IMG/VR virus record: IMGVR_UViG_3300042453_001967
Span: 27,966 to 91,965 of that record
Length of the DNA stretch: 64,000 bases
Strand: one strand, 5' to 3'
From: a virus
This document shows positions 1-64,000 of this stretch, piece after piece; position 1 is the first letter of the stretch; each line of letters begins with the position of its first letter. Position numbers and translations under genes: made by a program. A model generated the notes under the pieces. That model worked only from the letters and a program-made list of their open reading frames with translations. It had not been told where the DNA came from and ran no database searches.

Positions 1-288
1 TAAACCTTCACGAACTTCATCCAATGGAGAACGTTTTCCTTCTTGTTTTGGGTCATAAAGTTTAACCCAGTCTCCATTTACTTGGATTTCATGAAAAAAG
101 ACCTCTACAAAAGGTGAACCATCTTTCGCGGGAAGAATCCTAATTCTTTTTTCTTGACTACGAATACCTTTAGGTAAAACGGTAGTGAAGTATTTTTTCA
201 TCCTGTCTTCTTGAGACATTCCAACGGTGCCACTTGTGGCTTGTTTGTTTTTTTCGTACTGTGCTAGTACTGCTTCTAATGTTGACAT
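1..288 (-). CDS. gp32-like single-stranded DNA-binding protein (partial, N-terminal 96 aa)
   Basis: The reading frame is open from an ATG at 286-288 to the left edge, so only the first 96 residues are present. A segment reading RIRILPAKDGSPFVEVFFHE followed by VNGDWVKLYD matches the start of the OB-fold core of T4 gp32 (there: a run of I-R-F-L-P then a short turn and a K-N-G-K-W strand). The N-terminal stretch before it is charged and would be the cooperative-binding arm. gp32 proteins coat single-stranded DNA at the phage replication fork and in recombination. The zinc site and acidic C-terminus lie outside the window. A host-type promoter stands just upstream. The start region is A-rich with no Shine-Dalgarno. 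The call rests on motif recall and is fairly secure. Confidence 0.8.
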   Translation of the reverse strand, partial: MSTLEAVLAQYEKNKQATSGTVGMSQEDRMKKYFTTVLPKGIRSQEKRIRILPAKDGSPFVEVFFHEIQVNGDWVKLYDPKQEGKRSPLDEVREGL

Positions 289-312
289 AATTTTTTGTTT
301 TTAATTGTATCT

Positions 313-344
313 AAAATATACGTAATAAAAATCAAATTTCAAAA
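313..344 (-). promoter_or_regulatory. Host-type (Bacteroidota) promoter for the ssDNA-binding gene
   Basis: On the minus strand TTTTG (340-344) is followed after exactly 19 bases by TATATTTT (313-320). This fits the Bacteroidota consensus TTTG-N19-TAnnTTTG for the primary sigma factor. The start codon is 24 bases downstream. The same layout recurs before the DNA polymerase and the glycosyltransferase operon. Confidence 0.6.
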
Positions 345-366
345 CGTTATCAATTTTTTTTTGTAT

Positions 367-443
367 TGGTAGGAGAAGCGGGACTCGAACCCACAACCTC
401 GTGCTCCCAAAGCACGTAATCTAACCAATTGATATATTCCCCT
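367..443 (-). tRNA. tRNA-Pro (anticodon UGG)
   Basis: Minus-strand cloverleaf. The acceptor stem AGGGGAA (443-437) pairs with TTCTCCT (377-371), with one G-U pair, followed by discriminator A and an encoded CCA (369-367). The anticodon stem CGTGC/GCACG encloses the loop TTTGGGA, giving anticodon TGG. The T arm GTGGG-TTCGAGT-CCCGC is canonical; the D stem is weak (3 pairs). It decodes CCA, the codon that dominates the Thr-Pro-Ser linkers of the fibre genes at 28.9-32.9 kb. Phage tRNAs usually supplement codons enriched in phage genes. Confidence 0.93.
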
Positions 444-451
444 ATAAAACG

Positions 452-525
452 CGGTTCGTATGGGAATCGAACCCATGACCTTCGCAGTGACAGTGCGATA
501 TTGTAACCAACTCTACTAACGAACC
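452..525 (-). tRNA. tRNA-Asp (anticodon GUC)
   Basis: Minus-strand cloverleaf, 74 nt. The acceptor GGTTCGT (525-519) pairs with ACGAACC (459-453), with discriminator G, the normal Asp identity base. The anticodon stem TCGCA/TGCGA encloses CTGTCAC, giving anticodon GTC. The T arm ATGGG-TTCGATT-CCCAT is canonical. CCA is not encoded, unlike the neighbouring tRNA-Pro, so it would be added by the host enzyme. It lies 8 nt upstream of tRNA-Pro and is probably co-transcribed with it. Confidence 0.93.
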
Positions 526-529
526 TAAC

Positions 530-904
530 TTATTCTAAAGTTAAAAGATACAATAATTTATTTAAATTTCCAAGTATTTCGTCTCTTATATTTAATAAAT
601 CTGTATCCGCGGTTCTATCTAAGTCTTCGGAGAATTGTATTAAACCTTCTGTACATGTTTTTATCATATCAGACGGGTTCATTTCTGATAAATTAATTAA
701 CTTAATTGTTTTTGTTTCTTCATCTAAAATAAATCTACCATATTTACCCATCGCTATTTCAACAAAATCATCAATTAAATCCGATAATGCGTCATATGTT
801 TTACCAAATGCTTCATGTCTAGCAACACCTTTGGTTTGCCAATGATTTATTTTTAATTGTAATTGTAATCCTATTAAAAGGTTTACTTTAGAACTTAAAT
901 TCAT
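530..904 (-). CDS. DUF5856-like (Dps/ferritin-like) small helical protein
   Basis: 124 aa, mostly helical. The segment NHWQTKGVARHEAFGKTYD followed by LSDLIDDFVE and a GKYGR motif is typical of the DUF5856 family found in T4-like and giant viruses, which resembles the first helices of Dps/ferritin proteins (a helix with HWxT, then His and Asp/Glu). A metal-binding or DNA-protecting role is possible but not shown; the family has no firmly established function. It is the last gene of the leftmost structural run, overlaps the preceding gene by 17 bases (translational coupling), and ends 4 bases before tRNA-Asp. Confidence 0.6.
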   Translation of the reverse strand: MNLSSKVNLLIGLQLQLKINHWQTKGVARHEAFGKTYDALSDLIDDFVEIAMGKYGRFILDEETKTIKLINLSEMNPSDMIKTCTEGLIQFSEDLDRTADTDLLNIRDEILGNLNKLLYLLTLE

Positions 905-1529
905 CTTCTTCTTGTTCTGGGTTAAAACTATTTCTTATGGTATCTAAGGAATAGTCATCAATATCTTGTTTAGTTAAAACATATTCGTTTTTACCAGATT
1001 TTTGCATTTCTGTTTGTTTTTGAGTAAAAAATTCTTGAGGATTTAAATTAAATGGATACGAATCTAATGACCTTAACTCCAATTTTTCTTGTGGAGTTTT
1101 TTCTTTCATAGTTTCGACTTTATTACCCAATTCATCTATCTTACTAATAACAGAGTCCATTTGAGATAATTTTTGTTCCAAATCATTTAACTTGGTGAAA
1201 ACACTATCCATTTTATTTACCACTTCCATGTTTTCTGTATTTTTATCATCTAAATCTTTCTTAATCGATTTGGTCATATTAACCAAATCAGTTATATCTA
1301 TTTCTTCTGTCTCAGGTTCAACAGGTGCATCAGATGCTGGTGGTGTGGTGGTGTCGGCTAGTGGTTCAGATGCGGGGTCCATTGTGGTGTCGGCTGGTGG
1401 AGCAACCGCAGGGTCAATGGGTGCGTCGGGTGGTGGTAATTCCGCTTGTTCCATTAAACGTTTAGTGTAATTGTTAATCGCTCTGTGTCGAGCAATTTCT
1501 TCCATTAATTTTTTTTCTAAATTTTTCAT
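888..1529 (-). CDS. Hypothetical protein with Pro/Ala/Asp-rich segment and coiled coil
   Basis: 213 aa, function not recognised. Residues 1-30 are a basic helix. About residues 31-75 form a low-complexity stretch rich in Pro, Ala, Asp and Thr with loosely repeated PADTT and PASxxP units. Residues 75-145 look like a coiled coil (heptads with I, M, L around MDSV and KIDEL). The C-terminal part has a compact SYPFNLNPQEFF segment and an acidic tail. The architecture (helix, flexible linker, coiled coil) suits a virion-associated or scaffolding protein. It sits just downstream of a 66 aa gene and overlaps the DUF5856-like gene by 17 bases. No enzymatic motif is visible. Confidence 0.6.
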   Translation of the reverse strand: MKNLEKKLMEEIARHRAINNYTKRLMEQAELPPPDAPIDPAVAPPADTTMDPASEPLADTTTPPASDAPVEPETEEIDITDLVNMTKSIKKDLDDKNTENMEVVNKMDSVFTKLNDLEQKLSQMDSVISKIDELGNKVETMKEKTPQEKLELRSLDSYPFNLNPQEFFTQKQTEMQKSGKNEYVLTKQDIDDYSLDTIRNSFNPEQEEDEFKF

Positions 1530-1530
1530 A

Positions 1531-1731
1531 TTAATCTTGTAAAAGTTGTCTACCGTCTTCAGTTATGAATTTTTTATTTATTCTTTCAACAATACCATCT
1601 TTAGACCTTATCACATAACACTCACCTGTTTGTAAATCACATTCCTCTGTCTCGGTGTTGTTTAATTTTTTAGTTGTCTTTGTTTTATTCATAAAACTAT
1701 CTAAAGACTTATTAAATTTTTCACTATTCAT
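1531..1731 (-). CDS. Small hypothetical protein, 66 aa
   Basis: Start taken at the ATG at 1729-1731 because it follows an A-rich leader (AAAAAAAGAAAA) of the type used throughout this genome; the frame also extends 9 codons upstream to a TTG at 1758, which would lie across the promoter motif. The protein is Lys/Thr-rich in its first half and has two cysteines in ECDLQTGEC, a CxxxxxxC spacing that could bind metal or form a disulfide. The second half (YVIRSKDGIVERINKKFITEDGR) looks like a short beta unit. No family is recognised. One base separates it from the next gene. Confidence 0.5.
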   Translation of the reverse strand: MNSEKFNKSLDSFMNKTKTTKKLNNTETEECDLQTGECYVIRSKDGIVERINKKFITEDGRQLLQD

Positions 1732-1743
1732 TTTTCTTTTTTT

Positions 1744-1755
1744 TATATAAATATC
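1744..1755 (-). promoter_or_regulatory. Candidate phage late promoter element
   Basis: Minus strand reads GATATTTATATA, a member of the recurrent motif ATATTTATnAT found upstream of most virion genes here. It lies 12 bases before the ATG of the 66 aa gene and just after the 1930 aa gene. Confidence 0.45.
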
Positions 1756-1776
1756 CAAAAAAAATAAAATATCTAA

Positions 1777-4700
1777 TTATTCCATATTAAAATAAACAAC
1801 GTCACCATCAAATAGTTTAAGTTCACTCATTAATTTCTTTGATAATGCAATTCCGTAAGTGCTACTTATAGGACCTATCGCAACAGGACCTTCAGCAACA
1901 ATCGTTCCTGAAGATGAATCCAATTGATAATTTGGGTTAACAACGACCGTTTTATTATTATTTGGATTTTTAAAAGTTGTTTTTGCTGTTCTAATTAATT
2001 CTGCAGTGATTTGTCTTGATAATTGAAAATTAACCATAAAATACTTATAATCGGTATTTTGAATGTCTGAAAATTTAATACCATTTGCAATATTCATACT
2101 TGTTGTATCATTAATTGTATACCCTGTTCCACCCATTTGTACGACCAATCCTCTTAACCAAACTTGGTTATTATTTCTTACCTTTTGAATGGTTCTTTGT
2201 TCATTAAATCCGTTAAATGGTACGCCAAACTTATTGATACCAACATCTTCTAATTTGTCAATTATTTGCTCACCCTGAATAATTTTACCTCCCCTATCTG
2301 TAATATAATTTATTTTCTGGTACACAACCGTTTCTTGTGTATCAGTTTTATTGGATTCTCTTTGTTTTATTATTCTAGATGCTTTGGATTGTATCTTATC
2401 AAATAATATTCTATAACTGGCCACAAAGGAATCTGTTGGGTCGGGTAGAGATGTATACGGTATTCTCGTACCAGAAAACGTTGTAGATATATTATTTGAT
2501 TTTATTGTATGTGTTACTTCAGTTATCCAATATGAACCTCTAAACATAGGTACATTTTTTAAATAAAAAAACATTGTTGGTTGTATCATAACATTACCCA
2601 TAGAAGTTATGTCGCATTTGTAAGAAGCTTGTTTATAGTAATCAAATAACGAAACGTCAACATTGTATACACCTGCACCTGAAGCGGACCTAGCTAAATT
2701 CTCCAAAACAAGAAACGATTCGGATGTGTTTTTTAAACTTGATTGGTCAAGTGTCAGTCCTTTAAATATTCCTTGATTTTGGTCTCCAAAACTAACTTCA
2801 AAAGCAACGACCCGATTAGACTTTGATAGGTCATTTCTTGAAAAGTTCTCTAAGGAGGTTATCAACAAAGGATTATTGTTTTGACTCCCAATATAAAAAC
2901 CATCATCTGTAAACTTATATGGTTTACTGTTTGACATATCCAATCTTTTTGAATTATTTCCAACTAATTGAATAATGATTTTTGGTGTCGATTCTTGGTA
3001 ATCAACTTCTAAAAACGTTCCGAACAAATCTGACGCAACTTTTTTTGAGGGTCTTATTTTATTTTTTACATTAACATTGTTTCCATAAAAATTTATGTAT
3101 GCTGGTAATGCCCTCATATCTAATCCCGTACCTTGGATTAACATGGATATTGCCCCATACAACGATTGTTTTACATTTTTTGGATGCAAAAGGTTCGTAA
3201 ACCTATCAATGTTAAGATATAATTTATCACCAATATCCCGATTTGCTTTATCTAAAAATAAAAATTCTTCTAACAATAATCTTTGTCCAATCGAATTCCC
3301 TGAAGTCCACTTATCATTAAATGATTTGAATGTGTTATATAATTCTAATTTTGTGTTATCACTATTATACCCTCTAAACATATCAATTCTTGACGCGGGA
3401 TTTTTTGATTTTTTACTATCTAATTTTGGAAAATTAATTAAAAGTTGAGTTAAAAAATGTTTGAATCTAATGTCAGAACCTTTAGAGGTTATATCTCCAC
3501 CGGTATTTTTAATAATGATTTCGTTTTTAAGGTAGTTTAAAAAAGAAGACCTACTTGTTGTACCCCCATTTTTTCTATATCCACCATAAATTTGAGCAAG
3601 TGGTCTATGTGTTTTTATATTGTCTTCAGTTAATTTGATATTATTAACACTAAAAAACTCTAAATAATATCCGTCAATATCTTCTCCAATATATAATTTT
3701 ATAAAATTCTGATTTGTTGAGTTAATATCAGAAGAACTAAATGATTGTGTTAAATATGTTGTATCAGGATTTGATTTTGTCATTCCATACAATATAAAAG
3801 GGTCAATTTCTTTTGGATTTGATAAACTAAACTGTATTAGATTGTTACTACCTAAAATACTATTGGTTATACTTTCTGCAGCTTCTTTTTGTTTTCGTTT
3901 CAAATTATCAATTAGTAAATCAATGTTGGACAATGATGCGGGGTCTTGTGGTAAATTGGTTTTATCGATAACGCTTAATCTTGTTAATATATCTTGGAAT
4001 TTTTGAAAATTCAAATTATTAAATGGTTTATATGGTAATTCGTCGTTCATTTTTTGACTTGCAAAATCTAAAAAATAACTTTCAAAATATTCGAGGATTG
4101 TTGGACTAAATGTACCAATTAAATCAATTGCTTTTTTATAATTTGTGGATATAGAATAAGTGTTTCCTGTTGTTCTAAAATATTCATAAGGTGTTGGAAA
4201 AGTTTGACCAGTAAATGAATTAGTTATAGTATCATCTAAAAACCATAAGGTTCTAAAACCAATTTGTTGTACAAAATCAAATGAACCATTACTATAAACA
4301 AATATTTTTGAGCTAGAATAATCACCAATAGATGGTAAAAGAGTGTATGTTTTTTCGTCCGTTTTATACTTTGTATTGTCAACTATCACGTCCCAATAGT
4401 TCATTTGTGTTTTTGTCCTAACTCTATGTATTATACCATTATTCAAAGTATTTGCAGAATATGATGAATTACCCAATGAATTATTGTAATGAGCATAACC
4501 ATTAACAATTTGACTATATATTGATTGATAAAAGGGACTCAACCCTACACTTGTGTAACCAGTGTACGATACATTAAGAGTTGAACCGGTTGTTGTTGAT
4601 ACTTTGGGGGTTATTGTAAAAGTATATCCTGAATTATTATCAAAGAATGTTTGACCTGACAATGGTTTAGTGACATAACTTGAATTTATTGCACCTTCTA

Positions 4701-7569
4701 AAATGTCATATCCGTCAATAAGATGTGTTTTGTATCTGTGATAAATAGACCCCCATTTTAACAATAAATGATATGGAATGAAATGTGTAGAACCAATTTC
4801 TCTAAATAATGATGATGTTAATATTGAAGTATTTTCAAATGTAATCTGGTCATCTAAGTCAATAAAAGGTAAAGAATTAAGTAAAAGATATGCCGAACCG
4901 GCATATTTACCATTTACTGTGGATTTATTAAAATCATAGTAAAGTTGATTGTGAAAATATGGTGTGTTTAAAATTGAAACAGTATTTCCTGTCACGTTAA
5001 CCGTATTTGAAAAGAAATTAGTTAAATTATTTCCTCCCGATTTTACCCATGAGTTTGGATTAATTGGTGACGATATAAAACCATTAGATGATTCATATTT
5101 TAATATTCCGTTAAATTTAAAATTATCATCACTAAAGGTTGTTTTGTTTATGTATCCCAAATATGTATTTGAATTAAATGGGTATATGTTTTTTCTATAC
5201 GATTCTGGTTGATAATTTAACAAATAGTTATTTATTTTATCACTGTCTAATCCACCGTCTTTTATTGTAACGTTTAAATTATAACTTTCAAACTTGAAAG
5301 GTTCCTCTAATATTTCAACCAAATAATTGGTTGTAGGTAAAGTGTCTTTGTATTTTGAAAATTTATCATAAGGTGATGAGATAAACAAATAACCACTGTA
5401 TTCGGTTTGTGTTTTAGGGTTATTATTTTCGTCTAATTCGATTTTACCGTTTTCGTCTTTTTTTGTTTGTTGATATTCGACCCTAATAAAATCATCTATC
5501 GATTTTATTCTTTTAGCGATTTCTATCAAATCACCATCTTCTTCTATTGAATTTTTAATATTATTAAACTCTTCATTTGCCAACTCAGTTAACATTTCAT
5601 TAGTAAATGAATCAAACATTGTTAAAAATCTAGCTCTTTCATATATTTCATATAAAAATGACGCATAATCTTTATCAATATAAGGCACTCTACTTATAAT
5701 AAAATCGGTCGTCGATATTGGTGAAATAGTGTTTAAGTCTACATTAGAATCAAATACATAATTAACATCATTTCTCGTTGGTTCGTTATTTACATTTGTT
5801 TCAACTCTATTTGTGTTAATTTTAATGTACTCTTCCACAAAATCAACTTCAGGCCATTTAGTACTATCATATGATTCTAATTTATGAATAAGTTGTTCAT
5901 CACCAGGATACGCCATGACATTTATTTTACCACCCTGTTGTGGTTTTGAAATTTCAGGCCACGGATAAATACTCTCGCCTTTGGATTCTTTTGAAAGATT
6001 TTTGACTGAATTTTTTCTACTTAAAGAAGCAGTAAATGCTTTGTTGTGTACATCTTTCATTAATCTGATATAAACTTCGGCATTTGCTAATAAAACAGCG
6101 AACATATTTCTAATTGTTGGTTCAAACCCAAATCCTTCTTTTCCTTTGATTATTTCATTCATTCTAAACTCAACATCATCTTCCAATTTTTTTCTTTGTT
6201 CTTCGAATGATTTTCTTATCTGAAAGATATCGTTAAAAATACCATCAATATTAATTACCACTTTTTTGTCAGTTAGTATTTTATAATATGTTGACGCACT
6301 TTTCAATTTTTTTATTGATATTTTTTTAAAATCACCAGTAGTATTGTTAGAAAGTGTTTGAGTAAACAATCTATTTTTTTCGATGGTTTCATTAAAATTT
6401 TTTATTAACAATTCTAACGTTCCATTTTTATCACCAACTACGGTGTCCAATTTTGTTTTATCTTTTAATGAAGTATAATACCAAAATTCATCCTCACTTA
6501 TCTTTTCAGATTCATTGGATAAATTCTTTTTTGCCCAAGCTTTAAAGGAATTTTCGTAATTATTTATTGTTTCATCCAATTCTTTAACTCCTTGAAAAAC
6601 ACCCATATCAACACTACTAAAAATTTGTTGTTCTAAAATTTTATCCAAACTTTCTGCTATGTAACCCATTTCTGTTAATGTTCTTACAGGAAATCCTTTT
6701 GGTATTAATCCCTTTTGTTCGTACTGTCTGTAAACAGATTTTAATATTTGATATCCTCTTGAAGAGTGAGATACTGTTTTTTCATATAATCCTGTTTTTT
6801 CATTAAAACTTGTGTTTTTGTTTTCTTCAACTAAAAACATGTAAGGACATGTTATTATTTGAGATAATGTAATGTCGTTCATCCAAGCATATGTTGAACC
6901 CACGAAAATGGTTGATATTTCAAAATTTCCATTTGATTCATTGAATCTTGATGAAAATTTTGTCATGTGTAACCTATACCTTATTGCTTTCCCATAATAT
7001 CCTTTTACAGTTAGATAAAATATTGGCCACGGTAAATGAAAAAATGCCCTATACGGTGAATTGTCACTCGATTCGAATAATGTTTTACCTCTAACATCTA
7101 TAAAACTTATATTAACAGTTGGAACAAAATTCGCTCCTTTAATTGAAATACTAATTGAATCAATACCAAAACTTTGACCACTAGTATCTTTAAATTGATT
7201 TTCACCAAACGTCACATCGTAACCGTCTTTATAGTTCGATTCTTGACCTTGTATTGGTTTTGGAACAAATGAGTCTGTCCAAGTCGCATCAAAATTACCG
7301 TCTCCGGTTGCATTTTTTAAAAAATTTAAATTACCACCAGCAATTTGTGTCAATGTGTTTCCCTTATCGTTATCAGATATTAATACTGTTCTAGGTACTA
7401 AATCGGCTTCCAAGTTTACATACATAACCAAGTTCTCTTGTTTATGTCCTCTTGGTTGTATTTCTCCATTAGAATCTACAACACTATTTGGGTCAACATA
7501 AACAAGATTATTTTGGTCAACTTTTACTAAAATATTTTCACTATTCGTGTAATCTCTATTGTTCGCCAT
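1777..7569 (-). CDS. Giant baseplate/tail structural protein, 1930 aa
   Basis: One of the two largest genes in the window. About residues 120-230 carry a conserved region (DSISISIKG, then NISFIDVRGKTLFE, HLPWPIFYLTVKGYYGKAIRY), a beta-rich pattern I associate with baseplate proteins of large T4-like phages. The central part is repetitive beta-rich sequence with many Asn, Ser and Tyr. Near residues 1630-1700 a second conserved region (PMFRGSYWITEVTHTI ... TFSGTRIPYTSLPDP) resembles hub-type domains that hold the tail tube. No lytic or fibre motif is evident. It overlaps the gp53-like gene by 14 bases and follows the 1615 aa protein, so the three probably form one baseplate transcript. Virion baseplate is an inference from context and pattern. 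Confidence 0.6.
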   Translation of the reverse strand: MANNRDYTNSENILVKVDQNNLVYVDPNSVVDSNGEIQPRGHKQENLVMYVNLEADLVPRTVLISDNDKGNTLTQIAGGNLNFLKNATGDGNFDATWTDSFVPKPIQGQESNYKDGYDVTFGENQFKDTSGQSFGIDSISISIKGANFVPTVNISFIDVRGKTLFESSDNSPYRAFFHLPWPIFYLTVKGYYGKAIRYRLHMTKFSSRFNESNGNFEISTIFVGSTYAWMNDITLSQIITCPYMFLVEENKNTSFNEKTGLYEKTVSHSSRGYQILKSVYRQYEQKGLIPKGFPVRTLTEMGYIAESLDKILEQQIFSSVDMGVFQGVKELDETINNYENSFKAWAKKNLSNESEKISEDEFWYYTSLKDKTKLDTVVGDKNGTLELLIKNFNETIEKNRLFTQTLSNNTTGDFKKISIKKLKSASTYYKILTDKKVVINIDGIFNDIFQIRKSFEEQRKKLEDDVEFRMNEIIKGKEGFGFEPTIRNMFAVLLANAEVYIRLMKDVHNKAFTASLSRKNSVKNLSKESKGESIYPWPEISKPQQGGKINVMAYPGDEQLIHKLESYDSTKWPEVDFVEEYIKINTNRVETNVNNEPTRNDVNYVFDSNVDLNTISPISTTDFIISRVPYIDKDYASFLYEIYERARFLTMFDSFTNEMLTELANEEFNNIKNSIEEDGDLIEIAKRIKSIDDFIRVEYQQTKKDENGKIELDENNNPKTQTEYSGYLFISSPYDKFSKYKDTLPTTNYLVEILEEPFKFESYNLNVTIKDGGLDSDKINNYLLNYQPESYRKNIYPFNSNTYLGYINKTTFSDDNFKFNGILKYESSNGFISSPINPNSWVKSGGNNLTNFFSNTVNVTGNTVSILNTPYFHNQLYYDFNKSTVNGKYAGSAYLLLNSLPFIDLDDQITFENTSILTSSLFREIGSTHFIPYHLLLKWGSIYHRYKTHLIDGYDILEGAINSSYVTKPLSGQTFFDNNSGYTFTITPKVSTTTGSTLNVSYTGYTSVGLSPFYQSIYSQIVNGYAHYNNSLGNSSYSANTLNNGIIHRVRTKTQMNYWDVIVDNTKYKTDEKTYTLLPSIGDYSSSKIFVYSNGSFDFVQQIGFRTLWFLDDTITNSFTGQTFPTPYEYFRTTGNTYSISTNYKKAIDLIGTFSPTILEYFESYFLDFASQKMNDELPYKPFNNLNFQKFQDILTRLSVIDKTNLPQDPASLSNIDLLIDNLKRKQKEAAESITNSILGSNNLIQFSLSNPKEIDPFILYGMTKSNPDTTYLTQSFSSSDINSTNQNFIKLYIGEDIDGYYLEFFSVNNIKLTEDNIKTHRPLAQIYGGYRKNGGTTSRSSFLNYLKNEIIIKNTGGDITSKGSDIRFKHFLTQLLINFPKLDSKKSKNPASRIDMFRGYNSDNTKLELYNTFKSFNDKWTSGNSIGQRLLLEEFLFLDKANRDIGDKLYLNIDRFTNLLHPKNVKQSLYGAISMLIQGTGLDMRALPAYINFYGNNVNVKNKIRPSKKVASDLFGTFLEVDYQESTPKIIIQLVGNNSKRLDMSNSKPYKFTDDGFYIGSQNNNPLLITSLENFSRNDLSKSNRVVAFEVSFGDQNQGIFKGLTLDQSSLKNTSESFLVLENLARSASGAGVYNVDVSLFDYYKQASYKCDITSMGNVMIQPTMFFYLKNVPMFRGSYWITEVTHTIKSNNISTTFSGTRIPYTSLPDPTDSFVASYRILFDKIQSKASRIIKQRESNKTDTQETVVYQKINYITDRGGKIIQGEQIIDKLEDVGINKFGVPFNGFNEQRTIQKVRNNNQVWLRGLVVQMGGTGYTINDTTSMNIANGIKFSDIQNTDYKYFMVNFQLSRQITAELIRTAKTTFKNPNNNKTVVVNPNYQLDSSSGTIVAEGPVAIGPISSTYGIALSKKLMSELKLFDGDVVYFNME

Positions 7570-7882
7570 AATACAAGTTATATAATTCTACATTTCTTTT
7601 GTAGTCTTGTAAAGAAATAACTAATGGAAAAGGAATACGTAAAACAAAATTATCAGGTATCTCAAACTCCAATCCACCAACAGTTGGATTAGCTTGGAGA
7701 ATTAACCAACCAAAGACGGGTGAACCATAATGTTCCAAAGATAATCTATCTAATCTGTCTCTACCTTTTTTAAAGAACATATACTTGTCTGTTGTTTTTA
7801 TTGGTATTTCAATACCGGGAACAACTCTAAAAGAACCATCTTCTATAAAAAACTGATATCTATCAAAATACTGCCTACTCAT
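7556..7882 (-). CDS. gp53-like baseplate wedge protein
   Basis: 108 aa. The core RLDRLSLEHYGSPVFGWLIL then ANP, GLEFEIPDN and RIPFP is the LysM-like fold typical of T4 gp53 and tail protein X relatives: a short helix followed by HYG, W, N-P and a proline-rich strand. In T4, gp53 locks adjacent wedges during baseplate assembly. It is shorter than T4 gp53 (about 196 aa), so only the LysM-like core is present. It overlaps both neighbours (1 base with the upstream 1615 aa gene, 14 with the downstream 1930 aa gene), showing tight translational coupling in a baseplate operon. Confidence 0.7.
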   Translation of the reverse strand: MSRQYFDRYQFFIEDGSFRVVPGIEIPIKTTDKYMFFKKGRDRLDRLSLEHYGSPVFGWLILQANPTVGGLEFEIPDNFVLRIPFPLVISLQDYKRNVELYNLYYGEQ

Positions 7883-10800
7883 TATTTTTTTCTATAAAAA
7901 TTTAATTTATTTGTTACTTCATTTGATTCTGAAAATATTTGAGTTGATTCATTTATAATTGTTCCATTTGTTTCATCCGATATGGTTATAACATCAAAGT
8001 TTATTTCTTTACCATTTTTTCTGTCTTTAAATTTTGTAAATTTAAAATCCTTTTTATTCGGTACATTAATAAAACTTTGTAATCTTGTTCTTAACTTGTT
8101 CTTTACTTTTTCAGGATATAAAGATGTATCAATAAAAAGATTCATGAATGAGTCTATTTTATCAAATAATAATTGACTAATAATAAAATCAAAATCAGAA
8201 GATTGTATTGTTGGATTTAAAAAAGTAATGTTTGTCGATAAATCAACAGTTAATTTTGAATGATTTTCTTCAATATACGTTATACATGACTCATATTCGT
8301 TATATAATAAATCTGAAGTAAATCCCGAAAACTGAAGACTTTTTACTGTATCATCGTTGACGGTAGAATCTTTCGCATTTTTTATAACAAAGTTTAATTT
8401 ATCTAACGTTTTTATTAAATTGTTTCTCGATTCTTCTAATTCTTTTAATATATTACCATCAGAAATCCCATCCACTTTTTCCTGAATTACTTTTTTAATA
8501 AATGGTTTTATTATTTTTTCATTTGTATCTATTAACAAAGAACCTGTGATTACTTTATCAAAAGTAAACAAATTCGATAAATATGTTGTTGATGAATTAT
8601 CGATAAAATTATTTAGTGCCAATTCCAAACCTTCAGAATAAACAGATAATTCCTTTCTTTTTTCATGTAAACCAAACAATTCTAATACTTTACCAGGTGT
8701 TGGCGACGTTGAAGTATAAACATCATATTGGGATATTGGTCTATAATCATTTTTTAATAACATTGTTGTTATGTCTTTCCCGTATTTTGTATATATTTGA
8801 TTGTATATTGAAACATATTTTTCAAAATAGTTTTTTGTTAAATCAAAAAGGTTTGTTACTAGTTCTGTATAACTTATCTCTTCGACGTTCGTTGTGTCCC
8901 CAACGGGTATACCCATATAATTATTTTGGGTAATATTTTTATTGTTTTTTATTAAATCTGCATTTGGTATAATATTATAGTATGATTGATTTAGTTTATC
9001 TAAAAAGTCTTTTGTAAATTCTTCAGGTGTCATTCCACCAATTGTTTCATTTGTTGAAATTGACCTTTCATCGTACATTTCGGTATTCGCAAAGAAATTA
9101 GACGACAATGCGTTTTGAAGTCTTTCAACGGGTTTAGATAATCCATGACCACCAATGAATGAAACTTGTAAAGTAACACTTGCAACCATCGGTTGAATAC
9201 CAATACCTTCGGGATTTAAATCCCAAAGTATTTGACCACCATCATCGTAACTAATTTGAACATCTCTTATTACCACCTTTGAATGATAAAAATCACCAAT
9301 TCTAATTACACAAATTGGTGGTGGACCAAAAGATGTGTTTCTTGCGTTTAAATCTGAATCTTCAGATATACCTTTTATCGGTATTGTGTCACCAGGTCTA
9401 ACACACTGTAATAAAAATGTTAACCTACTATTTAAACCTTCAGGTGTCATCGAGTGAAAAGCGGGATGGAAATATTTTAATTTGTCTTTAAGGGACTTAA
9501 AAGATATGGGGTCGGTTTCTTCTAATTTTTTAAAATAAAAACATTCTGAAAGAGTTTTTGCAATGACTCTTTTTATTGGGTCAATTGGTGGTTTTTTGGA
9601 TGGTTGTGAAATTGGTATTTTACCATTTGGTTCTACTGTCGTAACTGGATTAGTTGGATTATTTTTTGGTAAAGATGCAGGTTGTTCGGTTCTTGAACGA
9701 TTTTCATATTTTAATTCGAATGTCGTTTGTCTACAATAAAACGATATTGGTGAATATGTTCCAAGTTCCCTAACTTTTATGAAATCTTTACCTATACAGT
9801 TTGTTTCGGGTTGCCCACCAGTAAAATTTTCACCGTAATTAACTGATTCAACAATAATTTTACCATCATATTCATATCCAAAGTCACTGATTTTATATTC
9901 TTTTATTATCTCAATTGGTTTTCCTCTTTCGATAATTAATTTATCATTATCCCCAAGATTTTTATTTGTTGGTGTTAAATCACTTATCCATATCATATTT
10001 GGTTTCTTTCCTCCATTCGATATGGTATCAAATATATCTTGTAAAACACTATGACTTCTTCTAATCGCTAATCTTTCGTTATAGTCAGATGAAGCCGAGG
10101 AAGATGCTGAAGATGAAATTTTAATACGAATATCCTCCGCTGTTTTACCAGATAGTTTTGATTTTAATTCATTAAGAGAAGATTGGTAATCGGAATATCC
10201 CGAAGTCGCTTTATCGAAATAGTCTCCGATTTTTGTTTTTTGCTCATCGATTAACGATTGAGTAATTGTTACATTTTCATTACCAAAAATATAACTTTTT
10301 TCTTTTTTAACTTGAACATCGTTTTGTGAAAATCCTGTTAATTGTTTGATAAGAGTATCTAACTGATTAATATATGTTGTTTTTCTTGTTGGTATATAAG
10401 AATTATATAATTCTGAATAATTTCGTGATGTTTCTAATGATTTGCTATTTGGGTCGGGCCTATCATTATCAAATTTTAAATTGAAAGTTTTTTGAGTTGG
10501 TGGACCACATTCATCTTTAACAGTAGGTGTTACCGGTGTTTCTACAACCGGCGGTTCTGTTGTTACTTTATATTGTTGAATAAATTCGGGGTCTTTTCCT
10601 TTGTCTAAAAAATTTTGTAATAGTTTTATATCGTTAGAATCTAATTGTGTGTATCTTCTAACTAAATCATAAAAATCTAATTCTTCACAACCAGCAAAAA
10701 ACGCATTAATGTAGTTTTCCGCTTCATCATCGCTCATCCCTTTAAAGTGTTCTCTGACCAACAAATTTAAAATACTTGGGTGGTCAACAATGACTTTAAA

Positions 10801-12729
10801 ACTTATTGTCCCCGTTCTACTTGTGTCTTGATATGTGTAAATTGGTTCAGGTCTACCTAAAAAGGTATTGTCTTGCCATCTAGCCGCATTATTCTCATTT
10901 ACTTTCAAATCATAAGGAGGAAACCACATAACCCTACCTCCATTGTTACCTCTTTCACAATATGGTAAATCGTTATATGTGAACCCCATTGTGTTTGAAG
11001 TTTTCCATGCCAAGTTTTCAATTGAAAACATATATTTTTTAGCATAAAACCCATCACCAGGTGGTCCTTGAAATATATTTGTTGAATTTTTTGCCCCAAA
11101 TGAATTATTTCCCGTTGAGTCATAATTACCACTAGACATTGGTGCAATATTAATGTTCCATGGTCTACTGTCACCACCCATAACACTATCGTCAAATTTT
11201 CTAAGGTTTGCCGTTTTTTTCATTGTGTCGGTGTAATTCATGTATGACCTATCTTTTGTCCATACTCTACAATATTCTGCTCCTGTTTCTTGATTAAATT
11301 TATCGACAAATTTTATTGCCGAACCTCTAGATAACATTGAGTCCCCTTCTTTGAAAATTCTACTTGTTTGGTCAATAACGTTACCGACGTGCGTTCTCGA
11401 TGCAATACCGTCTTTAGGCATTGAATTCAAAATTTCTTGTGTTAAACCAAGAATAGAATCTTCTCTAAAATCGTAGTTCGTTGACTTTGAATCGTTATAT
11501 CCATTAGCCTCTTGTGATTGAAATTCATTATTATATAACCCGATTTTATTTTGAGAGTTTTTACTTATCCACGTTAATTTACCGCTAATTTGACCACCCT
11601 GAGTTATATTTCTTTGTTTTTCAAATAAATTTGATTGAACAGGGTCAAACATTAAACTTAAATAGTAACTACTTTTTACAACTCTGTCATTAAAATCTGA
11701 CATTGTATATTTAACGTCCTCACCTCTATCATCACCAATATAAGCAACCCCTTTTGGTGCTTCTAAACCTAATAAATTTCTTACACCGGCACCAACTCTA
11801 TCAGTAAAATTAAATAATTTTGATGATTGTTGTGAACGGGCGGTGGTTGTATAATTTGGGGCATATTTTGAATATGACAGTTGGTCATATAGTGTTTGTC
11901 TTTGTCCTTCCCCCATGTATTCAACAAATAAATCGGAAGGTTTTCTCCCCAATTTCGGTCTTCTTTCTATTCCAATTAAACTCCCCAAAACACCTGTAAC
12001 ATCTTGTAAAATGGCACCCGCCTCTGTTCTTGGTGTTGGTCTATTTTCTATTGGGTTTCTTGGATTTGTTAAATAATCACCAGGTATTTCACTAAATGGG
12101 AATTCAAGTCCCGCAACTGTTTGAAGGAAATCAACACCCTTACCTATTAAAGTTCTATCAACAGTGATTTTATAGTTTTTTTGAACTAAAGGTTCTCTAC
12201 CTGTAATGAGATTTATTGCAGTCGCGGTATTACCCTCCAACGCATCAATTAATCTAACTCTACCTAAAGTTGCTGATGTTAAATTTTGTTCAATTCTCGC
12301 AAAAACGGGACCTAATTTATTTTCTCGAATATTTTGAGTCGCGAATTTCATTAATCTTGAATCGTTTTCAAAGTTTTGACCACCCATTATCCCAATCAAA
12401 TTGGGGGACTGTGTCATTGTAAATGAATCAAGATAACCATCAGAAATAATACCATTATTAATCCAAGCTAACATTGGTAATGTTGTATTGGTATATTCTT
12501 CTATCGTATTATCAGGTACACTGTATAAATTTTGACCAAAAGTATTTGCAAAAAACACAGACCAATTTGTTTTTACATCACCGGGGTCAACATTTGCAAA
12601 ATTATTTAAATTTTGAACAACATAATTGGTGTCCGTAAACGTTTGTGGTCCGTTCGGTCTATTTAAAGTTTTTGAAATTAAATAATCTCTAAAAACCTTG
12701 GTGTTATTAAAATCTAAGTATGTTGGCAT
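7882..12729 (-). CDS. Giant baseplate structural protein with OmpA-like segment, 1615 aa
   Basis: Residues about 560-680 hold a conserved region (MFSIENLAWK ... GRVMWFPPYDLKVNEN ... TISFKVIVDHPSILNLL) seen in baseplate proteins of large myoviruses. About residues 795-895 resemble an OmpA C-terminal peptidoglycan-binding domain: a helix, then IRIKISSSAS, then the signature DYNERLAIRRSHSVLQDI, which fits the family pattern N-x-x-L-[SA]-x-R-R-A-x-x-V. The following half is beta-rich and then helical (residues 1250-1550). A role in holding the baseplate together and possibly gripping the cell wall is inferred. It is the first gene after a late-promoter motif and overlaps the gp53-like gene by one base. 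The full family is not known to me. Confidence 0.6.
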   Translation of the reverse strand: MPTYLDFNNTKVFRDYLISKTLNRPNGPQTFTDTNYVVQNLNNFANVDPGDVKTNWSVFFANTFGQNLYSVPDNTIEEYTNTTLPMLAWINNGIISDGYLDSFTMTQSPNLIGIMGGQNFENDSRLMKFATQNIRENKLGPVFARIEQNLTSATLGRVRLIDALEGNTATAINLITGREPLVQKNYKITVDRTLIGKGVDFLQTVAGLEFPFSEIPGDYLTNPRNPIENRPTPRTEAGAILQDVTGVLGSLIGIERRPKLGRKPSDLFVEYMGEGQRQTLYDQLSYSKYAPNYTTTARSQQSSKLFNFTDRVGAGVRNLLGLEAPKGVAYIGDDRGEDVKYTMSDFNDRVVKSSYYLSLMFDPVQSNLFEKQRNITQGGQISGKLTWISKNSQNKIGLYNNEFQSQEANGYNDSKSTNYDFREDSILGLTQEILNSMPKDGIASRTHVGNVIDQTSRIFKEGDSMLSRGSAIKFVDKFNQETGAEYCRVWTKDRSYMNYTDTMKKTANLRKFDDSVMGGDSRPWNINIAPMSSGNYDSTGNNSFGAKNSTNIFQGPPGDGFYAKKYMFSIENLAWKTSNTMGFTYNDLPYCERGNNGGRVMWFPPYDLKVNENNAARWQDNTFLGRPEPIYTYQDTSRTGTISFKVIVDHPSILNLLVREHFKGMSDDEAENYINAFFAGCEELDFYDLVRRYTQLDSNDIKLLQNFLDKGKDPEFIQQYKVTTEPPVVETPVTPTVKDECGPPTQKTFNLKFDNDRPDPNSKSLETSRNYSELYNSYIPTRKTTYINQLDTLIKQLTGFSQNDVQVKKEKSYIFGNENVTITQSLIDEQKTKIGDYFDKATSGYSDYQSSLNELKSKLSGKTAEDIRIKISSSASSSASSDYNERLAIRRSHSVLQDIFDTISNGGKKPNMIWISDLTPTNKNLGDNDKLIIERGKPIEIIKEYKISDFGYEYDGKIIVESVNYGENFTGGQPETNCIGKDFIKVRELGTYSPISFYCRQTTFELKYENRSRTEQPASLPKNNPTNPVTTVEPNGKIPISQPSKKPPIDPIKRVIAKTLSECFYFKKLEETDPISFKSLKDKLKYFHPAFHSMTPEGLNSRLTFLLQCVRPGDTIPIKGISEDSDLNARNTSFGPPPICVIRIGDFYHSKVVIRDVQISYDDGGQILWDLNPEGIGIQPMVASVTLQVSFIGGHGLSKPVERLQNALSSNFFANTEMYDERSISTNETIGGMTPEEFTKDFLDKLNQSYYNIIPNADLIKNNKNITQNNYMGIPVGDTTNVEEISYTELVTNLFDLTKNYFEKYVSIYNQIYTKYGKDITTMLLKNDYRPISQYDVYTSTSPTPGKVLELFGLHEKRKELSVYSEGLELALNNFIDNSSTTYLSNLFTFDKVITGSLLIDTNEKIIKPFIKKVIQEKVDGISDGNILKELEESRNNLIKTLDKLNFVIKNAKDSTVNDDTVKSLQFSGFTSDLLYNEYESCITYIEENHSKLTVDLSTNITFLNPTIQSSDFDFIISQLLFDKIDSFMNLFIDTSLYPEKVKNKLRTRLQSFINVPNKKDFKFTKFKDRKNGKEINFDVITISDETNGTIINESTQIFSESNEVTNKLNFYRKK

Positions 12730-12732
12730 CTA

Positions 12733-12744
12733 TTATATAAATAG
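12733..12744 (-). promoter_or_regulatory. Candidate phage late promoter element
   Basis: Minus strand reads CTATTTATATAA, directly upstream (3 bases) of the ATG of the 1615 aa baseplate gene and downstream of nothing but the tape measure stop region. Same motif family as elsewhere in the window. Confidence 0.5.
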
Positions 12745-12760
12745 ATATTTTTTGATTTTT

Positions 12761-14689
12761 TTAACTAAATGTTCCAATATATTCTCTATAATCTGATGTC
12801 ATCGCTATTTGATTCATAATTTCGTTTCTTATTGCATCTGCATTGACATTACTATTAATTGAAATTTCTAATTTTTTATTTTCACCAACAACGTTACCAC
12901 CTCTGTTTTTGGTTTCATCTATTGCGTAAATAGTGTCGTTTATACTTGGAATAATAATATCTTTTTGATTTGGTCTAATAATGGCATCTTCCACTTTTTT
13001 TGTAACAAAATCATATCCCATACCCTTAATCTCTCCCTTTTTACCCGTTAAAAGTTGACCTATCTCATTTTGACCACTTTTTGTTTCATTTAAAATTTCA
13101 TTAGCATTTTTTAAATATTCATCCACTTTTGAAAGACCACCTCGAACACCACTAGCGAAATCAACTTTCATCATTGTAACTATTTCTGAAACATTAAGAC
13201 CTATTTTTTGCATTTCAGTATATTGTTCTAACGCAATATCTTTGGCACTCATTTTTTCGAATACTTCTTGATTATTCAATAAAACTTGTACTTGTTCACT
13301 ATTTAATTCATCCAAAGCAACTCTTGTTTGATTACCAAATTCTGTAAATAATCCCTGTGGAACGTCGATAACCATTTTACCTCCCTCCATTCTCGCTAAG
13401 TTCGTAATAAACTCTTGTTGTTTTTCGTCAAGATTAAATCCTCCTGCCAATAAATCTGCAGACGCTGATGTTCTTTCAGCGGCTTTTATCGCGGTGGTTG
13501 ATAATTCGTCCATACTCACACCTAATTCACCAGCTAACGCCCTTGCTTTTCTTAAATTAACACCAGTGATTTCAAATTTACCCAATTCTGAATTATATGT
13601 CGCTAAAGAACCCGCAACACCAATCATTGCTTCTTGTAATCCACCAGCATCGTTTGTTGCCATATACATCAGTTTTAAAGGGTCGTTAAAGTCTCCGATA
13701 GCCCCACCTATTGCCTGTAAATTCGCGGATAATCCAATTGCTTGGTCAGGGTCAAATAGTTTTTCGGCTAAAGTAAAAACACTTTGCATACTCATTTTAA
13801 ATTCAATAGATTTTTGAACCATTCTATTTAATCCATCAAATCCATTTTTAAAACCGTATTGGTTTAAATTTTTCATGTTTGTTTCGATTTCTGAAACAAC
13901 TTTTCTCGCATTTAAACCTAAACTAATTGAACTTTTACCAGCTTGATTTATTTTGTCTAAAGCATCTGCAGCGCCAAAACCTGTTTTTTCGTATGTTCCA
14001 ATCATCTTCCCAAGAGTATCTAAATCACCAACAAATGCTCTTGATGTTACAGCCATGTCTCCAATTACTTCTCTATTATATAAAGTAAATTTACCCTGTT
14101 CTTCTATCATTCCCGTAATTGTATCCTTAACATCCTCAAATCCATAACCCATAGATATCATTTGAGGTAAAGTTTCAATAATTTCGTTTCTTAACCCTCT
14201 AGATAGTTCTCCTGAAATACCAATTTTTGAGTTTATCTGATTGTGTAAATTCACTTCTTGTTGTAGTATTTCCGCACCCGCCGATACCACCGTATCTAAC
14301 ATGGATTTTAAAAAATTCGAACCTGCATTTTTTAAATTTTCACCAAAATTACCTTTTCCAAAAAGACCACCGTCACCAAATGTTCCACTTATTAATGATT
14401 GTACACCGTCAATAATTTCAGATGCCTGAATCATTTCTGAACTTTGTACTTTATACGATTGAACACTTTGGCTTAAATTTTGTATTTTTTTTAAAGGTTC
14501 AATATCAACAGAACCCGATGATGATTGAGACGGTGTGTTTATTTTATTTTGTGATGATGTATATTCATTCCAAGCTTGTAGAAATGCGGTTGACTCGGAC
14601 GGGTCAATTGCCCCACACGCACTTATATATATTTGAAGATTACCTCCGCTTTGATTGGCTAATCTTCTAAAATCTCCAAGATTCCTCAT
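12761..14689 (-). CDS. Tail tape measure protein (gp29 role)
   Basis: 642 aa, almost wholly helical, with hydrophobic Gly/Ala-rich patches near residues 95-140 (LISGTFGDGGLFGKGNFGE) and a TP901-type middle region (SFxFxF-like runs such as TLAEKLFDPDQAIGLSANLQ and the AIGGAIGDFNDP loop), which are typical of tape measures. It lies directly after the gp26-like/frameshift chaperone region, the usual position of tape measure genes. T4 gp29 is 590 aa for a tail of about 100 nm, so a similar or slightly longer tail is expected. A late-promoter motif stands 12 bases before the ATG. Little else in a tail operon has this composition, so the call is fairly firm. Confidence 0.75.
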   Translation of the reverse strand: MRNLGDFRRLANQSGGNLQIYISACGAIDPSESTAFLQAWNEYTSSQNKINTPSQSSSGSVDIEPLKKIQNLSQSVQSYKVQSSEMIQASEIIDGVQSLISGTFGDGGLFGKGNFGENLKNAGSNFLKSMLDTVVSAGAEILQQEVNLHNQINSKIGISGELSRGLRNEIIETLPQMISMGYGFEDVKDTITGMIEEQGKFTLYNREVIGDMAVTSRAFVGDLDTLGKMIGTYEKTGFGAADALDKINQAGKSSISLGLNARKVVSEIETNMKNLNQYGFKNGFDGLNRMVQKSIEFKMSMQSVFTLAEKLFDPDQAIGLSANLQAIGGAIGDFNDPLKLMYMATNDAGGLQEAMIGVAGSLATYNSELGKFEITGVNLRKARALAGELGVSMDELSTTAIKAAERTSASADLLAGGFNLDEKQQEFITNLARMEGGKMVIDVPQGLFTEFGNQTRVALDELNSEQVQVLLNNQEVFEKMSAKDIALEQYTEMQKIGLNVSEIVTMMKVDFASGVRGGLSKVDEYLKNANEILNETKSGQNEIGQLLTGKKGEIKGMGYDFVTKKVEDAIIRPNQKDIIIPSINDTIYAIDETKNRGGNVVGENKKLEISINSNVNADAIRNEIMNQIAMTSDYREYIGTFS

Positions 14690-14701
14690 AAAATTGTTTA
14701 C

Positions 14702-14713
14702 ATATAAATATCA
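14702..14713 (-). promoter_or_regulatory. Candidate phage late promoter element
   Basis: Minus strand reads TGATATTTATAT between the chaperone-extension frame and the tape measure ATG (12 bases away). Fits the shared ATATTTATnAT family. Confidence 0.5.
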
Positions 14714-14716
14714 ATT

Positions 14717-14863
14717 TTATTTATTTTCCAATTCCTGAATATAGTTAACATAATATCGTCTAATCGATATTGGCATTGAAAGAATATCCCCGTAGGAGAA
14801 TCCTCTTCTTATTAGATATAATATTTCGTCTAATTGAGACTTTCTATAGTCCGTAGAAAGGGC
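14717..14863 (-). CDS. Candidate +1 frameshift extension of the gp26-like protein (tail chaperone T-like tail)
   Basis: Downstream of the gp26-like gene the +1 frame is open from about 14920 to a TAA at 14717-14719. It encodes DYRKSQLDEILYLIRRGF, then SYGDILSMPISIRRYY and IQELENK, a short helical domain with the pattern (W/Y)xxxDIxxMPxxxRxxY common in the second product of tail chaperones. It has no good start codon of its own (only TTG at 14891 or an internal ATG). The overlap contains TTT TTT C (870-864), where a Phe tRNA can slip +1 from TTT to TTC. The fused product would be 243 + 48 = 291 aa. This mirrors lambda G/GT, which also lies just before the tape measure. Independent translation from TTG is the alternative. 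Confidence 0.55.
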   Translation of the reverse strand, partial: ALSTDYRKSQLDEILYLIRRGFSYGDILSMPISIRRYYVNYIQELENK

Positions 14864-15593
14864 GAAAAAATTCGACCCCGAATCCAATAACAATTTGGAT
14901 ATTCTCTCCTGATGGGGTCGTTACTTCTTTTTTTAGGTCAATTGCGGGTCTATTCTCTCTAATATATTTTCTAAAGTCTTGAGAATCTTTAATTGGTAGA
15001 TTTTCAATGAAATTTCTAATGTTCATTGGGTCTTTATTACCAGCTACCGATTTAATCATAAATTCAAGTTGTTTTGTTACAATTGGTGGTACACCAACTC
15101 CATTCCAACTTTTTTCAATTTGTTCAATTTCTTTTTCTTGTTTTTTTGTTAAAAATTTAAAAGTAATATCGATTTTTGAAACGTTGGTGGTATATTTAAA
15201 TTCACCGTTTTCATTTGGTTCGAGATTAAAATTTTTAAAGGACAACTCACTTAAATCAAAAGTGACATCAAATTCTTTACCTGTTTTTCCGTCAGTTATT
15301 TTATAACTGTATTCAGAACCAAAAGCAGTGTTTCTTAAAAATATTAAAACCGCCATTCTATCCTCATCCACTAATTCATCTAATTCAATATCTTTATCGA
15401 TTATTTTTCTTTTTAACAACTCATCAATAACAGTATTGTTTTGGATTAAGTTTGATGAAGATAATATGTTTTCATCTGCAGCAGTTAAATATGCAACTCT
15501 TACTGATTTTTTTTTATTTTTATAAAAAATACCTCTTGAAGGTAATTCAACAACATCATAAGCAATGTTGGGGTCAATTTTAAATTCTTCCAT
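14844..15593 (-). CDS. gp26-like baseplate hub/tail assembly protein (T4_baseplate family)
   Basis: 249 aa. The start VVELPSRGIFYKNK, followed by a LTAADENIL motif about 20 residues later, then LLKRKI and DRMAVLIFLRNTAFGSEY, is the diagnostic pattern of the PF12322 family that includes T4 gp26. Members are assembly factors for the baseplate hub rather than major virion parts. The usual cysteine pairs after the FGSEY strand are absent here. The gene is 1 base downstream of a 129 aa unknown gene. A +1 overlapping frame follows its 3' end and may be reached by frameshifting, which would make this the short form of a two-product chaperone. Confidence 0.72.
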   Translation of the reverse strand: MEEFKIDPNIAYDVVELPSRGIFYKNKKKSVRVAYLTAADENILSSSNLIQNNTVIDELLKRKIIDKDIELDELVDEDRMAVLIFLRNTAFGSEYSYKITDGKTGKEFDVTFDLSELSFKNFNLEPNENGEFKYTTNVSKIDITFKFLTKKQEKEIEQIEKSWNGVGVPPIVTKQLEFMIKSVAGNKDPMNIRNFIENLPIKDSQDFRKYIRENRPAIDLKKEVTTPSGENIQIVIGFGVEFFRPFYGL

Positions 15594-15594
15594 T

Positions 15595-15984
15595 TTATTT
15601 ATTTTCTTCGTCCGATTTAAATGTTAACATCATCGATTCTTTATCTATTATAAATTTAAATTTATTTGTTTGTAATTCACTATTTGAATAAGATTGTTCT
15701 TTTTCAAAATTTGAACCTTTTATTTTAAATTCTAACGAACCTATTATTTCACCAATAGGTGAAAGATAATCTATTTTAACACCAGTAATTTCAAAAAAAT
15801 CTTTTGGGTTAAATATGAAGTTTATTGTCTCATAAAATTCAGTGGTAAAAATTAAATCATCACCTTCGTTATAGATTTTATATTTCTTAAAAAGGAATTG
15901 AGGAACATATGCACCAATTATATTGATTAGATATCTATTTTCAATTAATGGTTCAATTGGTTCAAATTTAAATATGTCTTTCAT
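15595..15984 (-). CDS. Hypothetical tail protein, possibly tube-fold
   Basis: 129 aa, not recognised with certainty. The opening (P-x-x-x-x-ENRYLINI, then VPQFLFKKYKI) resembles the first strand of the tail tube protein encoded just upstream (NRFILRFP ... EWYV), and the sequence alternates short beta strands (TTEFYETINFIFNP, GSLEFKIKGSN, FKFIIDKESMMLTF). This could be a tube-fold relative such as a tube initiator (the T4 gp48/gp54 role), but that is only an inference from spacing of aromatic residues. It sits between the tail tube and gp26-like genes and is separated from the tube gene by a terminator hairpin. Confidence 0.5.
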   Translation of the reverse strand: MKDIFKFEPIEPLIENRYLINIIGAYVPQFLFKKYKIYNEGDDLIFTTEFYETINFIFNPKDFFEITGVKIDYLSPIGEIIGSLEFKIKGSNFEKEQSYSNSELQTNKFKFIIDKESMMLTFKSDEENK

Positions 15985-16037
15985 AAATTTATCTTTTAAC
16001 TATAACTATTATAAAATACAAAACTATATAAAAAAGT

Positions 16038-16064
16038 AAAGGTCTTCCTTTTGAGAAGACCTTT
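16038..16064 (-). terminator. Rho-independent terminator after the tail tube gene
   Basis: A perfect 10 bp stem, AAAGGTCTTC with GAAGACCTTT, around a 7-base loop. The minus-strand transcript of the tube gene (ending at 16093) reads through it into TTTACTTTTTT. On the plus strand the stem is followed by a T run as well, so it could work both ways. It would let the abundant tube protein be made from its own short transcript. Confidence 0.75.
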
Positions 16065-16092
16065 TTTTATTGAGATAATTATTTTTTTTAAA

Positions 16093-16581
16093 TTAGTACA
16101 CCAAAATACATCTATCTGGACGTAAAGAACAAGTAATTGTTGCGATTTCATCCCTTGAATAATCCAATTCATTGAAGTTTAAATCGGTGATAAATGTACC
16201 TTGCATAATCCATTTCTCAACAACCACACCCGTTGGGTCTAACATTTCTAGTTCAATGTCTTTTTTATAACCGGCAGCATAACCCATTCTACCTGTAACA
16301 GATTCTGCGTGTAATCTAAACCATTCCATTAAAGCCTGTGCTGCCGATGGACCAATTGGGTCTCTGAAAGTTACTCTCATTTCAGCCCATTCAAATCTAC
16401 CAGCAACATACGTTGAAGTATTTAAAAATGGTATTGCTACCGAGTTTATTTTTGCCGAAGGTCTAGCCGCGGATGATACATACCATTCATTGATTCCCAA
16501 TGAAGATGGGAACCTCAAAATGAATCTATTCTGACGTTTCGGTTCGTATGGAACCGGCATTTTCATTAATAAATCTGCCAT
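16093..16581 (-). CDS. 19: Tail tube protein gp19
   Basis: 162 aa, the same size as T4 gp19 (163 aa). Family features are visible: PYEPKRQNRFILRFP at the N-terminus, SAARPSAKI and the EWAEMRVTFRDPIGPSAA segment in the middle, and LNFNELDYSRDEIATITCSL near the end. The protein forms hexameric rings that stack into the inner tube of the contractile tail. It is flanked by its own late-promoter motif 44 bases upstream and a strong terminator downstream, consistent with independent high-level late expression. Confidence 0.93.
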   Translation of the reverse strand: MADLLMKMPVPYEPKRQNRFILRFPSSLGINEWYVSSAARPSAKINSVAIPFLNTSTYVAGRFEWAEMRVTFRDPIGPSAAQALMEWFRLHAESVTGRMGYAAGYKKDIELEMLDPTGVVVEKWIMQGTFITDLNFNELDYSRDEIATITCSLRPDRCILVY

Positions 16582-16624
16582 TTTATTTTTTTTTATGCAT
16601 TTATTTTTATACTTCTATTTGTAT

Positions 16625-16638
16625 GTTTATAAATATCT
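16625..16638 (-). promoter_or_regulatory. Candidate phage late promoter element for tail tube
   Basis: Minus strand reads AGATATTTATAAAC, 43 bases upstream of the tail tube ATG; the A-rich leader that follows ends in AAAAAAAAATAAA just before ATG. Confidence 0.55.
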
Positions 16639-16739
16639 ATATAATGGAAAAGTTTAATAAAAAAAGAAAAATTTGTTATAAAGGCAAAAAAATTATATAA
16701 TTACTTGGTTTTTTCTTTTTTTTTATTTATCTTTTATTA

Positions 16740-16885
16740 GCCCAGTATATACTAGTATTTATTATTTCTAGTTTTTATTATCTAGTATTTATTATTTCTA
16801 GTTTTTATTATCTAGTATTTATTATTTCTAGTCTATTTAACATTTATTATCTACTAGTTTTATATACTGGTGTAATATACTGGGC
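16740..16885. repeat. Non-coding tandem repeat array closed by inverted repeats between sheath and tube genes
   Basis: The 309-base gap between tail sheath and tail tube holds no gene. Three near-identical 30-base units start at 16752, 16782 and 16812; each has CTAG twice (spacing 16 and 14) with TATTTATTATTT between. The array is closed by inverted repeats: GCCCAGTATAT at 16740-16750 pairs with ATATACTGGGC at 16875-16885, and CCAGTATATA (16742-16751) can pair instead with TATATACTGG (16861-16870), so two alternative stems are possible. The rest of the gap (16582-16739) holds the tube promoter motif and A/T-rich sequence. A terminator, processing site or replication/recombination element are all possible. 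Confidence 0.8.
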
Positions 16886-16890
16886 AATTT

Positions 16891-19746
16891 TTAAACATTT
16901 TCGAAAGATGCACCTGTAGGTGTAATTATAAATTCCAAATCAATGAATTCCAATGAGCGGGTTGGTTTAATATATATTTTACCTCTCAAAGTGTTTGCAT
17001 CAATATCCTCTGGGTCGTTTGATACTGTTACTCTGAATTCGTAAACACCTCTTTCTCTTTTTATCGATTCTAATATTGGATTAACTAATCTTAAGAACTC
17101 ATTACGAACTTGTTCATCATTTTGTTCAAATAAAAGTCTAACCGCAACTGCTGATATTAATTTTCTCGTTCTCAACAAAAGTCTTCTTACGTTTATTCTA
17201 TCCAAAGCGGATTCTCTAACTTGTAAAGTTTTGTTACCCCAAATTATAGTACCTGTATCAGCAAAAGTTGCGATTGGATTAATTCTATTCTTATACAAAT
17301 CATCTCTTTCATCCAATGTTAATTTCTTATATGCTTTAATTGAATTAACTAAACCTCTTGAATACCCGGCCACAGCAAACCATGGAAAAGAAACATTATC
17401 GGTTAACGCAATGTTCCTTAATACTTCACCTGTTGGTGGTAAAAACAATTGTGTTGCATTATCCACATCTCTCACTTGAATCCACGGCCAATATGTTGAC
17501 GAATAGTTACTATCAATTGATACTAAATCCAATGAATCAATAATTTCATCAGTTGTTGTTTGATTTGGACTTGATATTACGTATAAAGAGTCTGCTCTAT
17601 CTTCTTCAACCATTTCAATTGCGTAAGCTGTCAATGAACTGTGGTCAAAAAAGTTTATACCTGGTGTCGCAAATATATTGATATCAACCGCTTCTGGATT
17701 TGAAAAAGTGTCAATACCTTGTATGTATGAGTAATAATCAGAATTTCCTGAAAGAGTACTAAATACACCCCCATTTGAAGTGTTACCACTTACATATGTT
17801 GGTTTACCAAAGATATAATTGTCACCATATGTTCTTACGTTTCTATAAATGTCCCACCCATCAAATCCACCACATACCGCTAATGTAAACTTTCTATAGT
17901 TAATATTTGTTAATTTATTGTTTGTTGCATCTGTTTGACCTTCTAAATCATATGGTGTTGTTAAATACGTCGTACCTGTCAAAGTTGAAGCGTTTGTTGA
18001 TAAGTGAAATCCTTCAGTTGATGAAGTTGCATTTATTCCTTTAAATTTAAATAAATCTCTATCAAATGTAACTTGACTAACTTGATTACCTAAACCGAAA
18101 TATGTTCTTCTTAGTTTATCACCTGAAGATAAAATAGGAGTACCATCTGATTCATAACCCATAATATCACCAGCATCGTAGAACTCCGTTTTGTACATAA
18201 CAGAACCCAAAGTTTTTGAACCGAACGTACTATTTGATACGAACCCTTTAAATCCTGCGGGATATGCGTCTGATGGTGCACTACTACTCATCGATAACAT
18301 AATATATCTTGAACGTAATTCATATTCTCCATCGGAGGTTCCAATCTTTCTTGCAACGTATCCAGGTAAATCTGGATTCATTGAACATCTTGAGAATTTT
18401 TCAAGTACAACAATGTTATCATCGGTATCATTAAAATCCCTAACAATCAAATCAAATTCACCTGTTTCAATGTTAATGTTTATTATCGATATTTTTACTT
18501 CAAAATTAGCACTGTCTCCATCTGAAATAGTGATTATGTCAAATAAATCAACAACTTCACCACCACGAACTTCTGAAACAATTGTTGGAGAAACAGGTGT
18601 GTCCCATTTTGTTCTAAAAGAATTTGTTTCACTTTCATAGATTTCTGTTAAACTTAAACCTCTGATATAACCTTGTTTGTAGGCCTCTAAAAGATAGTTA
18701 GGGTATGACTCGAAAACATAAATTGGAACATCACCTTTTAATCTATCATAAACGTCTGTACCAAATACTTTGGTTACGTATTTTGATGAAGTACTGTCCA
18801 TACTACATGTAAAAGATTTTGCTCCACTTGTTGCACCTGTTACATTTACAGTAAACTCAGATAAAGGATTTGATGTTAAACCAGTACCACTGATATTAAA
18901 ATTGGAATCGGTAGTTACTTCAAGATTCAATGTTTGTCCAACATACGAACCTCTCGGTCTAAAAGATAAAATTATCTTTCCATCGTAGTCACTATTCAAA
19001 GTTGCGTTATAGGTATATCTTGTTACATCAAACCTTGAAGTACCACTATTGTAAACAAATAAGTATGAATAAACTTCGGTATTACCTGTGTTAACTAAAA
19101 CGTTATACCACTCTTTATTATTGTTATTGTTTGCGTTATCTAAACCTGTCAAAGGAGAAACTTCCTCCAAAGAGGTGGTTAATGATGTTGTACCTGAAGA
19201 TGGTACATTTCCCATAACAAACCATTGACCATGGTTTGAAGAAGTATTACCACTAAAATTAGATACAATATAATCGGTAATGTAATTTCCATCTACTGAA
19301 ATTTTATCGGACAATTCCGAATATATTGTACTACCTGTAATTGTACTGGTAGTTGCGGACATGGTTAAACCAGATGTTGTTCCACTTAAAGTTCCCAAAG
19401 TAACACCACCAATAGTTTGTATTCCAAAACTTTTACTTGGCATATATCCTGTTAAACCTAATATCCTTGTAACAAATAATTGGTTTGATTCTTCTAAGTA
19501 TGATTTAGCAAAATATGGCAATTCAAATTTTGGGTTACCATTCCCATCTTTAAGTGGAGACGTTGTTCCAAAATAGGACTTAAACTCGTCGAAATCAGTT
19601 ATTAAAATCGGCTCAAACGCAGGACCTTTTAAGGTCTCACCTACTAAACCAAGTGTACTTACACCCACACTTTGAGCTACAAAAGTTAAATCTTTTTCTG
19701 ATGTGTATACACCAGGAGATACAAAAACTCTATTTGAATTTGCCAT
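16891..19746 (-). CDS. 18: Tail sheath protein gp18
   Basis: 951 aa, larger than T4 gp18 (659 aa), so extra surface domains are inserted. The N-terminus SPGVYTSEKDL ... VGVSTLGLVGETLKGPAF followed by DFDEFKSYFG is the conserved sheath start. The conserved C-terminal core is also clear (SFPWFAVAGYSRGLV, DRINVRRLLLRTRKLI, FEQND and a final EFIDLEFIITPTG). The middle (about residues 110-560) is Ser/Thr/Gly-rich beta sequence and is the likely insertion exposed on the tail surface. Sheath subunits contract to drive the tube through the cell envelope. A late-promoter motif lies 36 bases upstream. Confidence 0.93.
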   Translation of the reverse strand: MANSNRVFVSPGVYTSEKDLTFVAQSVGVSTLGLVGETLKGPAFEPILITDFDEFKSYFGTTSPLKDGNGNPKFELPYFAKSYLEESNQLFVTRILGLTGYMPSKSFGIQTIGGVTLGTLSGTTSGLTMSATTSTITGSTIYSELSDKISVDGNYITDYIVSNFSGNTSSNHGQWFVMGNVPSSGTTSLTTSLEEVSPLTGLDNANNNNNKEWYNVLVNTGNTEVYSYLFVYNSGTSRFDVTRYTYNATLNSDYDGKIILSFRPRGSYVGQTLNLEVTTDSNFNISGTGLTSNPLSEFTVNVTGATSGAKSFTCSMDSTSSKYVTKVFGTDVYDRLKGDVPIYVFESYPNYLLEAYKQGYIRGLSLTEIYESETNSFRTKWDTPVSPTIVSEVRGGEVVDLFDIITISDGDSANFEVKISIININIETGEFDLIVRDFNDTDDNIVVLEKFSRCSMNPDLPGYVARKIGTSDGEYELRSRYIMLSMSSSAPSDAYPAGFKGFVSNSTFGSKTLGSVMYKTEFYDAGDIMGYESDGTPILSSGDKLRRTYFGLGNQVSQVTFDRDLFKFKGINATSSTEGFHLSTNASTLTGTTYLTTPYDLEGQTDATNNKLTNINYRKFTLAVCGGFDGWDIYRNVRTYGDNYIFGKPTYVSGNTSNGGVFSTLSGNSDYYSYIQGIDTFSNPEAVDINIFATPGINFFDHSSLTAYAIEMVEEDRADSLYVISSPNQTTTDEIIDSLDLVSIDSNYSSTYWPWIQVRDVDNATQLFLPPTGEVLRNIALTDNVSFPWFAVAGYSRGLVNSIKAYKKLTLDERDDLYKNRINPIATFADTGTIIWGNKTLQVRESALDRINVRRLLLRTRKLISAVAVRLLFEQNDEQVRNEFLRLVNPILESIKRERGVYEFRVTVSNDPEDIDANTLRGKIYIKPTRSLEFIDLEFIITPTGASFENV

Positions 19747-19781
19747 TTTTATATTGTTTGGTTATATTATTTTATTTCTTT

Positions 19782-19795
19782 TTATAATAAATATT
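19782..19795 (-). promoter_or_regulatory. Candidate phage late promoter element for tail sheath
   Basis: Minus strand reads TAATATTTATTATA in the leader of the sheath gene, 35 bases before the ATG. Member of the common ATATTTATnAT family. Confidence 0.5.
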
Positions 19796-19881
19796 ATCAC
19801 ATTTACCAAAGATTCCCTTTATTTTATAAAAAAAAATAGTTATATATATAAATTTATCTTTTTTTATCTATATTTATCTTT

Positions 19882-20061
19882 ATGAAAGATAACACTTCTA
19901 AAAATATAAAAATAAGTGAATATCATCACAAAATACTGAAAGAATATTGTGAAATTAACGGATTAAAAATTCACAAAGTAATTCAAAAAAGTATTGAAGA
20001 AATTTGTAAAAATAACACAAAACAAATACAACAACAAAAAAGAGACATTTATGGGGATTAA
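19882..20061 (+). CDS. Small ribbon-helix-helix-like protein, 59 aa
   Basis: ATG at 19882 to TAA at 20059-20061. The sequence KNIKISEYHHKILKEYCEIN followed by GLKIHKVIQKSIEEICK has the layout of CopG/Arc-type proteins: a short beta strand (IKIS), a helix (YHHKILKEYCEI), a turn with NGLK, and a second helix. Proteins of this form with a terminal RDIYGD tail occur in T4-like phages and are probably DNA-binding regulators; function here is unproven. It is the only plus-strand gene between the sheath and gp15-like genes. TATTTATC lies 4-11 bases before the ATG. Its last 4 bases overlap the end of the convergent gp15-like gene. Confidence 0.65.
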   Translation: MKDNTSKNIKISEYHHKILKEYCEINGLKIHKVIQKSIEEICKNNTKQIQQQKRDIYGD

Positions 20062-21152
20062 GTTAGTTCATATGAATATGAATACTTTGATTTACCAATT
20101 GAATTAATGGTAACCCCTGAAAATGTATTATTACCTGTAATATTTGAATAATTTTCATTAATTGTGTATTGTGTTGTTCCCGATGTTTGATTTGTGTCAA
20201 TAAACAATCTTACGGTTTGATTTATTGAATCACCTGTTATAGTGTTAATTACATCATTAAAAACAATCTCTATTGTTTTATCTACTTTATATTGTGAGGT
20301 TGCGGTATAAGTGGCAATAACTGAACCACTACTATATGAAGAATTTAAAGTTATTAAATTACTTTTATTACTACTTTTTAATTTTCTACTATCAACTTCA
20401 CTCATCAATATTGCTCTTGAAATCGCTGGTGAAACTTCAAACTCTTCTTCATCAATCAAAAACCCTAACATCGTAAAAGAATAATTTTGAACATAGAATC
20501 TTCTACCATCCATTGTATCCATTGCGGTGTTATCGTTTTCTATTCTATCTAAAATTATTGGTATATAATGTCCTTTAATTTTAGTATAGGCTTGTCTTGA
20601 TGAAAATTTTTGTAAAACTTTTTTATTGAAAGTGTTAATATCTCTAAATTTTGTACAAACAATTGTTACATCAAATCCAATGTCAACAGGTACAGGTTGA
20701 GGTATCTTATACACATCGGCACCCATTTGATTCCCATCCCAAGTTGGTACCGAGGCATAGAAAAAATCTCTTCTATCGGGTATGGTTCTTTGAATTGATG
20801 GATTAGTACCCAATTGAACATCAGGTTTTCTGACAACCGCAATAAATGGTAATTTTATATTACCATCTTCATCTGAAAAGTTCCAATTATTTTTAAATTC
20901 TGACCATCTTTGAATCGTTAGTATTTTTGGTATTATAGGTAACTCTTCACCATCAGACATTATTTTAAAATTTTCTTTTACAAATTCAAGCATACCCAAA
21001 TCCATGTCATCATGCATAATTGAATCAGGTAAAAAAGTATCTGATTTTGTTATTTCTTCTAACAATTCTTTTCTTCTACCAATAACGGCATTGTCTGTAT
21101 TTTGACTAACACCAAAAACTTTTATATCTGTTTTTCTTTTAGGTAATCCCAT
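20058..21152 (-). CDS. gp15-like tail sheath stabiliser/terminator
   Basis: 364 aa. The middle region has the gp15 order: a proline-led strand (PVPVDIGFDVTIVCTKFRDI), then a helix ending FSSRQAY, then GHYIPIILDRIENDNTAMD, DGRRFYVQNYSFTMLGFLI and a closing PAISRAI. T4 gp15 (272 aa) shows the same sequence of elements; it forms the ring that caps the finished tail and binds the neck. The N-terminal 90 residues and a Thr/Ser-rich beta tail after about residue 260 are additions. It follows the gp14-like gene by 2 bases. The match is by pattern only, so gp15 is likely but not certain. Confidence 0.6.
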   Translation of the reverse strand: MGLPKRKTDIKVFGVSQNTDNAVIGRRKELLEEITKSDTFLPDSIMHDDMDLGMLEFVKENFKIMSDGEELPIIPKILTIQRWSEFKNNWNFSDEDGNIKLPFIAVVRKPDVQLGTNPSIQRTIPDRRDFFYASVPTWDGNQMGADVYKIPQPVPVDIGFDVTIVCTKFRDINTFNKKVLQKFSSRQAYTKIKGHYIPIILDRIENDNTAMDTMDGRRFYVQNYSFTMLGFLIDEEEFEVSPAISRAILMSEVDSRKLKSSNKSNLITLNSSYSSGSVIATYTATSQYKVDKTIEIVFNDVINTITGDSINQTVRLFIDTNQTSGTTQYTINENYSNITGNNTFSGVTINSIGKSKYSYSYELT

Positions 21153-21154
21153 AA

Positions 21155-21667
21155 TTAAATTCCTCTAAATTCAAATTCTTGTGCTGGTACGCAAAGAATA
21201 GTTCTATAATATGGTTTAAAACCAAACATATTATGTTTATTGTCTGATACAACTTTACCATCATTTGTAACAGTATAGTATCTAATTTTTTCTTCAGATT
21301 CAGGATACCCAATAAAGTCACCATATTTGATATCTATCTGCATTTCTTCTAAATGTTTTAAATAGACAGATACCGACATATTTCCCGGTTCCAAATATCT
21401 GTTTACTCCTTTTGTATAACTATTGTTTTTTGGTTCTTCTATTTTTACCAAACCATAAAATTCAACAGGTGGGTAAAATTTTATCCCATCTTTACCCACT
21501 TCACCATATACGTTATCGGTATCCGTTTTTTGTCTATCAACTCTAAAAAGAACCAATCTCATACCTAAATCACCGTGTAGATACTCTTCACCCAATTGAA
21601 CATTTAAATCCATATCTGTTTGGGAAAAAAATTTTGAAATTCTTGTAATGGGTAATTTGTTTTTCAT
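21155..21667 (-). CDS. gp14-like neck protein
   Basis: 170 aa. The DNVYGEVGKDGIKFYPPVEFYG segment followed by a strand, a MSVSVYLKHLEEM helix/strand, DIKYGDFIGYPESEEKIRYY and a closing YRTILCVPAQEF matches the order in T4-like gp14 neck proteins (YGE, then P-x-E, then GDxI, then the Y-x-V strand). T4 gp14 is 256 aa, so this copy is short. gp13 and gp14 complete the head so that the tail can join; the gp13-like gene is about 2 kb away on the plus strand. Start ATG is preceded closely by a late-promoter motif. Confidence 0.55.
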   Translation of the reverse strand: MKNKLPITRISKFFSQTDMDLNVQLGEEYLHGDLGMRLVLFRVDRQKTDTDNVYGEVGKDGIKFYPPVEFYGLVKIEEPKNNSYTKGVNRYLEPGNMSVSVYLKHLEEMQIDIKYGDFIGYPESEEKIRYYTVTNDGKVVSDNKHNMFGFKPYYRTILCVPAQEFEFRGI

Positions 21668-21680
21668 ATATAATAAATAG
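21668..21680 (-). promoter_or_regulatory. Candidate phage late promoter element for gp14-like/gp15-like genes
   Basis: Minus strand reads CTATTTATTATAT directly abutting the ATG of the gp14-like gene. If this is a -10 element the transcript would be almost leaderless. The opposite strand of the same 51-base gap has TTATTTATTA copies before the divergent helicase gene. Confidence 0.45.
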
Positions 21681-21718
21681 TTTATATTATCAATCTTATT
21701 TATTATTATTTATTAAAG

Positions 21719-23473
21719 ATGCTTGATAAAGTACCGGAAATTGTTGCAAAAAATATTTTAGAGACCTACGAGGGTTACAATAACCAAATGCTCGATTGGA
21801 AAAAAAAATTTGAAACAAATAAAAGTTTTAAATTAACAAGACCTCAATCTGAATATGTTATCAAATATCATGAAGTTGTACCTAAAGTAGCAAGAAAAAA
21901 TATTGTTATAGTTGAGAACTTTGGAGAAAAACTAAAAGAAACAAAGGAATTAGATTTTGTTCCCGAAAAAATATGGTGTGAAAAATTATTGTGTGAAACA
22001 GATAAGGCGTACCATATATGGGGTAAGATTTATGAAAACCAAAAAAATCATGCGATGTGGATTCCAAAATCAGCAATTATACAAGAAGAAAAAAAATTAA
22101 ATAGAGAAATAGATTATTCCCCATATGATAATAGACCACCATTACCTCATCAAAAAATAGCTATTGAAAAATTACTATCGAACGATAGATTTATATTAGC
22201 AGATGATATGGGTTTGGGTAAAACGACATCAACAATAATTGCTTCATTAGAAAGTCAATCAAAAAAAATTCTTATAATATGTCCAGCCTCTTTAAAAATA
22301 AATTGGCAAAGAGAAATTGAAATTTATTCAAACAAAAAAACTCTAATTGTGGAAGGAGGTAAATGGGGTTCAACATTTGATTATTACATAATAAATTATG
22401 ACATTATAAAAAATTATCACACAATTGGTGAACCCGAAATTGGTGAACAAAAAAACACACAGATTTCAGATACTAATTTTGACCTAGCAATAGTTGATGA
22501 GGCCCATTATATTTCAAATACAACAGCACAAAGAACAAAGTTAATAAATGATATCTTATCAAAGATACCTAAAGTTTGGTTACTTACAGGTACACCTATG
22601 ACATCGAGACCGATAAATTATTTTAACCTATTAAGAATTGTAAATTCAAATGTGACTTTGGATTGGTCTTCATATGTTAGAAGATATTGTGGTGGGTATC
22701 AGTTTACAGTAAACGGTAGAAAAATTTGGAATACAGGTGGAGCAACAAATTTAGATGAATTAAGATTAAAAACAAAAAACACTATATTACGAAGATTAAA
22801 AACAGATATTTTAGATTTACCAGATAAAATAATTAGTCCTGTATTTTTAACCTTATCAAGTACTGAATATGATAGTGGATTGGAAGAGTTTATTCAAATC
22901 GCTCAAGAAAACAAAAATAAAGAGTCGTTATCTGTGACAATTAACAGGTTAATGAAAATTAGAAAAATAATTTCAGAACAAAAAGTAGATTATACTTGTG
23001 AGATAATTGATAGGTGTTTGGAGCAAGGAAAAAAAATTATTGTTTTTACTAATTTTACAATGGCATTGGATATGTTACATGAAAAATATAAAAAAAATTC
23101 GGTTGTCTTAGATGGTAGAATGTCTAAAGAAAAAAGACAAAAATCCGTTGATAGATTTCAAACCGAAGATAAAATAAAAATTTTCATATCAAATATTGTT
23201 GCTGGTGGTGTTGGTATTACCCTAACAGAAGCCGAAGTTGTTATCATGAACGATTTATCTTTCGTTCCCGCACATCACAGTCAGGCGGAAGATAGGGCAT
23301 TTAGATATGGTCAGAAAAAAAACGTAGTTGTCTACTATCCAATTTTTGAAAACACAATAGAAAAAATAGTTTATAATATTTTGCAAAAAAAGAAAAATAT
23401 AATAGACCAAGTTATGGGTGACGGTGATTTTGGTGAAAACTTCGCACAATCACTTCTCAAACAAATTATTTAA
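21719..23473 (+). CDS. SNF2-family (SMARCAL1-like) DNA helicase/translocase
   Basis: 584 aa. Superfamily 2 motifs are in order: Q-like LPHQ at 143-146, motif I DDMGLGKT (162-169), ICPASLKINWQ (Ia), motif II DEAH (260-263), motif III LTGTPM (289-294), motif IV IVFTNF near 440, motif V with NIVAGGVGITLTEA, and motif VI QAEDRAFRYGQ near 521. The set and the compact length fit annealing-type SNF2 enzymes. It would remodel forks or branched DNA, a job done by UvsW in T4, though it is not a UvsW homologue in motif style. It diverges from the gp14-like gene and its 3' end overlaps the convergent 92 aa gene by 24 bases. Confidence 0.88.
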   Translation: MLDKVPEIVAKNILETYEGYNNQMLDWKKKFETNKSFKLTRPQSEYVIKYHEVVPKVARKNIVIVENFGEKLKETKELDFVPEKIWCEKLLCETDKAYHIWGKIYENQKNHAMWIPKSAIIQEEKKLNREIDYSPYDNRPPLPHQKIAIEKLLSNDRFILADDMGLGKTTSTIIASLESQSKKILIICPASLKINWQREIEIYSNKKTLIVEGGKWGSTFDYYIINYDIIKNYHTIGEPEIGEQKNTQISDTNFDLAIVDEAHYISNTTAQRTKLINDILSKIPKVWLLTGTPMTSRPINYFNLLRIVNSNVTLDWSSYVRRYCGGYQFTVNGRKIWNTGGATNLDELRLKTKNTILRRLKTDILDLPDKIISPVFLTLSSTEYDSGLEEFIQIAQENKNKESLSVTINRLMKIRKIISEQKVDYTCEIIDRCLEQGKKIIVFTNFTMALDMLHEKYKKNSVVLDGRMSKEKRQKSVDRFQTEDKIKIFISNIVAGGVGITLTEAEVVIMNDLSFVPAHHSQAEDRAFRYGQKKNVVVYYPIFENTIEKIVYNILQKKKNIIDQVMGDGDFGENFAQSLLKQII

Positions 23474-23728
23474 TTCTTTTTTTATTTTTTCTTTTTCATC
23501 CATATCCACAATATTATTATCAATAATTTTATTCCAAACACTGTAAATCATTTGCGGTTTGAATTCATCATCTTTTTTTGATAAACTCGCAGTGAGTTTA
23601 TTTTCATTAGAATTATATTTTATTTTACTTTTTTCACTAATTTCTAAAACAAAATCAATGTTTTTTTTTGTACAAAAAAGAAAAAACTCATAAAATATTT
23701 TAGAATTAAATATATTATTGTTAGACAT
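23450..23728 (-). CDS. Small hypothetical protein, 92 aa
   Basis: Not recognised. It is rich in Lys, Asn and Phe, with an N-terminal helix containing KIFYEFFLFCTKK, a short beta hairpin (DFVLEISEKSKIKYNSNENK) and a C-terminal charged helix (DMDEKEKIKKELNNLF). This small two-part layout is compatible with a regulatory or accessory protein but gives no clear function. It is convergent with the helicase, overlapping by 24 bases, and divergent from the gp13-like gene; the 41-base gap to that gene holds a palindromic promoter-like element. Codon use and A/T content look like its neighbours. Confidence 0.5.
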   Translation of the reverse strand: MSNNNIFNSKIFYEFFLFCTKKNIDFVLEISEKSKIKYNSNENKLTASLSKKDDEFKPQMIYSVWNKIIDNNIVDMDEKEKIKKELNNLFEK

Positions 23729-23747
23729 AGTGTACTGAATATACGAG

Positions 23748-23759
23748 TATTTATAAATA
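23748..23759. promoter_or_regulatory. Palindromic candidate late promoter, possibly bidirectional
   Basis: The 12-mer TATTTATAAATA is its own reverse complement and lies between the divergent 92 aa gene and the gp13-like gene. Both directions match the TATTTATA family, so one site could serve both genes. Confidence 0.45.
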
Positions 23760-23769
23760 AAGTAAATTC

Positions 23770-24888
23770 ATGAGTATAACAATAATTTCAAATACCGAAA
23801 AACAAAAACTATATACACAAGTTTTTCATTTATTAGGTTTACCTGTTAGAGGTGTCGAATTAACCGAAGAACAAATGGACACCTTTTTAGAGTTATCGGT
23901 ATCAGAGTATGAACAGTATGTTAATGATTGGTTAATCGAATCTCAATGGTCGGCATTAGTTGGTTTAGATGTGGATACACAATCCTTAACAAGAGCATTC
24001 ACAACAAGAAGTTTGGATTATGAAACACAATATAGTCACTCGTACTCTAAGATTGTTGGATTACAAGCCGGTGGTGATAGTGAACTGAAAAAAGACTATA
24101 TAACGTTGTCAGCCAACACCCAAACCTATGTAATTCCTGCTGGTAGAGAAATAAACGAATTATTATGGTTTACCAGAGCAGAATTAACTGATTCTATTGT
24201 TGACCCATTTTTGGGTGGGTTTGGTGGATTAGGTGGTGTTGCTTTTGGGGGTGTCGGTGGTTTTGCTCAACAAGGTGCATCGGGGTCATATTTCTTGTTA
24301 CCAGCATACGACCTTTTATTGAGAATGCAGGACAGAAATTTAAAAAATAGACTTATAGGTGGTGAACTCACATATCGAATAACAGCAGGTCCAAATGGTA
24401 CTAAAATAGTTCATTTATCAAACGTACCTGGTGGTAGATTCGATTTTGGTTCGATACAAAATAATAGAAGTAGAGTTTGGTATTGGTACTATGACACCAC
24501 ATCAAGTGACACTTGTTTAGATAAAAACAGTGGTATCGTTAAATTACCATCAGATGTGGAGGTTGAAGAATTAACATGGGATATGTTAAATAAACCCGCA
24601 CAAAATTGGGTTAGAAAGTATCTTATTGCCTATTCAAAAGAAGGATTAGGTAGAATATGGGGTAAATTTTCAGGTGATTTACAAGTACCTGATAGTACAA
24701 TAAAATTAGACTATAGTACATTGTTGACCGAAGGTAAAGACGAAAAATTAAAACTAATTGAAGAATTAATGAATCGTTTAGAAAGACTTAGACCAGATAA
24801 ATTATTGGAGCGAAAGGGAGCAGAAGCTGAAAATTTAAACAAGGCTCTTAAATATAGACCTTTCCAATCACCATATAACGTAATTTAA
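23770..24888 (+). CDS. gp13-like neck protein (head completion)
   Basis: 372 aa. The N-terminal third (LGLPVRGVELTEEQMDTFLELSV and EYEQYVNDWLIESQW) is helical and matches the start of T4-like gp13 proteins (a small helical bundle with an L-x-x-x-Q-x-x-x-x-I pattern). A Gly-rich loop (FLGGFGGLGGVAFGGVGGF, about residues 149-167) is inserted. The C-terminal part WDMLNKPAQNWVRKYLIAYS, KEGLGRIWGKFSGD, then the LTEGKDEKLKLIEELMNRLERLRP helix is the best conserved block. gp13 joins the portal region to gp14. The gene ends 4 bases inside the convergent DNA polymerase gene. Confidence 0.65.
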   Translation: MSITIISNTEKQKLYTQVFHLLGLPVRGVELTEEQMDTFLELSVSEYEQYVNDWLIESQWSALVGLDVDTQSLTRAFTTRSLDYETQYSHSYSKIVGLQAGGDSELKKDYITLSANTQTYVIPAGREINELLWFTRAELTDSIVDPFLGGFGGLGGVAFGGVGGFAQQGASGSYFLLPAYDLLLRMQDRNLKNRLIGGELTYRITAGPNGTKIVHLSNVPGGRFDFGSIQNNRSRVWYWYYDTTSSDTCLDKNSGIVKLPSDVEVEELTWDMLNKPAQNWVRKYLIAYSKEGLGRIWGKFSGDLQVPDSTIKLDYSTLLTEGKDEKLKLIEELMNRLERLRPDKLLERKGAEAENLNKALKYRPFQSPYNVI

Positions 24889-27782
24889 GATTCCACCGCG
24901 TGGAATGCGAAATCGTTTCCGTTATTTTCGATGTATTCGTCCTCATTGTTCTTAATACTTTCAGATTCTAAATTTACGACTCTTCTATTTAATTCAACCC
25001 AATGTGGATTTACAAGTTCTAAACTATCTTCTACATACATAAAGAACGGGTCTCTATTAACTCTATTCCAAAACAATACTTCACTGTCTGATAATGTCAT
25101 CACTTCTTCATACTTATCTTGACCATCTTCTTTCAATGGATAACCACTAACCAATTGACATTGTGCCCTAGTAAAATATTGTCTTTTCTCGGGATTTTCG
25201 ATTAAAATATCATGACGAATTTCAGGGTTAAAAACAACCAGTAGTGGTTCAATTCTTTTATTAAAATTATTCAAATATCTGGCAACATTATAATCACCTG
25301 TCATTTCGGGATTATTACTCAATTCCCTCTCTGAAATCATGTAACAATTTATCTCCAAATAATCAGATGGTATTTGTTCTCCATGTTTTTGAAAATATTC
25401 TTCTTGTTGTTTTTTAGTTGGTTTTGTTATTTTTTGAACATCACCATCAGATTTCTTTTTACCATTATTAATGTAGTATATCGTTTCACCTAAACCGGCG
25501 GGATAATTATTTTGAATAACTAATTCCATGTGAGCCTGACGAGACATCAAAGAACCTGATTTTGTTATTTTTTTAATATGTTTTTTATAATCTTCAACCG
25601 ATTGTTTTACTCTTGATTTATTTGCAATTTTTGATAGAGGTATCTTTTGATTATAAATGTTTTCAGCATATTTGTAATATAATTCAATAAACGATAACCC
25701 ATCACCATTTAGTAAATGTTTCAAACCTTCATCTAAAAATTCTACAATGTATTGTTGTAGTTTTTTAGATTTGATGGTGTTCCCCGTTAATTTAATTTTT
25801 TCTTTTCCTTTTTTAAGGAGTTTAATAATATAGTTTTTTCTTGATACATTAATACAAGCAGGTGCGGTATAATCAATATCAAGACCCATTTCGTTTCTCA
25901 TAAAGATATCATTAAATTCTGCGGTGTCCGCCTCAATTCCTTTATATTCTTTATCTTTTTCTACCAATTCATTTAAACCTTTACCGATGTAAACATGAGT
26001 ATCAATGTCTTCAGGAGTTGAAAAATTAACACCATCAGTATCCATAACCAACGGAACATAACCCTTTTTCTCAAAAAACATAATCATCATACGAAGACAT
26101 TGTCGACCCGTACAGGTGATTGTTTCACCCATGTTCATATCACCCCACGGAAACACTTGAGGGGCAGATAATGAACCAAAATATGCGTTAATAAAAATTT
26201 TAATCGGTAATTGTTTACGGTCGTACATTTCTGCTTCAACAGGATTTGTTTTAGCGAGTTCACCGGCCAATCTTTTATATTTAATACGAATATTTCGAAA
26301 ATACTTTAACATAGATTTCTGAACACCCATCACATCACATTCAGGAAAAACATCGTAAACCAATTGAATTGATGGGTAAAGGGACGCATAGTCAAATTTT
26401 ACAATATTTTTGGAGTATCCCACATTTAGTAATCTTGATAGACCCCCTGTAATGGCTCTCTTTTCATCTTTAGAGGGGATTGCTAATCCATTTTCGTAAG
26501 ACCAAGCCAACATGATAATTTTCCAAAGAGTGGCGGTACCCATAGTTGCAATTCTTTCATAAGTGGTTGGTACCAGTTTAGATAACAAAAATGTTGATTG
26601 TGAAAACGAATCATCGACAATCATTGTTTCGTACAAGTCATCGTCAAGATATTGTTCAACTATTCTTTGACCCGGCCATATTTCATATTTACCAGGATAC
26701 TTGTCTAATAAGTTCTCAGTACCCGGTTCACCAATTTTTTTGTATTTACCCGTTTTCGGATTAATATAATAACTATCGTTTTCTAAATATATCTTAGAAA
26801 TAATAGAACCCTCAACATAAACACGATTTGGTTTTTCTTTTTCTAAGTATTGGGTAATGTATTTCAACCCCCAAGATTTAATTTCCGAATTAATCGCTTG
26901 TGCTCTTCTAACCGAGTGTGATATATCTACAATATTGTGACCCCATATTACATGTTGGGTATAGGGTTCCACTTCATTTGCTAACTTTAATAGACCTTCT
27001 TTTTGTTTTATACCTTCGTTTGTGAAAATTGAAGTACACTCTTTAATATCTATACCCAATATTTCTGCCCTTTTTAAAATAAATGGAAAATCAAAGGAAG
27101 CCGAGTTATATCCACCAATTATTGTTGGTTTTAATTCTTTTATTATTTCAAAAAATTCTTCTATACATTTTTTTTCACCATCATCACCAAATGCCGATAT
27201 GGTTTTTTTAAAACCACGATTATCTTTAACACCAATAAGGATTATTCTATTTTTTTCAGGTTCAAGACCTGTTGTCTCGATGTCAAAAACAAAACGATAG
27301 ACACCTGAATAATCGTCAATACCCTTAAAGAGTCTTTTTTTCTTTTGAACTAAAAACTGTTCAACCGGTGACAATATTGTAAATAAATGTTTGAATTTTT
27401 CATTCCAAGGGTCAATGCCTCCGTATCTAAAAAATGAAACTAAAGACGTGTAATTTTTTAAACTTTTTACTAAAAAACACTGACCGTTTTCTAATCTTTC
27501 GTTACCATGTGTCTGTAATTTTTCAATTACGATACCAAACTCAGCCATCTTCCTTTTTTGAAGTGACTTATTTCCACTATAAAAATTATGTTCACTCAAA
27601 TCACCAACCCATAAAAATGGTATTAATGTGTCTGATTTTACAATTTTACCTCTTTCGGGGTCCTGTATTATTTTAAAAATTTTGTTTGTTTGGTAATCAT
27701 ATTCGACTCCAACAATGTACTGCTCCGAATCTGAACCATTTAAAAAGTTCTCGATTATCTCTTGTGAAATTATTTTTGACAT
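24885..27782 (-). CDS. 43: Family B DNA polymerase (gp43-like) with proofreading exonuclease
   Basis: 965 aa (T4 gp43 is 898). The 3'-5' exonuclease is intact: Exo I DIETTG (167-172), Exo II NSASFDFPF (226-234) and an Exo III-type stretch with YLDDDLYETM (378-387). Polymerase motif A is FDYASLYPSIQ (463-473), motif B has K-x-x-x-N-AYFGS (about 528-537) and motif C is DTDG at 581-584. Motif C carries Gly-Val after DTD in place of the usual Ser, and Met before it in place of Gly/Tyr. The catalytic aspartates are kept, so it should be active. Expression is from a host-type promoter with a leader of about 50 bases containing a hairpin. Replicative polymerase of the phage. Confidence 0.95.
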   Translation of the reverse strand: MSKIISQEIIENFLNGSDSEQYIVGVEYDYQTNKIFKIIQDPERGKIVKSDTLIPFLWVGDLSEHNFYSGNKSLQKRKMAEFGIVIEKLQTHGNERLENGQCFLVKSLKNYTSLVSFFRYGGIDPWNEKFKHLFTILSPVEQFLVQKKKRLFKGIDDYSGVYRFVFDIETTGLEPEKNRIILIGVKDNRGFKKTISAFGDDGEKKCIEEFFEIIKELKPTIIGGYNSASFDFPFILKRAEILGIDIKECTSIFTNEGIKQKEGLLKLANEVEPYTQHVIWGHNIVDISHSVRRAQAINSEIKSWGLKYITQYLEKEKPNRVYVEGSIISKIYLENDSYYINPKTGKYKKIGEPGTENLLDKYPGKYEIWPGQRIVEQYLDDDLYETMIVDDSFSQSTFLLSKLVPTTYERIATMGTATLWKIIMLAWSYENGLAIPSKDEKRAITGGLSRLLNVGYSKNIVKFDYASLYPSIQLVYDVFPECDVMGVQKSMLKYFRNIRIKYKRLAGELAKTNPVEAEMYDRKQLPIKIFINAYFGSLSAPQVFPWGDMNMGETITCTGRQCLRMMIMFFEKKGYVPLVMDTDGVNFSTPEDIDTHVYIGKGLNELVEKDKEYKGIEADTAEFNDIFMRNEMGLDIDYTAPACINVSRKNYIIKLLKKGKEKIKLTGNTIKSKKLQQYIVEFLDEGLKHLLNGDGLSFIELYYKYAENIYNQKIPLSKIANKSRVKQSVEDYKKHIKKITKSGSLMSRQAHMELVIQNNYPAGLGETIYYINNGKKKSDGDVQKITKPTKKQQEEYFQKHGEQIPSDYLEINCYMISERELSNNPEMTGDYNVARYLNNFNKRIEPLLVVFNPEIRHDILIENPEKRQYFTRAQCQLVSGYPLKEDGQDKYEEVMTLSDSEVLFWNRVNRDPFFMYVEDSLELVNPHWVELNRRVVNLESESIKNNEDEYIENNGNDFAFHAVES

Positions 27783-27812
27783 TTCTTATAATTTTAGTTT
27801 GACACATTAGCT

Positions 27813-27829
27813 TACAATGTAACATTGTA
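27813..27829 (-). promoter_or_regulatory. Hairpin in the DNA polymerase leader (candidate translational operator)
   Basis: TACAATG and CATTGTA pair perfectly (7 bp) around TAA/TTA. The stem lies in the 60-base leader between the promoter and the ATG at 27782. T4 polymerase represses its own mRNA through a leader hairpin, so the position is suggestive; this one stops about 30 bases short of the start codon, so the analogy is inference. Confidence 0.4.
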
Positions 27830-27842
27830 GTTTGTCTTATTT

Positions 27843-27874
27843 AAAATATAAGAAACAAAATTTAAAAATCAAAA
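27843..27874 (-). promoter_or_regulatory. Host-type promoter for the DNA polymerase
   Basis: Minus strand TTTTG (27870-27874) followed after exactly 19 bases by TATATTTT (27843-27850), same design as at 313-344. The upstream box overlaps the stop codon of the preceding 122 aa gene. Confidence 0.6.
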
Positions 27875-28237
27875 TATTGTAATGTAAAGTTTTTCCTTTA
27901 CCGGTAATATTAGTTTGGTTGTTGGATTTAAATTTGTATCTAAAAATTGAATGGTTATTTTACCTTCGTATTTTCCCAATTTTTCGGTTTGAGACTCCGT
28001 AAATTGATGAACAATATAATACTCATCAGTTGTTTGATTATATTTTTTATCTCTTGTGGTAATTTGACAATTCGAATTTAATATTTCAGGTTCACCTGTT
28101 TCAACATCATACATATCAAAAGTAATATCGCAACTTTCTAACATATCGTTAAAACCCGACTTATCGTTTTTTCCGTCATCGATAAGTCTCATTTTTAATA
28201 TTGGTTCCGAAGCTCCTTGTCTTATAAAAAATTCCAT
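27869..28237 (-). CDS. BppU-like fibre/baseplate accessory protein
   Basis: 122 aa. The pattern IRQGASEPILKMRLIDDG, then CDITFDMYDVETGEP, then YYIVHQFTESQTEKLGKYEGKI and a final strand is that of the N-terminal Ig-like domain of baseplate upper proteins (BppU_N type): a gap after the second strand and a T-x-x-x-G-x-Y-x-x-x-I edge. Such domains attach receptor-binding parts to the baseplate. It is the last gene of the fibre cassette and stands 12 bases after the 207 aa gene. Assignment by pattern only. Confidence 0.5.
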   Translation of the reverse strand: MEFFIRQGASEPILKMRLIDDGKNDKSGFNDMLESCDITFDMYDVETGEPEILNSNCQITTRDKKYNQTTDEYYIVHQFTESQTEKLGKYEGKITIQFLDTNLNPTTKLILPVKEKLYITIF

Positions 28238-28249
28238 GTTTTATTTTAT

Positions 28250-28873
28250 TTAATATTCTCTACTTAAAACTAAAAGTTCGGTTCTTATGAAATTAGCAGC
28301 ATTAGTTGAACTAAACTGTGCGGTTATATCTAATGTATTTGAAATGGTTGTATCAAATGTACTATTGTTTAATGTACTAAAACTACCACCTTCAAAACCA
28401 GCGGACGCGTCTTTGTTGAATGTAAAAAAACCAACGGATATTATTGATGCAACACCAGTACCCCCAATTTCTCTTATTGTAAAATGAATATCAAAATTAA
28501 AGTGTTTATTGGTTACGCCAGGTAGATTAATTGCACCGGTAGTCCCTAACACCACAGAACCCGATTTTACTTTTAAAGTTAAAGTGTCATTATTATTTGC
28601 ACCCAAGTCACCACTTACGATACATCTAAAAGAATCACCAACAGAAAATCCACTCGCCGGTACTGATAAGGACCCAACACCACTACCTATAATTGTTGTT
28701 TCAGATGTCGTACCACTCACAGTTGTACCGTCACTTGTTTGAGCAAAAAATCCTTCTTTTAAATAAGTTTTTTTTACTTTGTATGTGGTGCCACCTTGTG
28801 CAACCGCGAACTCCGCATTTGGAGTTAGTCCTGTTGTAATTTCCGGTAGTTGTGATATTGGTAAATTAGCCAT
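28250..28873 (-). CDS. Tail fibre/head-fibre-like protein, 207 aa
   Basis: Starts with ISQLPEITTGLTPNAEFAVAQGG, a motif typical of the first strands of phage fibre proteins (short anchor, then a beta segment with K-x-x-K-K). The remainder (TTIIGSGVGSLSVPASGF, SVGDSFRCIVSGDLG, LTLKVKSGSVVLG, then an Ile/Phe-rich beta sandwich) resembles trimeric beta domains found in phage fibre heads. No catalytic motif. It lies in the cassette of adhesin genes and has a late-promoter motif 8 bases upstream. Function as a receptor-binding or decoration protein is inferred. Confidence 0.6.
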   Translation of the reverse strand: MANLPISQLPEITTGLTPNAEFAVAQGGTTYKVKKTYLKEGFFAQTSDGTTVSGTTSETTIIGSGVGSLSVPASGFSVGDSFRCIVSGDLGANNNDTLTLKVKSGSVVLGTTGAINLPGVTNKHFNFDIHFTIREIGGTGVASIISVGFFTFNKDASAGFEGGSFSTLNNSTFDTTISNTLDITAQFSSTNAANFIRTELLVLSREY

Positions 28874-28880
28874 CTTATTT

Positions 28881-28890
28881 TATAAATATT
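28881..28890 (-). promoter_or_regulatory. Candidate phage late promoter element
   Basis: Minus strand reads AATATTTATA seven bases before the ATG of the 207 aa fibre gene (leader AAATAAG then ATG). Confidence 0.45.
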
Positions 28891-28896
28891 AAAACT

Positions 28897-30648
28897 TTAC
28901 AAACCGTATTTTGATTTGGTTGAATTATAATTATTTGATATCTCTGTGGTGTTTAAACCTTTGGTATAGAAATAACATGCACCTATTTTACCATTCAAAT
29001 ATAGTGACGACACACCTGAACCAATCCATCCTAAATAAAATGGATTTGTTTCACCATATGAATCAGCACCATGTGCTGTAGTTATATACTCAGTATTATT
29101 TATATAGACTTTTGTGGTATTGGCGGTTGAGGTTATTTGTGAAATAAATGTAAACAAATACCAAGTATTTGTTGTGATTGTTAAAGTTGAAGTACTGATT
29201 TGTTGGACACCGGTACCATTTGTTACACATCTAACAGTACCCGTATTTGAAAACAAACCACCCCAATAACCGTCAAATCCTGATGCACTTGACAACTTCC
29301 CAAATACGGGTATTTGTTGACCTGACGATGGTAGTGCGTCAAATTTAACCCAAACTTGCACGGTCTTTTGACCCGTTGTGGTTAAACTTAATTGAGATAC
29401 GTGAGGAACACTAATGGTATCATTCGTTCCATCTAAATCAAAAATACCACCATCGGTTGATAACCAAGTCGCGCCATTTATTGTTGCGTTATTACCATTA
29501 CCCGTTTCATCCGACCATGTACCACTCGTATAGTTTGTGGCATCTAATTTCATAAATAAACTATCTGTAACAAAATTAACAATAGAACTTGTTGATGGTG
29601 TTGGTGTTACTGACGGTGTTCTTGTTGGTGTTGGTGTATTTGTAACTGTAGGTGTAGGACTTACTGCTGGTGGTAAATAAGTTTGAGGAGTTTGGTACGT
29701 ATTTCTAGTTGTTGTGGAATTAAATCCGCTTACCGTATGTAACAAACTCCAATTTACACCATCGTTACTTCCTGATATGGTCCAAGATTTTGGGTCTCTA
29801 CTTTCTTCATCATTTGCGGTTCCCCATCTATACCCATCAAACGACTGACCGGTTGGGAATTGAAATATAAAATTCGTTACATTACCATTAGTAACAAAAT
29901 TTAAATCTAATGCTTTTGTTGTTAAACTACCGTCAATTAATTTGGATGGTTCTTCACCCACAGGGTTATTTCCACTAGGGTTTGTTACCACAACACCGGA
30001 CATACTTTGGTCTACACCATTTTTTTGAAAAACAAATTCAGAAGATTGAACACAGTTTGCATTTGGTGGTGTTGTTTTAGATTCAGTTATTTGCCACCTA
30101 TAATATATAAAAGATTGACCATAAGATGTTGATGTCGGTGTTAAAGTTGGTGTTGGTGTTACTGAACGAGTTGGTGTTATACTTGGTGTAATAGAAGGTG
30201 TTGGTGTTACTGATGGAGTTCTACTCGGTGTTATAGATGGTGTTCTTGATGGTGTTGGTGTTACTGATGGAGTTCTACTTGGTGTTATAGACGTAGTAAT
30301 AGATGGTGTTGGTGTTACTGAACGAGTTGGTGTTATACTTGGTGTAATAGAAGGTGTTGGTGTTGGGCTTGGTAAAGACTCTATTATAATTTTATAATAA
30401 TTTTCTTGAAAAATATAATCACCATTTTCTTGTAATAAGAAATTACCCGAAGTGTCTTCAACATACAAAGTACATGTACTACCAAAAGCAGGAAAGAATA
30501 AAGAATATGTCCCATAAAAATATGGAGCAACATAATCATAGGGTAAAACTTGAGTACCAAGATTAATTGTCCCACCCGTGTCGGGATAAAACGTAATTAC
30601 GGCCGATTGACCATTGTAGTTTGTTGAGACGATTCTTAAAGTATCCAT
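28897..30648 (-). CDS. Modular adhesin/tail fibre with Thr-Pro-Ser linkers, discoidin-like and LamG lectin-like domains
   Basis: 583 aa in modules. Residues 1-90 are a beta domain shared with the next gene upstream ([32 protein letters not shown]). Residues 92-174 are a Thr-Pro-Ser repeat linker. Residues about 180-325 look like an F5/8 type C (discoidin) carbohydrate-binding domain ([27 protein letters not shown]). A second short linker (329-353) leads to a concanavalin A-like LamG domain (365-583: [51 protein letters not shown]). It should bind host surface glycans at the tail tip. The linker DNA is repetitive and prone to recombination. Confidence 0.75.
30128..30370 (-). repeat. Thr-Pro-Ser-encoding tandem repeats (short fibre gene)
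   Basis: Plus strand repeats built on GGTGTTGGTGTTACTGATGG and variants such as ACTTGGTGTTATAGA recur about every 24 to 42 bases, including a duplicated run with ACTGAACGAGTTGGTGTTAT. They encode SITPSxTPTP units read mostly with CCA proline codons. Confidence 0.75.
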
Positions 30649-30657
30649 TTAATTTAT

Positions 30658-32889
30658 TTAAGGATTTGGTGGTTGAGGATATGGTAATGATACACAATAT
30701 GGAGTACTACATTGATTGACTGTTAATGTATCTTTTGTCATTGTATATCCAGACCATTGGTCACAGTTAAAATAACAATAACCATCCGTATGAATAAATC
30801 CATATTGTACACCAGATTGTATTGTAAAATTAACACTTACACCAACTTCTAACGGTGGAACAATTCCCGAATTGTTATAAGGGTCAAGACAATTACAAAA
30901 TAAATATGGAACGTATTGTGGTGAAGGAGTTGGTGTTGGTGTGATTGTTCTTGTTGGAGTTACACTTGGGGTGATAGAAGATGTTGGTGTTACTGATGAA
31001 GTAATACTTGGTGTAATACTTGGTGTTGGTGTAATAGAAGATGTTGGTGTTATTGATGGTGTAATACTTGGTGTAATAGATGGTGTTGGTGTTACCGATG
31101 GAGTAATACTCGATGTGATGGATGGTGTTGGTGTAATAGAAGATGTTGGTGTTACCGATGGAGTAATACTCGATGTGATGGATGGTGTTGGTGTAATAGA
31201 AGATGTTGGTGTTACTGATGGTGTGACACTTGGTGTAACAGATGGTGTTGAACTATTGGTGGATGTTGGTGTTACCGATAGAGTAATACTCGGTGTAATG
31301 GATGGTGTTGGTGTTGGTGTAATTGTTCTTGATGGTGTTACTGATGGAGTTCTACTTGGTGTGATGGATGGTGTTAGTGTTGGTGTTCTTGATGGTGTTA
31401 CGGTTGGTGTAATTGTTCTTGATGGTGTTGGTGTTAAAGTACAAATCGGTGTGTCCCAAGGATTTGGACACCAAAAATTTATAGGATATGGAGGAACAAC
31501 ACCTAAATCAAGACAACTTGTTACAGAACACGGACAGGGATGATTATATGGTAAATCGTTTTGACCAACATCAACACCTGATGTGGTTACATAACAACAT
31601 GAGTCATTACCTGGATTTGTACATAAATAATAACTTGAATTACCTTCTTGAACCACGTGTGCCCAAATTTCGTTACCATATAAAGTAATGTCTCTTACAT
31701 CTACTCTAATAACATACCACGTATTAAAAGATGGGTTATTAATGATATATGTTCCAAAAGAACAATCACCTTTAACACCCGTACCTACAGTTATTTTAAA
31801 ATTTGGAATTGTAAGATGCGCTGCACTTGGTATTGTTTTAATTGCCAACATGTACGAATAAGATTTAGTATAAAAACTATCCGTTACCGTTCTATACATA
31901 CTACCTTGACCTGAAGAAAACGTGTTCGGTCTGTAATTGAAAACTTCTCTTATGTTTCCATTTGGATAACCACAAACATCCACTAAATTAGACAACCATC
32001 CTTGAAAATAACGGTATAAACCCGTTGAGTTACCATCAATACTTTCTCGTATTGTTATTGGTATTGGGTTTCCAGGTGTGTTCGCAAAAGGAATACCCAC
32101 AGGACCGTTACAAACACAAGGTAATTGACTCGGTGTTGGTGTAATACTTGGTGTTATCGTCCTTGTCGGTGTTGGTGTAATTGTTCTACTTGGTGTTGGT
32201 GTGATTGATATTGAATTTGGGTCGGGTATTTGATTATCAGGAATAGGTCCAATGTCAGGAGGTTCCTCCCCAAATTTTATAAGTTCTTTTACCGTGTATC
32301 GATTAGAACCTCCTGGTGTTGTTACTGTTGTCGTTAAAACACTAACACCTGATAATTTACTATAATCAGCCCACTCTTCTGATGACGAATATTTTGTACC
32401 AACTTGAGTAGAACCTTTTGGTATTATTATATTACCCTTTATGTAAAAAGGTCTTCCACCACCTATTATGGGGAGTTCTTGAACAAAATCAATAGTAACA
32501 TCGAAATCAACCGCACTTGGTATTGATACTATGTACGTTATGACAATAGAACCGGAGTTAATAAACCCATCAAAATCTAAATCTTCTATAATTACACTAG
32601 GTGTTGGGGACGGTGTTATGGAAGGTGTTCTTGTAATTGTTGGCGTAATAGAAGGTGTTCTTGTAATTGTTGGCGTAATAGAAGGAGACGGAAACAAAGC
32701 ATTTACCTCATATGTTTTATTATACAATTCAAAATATAGTTCATATACACCATATGGATAACTTGAATTATATTCAAATGGTAAAGTTTTTTCACCTAAA
32801 TTAAATGTACCACCTGTATATGGCAAGAAAGTTACAGTGGCGGTTTTACCACTTAAATTAATACTCGATATTCTTATTCCTGATGGCAT
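30658..32889 (-). CDS. Modular adhesin/tail fibre, 743 aa, paralogue of the neighbouring fibre
   Basis: Residues 1-65 match the N-terminal domain of the 583 aa fibre ([35 protein letters not shown]), so both use one anchor domain. A short linker (67-98) is followed by a beta domain (100-210), another linker (228-254), a Cys-containing domain (about 257-480), a very long Thr-Pro-Ser linker (about 484-678) and a Cys-rich C-terminal domain (CNCLDPYN ... CYFNC ... CSTPYC). Many cysteines are unusual for an intracellularly assembled phage fibre and could bind metal or form disulfides after release. It is 9 bases from the next fibre gene. Confidence 0.72.
30919..31440 (-). repeat. Long Thr-Pro-Ser-encoding tandem repeat array
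   Basis: About 500 bases of imperfect repeats of GATGGTGTTGGTGTAATAG and related units. One unit of 60 bases (GTTACCGATGGAGTAATACT and what follows to AGAAGATGTTGGT) is present twice in exact copies at 31091 and 31151. Length change by slippage or recombination would keep the reading frame because units are multiples of three. Confidence 0.75.
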
Positions 32890-32904
32890 TATATTATTAT
32901 TTTA

Positions 32905-34302
32905 TTATATATATTCATATTGTAAATCATTTTCTGGTGCCGTTATAATAATCGTTGTAGAATCAACGCAATCTTCATCACACTCTACAATGTTATAGTT
33001 TGGTTTAGTGTCAACCAAATAATGATGATTAACTCTAACATAGTTTAATGGTTCCTCATAATATTGGATTCTTTTAAAAATAAAACAAGAAATACCCAAA
33101 TTATGTAGGCTTCCTGAATATTGAGTTCCACCAGCCCAAGATTGAATCATAGGTTGATATCCCCTTGTTGAAGGTATCACCTCTTCCCAATCATTTAATT
33201 TATAAATTTTTTTACCATTTAGATAAATTTTTAATGTCCCTAACCTTCTATTTTTTTCTTCCGCCCATTTTTTGTTTAAAATTTCTACATCATCATACGA
33301 TGGTGTTGCACCAGTTAACCAATCCGATATTGAAGTGTTTAATGTTCTCCCTGTAATTAAATCATTCCAACCACCATTGTTTTCTATACCACAATCAGTA
33401 AAATATTTATTTCTTTCAAAGGTTATGGTAATATTAAAATCTTCGGATGTCCCACTCGTACATAGTACCGGTGTTTGTCCTGATGACGTATAATATGATT
33501 CAGTGTACCCACTATCAGTTAAACATATTCCCGAATATCTCGATGCTCTCCATTGAATCCTACCGTCGTTTGTAAAAGAAAAAGAAAGATTATTATCTGA
33601 GTACTTTGTATTTTCCGTTTCACCCCTAACACCTAAATAGTAAATTGTTTTACCACTTGACCATGGATTATCATCTCTATTAAGTACCAAATCAATGGTC
33701 CAACCCTTTTCTGTTCTTCTCTTAACTTTATATGAACAATTGTCATTACCACCCCCATGATTAATTTGATATGCCCATGGTTTCGCGTTTAGTTGGGGGT
33801 CTTGTGGGCAACAATTATCGTTATCTGTTAATTTTTGAACACAAGCATAAGAATATCCCGTAACACCTGTTTTAAAATCACTAAGATTTAATGAAAACGG
33901 ATTTGAAAGTGCGTTATTAAATTCATCTATTTTCAAATAGTGTGTGTTACCACTAAAATTTAATTCATACACATCATTATTTAATATAATATCAGAATTA
34001 GAAAATGTACTAGTAAACGCTGAATACGATAAAGTCCAAGTAATCGCTGAATAAGTATATCCAGTATCATTTACAGTATTATTATATTCAACTAAACTTA
34101 TGGTATCTCTTGTACAATCTGAATTTGTTAAACCTGTAGTATTAATAGTTAAAGATGTGTAAGGTATTGAATTTTCTAAATCCAAAACCAATTCATCGTA
34201 ATCAACCTCGGTCTTTGCTATTTCATAATCATAATATTCTGATGAATCGAGTTGCAAATCTAATTTGGTACCCCAATATTTGAGAATGTTTTGTGTATTC
34301 AT
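32905..34302 (-). CDS. Fibre-associated protein with lectin-like C-terminal part, 465 aa
   Basis: Not firmly recognised. The N-terminal 150 residues are Thr/Asn/Ser-rich beta sequence. Residues about 150-200 have a cluster of cysteines (DNDNCCPQDP, DNCSYK). The second half alternates strands in the manner of a concanavalin A-like jelly roll: GWTIDLVLNRDDNPW, IYYLGVRGE, SFSFTNDGRIQWR, FNITITFERNKY, then LGTLKIYLNGKKIYKLNDWE and GSLHNLGISCFIFK. This order (ligand-facing strand, K-I-Y-L-N-G-K strand, final F-x-I/F strand) is typical of LamG-type modules. As first gene of the adhesin transcript it may attach or complement the fibres. It has its own late-promoter motif. Confidence 0.6.
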   Translation of the reverse strand: MNTQNILKYWGTKLDLQLDSSEYYDYEIAKTEVDYDELVLDLENSIPYTSLTINTTGLTNSDCTRDTISLVEYNNTVNDTGYTYSAITWTLSYSAFTSTFSNSDIILNNDVYELNFSGNTHYLKIDEFNNALSNPFSLNLSDFKTGVTGYSYACVQKLTDNDNCCPQDPQLNAKPWAYQINHGGGNDNCSYKVKRRTEKGWTIDLVLNRDDNPWSSGKTIYYLGVRGETENTKYSDNNLSFSFTNDGRIQWRASRYSGICLTDSGYTESYYTSSGQTPVLCTSGTSEDFNITITFERNKYFTDCGIENNGGWNDLITGRTLNTSISDWLTGATPSYDDVEILNKKWAEEKNRRLGTLKIYLNGKKIYKLNDWEEVIPSTRGYQPMIQSWAGGTQYSGSLHNLGISCFIFKRIQYYEEPLNYVRVNHHYLVDTKPNYNIVECDEDCVDSTTIIITAPENDLQYEYI

Positions 34303-34305
34303 TAT

Positions 34306-34318
34306 ACTATAAATATCT
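34306..34318 (-). promoter_or_regulatory. Candidate phage late promoter for the fibre cassette
   Basis: Minus strand reads AGATATTTATAGT, 3 bases before the ATG of the 465 aa gene. It faces a second copy on the other strand 13 bases away. Confidence 0.5.
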
Positions 34319-34330
34319 TTCCTTTCTTTT

Positions 34331-34342
34331 GATATTTATTAC
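34331..34342 (+). promoter_or_regulatory. Candidate phage late promoter for the 34.4-37.4 kb genes
   Basis: Plus strand reads GATATTTATTAC, 15 bases before the ATG at 34358. Together with the minus-strand copy it makes a compact divergent late promoter pair. Confidence 0.5.
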
Positions 34343-34357
34343 TAAAGTAGTAATTAC

Positions 34358-35107
34358 ATGGATAACTATATAAAATCAATAATTGAAGAAAAATTTGCAT
34401 CAAAAAAACAACAAAGATATTTTTATGCGAAGGCTTCTGATGAATCAATTCCAAAAAAGGAGAGAAAAAAATGGTCAAAATGGGCTAAAGAATTTTCTAG
34501 TGACACCGATTTTAAAAAATTACCAGATGAGGTAGAAAAAGATGTTGATGAAATTGTAGATACAAAAGGAAATGTTGCGGTAAATAAAATACCAACAACA
34601 AAAGATAGTAAAGGTGGTTCAAAAAAAACTACCGATGAAATTGTAAAAACAAGTGCAGGTTCTATGGGAACACATGGTGTTCATGGTACACACACTTCGT
34701 TAAGATATTGGGCAGAAGCGGATTTAAGTAAAGCGTTGGGATACGAAAAAACTTTGGGTAATGATGAAGATAGGGAAGACGCTGAAGATTATTTTAAAAA
34801 GGATTTAGGGTTAGATGATAAAGAAGCCGAAGAAAGATTGTCATCATACGGATATGATGAAGATTTAAAAGGTGATAAAGTCAGATTAATTGAAAACCCT
34901 AAAAAATATGTGGAAGATTATGTTGAAAGTGTTTTATCAAAAAAAACACAAAATAGTGATTTAGTAAAAAAAGACCAAACAGAAGATATTGATAAAGAAT
35001 TAAATCCTATAATAAAAAAACAAATTTTAGCACTTAAAAATACTTTAGTTAAAAATAATCTTTCAGTAAAAGATGTTATCAAATTACTAAATAAAGACAA
35101 TGAATAA
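34358..35107 (+). CDS. Hypothetical charged protein, 249 aa
   Basis: No known function. The start ASKKQQRYFYAKASDE resembles small phage proteins of DUF3008 type (a K-K-Q-Q-R-F/Y helix). The rest is very rich in Lys, Asp and Glu; a conserved-looking core lies at about residues 98-130 (TSAGSMGTHGVHGTHTSLRYW then ADLSKALGYEKTLG), with four histidines or glycines that could form a metal or nucleotide site. An acidic helix-rich second half follows (EDREDAEDYFKKDLG, DEDLKGDKVRLIENP). It is first in a late-type run of five genes and overlaps the next by 8 bases. Could be an internal head or scaffold-associated protein, unproven. Confidence 0.55.
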   Translation: MDNYIKSIIEEKFASKKQQRYFYAKASDESIPKKERKKWSKWAKEFSSDTDFKKLPDEVEKDVDEIVDTKGNVAVNKIPTTKDSKGGSKKTTDEIVKTSAGSMGTHGVHGTHTSLRYWAEADLSKALGYEKTLGNDEDREDAEDYFKKDLGLDDKEAEERLSSYGYDEDLKGDKVRLIENPKKYVEDYVESVLSKKTQNSDLVKKDQTEDIDKELNPIIKKQILALKNTLVKNNLSVKDVIKLLNKDNE

Positions 35108-35597
35108 GGAACTAAAAGATAGAGTATTTGACATACCTCAAGACATTTTAAAAACAATAAATCATACGATTATTGGATTAAATGGAAAAAATGTAAGGGG
35201 AATTCAACGCGCAAAAAAACTTATATCGGATAAAAAAGTAAAATACGGACAACTAAAAAGAATAATACACGACCTTCAAAACATTGACAAAATAAAAGAT
35301 AAATTAAAATATGACTTGTGTGGTGGTGAGTTAATGGAAAAATGGGCTAATCAGTTTTTAAAAGGAGAAAGAGATTTAATTTCTAATAGAAAAAAATCAA
35401 AAATGAAATCCGATGACATGACCGGAATGAATAACGAAAGAAAAAATTCACATTTAAAAAAACACAAAAAAAGATTTAATTTTAAAATACCAACAAACTT
35501 AATAAAAAGTAATTCTAATAAAACAAGCGTATCCCCAATATCCTCTTTAAAATTATATGAGGAAGTTGATAAAATAAAAAAATTAATAACTTACTAA
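35100..35597 (+). CDS. Hypothetical basic protein, 165 aa
   Basis: Function not recognised. It is strongly basic. The N-terminal helix region (ELKDRVFDIPQDILKTINHTI) leads to a block DLCGGELMEKWANQFLKGER which belongs to a type of conserved small protein found in large T4-like phages (C-G-G-x-x-M/L-x-x-W, then a helix, then a run of Lys/Arg). The C-terminal 60 residues are Lys/Ser/Asn-rich. Basic charge and position among late genes would suit a DNA-associated virion protein, but this is inference. Overlaps the upstream gene by 8 bases and is followed after 1 base by the next. Confidence 0.55.
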   Translation: MNKELKDRVFDIPQDILKTINHTIIGLNGKNVRGIQRAKKLISDKKVKYGQLKRIIHDLQNIDKIKDKLKYDLCGGELMEKWANQFLKGERDLISNRKKSKMKSDDMTGMNNERKNSHLKKHKKRFNFKIPTNLIKSNSNKTSVSPISSLKLYEEVDKIKKLITY

Positions 35598-35598
35598 T

Positions 35599-35976
35599 AT
35601 GGCAACACAATTAGAAACAATTGGCGATAGAGAAAGAAACATTTTATTGGCCAGAAATGAATATAACTATGGTGATTTGTACGATTCATCCAATACAGGC
35701 GCACTATCGGATGGTGATGATAGAGGTAGAGGTGAAAATAATGGTAGTATAGGTACAAAAACAGACATTTCAGAAAGAAAAACATTACAAGCTCGAAATT
35801 TGTATGGTCCAAAAAACGAATACTCTTCTGTAAATAGAAATGCCATTTCTGATGGTGATGACAAAGGCAGAGGAGAAAACAATGGTAGTGTTGGGACCAA
35901 AACCGATATCGGAGAACGAATTGGACTACAATCAAGAAATAAATACGGGAACAATAAACCATATCCTGATTTTTAA
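35599..35976 (+). CDS. Hypothetical protein with internal duplication, 125 aa
   Basis: Contains a near-exact duplication: residues 35-56 (A-L-SDGDDRGRGENNGSIGTKTD) and 82-103 (A-I-SDGDDKGRGENNGSVGTKTD), a 47-residue period. A shorter unit ending in ARNxYG or SRNxYG recurs three times (about 7-25, 57-70, 104-117). The sequence is Gly/Asp/Asn-rich with no hydrophobic core, so it is probably extended or disordered and may act as a repeated binding strip on a virion partner. Family unknown. Its last base is the first of the next start codon (overlap of 1 base), showing coupled translation. Confidence 0.55.
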   Translation: MATQLETIGDRERNILLARNEYNYGDLYDSSNTGALSDGDDRGRGENNGSIGTKTDISERKTLQARNLYGPKNEYSSVNRNAISDGDDKGRGENNGSVGTKTDIGERIGLQSRNKYGNNKPYPDF

Positions 35977-36815
35977 TGTCTAATAAATTATTTTTCACAT
36001 CTATTTTAGAAGCCAATCCTAAAACAAGCATTAGGGCAAGATTAGAATATGCGATAAAAAATAGATTCCCCGTTTCCTTTTATTATAAAGGACCACCAAA
36101 AGATGTCTTAGCTGGTAGACGAGTTAAAGTTGAATTGGTCGCATCTGGATTAACAAAAAAAGGAAATTTAGCGGTTAGAGGTTGGACACAACCACCATCA
36201 ACATCTAAAAAAGGTTTTCAAAAACACGGTTGGAGAACTTTTTTAATTGATAGAATTTCTACCGGCTCTTTAATTGTTTATGAAGATGAACAATTTTCAA
36301 CAAAAAGACCAAACTATAAAGAAGGTGATGATGGTAGTTTTTCTGTAACATATGTAACAACTGATTGGGGTGTTACGATGCAACCTAAAAAAGAAAAACC
36401 CATAACCGAACCTAAACCTAAACAAACTCAACCACAAAAAGACGAGTTACCTCAACCAAAACCAAAAGTAAAACCTTCACCACTACCAACTCAAGATTTA
36501 AAAAGAGAAGACGAAGTTTTTAAAAATTTAGAAAAAAAAGTAAAAACAATCAATAATGAAAAAACATTAAGTCCTGATGATTTCAAAATCGGTATTGATG
36601 ATTTATACAAAAAAAGAATTGAAGATTGGAAAAGAGCACAAATAGATTTAGGGTTAAATACTACACCAGGAGAAGGAACTAGAAGAAAGTTTGAAAAAGA
36701 CTCAGAATATGATTTAACTCAAATCTTAAAAAGAAACAACATACAAATAAAAAAAGATGAAACCATTCCATTACAGGAAGAAATTTTAAGAATTAAAGCT
36801 TTAATCTTTTTTTAA
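35976..36815 (+). CDS. WYL-like domain protein with proline-rich linker, 279 aa
   Basis: About residues 18-100 resemble a WYL domain: ARLEYAIKNRFPVSFYYKGP, then GRRVKVELVASGLTKKGNLAVRGW, then GWRTFLIDRISTGSL, i.e. a helix, the Y-Y strand, an R-x-V-x-x strand, an N-L-x-V-R-x-W strand and the closing W-R-x-F-x-x-x-R-I. WYL domains usually sense ligands or nucleic acid in regulators and defence systems. Here there is no DNA-binding domain; instead a Pro/Lys linker (about 125-175: repeated PKP) leads to a helical C-terminal part. Sitting among late genes it could be a virion-carried or host-takeover protein. Domain assignment is moderately sure, role unknown. Confidence 0.55.
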   Translation: MSNKLFFTSILEANPKTSIRARLEYAIKNRFPVSFYYKGPPKDVLAGRRVKVELVASGLTKKGNLAVRGWTQPPSTSKKGFQKHGWRTFLIDRISTGSLIVYEDEQFSTKRPNYKEGDDGSFSVTYVTTDWGVTMQPKKEKPITEPKPKQTQPQKDELPQPKPKVKPSPLPTQDLKREDEVFKNLEKKVKTINNEKTLSPDDFKIGIDDLYKKRIEDWKRAQIDLGLNTTPGEGTRRKFEKDSEYDLTQILKRNNIQIKKDETIPLQEEILRIKALIFF

Positions 36816-36833
36816 AATAATTATATTATAGTT

Positions 36834-37415
36834 ATGGAACAAAAAGGAAATGGTGTAATAAGTACAAACGATTTAATGCAAAGGTTGGTACAAGCCAAAA
36901 AAGTAATGCAAAAAGTAGAAACAGGACAATTTGAAAAAGGTTCAGTTAATGAAGAAATTTTAAGAAGTGACCCCGAAGAAGTATTAAAGTCTCAAACAAT
37001 ACAACAACCTTGGTCACAAAATCCATCTGTCCCTAATCTCCAAAAAATACAAGAATCAAAATTACCAGATGCAATTAAAAAAGCGATGATTGAAAACCCA
37101 ATCCCACAAATTAGTTTATCCGATTCTTTAGATTTAAATTTTGTTGAAAAAACAAAAAAATTAATGGAATCACAAGGTGTTTCTTCAAAACCAACAAAAA
37201 CACAGTCAAGTCAGATAAATAATACTGAGTTAATTAAACAATTAAGTCCACTTATTGAAAATGTTGTTAGAAAAACTGTAACGGAAATTTTAGATTCAAA
37301 ATTAAACCAAATACTTACAGCACAACAAACTTTATCAATTAATGAAAGTTTAGTACTAAAAGTTGGTGATTCAATTTTTAAAGGAAAAATTACAGGAGTA
37401 AATAAGTCAAAGTAA
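36834..37415 (+). CDS. Hypothetical late protein, 193 aa
   Basis: No recognised domain. The N-terminal half is helical and polar (ISTNDLMQRLVQAKKVMQKV). A motif LPDAIKKAMIENPIPQISL is of a kind seen in unannotated proteins of T4-like phages. The C-terminal third (TELIKQLSPLIENVVRKTVTEILDSKLNQILTAQ broken by short turns) looks like a coiled coil, ending with a small beta strand pair (LVLKVGDSIFKGKITGV). This head-like order of peptide, coiled coil and beta cap suggests an oligomeric virion or scaffold protein; it is not more than a guess. It is last in the run before the glycosyltransferase operon. Confidence 0.5.
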   Translation: MEQKGNGVISTNDLMQRLVQAKKVMQKVETGQFEKGSVNEEILRSDPEEVLKSQTIQQPWSQNPSVPNLQKIQESKLPDAIKKAMIENPIPQISLSDSLDLNFVEKTKKLMESQGVSSKPTKTQSSQINNTELIKQLSPLIENVVRKTVTEILDSKLNQILTAQQTLSINESLVLKVGDSIFKGKITGVNKSK

Positions 37416-37446
37416 TTTGTTTTTTCATTTTTTTTTCTTATATTTC
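37416..37446 (+). promoter_or_regulatory. Host-type promoter for the glycosyltransferase-to-sigma operon
   Basis: TTTG (37416-37419), exactly 19 bases, then TATATTTC (37439-37446). The ATG of the first gene is 18 bases downstream. Same arrangement as the ssDNA-binding and polymerase promoters. Confidence 0.6.
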
Positions 37447-37464
37447 TCATATAGAGAAATATTA

Positions 37465-38685
37465 ATGAAAAAAATAAAAATATTAGCAATTGCACCCGAC
37501 ACACATGGTGTTGGTAAATATAGGGTACTGGACCCATTTAAATACATTGGAGATAACTATTCTAATGATTTTCATATAGACATATCTTTTAATGTCACCG
37601 AAGGTGATAATTTCTTTAAAAATTATGATATTGTTGTTTTTCATAGTTTTATTCATCAAAATACACATGAAGAAAATATACAACGAATTAACTTTTTAAA
37701 ATCACAAGGAATAAAAGTAGTAATGGACATTGATGACTATTGGTCTCCTGACCATAGACATCCGATGTATTTGGCCATCAGAGAAAGTCAATTACCGAAA
37801 AAGAAAATGGAGTTAATGAAGATTTCTGATTATATCACATGTACAACAGAATTCTTTGCAAATAACATAAAAAATAGAACAGGTAACAAAAATGTATATG
37901 TTTTTCCAAATGCAATTGATTCTAACGAATCTCAATTTCAACCAAAACCAACAAAATCAGAAAAAATCCGATTTGGTTGGTTAGGTGGGTCAAGTCACTT
38001 ACATGATATTGAACTTTTAAATGATGGGATATCTGTGATTTCAACCAATTATGAAAATGTGCAATTTGTTTTATGTGGATTTGATTTAAGAGGAAATGTC
38101 ACAGAATTTAACCCAAAAACGGGAGAAAAAAGAACAAGACCAATTAAACCCGAAGAAACTGTGTGGTTTAAATATGAAAAAATATTCACAAATAATTACA
38201 GAAGTGTAGACAGCGAATATAAATCATATCTGATGAATTTTACTCAAACACCAGAAATAGATACATCTAATAAAAAATATAAAAGAGTTTGGACCCAACC
38301 AATCAACATTTACGGTAACAATTATAACTTATTTGATGTCTCTTTGGCACCGGTGGTTGAATCGGATTTTAATGCCAATAAATCTCAGTTAAAAATAATT
38401 GAGTCTGGTTTTCATAAAAAACCAATTATCGCTAGTGAAACTGAACCATATACTTTTGACTTAAAAAATGCATATCAAGACGGAAGTTTTATTAACGATG
38501 GAAACGCACTAACTGTTCCACAAAAAAAGGGTCATAAACTTTGGGCCAAGTATATGAAACTTTTAATCGAAAACCCTAACATGATTGAAGATTTGGGTAA
38601 TAAATTATACGAAACGGTTAAAGACAAATATTCCTTACAAAAAGTTTGTAAGGACAGAACAGAATTTTTCAAAACAATCATTTAA
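37465..38685 (+). CDS. Glycosyltransferase, GT-B fold
   Basis: 406 aa from the ATG at 37465; the frame is open further upstream to 37417 but that segment lies over the promoter. N-terminal Rossmann-like domain (IKILAIAPDTHGVGKYRVLDP, IVVFHSFI), then KVVMDIDDYW near 85-93, PNAID (148-152), and the C-terminal domain opening with FGWLGGSSHLHD (170-181), which is typical of family 4-like glycosyltransferases. The acceptor cannot be read from sequence. With two other glycosyltransferases in the same operon, sugar modification of a virion surface protein or of host/phage polymers is likely; no hydroxymethylcytosine synthesis genes are present in this window. Confidence 0.75.
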   Translation: MKKIKILAIAPDTHGVGKYRVLDPFKYIGDNYSNDFHIDISFNVTEGDNFFKNYDIVVFHSFIHQNTHEENIQRINFLKSQGIKVVMDIDDYWSPDHRHPMYLAIRESQLPKKKMELMKISDYITCTTEFFANNIKNRTGNKNVYVFPNAIDSNESQFQPKPTKSEKIRFGWLGGSSHLHDIELLNDGISVISTNYENVQFVLCGFDLRGNVTEFNPKTGEKRTRPIKPEETVWFKYEKIFTNNYRSVDSEYKSYLMNFTQTPEIDTSNKKYKRVWTQPINIYGNNYNLFDVSLAPVVESDFNANKSQLKIIESGFHKKPIIASETEPYTFDLKNAYQDGSFINDGNALTVPQKKGHKLWAKYMKLLIENPNMIEDLGNKLYETVKDKYSLQKVCKDRTEFFKTII

Positions 38686-38701
38686 ACTTAAAAACAAAAA
38701 A

Positions 38702-38935
38702 ATGCACTACTTAGTAACCGTCGGTTATGAAACCGAAAATTTAGACAGAAATGGTAATCCAAGATTACAAAAACTAAAGTACATCGTTGAAGCAGATTCT
38801 GTTGAAGAAGCGACCCTTGTTGTTTCTAAATACAGGTCTGGAGACATGAGAGCTTCAGAAAGTTTAGCAATTGTAAAAATGCCAATTGAATGTATTATCG
38901 ACCAAAAAAACACACCTGAATATTACAAAAAATAA
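38702..38935 (+). CDS. Small hypothetical protein, 77 aa
   Basis: Start chosen at ATG 38702, which follows an A-rich leader and leaves no overlap with the glycosyltransferase; the frame is open further upstream. The sequence is a compact alpha/beta unit: HYLVTVGYETEN, QKLKYIVEADSVEEATLVVSKY, then RSGDMRASESLAIVKMPIECII. The YIVEADSVEEA part followed by a helix is typical of small phage and plasmid proteins that fold like a half ferredoxin, function unknown. Found between the glycosyltransferase and the 190 aa gene, 4 bases before the latter. Confidence 0.6.
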   Translation: MHYLVTVGYETENLDRNGNPRLQKLKYIVEADSVEEATLVVSKYRSGDMRASESLAIVKMPIECIIDQKNTPEYYKK

Positions 38936-38939
38936 AAAA

Positions 38940-39512
38940 ATGCTGAACAAAGAACAAATCGAATTAAATAAGGCTAAATTCTTAGAAACAAACGCCAAGT
39001 ACAATCTTTTTAATCAAGAATTATTAGATTTTTTAGGTGAGGAATTTTTTTTAGCACCATCGTCAATGTCTTTGGACATGTTTGGTTGTTATCCTGGGGG
39101 ATTATTAAATGTGTGTTTTAAAGCAGCAAAATATGCGGTCAAAACAAACGATATTTTACCCGATAATATGAAACAAACTCCATCTTCAATATTGAAGTGT
39201 GTTTTTCTGTCTCAAATAGGAAAAAGTTTCTTATTCAAACCAAACCCAAGTGAATGGCATAGAAAGAATTTAGGTAAAATGTATGAATTTACCGATAGTG
39301 AAGTTTCAATGAAATCAAATGAAAGGTCGATTCACTATGTATTAAGATTTGGTATCCAATTATCTGAAGAAGAATTTCAAACGATTTTAAATTCAGATAG
39401 AGATACTGAAGATAAATTAGTAAAATATCGAGCATCTAACTTATCTAATGTGGTTAGAATCGGTTTTGAATTAGCAATTTTAGAAGAAAAAAATGCAAAA
39501 AAATCAAATTGA
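38940..39512 (+). CDS. Conserved phage protein, HD-like fold without catalytic His-Asp, 190 aa
   Basis: Start taken at ATG 38940. The central region SMSLDMFGCYPGGLLNVCFK followed by AAKYAVKTN resembles the H-x-GGLL-x-H helix of HD-domain phosphohydrolases, but the metal-binding His residues are replaced (Cys-Tyr before PGGLL and Val-Cys after). A helical remainder (SILKCVFLSQIGKSFLF, SEWHRKNLGKMYEF) completes it. Such degenerate HD proteins are common and unassigned in large phages. It could act in nucleotide metabolism as a non-catalytic partner. Overlaps the dUTPase gene by 20 bases, so the two are translationally coupled. Confidence 0.5.
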   Translation: MLNKEQIELNKAKFLETNAKYNLFNQELLDFLGEEFFLAPSSMSLDMFGCYPGGLLNVCFKAAKYAVKTNDILPDNMKQTPSSILKCVFLSQIGKSFLFKPNPSEWHRKNLGKMYEFTDSEVSMKSNERSIHYVLRFGIQLSEEEFQTILNSDRDTEDKLVKYRASNLSNVVRIGFELAILEEKNAKKSN

Positions 39513-40098
39513 AGATTATATTAAAAAATTGCAAGAGTTAGAAAATCAAATTTTGCAAGAAGAAAGTACTGATTCAAGTTTTATGGATGACTTAAACGGT
39601 CTTTTATCTAATCTTGGTCAAGAGATAAAATCACAAATAGAACAAGACGTAAATAAATTTGAAGTAAAAGTAAAAAAACTACACCCAGATGCAGTGATTC
39701 CCAAATACGCAAAAGACGGCGATGCTGGTATGGATTTAGTTGCAACTAAGATAATATCAAATACCACATTTGATATTACATACGGAACAGGTATTGCTAT
39801 GGAAATACCAAAAGGTTATGTAGGATTAGTGTTTCCAAGGTCATCAATAAGAAAAACTGATTTGTCATTAACCAATTGCGTGGGAGTAATTGATAGCGGA
39901 TATAGAGGTGAAATTCAAGCAACTTTTAAAAAAATTTTTGGTAAAAATGATATTAGATTGGATGAAATAGATTACAAAGTAGGAGATAGAATAGCACAAA
40001 TAATAATCATGCCGTATCCTTCTGTCACATTTATTGAGTCTGATGAATTATCGGATTCAGAACGAGGTGAAGGTGGGTTTGGTAGTACAGGAAAATAA
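39493..40098 (+). CDS. dut: dUTPase (deoxyuridine triphosphatase) with N-terminal extension
   Basis: 201 aa. All five dUTPase motifs are present: DAGMDL (77-82), PRSS (115-118), GVIDSGYRGE (131-140), GDRIAQI (164-170) and the C-terminal RGEGGFGSTG (191-200). The catalytic Asp is in motif 3. About 55 extra residues at the N-terminus are acidic and helical (coiled-coil-like IKKLQELENQILQEE), longer than the usual 140-150 aa enzyme. It hydrolyses dUTP to dUMP and keeps uracil out of phage DNA; with the dCMP deaminase at 52 kb it supplies dUMP for thymidylate synthesis. It overlaps the previous gene by 20 bases. Confidence 0.95.
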   Translation: MQKNQIEDYIKKLQELENQILQEESTDSSFMDDLNGLLSNLGQEIKSQIEQDVNKFEVKVKKLHPDAVIPKYAKDGDAGMDLVATKIISNTTFDITYGTGIAMEIPKGYVGLVFPRSSIRKTDLSLTNCVGVIDSGYRGEIQATFKKIFGKNDIRLDEIDYKVGDRIAQIIIMPYPSVTFIESDELSDSERGEGGFGSTGK

Positions 40099-40125
40099 AT
40101 AATTAAAATATAAAATATTAATAAA

Positions 40126-40842
40126 TTGAGAAAGTCAATATTAAAATTATCAGTAAATACAGAAGAAAGACAAACACCTAAAAAACAAAGAATTAGAGAT
40201 ATTATTAAACAACCAAAAGAAAAATTCTTAACAAAGAATCAAGAAGAATATTGGAAAACTTTAACTGATAATGAAATAACTTTGTGTTTTGGACCAGCGG
40301 GTGTTGGTAAATCTTATATTGCTATGAAAAGAGCAATTGATTTATTATGGGACGATAAAAATAAATATGAGAAAATAATCATTGTTAGACCCGCTGTTGA
40401 AGCGGAAGAAAAATTAGGTTCATTACCTGGTGGTTTAGAAGAAAAATTAGACCCATACATCTACCCATCTTATTACTTGTTAAATAAAATAATAGGTAAA
40501 GACGCGAGAGAAAAACTTAAAGATGAGGGTTTTATTGAAATTGCGGCATTGGCATACATGAGAGGATGGAATGTGGATAATACCATTTTAGTATTTGAAG
40601 AGGCACAAAACACAACACCATCTCAAATGAAACTGTTATTAACAAGAATCGGCTTTAATTCTAAATTTTTTATTTCTGGTGATTTAGAACAATCTGATAA
40701 ATTCAAAGATAAAACAAAAACAGGATTATACGATGCTAAGGTAAGATTAGGTGATTTACCAAATGTTGGTATATTTGAATTTGATGATAGAGATATCGTC
40801 AGAAATCCTATAATAACAGAAATACTAAGAAGATACGATTAA
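40126..40842 (+). CDS. phoH: PhoH-like ATPase
   Basis: 238 aa. Walker A is GPAGVGKS (56-63) and Walker B is LVFEEAQN (about 153-160); a REKL-type and an RIGFNSKFFISGDLEQSD sensor segment follow, as in PhoH proteins. The apparent start is TTG at 40126: no ATG exists before Walker A in this frame and an in-frame TAA stands 15 bases upstream. The first 38 residues are a basic extension. PhoH-type ATPases are widespread in marine and freshwater phages; the role is still debated (RNA or phosphate-stress related). Positioned between dUTPase and the HAD-like gene. Confidence 0.88.
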   Translation: MRKSILKLSVNTEERQTPKKQRIRDIIKQPKEKFLTKNQEEYWKTLTDNEITLCFGPAGVGKSYIAMKRAIDLLWDDKNKYEKIIIVRPAVEAEEKLGSLPGGLEEKLDPYIYPSYYLLNKIIGKDAREKLKDEGFIEIAALAYMRGWNVDNTILVFEEAQNTTPSQMKLLLTRIGFNSKFFISGDLEQSDKFKDKTKTGLYDAKVRLGDLPNVGIFEFDDRDIVRNPIITEILRRYD

Positions 40843-40879
40843 ACTTTACATGCAATGATTTTATTGTTATATTCTTTGT

Positions 40880-41566
40880 ATGGAAATATTTGTAAGTATT
40901 GATGGTGTTCTAAGAAATACTGTTCAAAAATTCGACTATCACTATAAGGATTATTTTTTAAATACCGAATCGGAGGAAAAAGAAACCTTTGAATATAAGG
41001 TAAAAACAAAACCATTATCTTTTCAAAAAATAATGGATTCATATTCTTTTCAGTCAGTAGATGAATTTATCAAGTTTCTTTATTTTGATTTTCCTATTGA
41101 AATTTTTGGACACGCCGGTTTAAGTTATAGTCAAACGGCAACAGATTTAAACAAATTAATTATTGAACATCCCAATTCTCGTTTTACTTTAATTGGGTTA
41201 AATGAAAAAGGGAAAGCAAAATCTGCTTCTCTTTTTTTTATTTCAAAGAATGGAATAATGATGGACCAAGTCATTTTTTCAAATAATTCAGAAATAGATA
41301 ATTTATGGAAAAAATGCGATGTATGGATAACTGAAGATTTTGAAGTTATTGAAAAGTGTCCAAAAAACAAAAAAGTTATTAAATTTAATACATATTACAA
41401 TAATCACTACAAAATTGATTTAGAAATTAGTAAATTATCAGAAATAAACAAATTATGGTTGAAATTCTCGGAAAAAACTATTTTATCAATGTTGATGGGA
41501 TTACTCAAACGTGTCAAACAGGCAATGAAGTCAAAAATGAAGACGGCACAACAACTTTTGAAATAA
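40880..41566 (+). CDS. HAD-like protein lacking the nucleophile, 228 aa
   Basis: The opening EIFVSIDGVLRN matches the first motif of HAD hydrolases (D-x-D-G-x-[LI]) but the nucleophilic Asp is replaced by Ser (S6), leaving only D8. Later segments fit the fold: GHAGLSYSQTA, RFTLIGLNEKGKAKSASLFFIS, and CDVWITEDFEVIEKCP then KKVIKFNTYYNNHY near the end, as in 5'-nucleotidase-type HADs. It is probably a non-catalytic or altered member. The last 37 residues are basic and overlap the following gene by 112 bases, an unusually long overlap for this genome. Family assignment moderately sure, function unknown. Confidence 0.55.
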   Translation: MEIFVSIDGVLRNTVQKFDYHYKDYFLNTESEEKETFEYKVKTKPLSFQKIMDSYSFQSVDEFIKFLYFDFPIEIFGHAGLSYSQTATDLNKLIIEHPNSRFTLIGLNEKGKAKSASLFFISKNGIMMDQVIFSNNSEIDNLWKKCDVWITEDFEVIEKCPKNKKVIKFNTYYNNHYKIDLEISKLSEINKLWLKFSEKTILSMLMGLLKRVKQAMKSKMKTAQQLLK

Positions 41567-41736
41567 ACTTATTTAAATATGAAATAATAAAATCTTGTGT
41601 TGAAAGAATTTTAAGTGAATTTGCAGAAGTTGACAACGAATTAGGTCCGTTTGCAGAAAATGGTTTAACCATTTCATTTAAAATTGCTTTTAATACCCTA
41701 ATAAAATATGATATATTAATCCCTGAAGATGAATAA
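41455..41736 (+). CDS. Conserved hypothetical protein, 93 aa
   Basis: Starts inside the 3' part of the HAD-like gene (112-base overlap, different frame). The sequence is well formed: an N-terminal beta unit (VEILGKNYFINVDGITQTCQT), a strand FEINLFKYEIIKSCVERIL and a helical end EVDNELGPFAENGL, SFKIAFNTLIKYDIL. Short proteins with this F-K-Y-E-x-I-K-x-C-V-E-R-I-L block occur in T4-like phages with no known role. The following glycosyltransferase begins 8 bases before its stop. It is likely real because the C-terminal 70 residues outside the overlap are coherent. Confidence 0.6.
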   Translation: MVEILGKNYFINVDGITQTCQTGNEVKNEDGTTTFEINLFKYEIIKSCVERILSEFAEVDNELGPFAENGLTISFKIAFNTLIKYDILIPEDE

Positions 41737-42814
41737 AAATAATGAAAATATTGAAAAACTATCTAATTCGTTAGAAAATTTACACAACAAAACAAATGTT
41801 ATATATTTTTTAGTTTATGATACTAAAAATAACCCAAGAGCATCTGTTAAATACATATACGATTTAGCATTAACACTAAAAAATGAAAATTTTAATGCTA
41901 AAATTTTAGTAGAAGATAAAACTTACACCGGTATCTCTCAGTGGTTGGGAGATAAGTACTCAGATTTGGAAATTGTAACAATTAAAGACGATAGAGTAGA
42001 AATAAAAATTGAAGATATAATTGTTGTTCCTGAGTATTATTCAAATGTTTTAGAATCTTTATCTAACATACGTTGTGTTAAAATCATGTTGATTCAACAA
42101 AAAGAATATATTTTTGAAACATTACCAATTGGCAGTAGGTGGTCAGATTATGGATTTGATAGAGTAATAACCACAACCGAGTTTTCAAAAAAATATATAA
42201 ATAATTTATTTAATGAATGTTTAGTACATATTATTCCACCAATTATTGGAGATGAATTTTCTAAAAATGAAACTACATTAAAACCCGTAATAGCTATTTT
42301 GTGTAAAGATAGGTCAATTAATAAAAAAATCATATCTGAATTTTACATAAAATACCCACATTTAAGATGGATTACATTTAGAGACATGGTTAATATGTCG
42401 TATGTTGATTTTGCGAACGGATTAAAAGAATGTATGGTGTCTGTATGGGTTGATGATGATTCAACCTTTGGAACATTTCCTTTAGAATCTATGAAATGTG
42501 AAGTACCAATTGTTGGAAAAATTCCAAAAAATGAACCTGATTGGTTATCAGAAAATGGCATGTGGACATACGATGAATCTAAAATTGTTGAAATTTTAGG
42601 TACATATGTAACAGCATGGCTAGAAGGTATTGAGATTAATGATGATGTAAAACAAAAAATGAAAGATACTTTATTACCATATTCAACCGATATTACAGAA
42701 AATAACATTGTAAATATTTTTAATTCTTTTATTAATAAAAGAATTGATAATATTAATAACGCAATTGATAAATTAAAAGAAGAATTTGATTCAATATTAG
42801 ATTCGGATAAATAA
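41729..42814 (+). CDS. Glycosyltransferase-like protein, GT-B fold
   Basis: 361 aa. N-terminal segment VIYFLVYDTKNNPRASVKYI and AKILVEDKTYTG suggest the first Rossmann domain; IIVVPEYYSNVLESL and VKIMLIQQKEY follow. The C-terminal half has the GT-B signature region RWITFRDMV, CMVSVWVDDDSTFGTFPLESMKCEVPIVG, with the glutamate and the FPLES motif that binds the sugar nucleotide, then ENGMWTYDESKIVE. The last 40 residues form a charged helix. Second of three glycosyltransferases in the operon; overlaps the 93 aa gene by 8 bases. Acceptor unknown. Confidence 0.7.
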   Translation: MNKNNENIEKLSNSLENLHNKTNVIYFLVYDTKNNPRASVKYIYDLALTLKNENFNAKILVEDKTYTGISQWLGDKYSDLEIVTIKDDRVEIKIEDIIVVPEYYSNVLESLSNIRCVKIMLIQQKEYIFETLPIGSRWSDYGFDRVITTTEFSKKYINNLFNECLVHIIPPIIGDEFSKNETTLKPVIAILCKDRSINKKIISEFYIKYPHLRWITFRDMVNMSYVDFANGLKECMVSVWVDDDSTFGTFPLESMKCEVPIVGKIPKNEPDWLSENGMWTYDESKIVEILGTYVTAWLEGIEINDDVKQKMKDTLLPYSTDITENNIVNIFNSFINKRIDNINNAIDKLKEEFDSILDSDK

Positions 42815-42828
42815 ACAAAATAAGTATA

Positions 42829-43608
42829 ATGAAAAAAATATCCGTAATATTACCAGTTCACAAATGGAACGATGATTATAAAATAATGTTTGACAATGCA
42901 TTTAAGTCCGTTGAAAGATTTTATAACGATGTTAAATTATTAATAGTTGCACCAAAAAACGTATTATCAAACATAAAAATAGAACAAACAAATTTGGAAT
43001 GTGTAATTATAGAAAATAAAGGAAAAACTGATTTCTGTAGTCAAATAAACTTAGGAATTGATAATTGTGAAACCGAATGGTTTTCTATTTTAGAGATTGA
43101 CGATGAGTATAATAAAAATTGGGTAAACCTATTTAATGAATATTCAAATGAGAATCCAGATGTAGATGTTTTTCTATCTTTGGTAAAAGATATAAATGTT
43201 GAAGGTAACTTTTTAAGTTACACTAATGAATCGACTTGGGCTTACGGTTTTACCGATAAACAAGGTTTATTAGATAATGCGGCACTTTTAGAATATCAAA
43301 ATTTTCAAATATCAGGTGGTATATATAGAACATCAAAAATAGAAGAATATGGTAAATTGAAAGAAAACATTAAACTGACTTTTGGTTATGAATTTTTATT
43401 AAGATTAACATTTAATAATTTAAAAATTATGACAATACCAAGGGTGGGTTATCAACACGTTAATTTTAGAGAAGATTCTTTATTTTGGAGTTATAAAAAC
43501 TCAGATAAAGATAAATTAGATTCAAACGAAGTTAAATTTTGGTTGGATACCGCAAAAAAAGAATTTTTCTTTAAAAACGTAAGAGATATAAATTATGTAG
43601 AAAATTAA
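42829..43608 (+). CDS. Family 2-type glycosyltransferase, GT-A fold
   Basis: 259 aa. Starts with KISVILPVHKWND, the classical first strand of GT-A/family 2 enzymes. A segment FCSQINLGIDNCETEWFSIL precedes EIDDEYNKNW, where the D-D at 91-92 stands in for the DxD metal site. QISGGIYRTSKIEEYG and LTFGYEFLLRL fit the acceptor and catalytic-base region. It is somewhat shorter than most members and has no membrane segment. Third glycosyltransferase of the operon; ends 1 base before the sigma factor gene. Confidence 0.75.
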   Translation: MKKISVILPVHKWNDDYKIMFDNAFKSVERFYNDVKLLIVAPKNVLSNIKIEQTNLECVIIENKGKTDFCSQINLGIDNCETEWFSILEIDDEYNKNWVNLFNEYSNENPDVDVFLSLVKDINVEGNFLSYTNESTWAYGFTDKQGLLDNAALLEYQNFQISGGIYRTSKIEEYGKLKENIKLTFGYEFLLRLTFNNLKIMTIPRVGYQHVNFREDSLFWSYKNSDKDKLDSNEVKFWLDTAKKEFFFKNVRDINYVEN

Positions 43609-43609
43609 A

Positions 43610-44308
43610 ATGCCCCGTAAAAGAACCCAAAAAATATATTTTGGGGAGGAACAAGAACAAGCGGTAGTAAGATATTTACAATCTGATTCCGACAATGAAA
43701 AGAATAAGATATTCAATGAATATTTAAAAGAGCCTCTCACAATAATGGTCGAATCAATTATTCGACGTTATAAGTTATATAGAAAAGATTTGGAATTTGA
43801 AGATATACATTCAGATACCATGTCTTTTCTTATTACAAAAATAAATAAATTCGACCACACCAAAAATCACAAGGCATATTCTTACTTTGGTACTATTTGT
43901 AAAAACTACTTAATGGGTAGTATACAAAAAGACACAAAAGAAACAAATAGAACAATCTCATATGAAGATGTGTCAGCGGAATTAGAAGAAAGTCCTGAAC
44001 ATTCATATGTTATGGATGAAATAGAAATTGATTATAGAGATGTCATTATCAAATTCGTAAATGATTTAGAAACCTTTATTGAAAATGAAGAAATGACCGA
44101 AAATGAACAAAAATTAGGATATGCATTGATTGAAATTTTTAGTAATTTTGATAAAATTTTTCAAATTGGAAATGGTAATAAATTTAATAAAAATTTGATT
44201 CTGTTATCATTAAGAGAAATGACCTCATTATCAACAAAAGAAATAAGAACATCTTTGAAAAAATACAAAAAAATGTATGTTGATATCGTGTTTACTTTTA
44301 TAAATTAA
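43610..44308 (+). CDS. gp55-like late sigma factor
   Basis: 232 aa (T4 gp55 is 185). The N-terminal part IYFGEEQEQAVVRYLQSD and NKIFNEYLKEPLTIMVESII then RRYKLY, DLEFEDIHSDTMSFLITKI, HKAYSYFGTICKNYL has the layout of sigma region 2: a helix that ends with Y-x-Y-F-x-x-x-x-x-N. There is no clear region 4. Phage gp55 factors direct host RNA polymerase to short late promoters of one conserved element. This fits the ATATTTATnAT motif found before the virion genes here. It is the last gene of the host-type operon. Its own operon is thus early or middle, as expected. Confidence 0.75.
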   Translation: MPRKRTQKIYFGEEQEQAVVRYLQSDSDNEKNKIFNEYLKEPLTIMVESIIRRYKLYRKDLEFEDIHSDTMSFLITKINKFDHTKNHKAYSYFGTICKNYLMGSIQKDTKETNRTISYEDVSAELEESPEHSYVMDEIEIDYRDVIIKFVNDLETFIENEEMTENEQKLGYALIEIFSNFDKIFQIGNGNKFNKNLILLSLREMTSLSTKEIRTSLKKYKKMYVDIVFTFIN

Positions 44309-44315
44309 TTTTTTT

Positions 44316-44327
44316 ACTATTTATATA
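44316..44327 (+). promoter_or_regulatory. Candidate phage late promoter element
   Basis: ACTATTTATATA between the sigma factor stop and the ATG at 44330, 2 bases before it. It marks the switch from the host-type operon to the late virion genes at 44.3-49.9 kb. Confidence 0.5.
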
Positions 44328-44329
44328 TT

Positions 44330-44707
44330 ATGAGACGTAATAAAAATCTAATATCCTTAGATACTGATTCCGCACTTGTATTAATGCAAGAAATTTATAA
44401 CGATATTATGGAACAAAAAACCACCGCATCCATGATTACAAAAAAGATGTTAACTTTTATGAAAGATTCGGAGGACATGAGTGTTATTGGTCCGGTAATT
44501 AAAGAACAACAAAAGATTCTAAATGACTGTACCGAAAAAAAAATATCGTTGGTAAAATTACAAAGCGCACTGTTAAAACAAAGTTATGGACCTAATGCCA
44601 TTAATTCTGGTGGTAAACTTCAATTAACAGAAGAAGATAGAGTAATCTTAGAAAAATTAATAAATGACGATGATTCAGAGACTAAGGATTCCACCTATAA
44701 AGTCTAA
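44330..44707 (+). CDS. Hypothetical helical protein, 125 aa
   Basis: Not recognised. Almost entirely helical: LVLMQEIYNDIMEQKTTASM, ITKKMLTFMKDSEDM, VIGPVIKEQQKILNDCTEKKISLVKLQSALL, ending with LTEEDRVILEKLI and an acidic tail. A small helical protein before large virion genes could be a small terminase subunit (gp16 role), which is otherwise missing from this window, but no helix-turn-helix is obvious. A late promoter motif lies just upstream; the stop overlaps the start of the next gene by one base. Confidence 0.55.
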   Translation: MRRNKNLISLDTDSALVLMQEIYNDIMEQKTTASMITKKMLTFMKDSEDMSVIGPVIKEQQKILNDCTEKKISLVKLQSALLKQSYGPNAINSGGKLQLTEEDRVILEKLINDDDSETKDSTYKV

Positions 44708-46680
44708 TGAGTAAAACTAAAGAAACAAAAAAAAAATTACAGGCAAAGATTGAGTCTGTAAAAAAAATAATTGACGATTCCACAAAAAAAATTGAGAATG
44801 TTGGGGATGCTTTTCAAAAAAACATACCTGACCCTAACCAATTTTTAGGAGAACAATTAAGTGCGCTTCTTGATAAGAAAAAACGAAAAATAGACAATAA
44901 AAAAGATATTTTTGGTGAACTGATAGAAGTTGTTGAACAATTTATCACAACAAACAAAAAAACGGTTAACGATAAATTAAATAACATATCTTTTAGTAAC
45001 CCAAACAGAAGGGGAATAAACGTCAATATTGATAGAAATCCCTCCAAATCTAAAATTAAAAGACACGCAATTTCGTCTGCAAATGTAACATTAGGTCAAG
45101 CCAAAGAAATTGTTATTAATAGACTTTCGGAGGCACTTTTTATGGGTGACGGAATATGTGGTTCAAAATCAGTATTTAACGTTGATTCAATTCAACTTAG
45201 TCCCGATGAATTTGATTTTTTAAATATTTTCACATTGGACCCTGATTCAACATGTGGTCAATTAGTTTATGAATCAAAGTCACCGGATAAAAACAAAGAA
45301 AAACTTAATAGAAATCTTTATGATTTAATGGCTAATGGTGGAACCCATACGTACACCTCCAATAATGGAAATGACCTATTTACCGCATCTTGGAATGCTG
45401 GTACTCAAAAATTTACTTTTAGTGGGTTTACAAGAGGAACCGCGGGTGTTGTAAATGTACAAGATTTTATTACAGACTATTATAACTCTTTGGAATATTC
45501 CGATATTAATGATATCGTAAAACAATGTATGTTATTTACCATTAATGGCGGTGCTAGTTGTAGTGAATCAAAAAAATTTACAGAGTCAATCAACTTTTCC
45601 TCAAGATTAATTGATAGATTATTAAAAATTTGTGGAGGGACAAATCGTGACCTTTTAAAAAATCAAACACCCGTCGATATGTTCAATGAAAATGACGAAG
45701 ATTTGGAATTCTATTTTGATTTTGACAATGTTGAAGGTATAGACTTAGATAGTGAAGATGCTAGAAATAGAGGAGTTTTAAAATTTAAAAGTTGTGATGA
45801 CTATGAAATACCAGTAAGTGATATGCATGTTGAAGACTTTATTTTTTTATCAAGAGAAAAAAATATACAAGACTCAGTAAATCAATCTTTAGAAAACGTT
45901 GCAAGGGACGCGTCTGAACAATCTGGTGGTTCGTTATCAATCAATATTCTTTTGGATGCATTACTAAATAATTTTATACTTTACATACCTAAAGTATTGG
46001 TAATGTCAGTAATATCCGCAAAGATATTTTTACCATTAATTATTCTATATAAAATCTTTAAAACAATGGCGGTAAATGTTTATTTAAACGCCAAAGAATT
46101 AATTAAAAAATTTAAAAAGGCAATTACCAAGATTGTATCTGATTTGTTTTGGTTGTTCATTAGAGAATTTTGGAGACTCGTTAAAATTGATTTATTGGCT
46201 TTTGTGAATGAAGTAGTACAAAGAATTTTAAAAAACAAATATAAGAGATATCTTTTAATAATAACATCATTAATTGCTCTCCTAAAAAAGATTTTAGAAA
46301 ACGGAATTGATAACTGTTATGCAATTTTTCAAACAATATTGACAACAATAGAAGGGGCACTCTCACAAAGACTTAGTATTTCAGTTCCGTCTTTGTTATT
46401 ACTTTTTTCAGATAAATTACCGGGTTATAGTCAAGATAGGGCGTTTATGAATGTGATGAATCGATTGGAGTCTTCAGGAATACCTACAGGACCATTGTTT
46501 GGTGAGTCTAATGACATTGGTAATTTAGTTAAATCAATTATTGATGGTCACACAGAAGAAGAAGATTCAAATTCGTTTGTTAAAATTGTTTTACAAGGTG
46601 GTACATTACCCGGTCCACCTGTTGCTGGTGGTGCAATTATACCACCGGGATTAATATCGGGAGTTGGAAAAAAATTCTAA
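44707..46680 (+). CDS. Large late protein with several hydrophobic segments, 657 aa
   Basis: N-terminal 100 residues are charged, coiled-coil-like. Residues about 215-260 are a beta patch (GGTHTYTSNNGNDLF, KFTFSGFTRGTAGV). Hydrophobic stretches appear at about 414-451 (LLNNFILYIPKVLVMSVI, KIFLPLIILYKIF), 471-500 (LFWLFIREFW, IDLLAFV), 514-531 (YLLIITSLIALL) and 557-568 (SVPSLLLLF). The C-terminus ends with Gly/Pro-rich sequence (GGTLPGPPVAGGAIIPPGL). No family is recognised. Several near-transmembrane helices in a late virion gene suggest membrane contact during DNA entry, for example a channel or pilot protein. It sits next to a gp5-like baseplate gene. Confidence 0.55.
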   Translation: MSKTKETKKKLQAKIESVKKIIDDSTKKIENVGDAFQKNIPDPNQFLGEQLSALLDKKKRKIDNKKDIFGELIEVVEQFITTNKKTVNDKLNNISFSNPNRRGINVNIDRNPSKSKIKRHAISSANVTLGQAKEIVINRLSEALFMGDGICGSKSVFNVDSIQLSPDEFDFLNIFTLDPDSTCGQLVYESKSPDKNKEKLNRNLYDLMANGGTHTYTSNNGNDLFTASWNAGTQKFTFSGFTRGTAGVVNVQDFITDYYNSLEYSDINDIVKQCMLFTINGGASCSESKKFTESINFSSRLIDRLLKICGGTNRDLLKNQTPVDMFNENDEDLEFYFDFDNVEGIDLDSEDARNRGVLKFKSCDDYEIPVSDMHVEDFIFLSREKNIQDSVNQSLENVARDASEQSGGSLSINILLDALLNNFILYIPKVLVMSVISAKIFLPLIILYKIFKTMAVNVYLNAKELIKKFKKAITKIVSDLFWLFIREFWRLVKIDLLAFVNEVVQRILKNKYKRYLLIITSLIALLKKILENGIDNCYAIFQTILTTIEGALSQRLSISVPSLLLLFSDKLPGYSQDRAFMNVMNRLESSGIPTGPLFGESNDIGNLVKSIIDGHTEEEDSNSFVKIVLQGGTLPGPPVAGGAIIPPGLISGVGKKF

Positions 46681-46681
46681 A

Positions 46682-46882
46682 ATGGAAAAAGACAAATTCG
46701 TTAATGTAATTGAAAATGTTAAAGACAAATCAAATAAAGATTTATTTGAAACGGAAGAATTTTTATTTAAACAACACGAAGATTTGAAAAACTACATTGT
46801 TAATTTAACACATAAATTAGAAACAATAGAAAATTTACATTCTAAAGTTTTAGAAGAAATTGAAAATAGAAAAATTAAATGA
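46682..46882 (+). CDS. Small coiled-coil protein, 66 aa
   Basis: Start at ATG 46682, which follows directly on the stop of the 657 aa gene; the frame is open slightly upstream to a TTG. The whole protein reads as one charged helix with heptad spacing (KFVNVIENVKDKSNKDLFET, EEFLFKQHEDLKNYIVNLTH, KLETIENLHSKVLEEI), so a coiled coil or helical hairpin is expected. It overlaps the gp5-like gene by 4 bases (ATGA) and is therefore translationally coupled to it; a chaperone or linker for the baseplate protein is one option. No family recognised. Confidence 0.55.
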   Translation: MEKDKFVNVIENVKDKSNKDLFETEEFLFKQHEDLKNYIVNLTHKLETIENLHSKVLEEIENRKIK

Positions 46883-48459
46883 AAATAGTTGATTTAGGTG
46901 TTTGTATTGATAATAATGACCCAAAAGGTTTAGGTCGAATACGTGTTATAGACTATGATGATTATGTTGGTGCAAAATCAAATATTAAAGAATATACAGA
47001 ATGGAGTAAAGATGACCCATTTTTAGCCATACCATTTTTACCGAATAATATTAATTTTATACCAGAAATTAAACAAACAGTAAAAATAATAAGATATGAC
47101 ACCGAAAAGACAACAGTAAACCAAGAATACATTGCTGGACCATTCACAACAAGATTTGATTTCAACTCTCAAACTTTTAATGAACAAATTGCCGATACTT
47201 CATATGGTGTATCTGTTGAAGCGAAGTCAGATATTATAAAAAATGAATTAGGTGAGTTACCTGAAAATTCAAAAAATGCATTATCAAAATACAAAGACTA
47301 CTCTGTTTCAGGTAAATACGGTGATGACATTGTCTTTACAACCGGAGGTTTAGTTTTAAGGGCAGGTAAACTAATTTCAAAAATAAAAGCAACCAAAAAT
47401 GAAGAATTATTAATTTCACGAGGTTTCCCAATTGTATCGAGAAAATCAGCAAGATTACACCTTAAAAAATTTTCAGATAAAAAATTTCTTTCAGAAGAAA
47501 TAAAAGAAGAAACAACAACAGAAAATAAAATAATAAAATACATAATCGAATACGATTTGGATGACTTAACCAATCCAACTATATGTAATTTTTACATTTA
47601 CCAAGTTAAACCAAATTTTTATATCCCAAAATATAATTCAAATAATTTTACAGAATTTACTGAAATACTACAAAATGAAACCGTATTGTTATCTGAATCT
47701 GGTGTAACATACACGTTTCAAATTAATTTAAACAATATTAATGGTTATAGTGGTCTAACGTTAAACAATAAACTAAATGAAGTCATATATTCCGTTAGAA
47801 ATAAATTAAATGAAATCCACCAAAATGGTTTTGATGGTATTGTCCCCTATAAATTATTATCTAACTTAATAACAACAAACGACGGTACTCAGTCTGTTCA
47901 ATTTTTAGAGATACATCCATTTTTCTTTAGACCAACATCAGAATTTAAGAACCGAGTAACAACTTCTACTGAATTTGCAAATAGAAAATATGTCTTATCC
48001 AAAATTCAATTAACGTCAAAAACATCAGCTGGTTCAAGTATCGTTTTTAGTCAAGATTCAATTAATCCACCACAAAAAACAATACAGAAAAAAACACAGG
48101 TTTTAAAAATTGATACAAAAGTAAAAGAACAGACATTTGGAAATATGACCGCAGATAAAATATATCTTTTATCAACGGACACAAATTTTACTGATAAAAC
48201 AATTGATTTTTCGAGCTTAGATAGTTACGAATATAATCAAGACGATTATGTTCAAAAAATAGACCCAAATACCTATTCTTTAGTTCGAGGTGAAATATTA
48301 TTAAGTTTTATAGATGCGGTGTACAATGTATTAACCACCCACGTACACAACATTAATAAGCCATACGTTAAATCTGATTACGACGCTCACACTGAGTTGG
48401 AAAGATTATATAATAGATTAAGACAAGAGTTGGTAAATACCTCAATTAAAATCAACTAA
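46879..48459 (+). CDS. gp5-like baseplate hub protein (OB-fold N-terminus), no lysozyme domain
   Basis: 526 aa. The first 110 residues have the OB-fold pattern of gp5/VgrG hubs: VDLGVCIDNNDPKGLGRIRV, then DPFLAIPFLPN, then IPEIKQTVKIIRYD and EYIAGPFTTR (the glycine-rich strand order G-L-G-R-x-x-V ... P-x-x-G-x-x-V). After this there is a long beta-rich and helical region (GYSGLTLNNKLNEVIYSVRN) and a C-terminal helix with HVHNINKPYVKSDYDAH. No lysozyme or beta-helix needle repeat is seen, unlike T4 gp5. It is the best candidate for the central hub spike support. Start overlaps the 66 aa gene by 4 bases. Confidence 0.55.
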   Translation: MKIVDLGVCIDNNDPKGLGRIRVIDYDDYVGAKSNIKEYTEWSKDDPFLAIPFLPNNINFIPEIKQTVKIIRYDTEKTTVNQEYIAGPFTTRFDFNSQTFNEQIADTSYGVSVEAKSDIIKNELGELPENSKNALSKYKDYSVSGKYGDDIVFTTGGLVLRAGKLISKIKATKNEELLISRGFPIVSRKSARLHLKKFSDKKFLSEEIKEETTTENKIIKYIIEYDLDDLTNPTICNFYIYQVKPNFYIPKYNSNNFTEFTEILQNETVLLSESGVTYTFQINLNNINGYSGLTLNNKLNEVIYSVRNKLNEIHQNGFDGIVPYKLLSNLITTNDGTQSVQFLEIHPFFFRPTSEFKNRVTTSTEFANRKYVLSKIQLTSKTSAGSSIVFSQDSINPPQKTIQKKTQVLKIDTKVKEQTFGNMTADKIYLLSTDTNFTDKTIDFSSLDSYEYNQDDYVQKIDPNTYSLVRGEILLSFIDAVYNVLTTHVHNINKPYVKSDYDAHTELERLYNRLRQELVNTSIKIN

Positions 48460-48462
48460 ATT

Positions 48463-48475
48463 GATATTTATTATA
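48463..48475 (+). promoter_or_regulatory. Candidate phage late promoter element
   Basis: GATATTTATTATA, 9 bases before the ATG at 48485 (leader TAAAAACTG). One of the cleanest copies of the shared motif. Confidence 0.55.
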
Positions 48476-48484
48476 TAAAAACTG

Positions 48485-49858
48485 ATGTCATATTATCGTT
48501 CTTATTTTTCAAAAAATAACACTATTATTAAAAATAGTGAGGTCAATACCGCCAAAAATCCAACTACCGAAATTTATTATGGTGAGGGGTTTTCTAGATT
48601 TATTTTTACCGTTAATTTTAGTGGATTAACATCTAAAGTTAATAATGGTGATTTAGTTATAGATAACAACACTAAACACTATTTAAAAATGACAAATACT
48701 GTCATTGGTGACCCCAAATTAATTGGTAATGATAAATCAAATGGACGAGAAAGAGCAACCTCTTTTGATTTGGTTGTTTTTAAATTAAATGAATCATGGG
48801 ATGAGGGTGTTGGTTATGATTACGAATTTGTGGAATATACCGATGATTTTGGTGATAAAATATATGATACAAGACCATCCAATTGGTTTAACAAAACAAC
48901 AATAAGTGGATGGACAACTCAAGGAGTATATTCTACCGGTGCAACCATAATTGATACTATTCATTTTGACAATGGTAACGAAAACATCAATTTAGACATC
49001 ACAAGTTATGTAAATGGAATTGTTGTATCGGGTAATACCAATTATGGATTAGGGATAAAATTTGATAGTGAATATGAAGAGATTACAGATTCTACTGAAC
49101 AATCTGTTTCTTTTTTTTCAAAATACACTCAAACTTTTTTTGAACCATTTGTAGAAACCGTATTTGAAGATAGAATATTTGATAATAGACAAAATTTTAT
49201 TGGGGACAAAGTAAATAACCTTTACCTCTATGTGACAAAAGGTACGAATTTTTATGATTTAGATAACACCCCAACTGTCGACGTGTTAAATTCAAGTTTA
49301 ACACCAATTACTGGTGTTACAGGGTTAACAACAACAAAAATTAGAAAGGGTGTGTATAAAGTTAGTTTTGGTTTATTAGGTCAACTTTGTGATGGTAAAA
49401 GATTTTATTATGACAAGTGGAAAAATTTATCAATTGATGGTGTATCAATTAGTGATGTCACTCAAAAATTTGTACCAAAATCTTTTTCTTCTGGATATAG
49501 TTTTGGTGAAAATCCAAAAGAAACGCAAAATTATATCGTACAATTTTCAGGTATAAAACAAAATGAAAAAATAATTAGAGGAGAATTAAAGAAAATACTA
49601 ATTGAACTAAAGTCAATTGAACAACAAAAAACGGTTTTATTTGATGATGTGTATTATCGTATTTTTATAAAAGAAGGAAAAACAAATGTTGTTGTTTTTG
49701 ATTGGACAAAAACAGATGTTACAAATGAAAATTCTTTCTACTTAGATACATCATACTTAATTCCAAGAGAATATTACATGGAATTCAAATCAAAAACATA
49801 TACAGAAGAAGTTTTTTACAATAATTACGTCAAGTTTGAAATCTTGTCAGAAAGATAA
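48485..49858 (+). CDS. Virion structural protein with jelly-roll-like domain, 457 aa
   Basis: Beta-rich. Residues 35-235 read like a DNRLRE/CBM-type jelly roll: GFSRFIFTVNFSGL, ATSFDLVVFKLNESWDEGVGYDY, NWFNKTTISGWTTQGV, ENINLDITSYVNGIV, NYGLGIKFDSEYEEI, QSVSFFSKYTQTFFEPFVE. Such modules occur in surface-binding proteins. The rest is beta strands with short turns (NLYLYVTKGTNFYDL, GVYKVSFGLL, YIVQFSGIK) and a last YYRIFIKEGKTNVVVFDW segment. Likely a baseplate or fibre-attachment protein. It follows the gp5-like gene behind its own late promoter. Confidence 0.6.
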   Translation: MSYYRSYFSKNNTIIKNSEVNTAKNPTTEIYYGEGFSRFIFTVNFSGLTSKVNNGDLVIDNNTKHYLKMTNTVIGDPKLIGNDKSNGRERATSFDLVVFKLNESWDEGVGYDYEFVEYTDDFGDKIYDTRPSNWFNKTTISGWTTQGVYSTGATIIDTIHFDNGNENINLDITSYVNGIVVSGNTNYGLGIKFDSEYEEITDSTEQSVSFFSKYTQTFFEPFVETVFEDRIFDNRQNFIGDKVNNLYLYVTKGTNFYDLDNTPTVDVLNSSLTPITGVTGLTTTKIRKGVYKVSFGLLGQLCDGKRFYYDKWKNLSIDGVSISDVTQKFVPKSFSSGYSFGENPKETQNYIVQFSGIKQNEKIIRGELKKILIELKSIEQQKTVLFDDVYYRIFIKEGKTNVVVFDWTKTDVTNENSFYLDTSYLIPREYYMEFKSKTYTEEVFYNNYVKFEILSER

Positions 49859-49859
49859 A

Positions 49860-49871
49860 ATATTTATAATA
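49860..49871 (+). promoter_or_regulatory. Candidate phage late promoter element
   Basis: ATATTTATAATA ending 1 base before the ATG at 49873. If it is a true -10 the mRNA start would fall at or inside the start codon. Confidence 0.45.
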
Positions 49872-49872
49872 T

Positions 49873-50628
49873 ATGAAAAATTTAGATAAAATAATAAGAA
49901 AACATTTAAGGGTAATTTCTGAACAACCAGAATTAGAGAATAGACCCGAAAACTATATGTTTTTTGACAACATTGAACAAATGGGAAGACAATGTAATAT
50001 GTTAATGAAACAAAATAAAAATACAATTGATTCAATAATGAAACAACACGATTGGGCTCAAGACCACATTGCGGAGGCGAAAAGTCTTTTAGACCAAGTT
50101 TTCGATTTTTTAATGAATCAAATTGAACCTTCAAATAAAGTAAGGGCGGACCTCAGTCAATTTAGTATGAATGAAGAAAAATCTATTGATGAGGGAAAAA
50201 ACAAACCAACTAATCCTAAGTTATGGGCTGCGGCTTTGGCGTGGGCCAAAGCAAGATATGATGTTTGTCCAAGTGCGTATTGTAATGGTGCAGCCGCAAA
50301 AAGATACAAACAAAAAGGTGGTAAATGGAGAAAAGCAACAAACGAAGAGATAAATGAGGGAAAAAACGATAAATCATATGAAATCTATCACAAGAGTTAC
50401 ACATCCGCAATAAATGCAGCACTTGATTATGCTGAGAAAAAAGGGTACACATATGATAAAGAAGAAACCGCAGAAAAAATTGGGTCAGGCCCAAAAAAAC
50501 CATCAGAGGGAAAGACAAATAGATTCACCATAACACTAAAAAAAGATGATAAAGAACAAAAAAAAGCGTTACATATTCAAGTATATGGTATGGGTGAAAA
50601 ATATGAATTAAATTGTTATATTAATTAA
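49873..50628 (+). CDS. Hypothetical protein with conserved P-S-A-Y-x-N-G domain, 251 aa
   Basis: The N-terminal 100 residues are helical (LDKIIRKHLRVISEQ, GRQCNMLMKQNKNTIDSIM). Residues about 112-150 hold KLWAAALAWAKARYDVCPSA, then YCNGAAAKRYKQKGGKWRK, a domain well known from T4-like cyanophages and pelagiphages (W-x-x-A-L-x-x-A-[KR]-x-[KR]-[FY]-D-V-x-P-S-A-Y-x-N-G). The last part is a short beta unit (NRFTITLKKDD, HIQVYGMGEKYELNCYI). Function unknown; often encoded near head genes. It may be an internal virion component. Preceded by a late promoter motif, 7 bases before the next gene. Confidence 0.65.
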   Translation: MKNLDKIIRKHLRVISEQPELENRPENYMFFDNIEQMGRQCNMLMKQNKNTIDSIMKQHDWAQDHIAEAKSLLDQVFDFLMNQIEPSNKVRADLSQFSMNEEKSIDEGKNKPTNPKLWAAALAWAKARYDVCPSAYCNGAAAKRYKQKGGKWRKATNEEINEGKNDKSYEIYHKSYTSAINAALDYAEKKGYTYDKEETAEKIGSGPKKPSEGKTNRFTITLKKDDKEQKKALHIQVYGMGEKYELNCYIN

Positions 50629-50635
50629 TCTTAAT

Positions 50636-51619
50636 ATGAAAATACTTGTAAATAAAGAAGATAAAAAATACATTCAAGAATGTCTTGAAAGTGGTGAAGT
50701 TTTAAGAGAAGACCTTAGACGTTGGTTTAAAGAAAAATGGGTTGATGTGAGTCGTAAAGTAGATGGTAAACACCCACCATGTGGAAGAAAAGACGCTGAT
50801 GGTGATAAAGATAGAAAAGGTTACCCTAAATGTAGACCACAAAAAAAAGTATCTAAAGATACCCCAAAAACCGCTGGTTCTTATTCAAAAGAAGAAAAAA
50901 AATCTATGGTGACACAAAAAAGAAACGCGGAAAAAAAAGAACCTAAAATAGGTAAAGGAAATAAACCTACTTTCACAAGATTTGATGAAAATGTAAATTT
51001 TATAAATTTAAATGTTGAAGAAATAGTTGAAACTTATTTACCACCTAGACTACTTACATTAGTTGAATCAAAAAATCACTTATTAAGTGAGGGTTTATCT
51101 TATCATATAAATAATCAGAAACCACTGATTGAAAATGTTTATAGAATATATTCGGAAAAATTCTTTAATTTATTTAATGAATCAAGAAGATTATATAATG
51201 AAGGTGTTTTGTTACTTGATGGTGATGATTTGGAATTGATAAAAACAAACATAGGTGAAACAGGAATTTACGAAGGGGAAGAAGTATTTTTAGATATTCC
51301 ATTTATTTTGGACGAAGAAGAATATCTTGTTGAAGCAAAACACAGAGGTAAAAACGTTAAACTCAATAAACCATTCAGAACACCAGGTGGCCCAAAGAAA
51401 TTTGCTGTATATGTAAAAAATAGTAGCGGTAACGTTGTTAAGGTCACTTTTGGAGACCCTAATTTGAGAGTTAGGAATAATAACCCAAAAGCCGCAAAGT
51501 CGTTCAGGGCTCGTCACAAGTGTGACCAGAAGAAAGATAGGACAACAGCGGGGTATTGGAGTTGTAATATTTCAAGATATAGGAAAGCACTTGGAATAAA
51601 ATCTTCAAGTCCGTGGTAG
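50636..51619 (+). CDS. DUF5872-type domain protein with capsid-associated C-terminal domain, 327 aa
   Basis: Residues 22-100 match the DUF5872 pattern: LREDLRRWFKEKWVDVSRK, PPCGRKDADGDK, YPKCRPQKKVSKD, then a basic stretch with SMVTQKRNAEK; two C-x-x-x/C-x pairs may bind metal. Residues about 225-327 have FAVYVKNSSGNVVKVTFGDP, LRVRNNNPKAAKSFRARHKC then DQKKDRTTAGYWSC, a domain that in other phages forms the C-terminus of prohead proteases or capsid accessory proteins (F-x-A-R-H-x-C ... Y-W-S-C). The fusion of the two in one protein is notable. It could be a head morphogenesis factor. It ends 7 bases inside the cupin-like gene. Confidence 0.6.
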   Translation: MKILVNKEDKKYIQECLESGEVLREDLRRWFKEKWVDVSRKVDGKHPPCGRKDADGDKDRKGYPKCRPQKKVSKDTPKTAGSYSKEEKKSMVTQKRNAEKKEPKIGKGNKPTFTRFDENVNFINLNVEEIVETYLPPRLLTLVESKNHLLSEGLSYHINNQKPLIENVYRIYSEKFFNLFNESRRLYNEGVLLLDGDDLELIKTNIGETGIYEGEEVFLDIPFILDEEEYLVEAKHRGKNVKLNKPFRTPGGPKKFAVYVKNSSGNVVKVTFGDPNLRVRNNNPKAAKSFRARHKCDQKKDRTTAGYWSCNISRYRKALGIKSSSPW

Positions 51620-51906
51620 ATAAATTACCCTTTACTGAAAATTTAAAAGAAGGATTCTACATTAGAACATTTAGTTCAAACACACTAGATACTGAACTTA
51701 AATGGCATTTTGATGAGGAAGACCGAACAGTTATTTGTGAACATGACACCGATTGGATGTTTCAAATTGATAATGAACTACCAACAAGGATTAAAAAAAA
51801 TACCCCAATTTACATACCAGAAGGTCTGTATCATCGAATAATTAAAGGAACGGGGGATTTAGTGGTCAGAGTAAAAAAACACCTGAATACCACACTCATC
51901 AAATAA
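51613..51906 (+). CDS. Cupin-like small protein, 97 aa
   Basis: Starts at GTG 51613 within the stop region of the upstream gene (7-base overlap). The sequence fits a small double-stranded beta helix: FYIRTFSSNT, LKWHFDEEDRTVICEHDTD, WMFQIDNELPTRI, NTPIYIPEGLYHRIIKGTG, LVVRVKKH. Metal-binding His/Glu of true cupins are partly represented (H at WHFD, E-H in CEHD, H at LYHR). Members in T4-like phages are conserved but have no known substrate. It overlaps the convergent dCMP deaminase by 48 bases, the longest convergent overlap in the window. Confidence 0.6.
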   Translation: MVDKLPFTENLKEGFYIRTFSSNTLDTELKWHFDEEDRTVICEHDTDWMFQIDNELPTRIKKNTPIYIPEGLYHRIIKGTGDLVVRVKKHLNTTLIK

Positions 51907-52308
51907 TTGTAGACTTCTTTTTTGGGATTCTTCCCACTTTTCTTTATTTTTTGTTGTGCAGGTATATTTACACCACACTGTCTTAATACCTGAATTTACA
52001 ATTCCACGAGCACAATCCATACACGGTATACCTGAAGTGATGTAAATCGTTGAATTTTTTAGAGAAACACCAATTCTTGCGGCATTAAAAATTGCATTCC
52101 TTTCTGCATGTTCAAACCAAAAATATTTCTCAGGTCTTTCCTGTCTCTCTTCAATTGAATCATCTAAACCTCTTGGGAAAGAATTATAACCCGTAGAGAG
52201 TATTTCATTATCTTTTCCAACGATAACAGCACCAATTTGGGTCGATTTATCTTTAGACTTTAATTTAATTGCTTCAGCAATATTTAAAAAATAATCTGTC
52301 CAATTCAT
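51859..52308 (-). CDS. cd: dCMP deaminase
   Basis: 149 aa. The zinc deaminase motifs are present: HAE at 67-69 (within FEHAERNAIFNAAR) and PCMDC with C96 and C99. The size is that of short phage dCMP deaminases without the extra zinc insert of T4 Cd (193 aa). It converts dCMP to dUMP, feeding dTMP synthesis, and works together with the dUTPase at 39.5 kb. Encoded on the minus strand, 4 bases overlapping a 63 aa gene upstream and 48 bases overlapping the convergent cupin-like gene. Confidence 0.93.
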   Translation of the reverse strand: MNWTDYFLNIAEAIKLKSKDKSTQIGAVIVGKDNEILSTGYNSFPRGLDDSIEERQERPEKYFWFEHAERNAIFNAARIGVSLKNSTIYITSGIPCMDCARGIVNSGIKTVWCKYTCTTKNKEKWEESQKRSLQLFDECGIQVFFYSDH

Positions 52309-52493
52309 TTTAATTTTTCTTTAGACGTAAAATGGATTCTATCATCACAATAATAATTCAATCTAATGGCGTCACCTTTAACAATTAATTTACCAATTTC
52401 ACTTAAGTTTTTTTCATCTCTAATATCAATACCCACGGTATAACCGTTTTTTGATTTCTCGTAAGTTATTTGTTTTATTTTTTCAGATTCCAT
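52305..52493 (-). CDS. Small hypothetical protein, 62 aa
   Basis: Start taken at the ATG at 52491-52493; the frame is open five codons upstream to a TTG lying inside the promoter-like box. The protein is a small charged alpha/beta unit: KIKQITYEKSKNGYTVGIDI, NLSEIGKLIVKGDAIRL, NYYCDDRIHFTSKEKLK. Nothing identifies a function. It is transcribed with dCMP deaminase (4-base ATGA overlap), so a role in nucleotide metabolism is possible. Confidence 0.55.
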   Translation of the reverse strand: MESEKIKQITYEKSKNGYTVGIDIRDEKNLSEIGKLIVKGDAIRLNYYCDDRIHFTSKEKLK

Positions 52494-52497
52494 ATTA

Positions 52498-52505
52498 CAA
52501 ATATA
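52498..52505 (-). promoter_or_regulatory. Bacteroidota-type -7 box for the dCMP deaminase pair
   Basis: Minus strand TATATTTG, an exact TAnnTTTG. No TTTG stands 19 bases upstream (T-rich tract of the terminator instead). It is only 4 bases from the ATG, so a leaderless mRNA would follow. Confidence 0.4.
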
Positions 52506-52524
52506 CAAAAGAATGGTGCAATAA

Positions 52525-52549
52525 AAAAGGGGGACAATGTCCCCCTTTT
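52525..52549 (-). terminator. Rho-independent terminator after the capsid gene
   Basis: AAAAGGGGGAC pairs with GTCCCCCTTTT (11 bp) around a 3-base loop. The minus transcript from the capsid gene (ending 52570) continues into six T. The hairpin is symmetric, so plus-strand transcripts would also see a short T run. Sequence closely similar to the hairpin at 61.45 kb. Confidence 0.85.
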
Positions 52550-52569
52550 AAACATAAGATAATTTATGA

Positions 52570-54315
52570 TTATCTTAAGGTGTCAAGACTAAATGTAGTC
52601 AATCCATTAACGTTGATTACACCAAAGTAACGGTTGTTAACCATTTTCTTCGCGTATCTTGTCATGATACCCTTAATCGGTGTAAAGTTGAATGGGTTAT
52701 ACATTGTAGGTGTCAATTGTAGTGGAACGTATGGTGCGTAAATGTAACCAGCGTCCAACAATGATTTACCTTTGTGACCGATGATAATCTTACCGGCTGG
52801 TAAGTATGGGTCACGGTAAACTTGGTAACGACCTGCCAATGAACCGATTTTCTCAATACCCATGTTGTATTGGTCTTGCTCAGGAGCCGCGTTTGAAACG
52901 TGGAAGTACTCCAAGTCATCAAATACTGCTGATACTTCAGAAGATACAACAATCCAGTTAGCCCCACCTCTTAAGGTAGTTTTGTGGATTTGAGCCGAGA
53001 TTTGGTTAATCTTGGTAACCAATGTTTGGTTCCAGTCTTTTTGGGTGTAACCTTGGAAAGGTGCGTTACCTGTAGCCCCATATTTCCATTCGTTGTAGTC
53101 CCACTTGGTGGTCCAAGCGGCACCTTTACGAATATCACGAAGAATTTCACGGTCAATTTCTGCCGCGATTTGTTCGGACAATAAAGCTGTTAATTCAGCC
53201 TCAGCGTCGATGTTGTGGAATGCACTTACGTCTTGTGCTAATTCAGGAGACCAGCTAGCTCTCAACTTTCTTTCAGTCACAGAAACTGTTACTGATTCAA
53301 GGTCGAAAGAAACTTCACCGATTTCTTCCTCAAATTCTAATGAGTTGTACTCTCTCCACGCAACAGTAATATTTGCAAGTGCCAAGTCGTTAGAAGAGAA
53401 ATCAGCACCGGTGTACCCTGAAGTATTAGTGTATGTTTCAACATCTACGTTTAAGTAAATAACACCTTCAGCATCACAAACGTTAAAATACTTACCGGTT
53501 CTACCTGTACCTTTACTTCCGTATTCTACGATACCTTTACCATATTTCTGTGTTACCACGTTGAAATTTTTAGCACCATTGTTTGTGGTAGTGTTACCAG
53601 CAATTGTTACAGTTAAAGAAGCCAAGAACTCTTCAGTATCCATTGGATGACCGTTAGGTCCTGCTAATTTTCCACCACCTTCATAAGTTGTGAAACCCGA
53701 AACGGCAATGATGAAACTTGATACACTAGCACCAGATAAAGCGGCTGCTGATGTACTTGCAGTTCCATTTGAGAAAGTCACAAACGCATGTGGGTTAGCG
53801 GTGACCGCCGCATACGAACCTTTAGAGTAATCAAACAAACCTGAAGTAACTGCATCGGTTTCAGAAGTCTCGTAAAAGCGGTCGTACAAGTTGATACCAG
53901 TATAACCAGTGTTAGGGTCAGTCAACGAACTTGGGAAACCATATGGTTGATAGTGGTCACCTGTTGCGTTAGATTGTCTTTCTTGAATTTTAGGTACAAA
54001 GTAGAACAATTTACCGATAGGTAGGTTCATCGCTTGTACAGATACGATGTCATTCGCCAACAATTTGGAGAATACACGTCTGATGATTGGGAATACAACA
54101 GTTTCAAATGAACCTGATGCATCAGCAACAGCCGCTTCGTTTATCAAATATGACGCTTGGTTTTCATATAATTGCGCGATATTATCTTTTTGATGACCGC
54201 CAAGACCCTCAAGGAATCCTAACTCATCCCATTTTTTAATGGTATCTTCTTTGATAACACGGAGGTGTTTTAATCCAATGTTACCAACCATACCTGATTC
54301 TAATAATGCTCCCAT
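52570..54315 (-). CDS. 23: Major capsid protein gp23
   Basis: 581 aa (T4 gp23 is 521). The precursor start is conserved (helical N-terminus, then LYENQASYLINE followed by AAVADASGSF). The expected gp21 cleavage rule (L/I-x-x-E) is met at E60-A61, so the mature protein would start AAVAD. The body has the HK97-fold landmarks of gp23: AAVADASGSFETVVFPIIRR, LASWSPELAQDVSAFH-like region (ASWSPELAQDVSAFHNIDAE), LTALLSEQIAAEIDREIL, GGANWIVVSSEVSAV and the closing YFGVINVNGLTTF. Codon use is less AT-rich than its neighbours, typical of a highly expressed gene. It is 33 bases after the scaffold gene and ends before a strong terminator. Confidence 0.95.
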   Translation of the reverse strand: MGALLESGMVGNIGLKHLRVIKEDTIKKWDELGFLEGLGGHQKDNIAQLYENQASYLINEAAVADASGSFETVVFPIIRRVFSKLLANDIVSVQAMNLPIGKLFYFVPKIQERQSNATGDHYQPYGFPSSLTDPNTGYTGINLYDRFYETSETDAVTSGLFDYSKGSYAAVTANPHAFVTFSNGTASTSAAALSGASVSSFIIAVSGFTTYEGGGKLAGPNGHPMDTEEFLASLTVTIAGNTTTNNGAKNFNVVTQKYGKGIVEYGSKGTGRTGKYFNVCDAEGVIYLNVDVETYTNTSGYTGADFSSNDLALANITVAWREYNSLEFEEEIGEVSFDLESVTVSVTERKLRASWSPELAQDVSAFHNIDAEAELTALLSEQIAAEIDREILRDIRKGAAWTTKWDYNEWKYGATGNAPFQGYTQKDWNQTLVTKINQISAQIHKTTLRGGANWIVVSSEVSAVFDDLEYFHVSNAAPEQDQYNMGIEKIGSLAGRYQVYRDPYLPAGKIIIGHKGKSLLDAGYIYAPYVPLQLTPTMYNPFNFTPIKGIMTRYAKKMVNNRYFGVINVNGLTTFSLDTLR

Positions 54316-54348
54316 TTTTTTAGATTTTTTATTTTTTAAGTTTATTGT

Positions 54349-55551
54349 TTATTTTAATTTTTGCATCAAATCTTTCATTCTTTTGAATTGTGGATTTTCA
54401 TAAGCCTTAGACTCGGACAATACATTCGTAGAAGAAGATGTTGGTGCGTGATTTATTTTTTCAACCACCGATTCGGTTACTGGTTTTTTTGTTTCCAACT
54501 CGGTTTTTATTGAACTGTATAAGTTCTTAGACTCTTTCAAGGTTGAGATTGAATCGAATCTTTTTAAGATATTTAATTTTTCTTGTTTTGTTGTTGAATG
54601 CTCGGTAAATAAACGAGTTGCATAGGCCAAATTAGCGTTAAAGACAGCAACTTCATTTAACTTATCTTTGAATAAGACTAACGCCTTTTTATATTCATCG
54701 TTTTGTTTTTTTAGTTTACTAACCTCTTCGTTAATTTCGTCTCTTTTGTTACCAGCCTTGTACACGTTTTTTGATTTTAAACCCCCATGGTAACCATAAC
54801 CCATTGTACGAGCGGATTCATCGACATCACCCTCAACTGGTTCTACATCTCCCTCCATTGCGTCTTCAGGTGACATGTCACCCTCATCTACATCATCAAG
54901 TTCAATTTCGTAAACAGTTTCATCGGACATCATTTCGTCTTCATCGACCGGCATTTCATCAGACATCATTTCGTCTTCATCGACCGGCATTTCATCAGAC
55001 ATCATTTCGTCTTCATCGACCGGCATTTCATCAGACATCATTTCGTCTTCATCTAATTGAATGATATACTCATCATCACCGTCAGATAACTCAATATGAT
55101 TATCATCTTTTTTGACAATTACACCATCATTAGGACCCATTGCTTTGAAAACTTTTAAAATTTCGTCTTCATCTGCGCCGGTCATATCTAATACATCATC
55201 ATCGGTGTCCATGTCGTCCATTGTTGGAGCCATGTCATCATCGGTGTCCATGTCGTCCATTGTTGGGGCCATGTCATCATCGGTATCTAATGAATCGATA
55301 TCTTTTGATGGTTCATCATCTTCATTATCTGGATTTTCTTCATCGCCAGTTTTTACTGGTACATCATCTGTATCCTCTTCAGAATCGGGTTGTTCGTCAA
55401 CCTCTTTCTCTTCTTCCAATGATTCTTTTAGCAAATCGTTCAGTTCCTGTTTCATTGTAGAAGCCAGTATACCTTTTGCGTTCGCTTTTACTGCTTCTTC
55501 AAGTGTTTGTACTTGAAGTAACGCTTGTTCTAAAATTGATTTGTTGCTCAT
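54349..55551 (-). CDS. Prohead core scaffold (gp22-like) with acidic repeats
   Basis: 400 aa. The N-terminal 45 residues are helical (SILEQALLQVQTLEEAVKAN). Then comes an extremely acidic region to about residue 260 with two repeat types: DEDEMMSDEMPV (12 aa, four copies, about 170-215) and a 13-residue unit MAPTMDDMDTDDD (twice, about 95-120). The C-terminal third is helical and charged (INEEVSKLKKQNDEYKKALV) and ends KRMKDLMQKLK. Position between protease and capsid genes and helical-acidic make-up fit the T4 gp22 scaffold, which is degraded by gp21 during head maturation; sites of form L-x-x-E or [IL]-x-x-E are frequent. T4 gp22 is 269 aa, so the acidic insert is extra. Confidence 0.75.
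   Translation of the reverse strand: MSNKSILEQALLQVQTLEEAVKANAKGILASTMKQELNDLLKESLEEEKEVDEQPDSEEDTDDVPVKTGDEENPDNEDDEPSKDIDSLDTDDDMAPTMDDMDTDDDMAPTMDDMDTDDDVLDMTGADEDEILKVFKAMGPNDGVIVKKDDNHIELSDGDDEYIIQLDEDEMMSDEMPVDEDEMMSDEMPVDEDEMMSDEMPVDEDEMMSDETVYEIELDDVDEGDMSPEDAMEGDVEPVEGDVDESARTMGYGYHGGLKSKNVYKAGNKRDEINEEVSKLKKQNDEYKKALVLFKDKLNEVAVFNANLAYATRLFTEHSTTKQEKLNILKRFDSISTLKESKNLYSSIKTELETKKPVTESVVEKINHAPTSSSTNVLSESKAYENPQFKRMKDLMQKLK
54936..55060 (-). repeat. 36-base in-gene tandem repeat of the scaffold
   Basis: Units begin at 54936, 54972, 55008 and 55044 and are nearly identical (CGTCTTCATCGACCGGCATT and on); the last diverges after 12 bases. They encode DEDEMMSDEMPV. Copy-number change would keep the frame. 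Confidence 0.85.
55201..55284 (-). repeat. 39-base in-gene tandem repeat of the scaffold
   Basis: Two copies starting at 55201 and 55240 (ATCGGTGTCCATGTCGTCCA and on), differing at one base (GGAGCC versus GGGGCC), and the start of a third at 55279. Encodes the MAPTMDDMDTDDD unit. Confidence 0.8.
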
Positions 55552-55567
55552 TTTATGAATATAGTTT

Positions 55568-55580
55568 TATAATAAATATA
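55568..55580 (-). promoter_or_regulatory. Candidate phage late promoter for scaffold and capsid
   Basis: Minus strand reads TATATTTATTATA about 16 bases before the ATG of the scaffold gene. The capsid gene has no motif of its own in the 33-base gap, so it is likely co-transcribed from here. Confidence 0.5.
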
Positions 55581-55630
55581 TTGTTTTTCGTAAAAAATAT
55601 TATGTTACGTTGTTAAAAACGTAAAAAAAT

Positions 55631-56314
55631 TTATTTTGATAAAAAACTATCCAATCTTGACATAAGATTTTTCATTTTATCAACGTCTTTTGGTTTTTCA
55701 TCCAATGACTCTTGATACTGCTCTCTGTCATTTATGTCTGAGAAAACATACGCTCCTGGGGTGCTTGGAGATGATACTAAATCAAAACAAACTAATTCAA
55801 AATCATCTTGAACGATATTTTGTCCCTTTACATTTTTTAATGAACCAACACCTCTTGATGATATACCAAGTGTTGCCCCATTCATAATTAACATTGCCGC
55901 TTGGTCTCCCTTTGTGCTTACGATACCCATTTTTTTCCATGCGGGTGAAGTAAAAAGTTTTATTTTACCCATTAATATTTTACCATCCCACCATGTCTCT
56001 AAAATTGAATGGGAAACCCTATCTAAATCAATTAAAGACGAACTTGGGTGATTTAATTCATTTAAAGCACCACCCTTTTTAATTAATGTTTGATATTTTT
56101 CGTTTTCTCTTTTTAATAAAAGTTCCGGATATATTCTACCATTTTTGTTTGGTGTATCATATTTTTGTAAAACAGCAAACAATATAATATCTTGAGAGAA
56201 ATCCATTTCTCTCATTTCAGAAATTATTTTCTTATTTTCTTCGTATGAAATATATCCAGCATCGTATTCTAAAAGAATACCTCTACCGGTATCATTAGGA
56301 CCCAATATCTTCAT
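55631..56314 (-). CDS. 21: Prohead core protease gp21
   Basis: 227 aa (T4 gp21 is 212). The serine protease signatures are present: catalytic His in ELNHP (H89) after LFAVLQKYDTPNKNGRIYP and catalytic Ser in GATLGISSRGVGS (about S152). The final segment KNLMSRLDSFLSK is similar to the scaffold end (KDLMQKLK), as is common because both are packed in the core. The enzyme cleaves capsid and core proteins after L/I-x-x-E sites. Its position next to scaffold, capsid and portal is the T4 order 20-21-22-23. A late promoter motif stands 9 bases upstream. Confidence 0.93.
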   Translation of the reverse strand: MKILGPNDTGRGILLEYDAGYISYEENKKIISEMREMDFSQDIILFAVLQKYDTPNKNGRIYPELLLKRENEKYQTLIKKGGALNELNHPSSSLIDLDRVSHSILETWWDGKILMGKIKLFTSPAWKKMGIVSTKGDQAAMLIMNGATLGISSRGVGSLKNVKGQNIVQDDFELVCFDLVSSPSTPGAYVFSDINDREQYQESLDEKPKDVDKMKNLMSRLDSFLSK

Positions 56315-56322
56315 TAAACTTT

Positions 56323-56336
56323 TTATAATAAATACT
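56323..56336 (-). promoter_or_regulatory. Candidate phage late promoter for the protease
   Basis: Minus strand reads AGTATTTATTATAA just upstream of the protease gene (9 bases to the ATG). Same family as the other late elements. Confidence 0.5.
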
Positions 56337-56347
56337 TCGGAAAAAGA

Positions 56348-56773
56348 TTAATTCTTTTTATCGAAGAAATTATAAAAAGTTTTGTCAACAAGTACTGTTT
56401 CGATTATGTCTTTTGATAGGTTTGCAATGTAATTTTTTATTTCTTTTGACCTTACATCAAAATGTTTACTAACATAAAGGGTTATTTCTAAATCCATAAA
56501 AGACCTTTTATTTAATTTAATTCCGTTTGTTTTTATGTCCAAATCAACAATACACTGTGGTTTGAAAAACTCGGAATTAAGTAAATAGATTTTATCTTTT
56601 ATTCTTTTTCTACTTTTATAAATTAATTTATCAAAATCTTGTTCATCCAACGTTGGTTGTATCCATGAGTTTAATTGTATGTAAATTGTTTTTAAATTTT
56701 TATAATCTACAGTTCCGTAACCTATTTTTACACTCTTGTGTGAACCAATTACTATAAATTTTCCTTTTTTCAT
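56348..56773 (-). CDS. Hypothetical head-region protein, 141 aa
   Basis: Not recognised with confidence. A basic alpha/beta protein: GKFIVIGSHKSVKIGYGTVDYKN-type opening, then LKTIYIQLNSWIQPT, KLIYKSRKRIKDKIYLLNSE, FFKPQCIVDLDIKTNGIKLN, KRSFMDLEITLYVSK and a final helix. Conserved-looking small proteins of this kind occur near prohead genes in related phages. It begins the protease-scaffold-capsid run and ends 34 bases before the protease; that spacing includes the protease promoter motif. A role in head assembly is inferred from place only. Confidence 0.5.
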   Translation of the reverse strand: MKKGKFIVIGSHKSVKIGYGTVDYKNLKTIYIQLNSWIQPTLDEQDFDKLIYKSRKRIKDKIYLLNSEFFKPQCIVDLDIKTNGIKLNKRSFMDLEITLYVSKHFDVRSKEIKNYIANLSKDIIETVLVDKTFYNFFDKKN

Positions 56774-56851
56774 TATTATTTATCATATATAATATTTTTA
56801 TGGTGTTTATAAAATATATGAAATAATGTTAATAATTTAAAATTTTTTTCG

Positions 56852-56859
56852 TATATTTT
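56852..56859 (+). promoter_or_regulatory. Bacteroidota-type -7 box for bS21
   Basis: TATATTTT, 13 bases before the ATG of the bS21 gene. No TTTG stands at the 19-base spacing, so the -33 part is missing or weak. A run of nine A precedes the start codon. Confidence 0.4.
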
Positions 56860-56872
56860 TAAAAAAAAAGTT

Positions 56873-57070
56873 ATGATAAAAATCAATGTAAGTAAAGAAA
56901 AAGGAATTGAATCCGCATTAAAAAAATATAAATACAGGGTTCAAAAAACAAGACAAAATGAACAATTAAGAGACAGAGAGGAGTTTGTGAAACCTTCCGT
57001 GGCTAAAAGAGATAAATTACTTAAAGCAATTTATAAACAAAAAATTAAAAGCAAAGAAGATAGGTCATAG
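56873..57070 (+). CDS. rpsU: Ribosomal protein bS21 homologue
   Basis: 65 aa, the same length as bacterial bS21. The family pattern is clear: INVSKEKGIESALKKYKYRV (first helix), QNEQLRDREEFVKPSVAKRD (middle, with the F-x-K-P-S-x-x-[RK]R motif) and KLLKAIYKQKIKSK. bS21 sits at the mRNA exit platform of the 30S subunit next to the anti-Shine-Dalgarno sequence. Phage copies are known and can replace the host protein. A tyrosine at position 54 is kept; in Flavobacteriia a bS21 tyrosine at that place helps hide the anti-Shine-Dalgarno. It is alone on the plus strand inside the minus-strand head block and overlaps the convergent 245 aa gene by 6 bases. Confidence 0.9.
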   Translation: MIKINVSKEKGIESALKKYKYRVQKTRQNEQLRDREEFVKPSVAKRDKLLKAIYKQKIKSKEDRS

Positions 57071-57802
57071 TAACCCATTCTTCAATTCAATAAGTTTATA
57101 ATAATCAAATTTTGTGGTGTCAGATTTATTTATTTCTGACATCACATTTTTTAATTTATCTTTTAACGTATCCTCACTCGATTCTTTAATCAAAGAGTCG
57201 ATTTTGTTAGTCAATTCCTTTTTAAGGTTTTTTGTTTCTTTTATTAATTCATCATTGGGCATTGAAACAATTTTATTAAATGTTTCTTTTTGTTCCTCAC
57301 TTAAAAAATCCGAATATTTTATATTAAAATTATTAACCAATACTGCATTCAACAGTGAATGATTTTCTATTTGAATTTCACTTGGTTTTTCATCTCGTTT
57401 TTTTTCCTTCAATAAATGTTCAATTAAATTTTCTCTAGCATCTATTTTTTTGGATATATTGTGTATAGTGTTTTCTTCCGAAAGAATATCTAAATTTTCA
57501 TACAAAGAATTTTTTTCAAACTCAACTTCTTTTAAATTCTTAGTGAAATTTTTCAAATCTTTCTTTATAGTTTTCATTTTTTCAATCAAAATAGGTTCGA
57601 TTGATTCCACATATAATTTGGCCTTATCTTTTGATGTGATGTTTAAATTTTCTATGTTTTCATAGAAAGTATACATTTCGGATAATGTTTTATTTGATGT
57701 GATTGATTTTATGGTATTTTTTAATTCCACTTTATTTTTTGATGTATATAAATCAGTTAACTTAGTTAACATTTTTAATTTAAATTCTCCAAAATTTGTC
57801 AT
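57065..57802 (-). CDS. Helical hypothetical protein downstream of the portal, 245 aa
   Basis: Almost wholly charged helix with heptad patterns (KMKTIKKDLKNFTKNLKEVE, KKIDARENLIEHLLKEKKRD, LIKETKNLKKELTNKIDSLI). A neutral stretch around 145-165 (LLNAVLVNNFNIKYSDFL) breaks it. Scaffold-like or prohead-core proteins (T4 gp67/gp68 role) are also small, helical and encoded beside the portal; this is the most plausible role but is not proven. It lies 4 bases after the portal gene and its 3' end overlaps bS21 by 6 bases. Confidence 0.55.
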   Translation of the reverse strand: MTNFGEFKLKMLTKLTDLYTSKNKVELKNTIKSITSNKTLSEMYTFYENIENLNITSKDKAKLYVESIEPILIEKMKTIKKDLKNFTKNLKEVEFEKNSLYENLDILSEENTIHNISKKIDARENLIEHLLKEKKRDEKPSEIQIENHSLLNAVLVNNFNIKYSDFLSEEQKETFNKIVSMPNDELIKETKNLKKELTNKIDSLIKESSEDTLKDKLKNVMSEINKSDTTKFDYYKLIELKNGLL

Positions 57803-57806
57803 TTGA

Positions 57807-59609
57807 TTATTGGTTTAGTATATCGTTTAATTTATTTTCTATTTCATAAATATTCTGTTGTGCTTTATTAATATCAAATAAATCTTCTAAATTGTTAGAT
57901 TCACCTAAAAAATTTGTTAATCTAATTTTTTTATTTTCACTTAGCGGAGCCTCACCACCGGCCGGCGGTGAAGGTGGTGTTGGTGGTGCTCCCATATCCA
58001 TACCCCCACCTGCTTCAGCACCTTCTGGTGATTGTGCTGCGGCCTCCCTCTCATTTTCGGGAATACCATATTTGGAATCGACCTCATCAAAAACACCCGA
58101 ACGTTTTATTACCATTTGAGTATTAGTTAATTCAAAACCAATCGCCCTTTCTAATCTTTGTTGTTGTAAATCTAAAACAACTTCACTATCACTCATACCC
58201 AAGATATTCTTTTTTGCCCATGTATGTGAAACGGGTAATATACCTATTTGAGATTGGTCGGAAGTGGCGTCTTTATATAAGAGAATTTTTTCTTTCCATT
58301 GTTCAATTCTTAATAAATCTGACTGAGCGGATGGGTTTGTTAAAGATAATGAAAAATTATTTAATTCATCTTCTAATCCAACTAAATACAAATGAATTAA
58401 AGCGATTTTATTTAACTCATGTATTAAAGATTTTTGAATTCTATTAATTGTTCTTGCGAACCTAATGTCCATTAGTGCTAATGTTTTACCATCACCAACA
58501 ACTTCTTCAAAACCCAAAAAGGCTTTTGGTATTCTTAGTGCGGCTAACATTTTTTTCTGAATATATTCAATATCCGCAATTTCTCCCAAATTTTGAGCAC
58601 CAGGTAATGTTTCAATTGGATTTGTTTGAGCCGGGTCACGAACAGGAATAAAATAATCTTGGTCTACCGCCATTTGATTATACCTCATATCAACTTGACC
58701 GTTTCTTGAATCAACAACTTGGTCCCTTTTAAATTTATTCGCAACTCTTTGTACATATGGTTCGATATCTTTGTCATCCATATTACCAACAAAAACTTTA
58801 AATACACGTCTTTCGGGTGCCCTCGTTGTTCTATAAATCAACATAGCATCTTCAGCAAGTAACAATTGTTTCCAAATCCTCCTGATTTTATCCAACATAG
58901 ATGTACCATAAGGAAGTTTTCTATCGTCACCTAATAGTCTAAAATGAGCAATTTCCCAAGACTGAAACTCCATTTCTTTATTTTTCCATTGAAATCTGAG
59001 TTCTCTACTTGGCATTTGCATAGTATCCATTTGATTAGGGGTTTTACTTTCCTTACCCTCTAATCTTTCAATCTCAATATTTGGTAATTGTTGACAACCA
59101 ATAATACCTTTTTCTGGGTCAACTTTTAAATAAACAAAATTGTCACCATATTTACACATACCTCTAGCCCACATTTGTAAATTAGTGTTTAAATCCAATC
59201 TGTTTACAAATAAATCTTCTAATGTTGATTTAATTCTATCGGATTCCGAAAAGATTGTTAGTAAGTTTCCCTTTTCAGATAATGTTGTAGATTCTTCAGC
59301 GTATATATCCAAAGCAGCTGAAATTTCAGGAGTGAACTCCATCGACTCAACATCATAATACATTGATAATCTGTTTGGTTCATAATAAACAGATTGGTTA
59401 TACAGTGATTGGTCAAGTTTAGAAAATTTATCAGCAATGTATTGAGTTTGTTGAGCCTGCAACATCGCCTTTTCATATTCTTCTCTACTACTCGTTTTTA
59501 AAATTTCTTCTTTATCGAATTTAAAAGATGGTGCTTCTTCAGGAGTTACTTTACCGGGAAAACCAAATATTTTTGTTAATCTTTGAAATACTGTTAAATT
59601 ATCAGCCAT
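57807..59609 (-). CDS. 20: Portal protein gp20
   Basis: 600 aa (T4 gp20 is 524). The typical gp20 segment is present: YYEPNRLSMYYDVESMEFTP then EISAALDIYAEEST, followed by LPNIEIERLEG and the helical wing (KLPYGTSMLDKIRRIWKQLL, AEDAMLIYRTTRAPERRVFK). The conserved DVGNMDDKDIEPYVQ-type turn (VGNMDDKDIEPYVQRVANKF) and the crown region with LAALRIPKAFLGFEE-like sequence (KKMLAALRIPKAFLGFEE) are also there. The C-terminal part has a Gly/Pro-rich stretch near 545-570. Twelve copies form the DNA entry vertex. Late promoter motif directly upstream. Confidence 0.95.
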   Translation of the reverse strand: MADNLTVFQRLTKIFGFPGKVTPEEAPSFKFDKEEILKTSSREEYEKAMLQAQQTQYIADKFSKLDQSLYNQSVYYEPNRLSMYYDVESMEFTPEISAALDIYAEESTTLSEKGNLLTIFSESDRIKSTLEDLFVNRLDLNTNLQMWARGMCKYGDNFVYLKVDPEKGIIGCQQLPNIEIERLEGKESKTPNQMDTMQMPSRELRFQWKNKEMEFQSWEIAHFRLLGDDRKLPYGTSMLDKIRRIWKQLLLAEDAMLIYRTTRAPERRVFKVFVGNMDDKDIEPYVQRVANKFKRDQVVDSRNGQVDMRYNQMAVDQDYFIPVRDPAQTNPIETLPGAQNLGEIADIEYIQKKMLAALRIPKAFLGFEEVVGDGKTLALMDIRFARTINRIQKSLIHELNKIALIHLYLVGLEDELNNFSLSLTNPSAQSDLLRIEQWKEKILLYKDATSDQSQIGILPVSHTWAKKNILGMSDSEVVLDLQQQRLERAIGFELTNTQMVIKRSGVFDEVDSKYGIPENEREAAAQSPEGAEAGGGMDMGAPPTPPSPPAGGEAPLSENKKIRLTNFLGESNNLEDLFDINKAQQNIYEIENKLNDILNQ

Positions 59610-59610
59610 G

Positions 59611-59623
59611 TATATAAATAGTT
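59611..59623 (-). promoter_or_regulatory. Candidate phage late promoter for the portal
   Basis: Minus strand AACTATTTATATA, 1 base before the ATG of the portal gene (C then ATG). Tight spacing repeats that seen at the gp14-like and 44330 genes. Confidence 0.5.
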
Positions 59624-59661
59624 AAAAAGAATATAAATAAAAATTAGTTTAAAATAAACGA

Positions 59662-61434
59662 TTAACGTTGTTTACCAAATAACCAAGAATATTGTTTATA
59701 TTGTTCTTTTGTTGCATTATTGTTTTGTTGAAAAATAGGATTACCATCCGATGACATTGAACCAATTTGGTCAAATGATGTTCCATATGAATAAAATGAT
59801 TTATTTGGTTCATATGTCCTCTCAGATATTGTCCACGATTCTAGCATCGCCTTATTTGCATTTTCATTTTTACTTAGTTGAGCAAAAGAAATATCACCAA
59901 CATATAGAGCCATAGACATACTCATGATAGCATCATCATGAGCACCTTTCATGTGGTCTGGTCTACCATTGATATAAACAAACGTATTTAATTCATTCAT
60001 TAATCTTGCGGACCTAACTTGAAACCCTTTTCTCAATTGTTCTTCAAACGCTGCCACAATTTGTGTTCTCTTATTATTGAAGTTAATACCGGGTATTTTT
60101 TCCATTGCTTTAGAATTATATTCCCAAATATTCTTTGTGTTAATACCATCAATATAGAGATTTTTGTAATTTAATTCTTGTAGTTTTCTTGATGTTGCAA
60201 CACCCATCCCACCAGTAATATCAACAACAATAAACGCTTCGTAAAGAACACCCCATTTATAAGCGATAGATGCTAAATCATCAGGCGGTATTTTACCAAT
60301 ATATTCTGCAACTTGTTCTCTTTCATCAAAATCAATAATGTTTATTGATGAAAAATCCTCACTATCACCTCTACTAACATCAACACCCATTATGTATTTA
60401 TGGCCTTGTATAGGTTCTTTCCATTGCCAAAAAGTACCTTGCATGTACTTTTCTTTTGGGTCCCTCAACATGTTTTTGACAATGTTATCTTGCACTTCTG
60501 TTGGAATCACACCATCCCCCGAACCAAGAAAATCACACTCCAATTCCTGAGCAATTTTTCTTCTATCAAATTTGAATTTTTTAGACATTGACTCAAACCA
60601 AGAAGATAAAGGTTTATATCCTTCCTCTTCATACTGTTTGTAATTTTCGATTTCAAAATCGGTCATTACAATCTCATCATCGTCATATTGTTCTCTATTT
60701 AACATATAGTGAACAATATCACTACATTTAACCCATCTTAAATCTTTTGTGTATCTCGGGTCTTTAAACCATCTTAAGTCAGTTATATGAAAATCGTTAA
60801 CACCTCTAATAGCTTGGTCGTATACACCGTAATAAATTGGGTCAAAACCATTTGGTGTGGAAATAAGAATAATCTTACCACCCGTAGACAATGATGCCAT
60901 AGATGCTGCCCAAAAATCTTCACCGGCCTCAATATATGCCGCTTCGTCAAAAATCAATATCGTTGGTGTGTAACCTCTTAACGCATCTGCAGATGTTGCC
61001 ACTGCTTTTACTTCACAACCGTTGTTTAATCTAAATCTACTTTCTGAATTTTTATCCGGTGAAAAACCAACATTAACCCAATCGGGCCATTGTTCAATAA
61101 ACGCCCTAATTTTGTTAGCCATTTCAACCGCAGTGTCTTTTTTGTTTGCTATTATCAATACCCTTTCAGGATTATCTTTTTTTGCTGTTTGAAGTTTTTT
61201 TGAAATCCAAGCAGCGGTAACCGTTGTTACACCAGCCTGTCTATATTTTCTCGTTATATTCTCATTGTATTTTTCGTAATCCTCTAATAATTGTATTTGG
61301 TCAGGAAATAACTCCAACGGAACGAATCTTTTTTGCGTATTATCGTAAGTTTGTAAATACGTTTTTAATGCATAAGGGGTGTCTTTGATAATTTTAGCAT
61401 ACTCCTTTAGTTGTTCTATTTTTTGATTACTCAT
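59662..61434 (-). CDS. 17: Terminase large subunit gp17
   Basis: 590 aa from the ATG at 61432-61434 (the frame extends upstream across the promoter motif). ATPase part: Walker A-like RQAGVTT (65-71), Walker B ILIFDEA (159-165, D163 E164) and the coupling motif KIILISTPNG. Nuclease part: GVDVSRGDSED (D352), FIVVDITGGMGVA (D405) and AHDDAIMSM (D500, D501), the three acidic sites of the RNase H-like nuclease. T4 gp17 is 610 aa. It packages DNA into the prohead through the portal encoded next to it. No small terminase with clear similarity is visible in the window. Confidence 0.96.
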   Translation of the reverse strand: MSNQKIEQLKEYAKIIKDTPYALKTYLQTYDNTQKRFVPLELFPDQIQLLEDYEKYNENITRKYRQAGVTTVTAAWISKKLQTAKKDNPERVLIIANKKDTAVEMANKIRAFIEQWPDWVNVGFSPDKNSESRFRLNNGCEVKAVATSADALRGYTPTILIFDEAAYIEAGEDFWAASMASLSTGGKIILISTPNGFDPIYYGVYDQAIRGVNDFHITDLRWFKDPRYTKDLRWVKCSDIVHYMLNREQYDDDEIVMTDFEIENYKQYEEEGYKPLSSWFESMSKKFKFDRRKIAQELECDFLGSGDGVIPTEVQDNIVKNMLRDPKEKYMQGTFWQWKEPIQGHKYIMGVDVSRGDSEDFSSINIIDFDEREQVAEYIGKIPPDDLASIAYKWGVLYEAFIVVDITGGMGVATSRKLQELNYKNLYIDGINTKNIWEYNSKAMEKIPGINFNNKRTQIVAAFEEQLRKGFQVRSARLMNELNTFVYINGRPDHMKGAHDDAIMSMSMALYVGDISFAQLSKNENANKAMLESWTISERTYEPNKSFYSYGTSFDQIGSMSSDGNPIFQQNNNATKEQYKQYSWLFGKQR

Positions 61435-61436
61435 AT

Positions 61437-61447
61437 ATATAAATATA
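61437..61447 (-). promoter_or_regulatory. Candidate phage late promoter for terminase
   Basis: Minus strand ATATTTATATA shortly before the terminase ATG. It directly follows the T tract of the terminator at 61.45 kb, so one transcript ends where the next starts. Confidence 0.5.
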
Positions 61448-61449
61448 AA

Positions 61450-61470
61450 AAAAGGGGACATAAGTCCCCC
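61450..61470 (-). terminator. Rho-independent terminator between the 442 aa gene and terminase
   Basis: Stem GGGGAC/GTCCCC (61454-61459 with 61464-61469), loop ATAA, and on the minus strand seven T after the stem. Nearly the same hairpin sequence as the terminator behind the capsid gene. Confidence 0.8.
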
Positions 61471-61496
61471 TTTCTTTTTTTAGTCATTTAAACGGA

Positions 61497-62825
61497 CTAA
61501 TCGTCGGATAATCTAATACCTAAACCACCTAAGAAATCAGATAAATCATCATCATCTGTATTATCTGTAATGTCATTTAAATCTTCGTTAAATGCATCAA
61601 TAGCATCTTGATAATCTTGGTTTTTAAGCAATTTATCTATACCATCCATCAATTCGTTCATTAAACGTTTACCACCATCTGAACCCGATATAACCTCTCT
61701 CATAAACACCAAAAATTGTTTTGCTGGTAATTTAAATATTTCAACCAATAAATAATTTTGTAATTCTATTTTATTTTCATCAGTTAAAAGATTTTCAGGA
61801 TACTGAGACCTAATTCTTTCCCAAATTGCTGGTCCTAAACGTAAATCCCACATTTCTTTTTCAAGAGTGTCCTCAGAACCCTCAATTTCTGACCACGCTT
61901 CTGTATCTTCATTACCTTCTTCATCTGTAGGTCTTCCTTGAATCGCAAACAATTCCATAACACCCTTAATTAACTCATGAACAAGAATCGGAAAATTAAC
62001 ACCTCTCGCAACGATTGTCGGTGGATTAGTATTTCTTCTTACCTCTTCCTTACCCCCAACAGAACCACCACCTTCAGGCCCACCCATCATCATCTTCATG
62101 GTCTCATCACTTAATTGCCAGTACAACGTATCGTTGATTGACATCAAAATACCATATTGTCCAATAATTCTGTCAGAACCCGTAATCTCTCTAATCTTAT
62201 CTGCAACATAATGATACATGTAGTGACCTTTTTTAGATGCCCCTTGTATCATATTATTAATTAATCTTCTCTTCGCCTTTTCCATTGTCATTGATTCCAA
62301 ATCACTCATCAAATCTTGTTCAATGTCGACAGGTTCAATATTTGGTTGTTGTTGCATTTCTCGATTAAAATTCTGAGTATCAATTTCACCCATACCAACA
62401 ATCTTCGCATCAAATTGTAGGGCCCCTTCAGGAATACCCATTTCTTTCATTACTAATTCAACTGCAAGTCTTTCTAATTCTTCTTTATGTGCCCGTTCAG
62501 TTTGGATAATTTCATCATGTGCTAACATCATCATTCGAGCCAACGGCATAATATTTTCTTCACCTCGCATTGGTGCATCAACTCCCGTATATTCTCTAAC
62601 TTTAGCAACTACTTGTCTGTATCTTTCAGATGCAAGTAATTCTTGAAAATTTTTATTAGGTTCTTCACCGGTTGACGGTAATGGAATCTTTTTTAGTGGA
62701 GTGTCTCCTTGTGCTAATTTGTCTTGTAATCCTTGATATGGTCTATCAGGTGTATCAAAATCCATTGGCATCTCATGTAAGTTTTCACTTAATATACGTA
62801 ATAAATCTTTTTTTAAAAACTTCAT
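61497..62825 (-). CDS. Hypothetical head-region protein, 442 aa
   Basis: No known family assigned. N-terminal 100 residues include a helix (KKDLLRILSENLHEMP) and a proline-rich loop. Residues 90-135 read ENIMPLARMMMLAHDEIIQT and ERAHKEELERLAVELVMKEM, a helical, Met-rich region. Near residue 205-240 are YHYVADKIREITGSDRIIGQ and SINDTLYWQLSDETMKMMMG. A later block FPILVHELIKGVMELFAI resembles a metalloprotease helix but lacks the second His (H-E-x-x-K), so catalysis is unlikely. The C-terminus is acidic. It precedes terminase; a terminator separates them. Probably a structural or packaging accessory protein. Confidence 0.55.
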   Translation of the reverse strand: MKFLKKDLLRILSENLHEMPMDFDTPDRPYQGLQDKLAQGDTPLKKIPLPSTGEEPNKNFQELLASERYRQVVAKVREYTGVDAPMRGEENIMPLARMMMLAHDEIIQTERAHKEELERLAVELVMKEMGIPEGALQFDAKIVGMGEIDTQNFNREMQQQPNIEPVDIEQDLMSDLESMTMEKAKRRLINNMIQGASKKGHYMYHYVADKIREITGSDRIIGQYGILMSINDTLYWQLSDETMKMMMGGPEGGGSVGGKEEVRRNTNPPTIVARGVNFPILVHELIKGVMELFAIQGRPTDEEGNEDTEAWSEIEGSEDTLEKEMWDLRLGPAIWERIRSQYPENLLTDENKIELQNYLLVEIFKLPAKQFLVFMREVISGSDGGKRLMNELMDGIDKLLKNQDYQDAIDAFNEDLNDITDNTDDDDLSDFLGGLGIRLSDD

Positions 62826-62828
62826 TGT

Positions 62829-63596
62829 CTAATATTTTTTTTCTCTTAATGCTTTAGGTTTAGGGTCAACCCCCGGACCCGGTTGATAAGGTGTTTTTGG
62901 TTTTGGTTTATCTTTCTCTTTTGGTGGTGCATCGGGAAGTACATCAGGTTGAGATGGATTTGGTGATGGAGCCGGTTGATTACCAACAATTGCATCGTAA
63001 GTCATAAACTCAGGAATACCGTTGTGACCTTTTTTTGGTTTTGACATAGGCATCGGTTGAAACGTTTCCATTTTTTCATTTATAATTTTCATGATATCAT
63101 TTTTTGATGTAAATTGAGAATACTTTGATTCGGTTAAATCTAAAACCCATTCTTCAATTTCGGAAACATTTTCATTCATTTTTTTCTTCCACCCTTGTTT
63201 TGCTCTAATAGCAAATTTCAATTCCGCTTCTTGGTCTATAATTTTTTTAGGAACTTTTTTACCTTCGTCTTGATATTTTTTACTTTTTTCTTTTAAAGAA
63301 TTAAGTTCTTTTTTTAATTCAGATACAGTTTTATCTGCATGTTCTCCTGTTTTCTTAACTTTAACATCACCTTTCCACTTTTCATTTACATCTTTATGTT
63401 TTGACTCGTAAGTTTCAATAGTTTTACCAGCAGCTTTAGCTGCTGCGATATCTTTTACATTGTCTTTTTTAATCATCACAGCTTCTTTTAAAACTGTTTT
63501 TGATAAAGTCACAAGTTGTTTATCATTAAAACTAACAAGAGTTTTTTCTGAAAACCCTTCTTTTAAAAGTTTTTCAATTATTATTTTTCTATTCAT
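62829..63596 (-). CDS. Hypothetical protein with Lys-rich helix and Pro-rich tail, 255 aa
   Basis: Not recognised. Residues 1-40 are helical (KIIIEKLLKEGFSEKTLVSF). The middle is Lys-rich (KWKGDVKVKKTGEHADKTVS, ELKKELNSLKEKSKKYQDEG). WVLDLTESKYSQFTSKNDIM followed by NEKME is a small conserved-looking unit and PEFMTYDAI another. The last 60 residues are Pro/Lys-rich (PSPNPSQPDVLPDAPPKEKD). Proteins with a -EFMTYD- unit and Pro-rich tail occur among unannotated head genes of T4-like phages. It overlaps the upstream gene by 8 bases and is 3 bases before the 442 aa gene. Confidence 0.5.
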   Translation of the reverse strand: MNRKIIIEKLLKEGFSEKTLVSFNDKQLVTLSKTVLKEAVMIKKDNVKDIAAAKAAGKTIETYESKHKDVNEKWKGDVKVKKTGEHADKTVSELKKELNSLKEKSKKYQDEGKKVPKKIIDQEAELKFAIRAKQGWKKKMNENVSEIEEWVLDLTESKYSQFTSKNDIMKIINEKMETFQPMPMSKPKKGHNGIPEFMTYDAIVGNQPAPSPNPSQPDVLPDAPPKEKDKPKPKTPYQPGPGVDPKPKALREKKY

Positions 63597-63987
63597 AATA
63601 TTTTATTTTTTTATTTTCTAATGTTATTCCTCTTTGTTTTAATTTATTTGTGATAAATTCATAGGTTTCTCCAAATCTAAAAAATAACCTATCTTTTTCT
63701 GAATCAAAATTTGTTTTTTCCCAAGCCATTGCAACTATACCGTCAACAGCATCGATAATACCAAAATAGTCAGAATTTTGTATCAATTCAAAAACAATAT
63801 CCGTATCTTTGAGTAGACCAACTTGGTCTATGTATTCAACACTTGGGGATTTAGTTGTAAATGTTGAAGAAGCGGGAACATCATACCATTCATCCATATT
63901 TATTTCGCCAGACAAGCTGAATATGAATTCGTATTGTTTTTGACCTTTATAGTCTGTTCCTATTTCGTTAACATAAATAAGACGCAT
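63589..63987 (-). CDS. Hypothetical protein, 132 aa
   Basis: Alpha/beta protein of unknown function, acidic. The sequence starts with LIYVNEIGTDYKGQKQYEF then FSLSGEINMDEWYDVPAS, and continues with EYIDQVGLLKDTDIVFELIQ, YFGIIDAVDGIVAMAWEKT and RLFFRFGETYEFITNKLKQR. The FRFGE-type strand and the DYFGIIDAVDGIVAMAWE-like segment are typical of small conserved proteins in large phages; no role is known. It is the first gene seen of a minus-strand run (63987 to 61497) that enters from the right edge; the 13 bases to the edge are A/T-rich and show no promoter. Confidence 0.55.
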   Translation of the reverse strand: MRLIYVNEIGTDYKGQKQYEFIFSLSGEINMDEWYDVPASSTFTTKSPSVEYIDQVGLLKDTDIVFELIQNSDYFGIIDAVDGIVAMAWEKTNFDSEKDRLFFRFGETYEFITNKLKQRGITLENKKIKYYE

Positions 63988-64000
63988 TTTATTTGAAATA

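Follow-up and report, generated by a model that had tools for sequence, protein, structure and literature searches.

A phage bS21 gene with a conserved Tyr54 and without the strong Shine-Dalgarno sequence of Flavobacterium rpsU

We analyzed a 64,000-nucleotide stretch of the virus record IMGVR_UViG_3300042453_001967 (hereafter, the window), in which the plus-strand open reading frame at positions 56873-57070 encodes a 65-residue protein (MIKINVSKEKGIESALKKYKYRVQKTRQNEQLRDREEFVKPSVAKRDKLLKAIYKQKIKSKEDRS) that is the sole bS21 in the 91,965-base record. This ORF matches the Pfam Ribosomal_S21 family (PF01165) with 33.7 bits, above the cut-off of 27, and covers model positions 2-54 of 55, in agreement with the first-pass annotation, which had called the product a full-length bS21. 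In the PDB, bS21 chains are the top matches (9i5v, E 6e-10; F. johnsoniae 7jil chain z, E 4e-9), and gapless alignment to 7jil chain z places Tyr54 of the window protein (in KAIYKQK, with codon 54 at 57032-57034) on Tyr54 of the F. johnsoniae protein (in KAAYIQT), so that the tyrosine singled out in that annotation does lie at the equivalent position. Moreover, dN/dS is 0.05-0.12 relative to the four closest clade members (L003, L006, L008 and L012), which argues against a chance match, and about 0.1-0.3 relative to more distant relatives.

The bS21 gene lies on the strand opposite to a minus-strand block of head genes. Two conserved hypothetical genes, both on the minus strand, adjoin it in 12 of 12 related virus records: a convergent gene for a 245-residue protein (57065-57802), the 3' end of which overlaps that of the bS21 gene by 6 bases and the homologue of which is remote (24% identity) in two of the 12 records, and a divergent gene for a 141-residue protein (56348-56773). 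Beyond them, also on the minus strand, are genes encoding a portal protein of the T4 gp20 type (57807-59609; PF07230, 256 bits; phrog_213), the large terminase subunit TerL (59662-61434; PF03237; phrog_5989), a prohead protease of peptidase family S77 (55631-56314; PF03420; phrog_207) and a major capsid protein of the gp23 type (52570-54315; PF07068, 259 bits; phrog_138). The 400-residue hypothetical protein encoded between the protease and capsid genes (54349-55551, minus strand) contains the acidic repeats PVDEDEMMSDEM and DDMDTDDDMAPT and has no family match, but its position suggests a scaffold protein. Other genes in the window encode a tail sheath, tail tube, baseplate hub, helicase, DNA polymerase, dUTPase and PhoH, and mark the virus as a myovirus. 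Genes for tRNA-Pro(TGG) and tRNA-Asp(GTC) stand side by side at 367-525 on the minus strand. A search of the phage record for a bS18 or bS6 gene found none, so that these two partners of bS21 in the pocket that holds the 16S 3' tail would be supplied by the host.

Phages carrying bS21 are a published family, and the window bS21 is a further member of it; neither the tyrosine nor the substitution model is new. No other ribosomal protein is carried by phages nearly as often as bS21 (PMC9976891). Chen et al. 2022 (PMC9723584) described Bacteroidetes myoviruses, for which they gave the host group and proposed a model of ribosome substitution, in which bS21 is antisense between two hypothetical genes within the TerL/portal/protease/MCP region. 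In their set, Tyr54 is present in 54 of 61 proteins, with another aromatic residue in the remainder, and divergence from Bacteroidetes bS21 falls at positions 21, 23, 25 (as printed) and 28. The window resembles these phages in gene context, bS21 strand, Tyr54 and N-terminal helix divergence, with R21Y, F23V and T28Q at three of the listed positions; the Asp printed as residue 25 is residue 24 in our numbering and is replaced here as well (D24Q). The complete genomes of Chen et al. are 293-331 kb long, however, whereas the record analyzed here is a linear fragment of 91,965 bases. Spacer-like matches sought between 20 kb of the phage and 400 genomes of the Flavobacterium family gave weak hits only, and no host was found among them; ten regions around strong or spacer-like hits contain no repeated 20-mers, so that none of them lies in a CRISPR array.

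As part of comparing phage and host proteins, we assembled bS21 loci from viral contigs, from Flavobacterium genomes, and from the wider order Flavobacteriales. Residue 54 is aromatic in all 78 distinct virus-derived sequences (Tyr in 75, Phe in 2, His in 1), and Lys-40, Arg-46 and Ala-52 are invariant in both phage and host bS21. The N-terminal helix, by contrast, separates the two groups: position 23 is Val in 71 of 78 phage proteins versus Phe in 49 of 49 from Flavobacterium, position 27 is Lys or Arg in 77 of 78 versus Gly in 49 of 49, and position 28 is Gln in 73 of 78 versus Thr in 49 of 49. Lys or Arg at position 27 is nevertheless found in 12 of 65 bacterial bS21 proteins from the wider order. 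Relative to the host type, the window protein carries V29N and R30E in this helix in addition to R21Y, F23V, D24Q, G27R and T28Q, and positions 21, 23, 24 and 27-30 are, on the basis of these alignments, the candidates for discriminating between messages, if the protein does so at all. A FastTree tree places 76 of the 77 viral sequences on one side together with a single bacterial sequence (support 0.70), which is weak evidence given the roughly 60 columns in the alignment.

The sole viral sequence outside the phage side of this tree, L224, comes from a 72-kb contig filed as viral, and we considered whether it might represent a phage with a host-like Shine-Dalgarno (SD) sequence. This idea was rejected: L224 has the host-type diagnostic residues and branches with the hosts, its bS21 has His54 together with a TGAGA SD fitting the alternative anti-SD described for Chryseobacteria, and it is probably bacterial DNA. 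Separately, five bacterial bS21 loci without a strong SD (L401, L404, L405, L406 and L408, in genomes G092, G108, G085 and G052) branch beside the phage proteins. In G085, G092 and G108 these SD-poor genes are second or third copies, the main rpsU having a strong SD, and all five may be mobile-element or specialised copies.

What is new and testable in these results is the contrast in SD strength between the phage bS21 genes, which are SD-less, and rpsU of Flavobacterium, which has a strong SD. SD strength was taken as the pairing energy of the 25 bases before the start with the 16S tail AUCACCUCCUUUCU, or with UCUCA as the alternative tail. None of the 82 distinct phage bS21 starts has a strong SD (-5.1 to +2.7 kcal/mol); pairing with the alternative tail is never stronger than -3.1, and none of the starts reaches -10 with either tail. 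All 55 distinct Flavobacterium rpsU starts (80 loci), on the other hand, have an extended SD of -22.8 to -18.4 kcal/mol. Among 61 distinct main-copy rpsU genes of the wider order, the canonical tail gives -13 or lower for 10, and 16 reach -10 when either anti-SD is allowed; six of those 16 bear TGAGA, which agrees with the alternative anti-SD found in Chryseobacteria and their relatives (PMC8710568). The start region of the window gene (56848-56872, plus strand) has an energy of -1.0 kcal/mol and so falls outside the class of autoregulated Flavobacteriales rpsU genes, for which the SD lies below -13 kcal/mol. Chen et al. 2022 (PMC9723584) do not report the missing host-type SD, nor the TATTTAT element discussed below.

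This absence is shared by the genes of the window in general, as the first-pass annotation had proposed in describing phage genes that lack SD sequences and have A-rich starts. Only 7% of window genes reach -6 kcal/mol, versus 15% of random 25-mers drawn from the window, and A is raised upstream of their starts at positions -3 (58%), -6 (65%) and -11 (67%) relative to 40% further upstream. At least one of the cases that reach -6, the apparently strong SD before TerL (-15.4), was discarded because it is a terminator stem ahead of a mis-called ATG: the longer TerL ORF, to 61461, starts inside the stem of an intrinsic terminator (61447-61476, minus strand), which is followed directly by ATATTTATAT and the likely TerL start at an internal ATG (MSNQKIEQ). 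The lack of an SD before phage bS21 is therefore the phage default, the host gene being the unusual side of the contrast, and selection at bS21 is not required to account for it.

A possible promoter -10-like element, TATATTTT followed by an A-tract, lies just before the bS21 start (56852-56859, plus strand). Of 25 distinct upstream sequences from close relatives, 23 retain the pattern TAT[AC]TTT plus A-tract directly before the start, which counts in favour of a real bS21 transcript. When TATATTTNNAAAA was searched for as a window-wide motif, the 2 matches equalled chance expectation and the pattern was not enriched. The element in the window clade is a variant of TATTTAT, which itself occurs at several other phage bS21 genes. 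TATTTAT is found 11-31 bases before 20 of the 72 gene starts of the record, compared to a mean of 3.0 and a maximum of 7 in 300 shuffles and to 8 for its reverse complement; in related loci, not all of them independent, it precedes 66 of 190 ORFs versus 9 for the reverse complement. The motif, TATTTAT(A/T), is strand-specific and precedes the portal gene, the protease gene, the 54349-55551 gene and other head genes. TATTTAT is thus a candidate -10-like late promoter element, and if it has this role many messages would be leaderless or nearly so.

These elements are relevant to the expression of bS21, for which the published evidence is ambiguous as to strand. Chen et al. used Bowtie2 to map RNA and took base counts for each gene; strand is absent from their methods, as are the words "promoter" and "antisense" from their text, and the bS21 level in their data is nearly equal to that of the opposite-strand neighbor (PMC9723584). 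Transcripts that run through from the head genes could produce this pattern as well, so that these data do not establish sense expression of bS21, a caveat that matters to anyone using the published claim of late expression for bS21.

Two characterized systems bear on how the phage protein might work. The window bS21 belongs to the same protein family as the product of F. johnsoniae rpsU (PMC9976891), has the same Tyr54 and is expected to occupy the same place on the 30S platform, but the phage gene lacks the extended, autoregulating SD of the host gene and residues 21, 23, 24 and 27-30 differ. McNutt et al. 2023 (PMC9976891), who cite Chen et al., describe stacking of Tyr54 on A1534 and report that strong-SD messages are translated more when bS21 carries Y54A or lacks its C-terminus. 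They also report that ribosomes without bS21 read the exceptionally strong SD of host rpsU, which makes this gene autoregulated, and suggest that this autoregulation could replenish host bS21 during infection. The bS21 of Pelagibacter phage HTVC008M is likewise phage-encoded, and its entry into ribosomes has been demonstrated, although its host is not a member of the Bacteroidota and it was tested in E. coli only (PMC6375957). By analogy, the replacement of host bS21 envisaged in the first-pass annotation is plausible. With the pelagiphage protein, however, E. coli ribosomes retained about 5% of their activity (PMC6375957), and substitution can therefore be damaging outside the native host.

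We put at roughly 60% the probability that the gene is a functional bS21 of a Bacteroidota myovirus of the Chen et al. 2022 family that works in the following way. The phage bS21 would be made from its own gene during infection and would displace host bS21 from the 30S platform. The 3' tail of 16S rRNA would then be kept tucked away by Tyr54 together with the conserved C-terminal helix, leaving the ribosome with the normal Bacteroidota taste for SD-less, A-rich messages, those of the phage included. Finally, the SD-less start would untie phage bS21 synthesis from the feedback loop of host rpsU and, in a host with this loop, ribosomes carrying phage bS21 would leave host rpsU off. The phage copy, made without the SD sensor and keeping that sensor closed, would in loop-bearing hosts defeat the replenishment suggested by McNutt et al. 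This last step depends on the host having the SD loop, and may not apply in the many other Flavobacteriales without it. A bolder form of the same argument, which we regard as tentative and rather doubtful, makes bS21 a regulatory wedge: the SD-less, Tyr54-bearing copy would fill the ribosomes, the anti-SD would stay occluded, the host loop would sense a bS21-replete cell and keep rpsU off, and the takeover would reinforce itself.

The proposed mechanism differs from the suggestion, made when the gene was first annotated, that Tyr54 tilts ribosomes to phage messages. Bacteroidota host mRNAs are also SD-less and share the A-3/A-6 signals of the phage starts (PMC8710568), and in host ribosomes the anti-SD is hidden to begin with. 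As a result, a copy with Tyr54 leaves the ribosome in its host state, and the tyrosine alone cannot favour phage messages. If phage mRNA is preferred at all, the source would have to be the N-terminal helix, in which the phage and host proteins differ. Such a message-selecting variant, in which the divergent helix rather than Tyr54 makes phage-bS21 ribosomes prefer phage transcripts, is possible but on balance unlikely. Support for this idea is provided by positions 23, 27 and 28, nearly fixed in phages and differently fixed in Flavobacterium, and by the placement of the helix where mRNA would bind (Chen et al., PMC9723584). Phage and host starts are alike, however, being SD-less and A-rich at -3/-6, so that no sequence feature on which a preference could act is known, and the basic residue at position 27 recurs in bacteria of the wider order. 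The same consistent phage-specific residues suggest more than a plain copy and so weigh against a simpler role in supply or repair, in which the phage would top up an exchangeable ribosomal protein during heavy late synthesis, leaving message choice and host regulation unchanged. We consider this role improbable, although the residues that bind the platform are conserved, the protein is in other respects a typical bS21, and bS21 joins ribosomes late and is easily exchanged (PMC9976891, PMC6375957). Very improbable is a non-ribosomal role as a basic protein packaged in the virion or used in head assembly, its ribosomal fold merely inherited, since a protein that does not bind ribosomes would hardly be expected to keep Tyr54 and other C-terminal residues under purifying selection, even though the gene sits within the head-gene block and Chen et al. 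(PMC9723584) suggested possible packaging of bS21 in virions.

If the phage protein acts by displacing host bS21 and keeping the anti-SD occluded, the host message most directly affected by that occlusion is rpsU itself (PMC9976891). With regard to what phages gain from bS21, the SD contrast thus turns a vague notion of "ribosome hijack" into a specific question, namely, whether phage bS21 silences rpsU.
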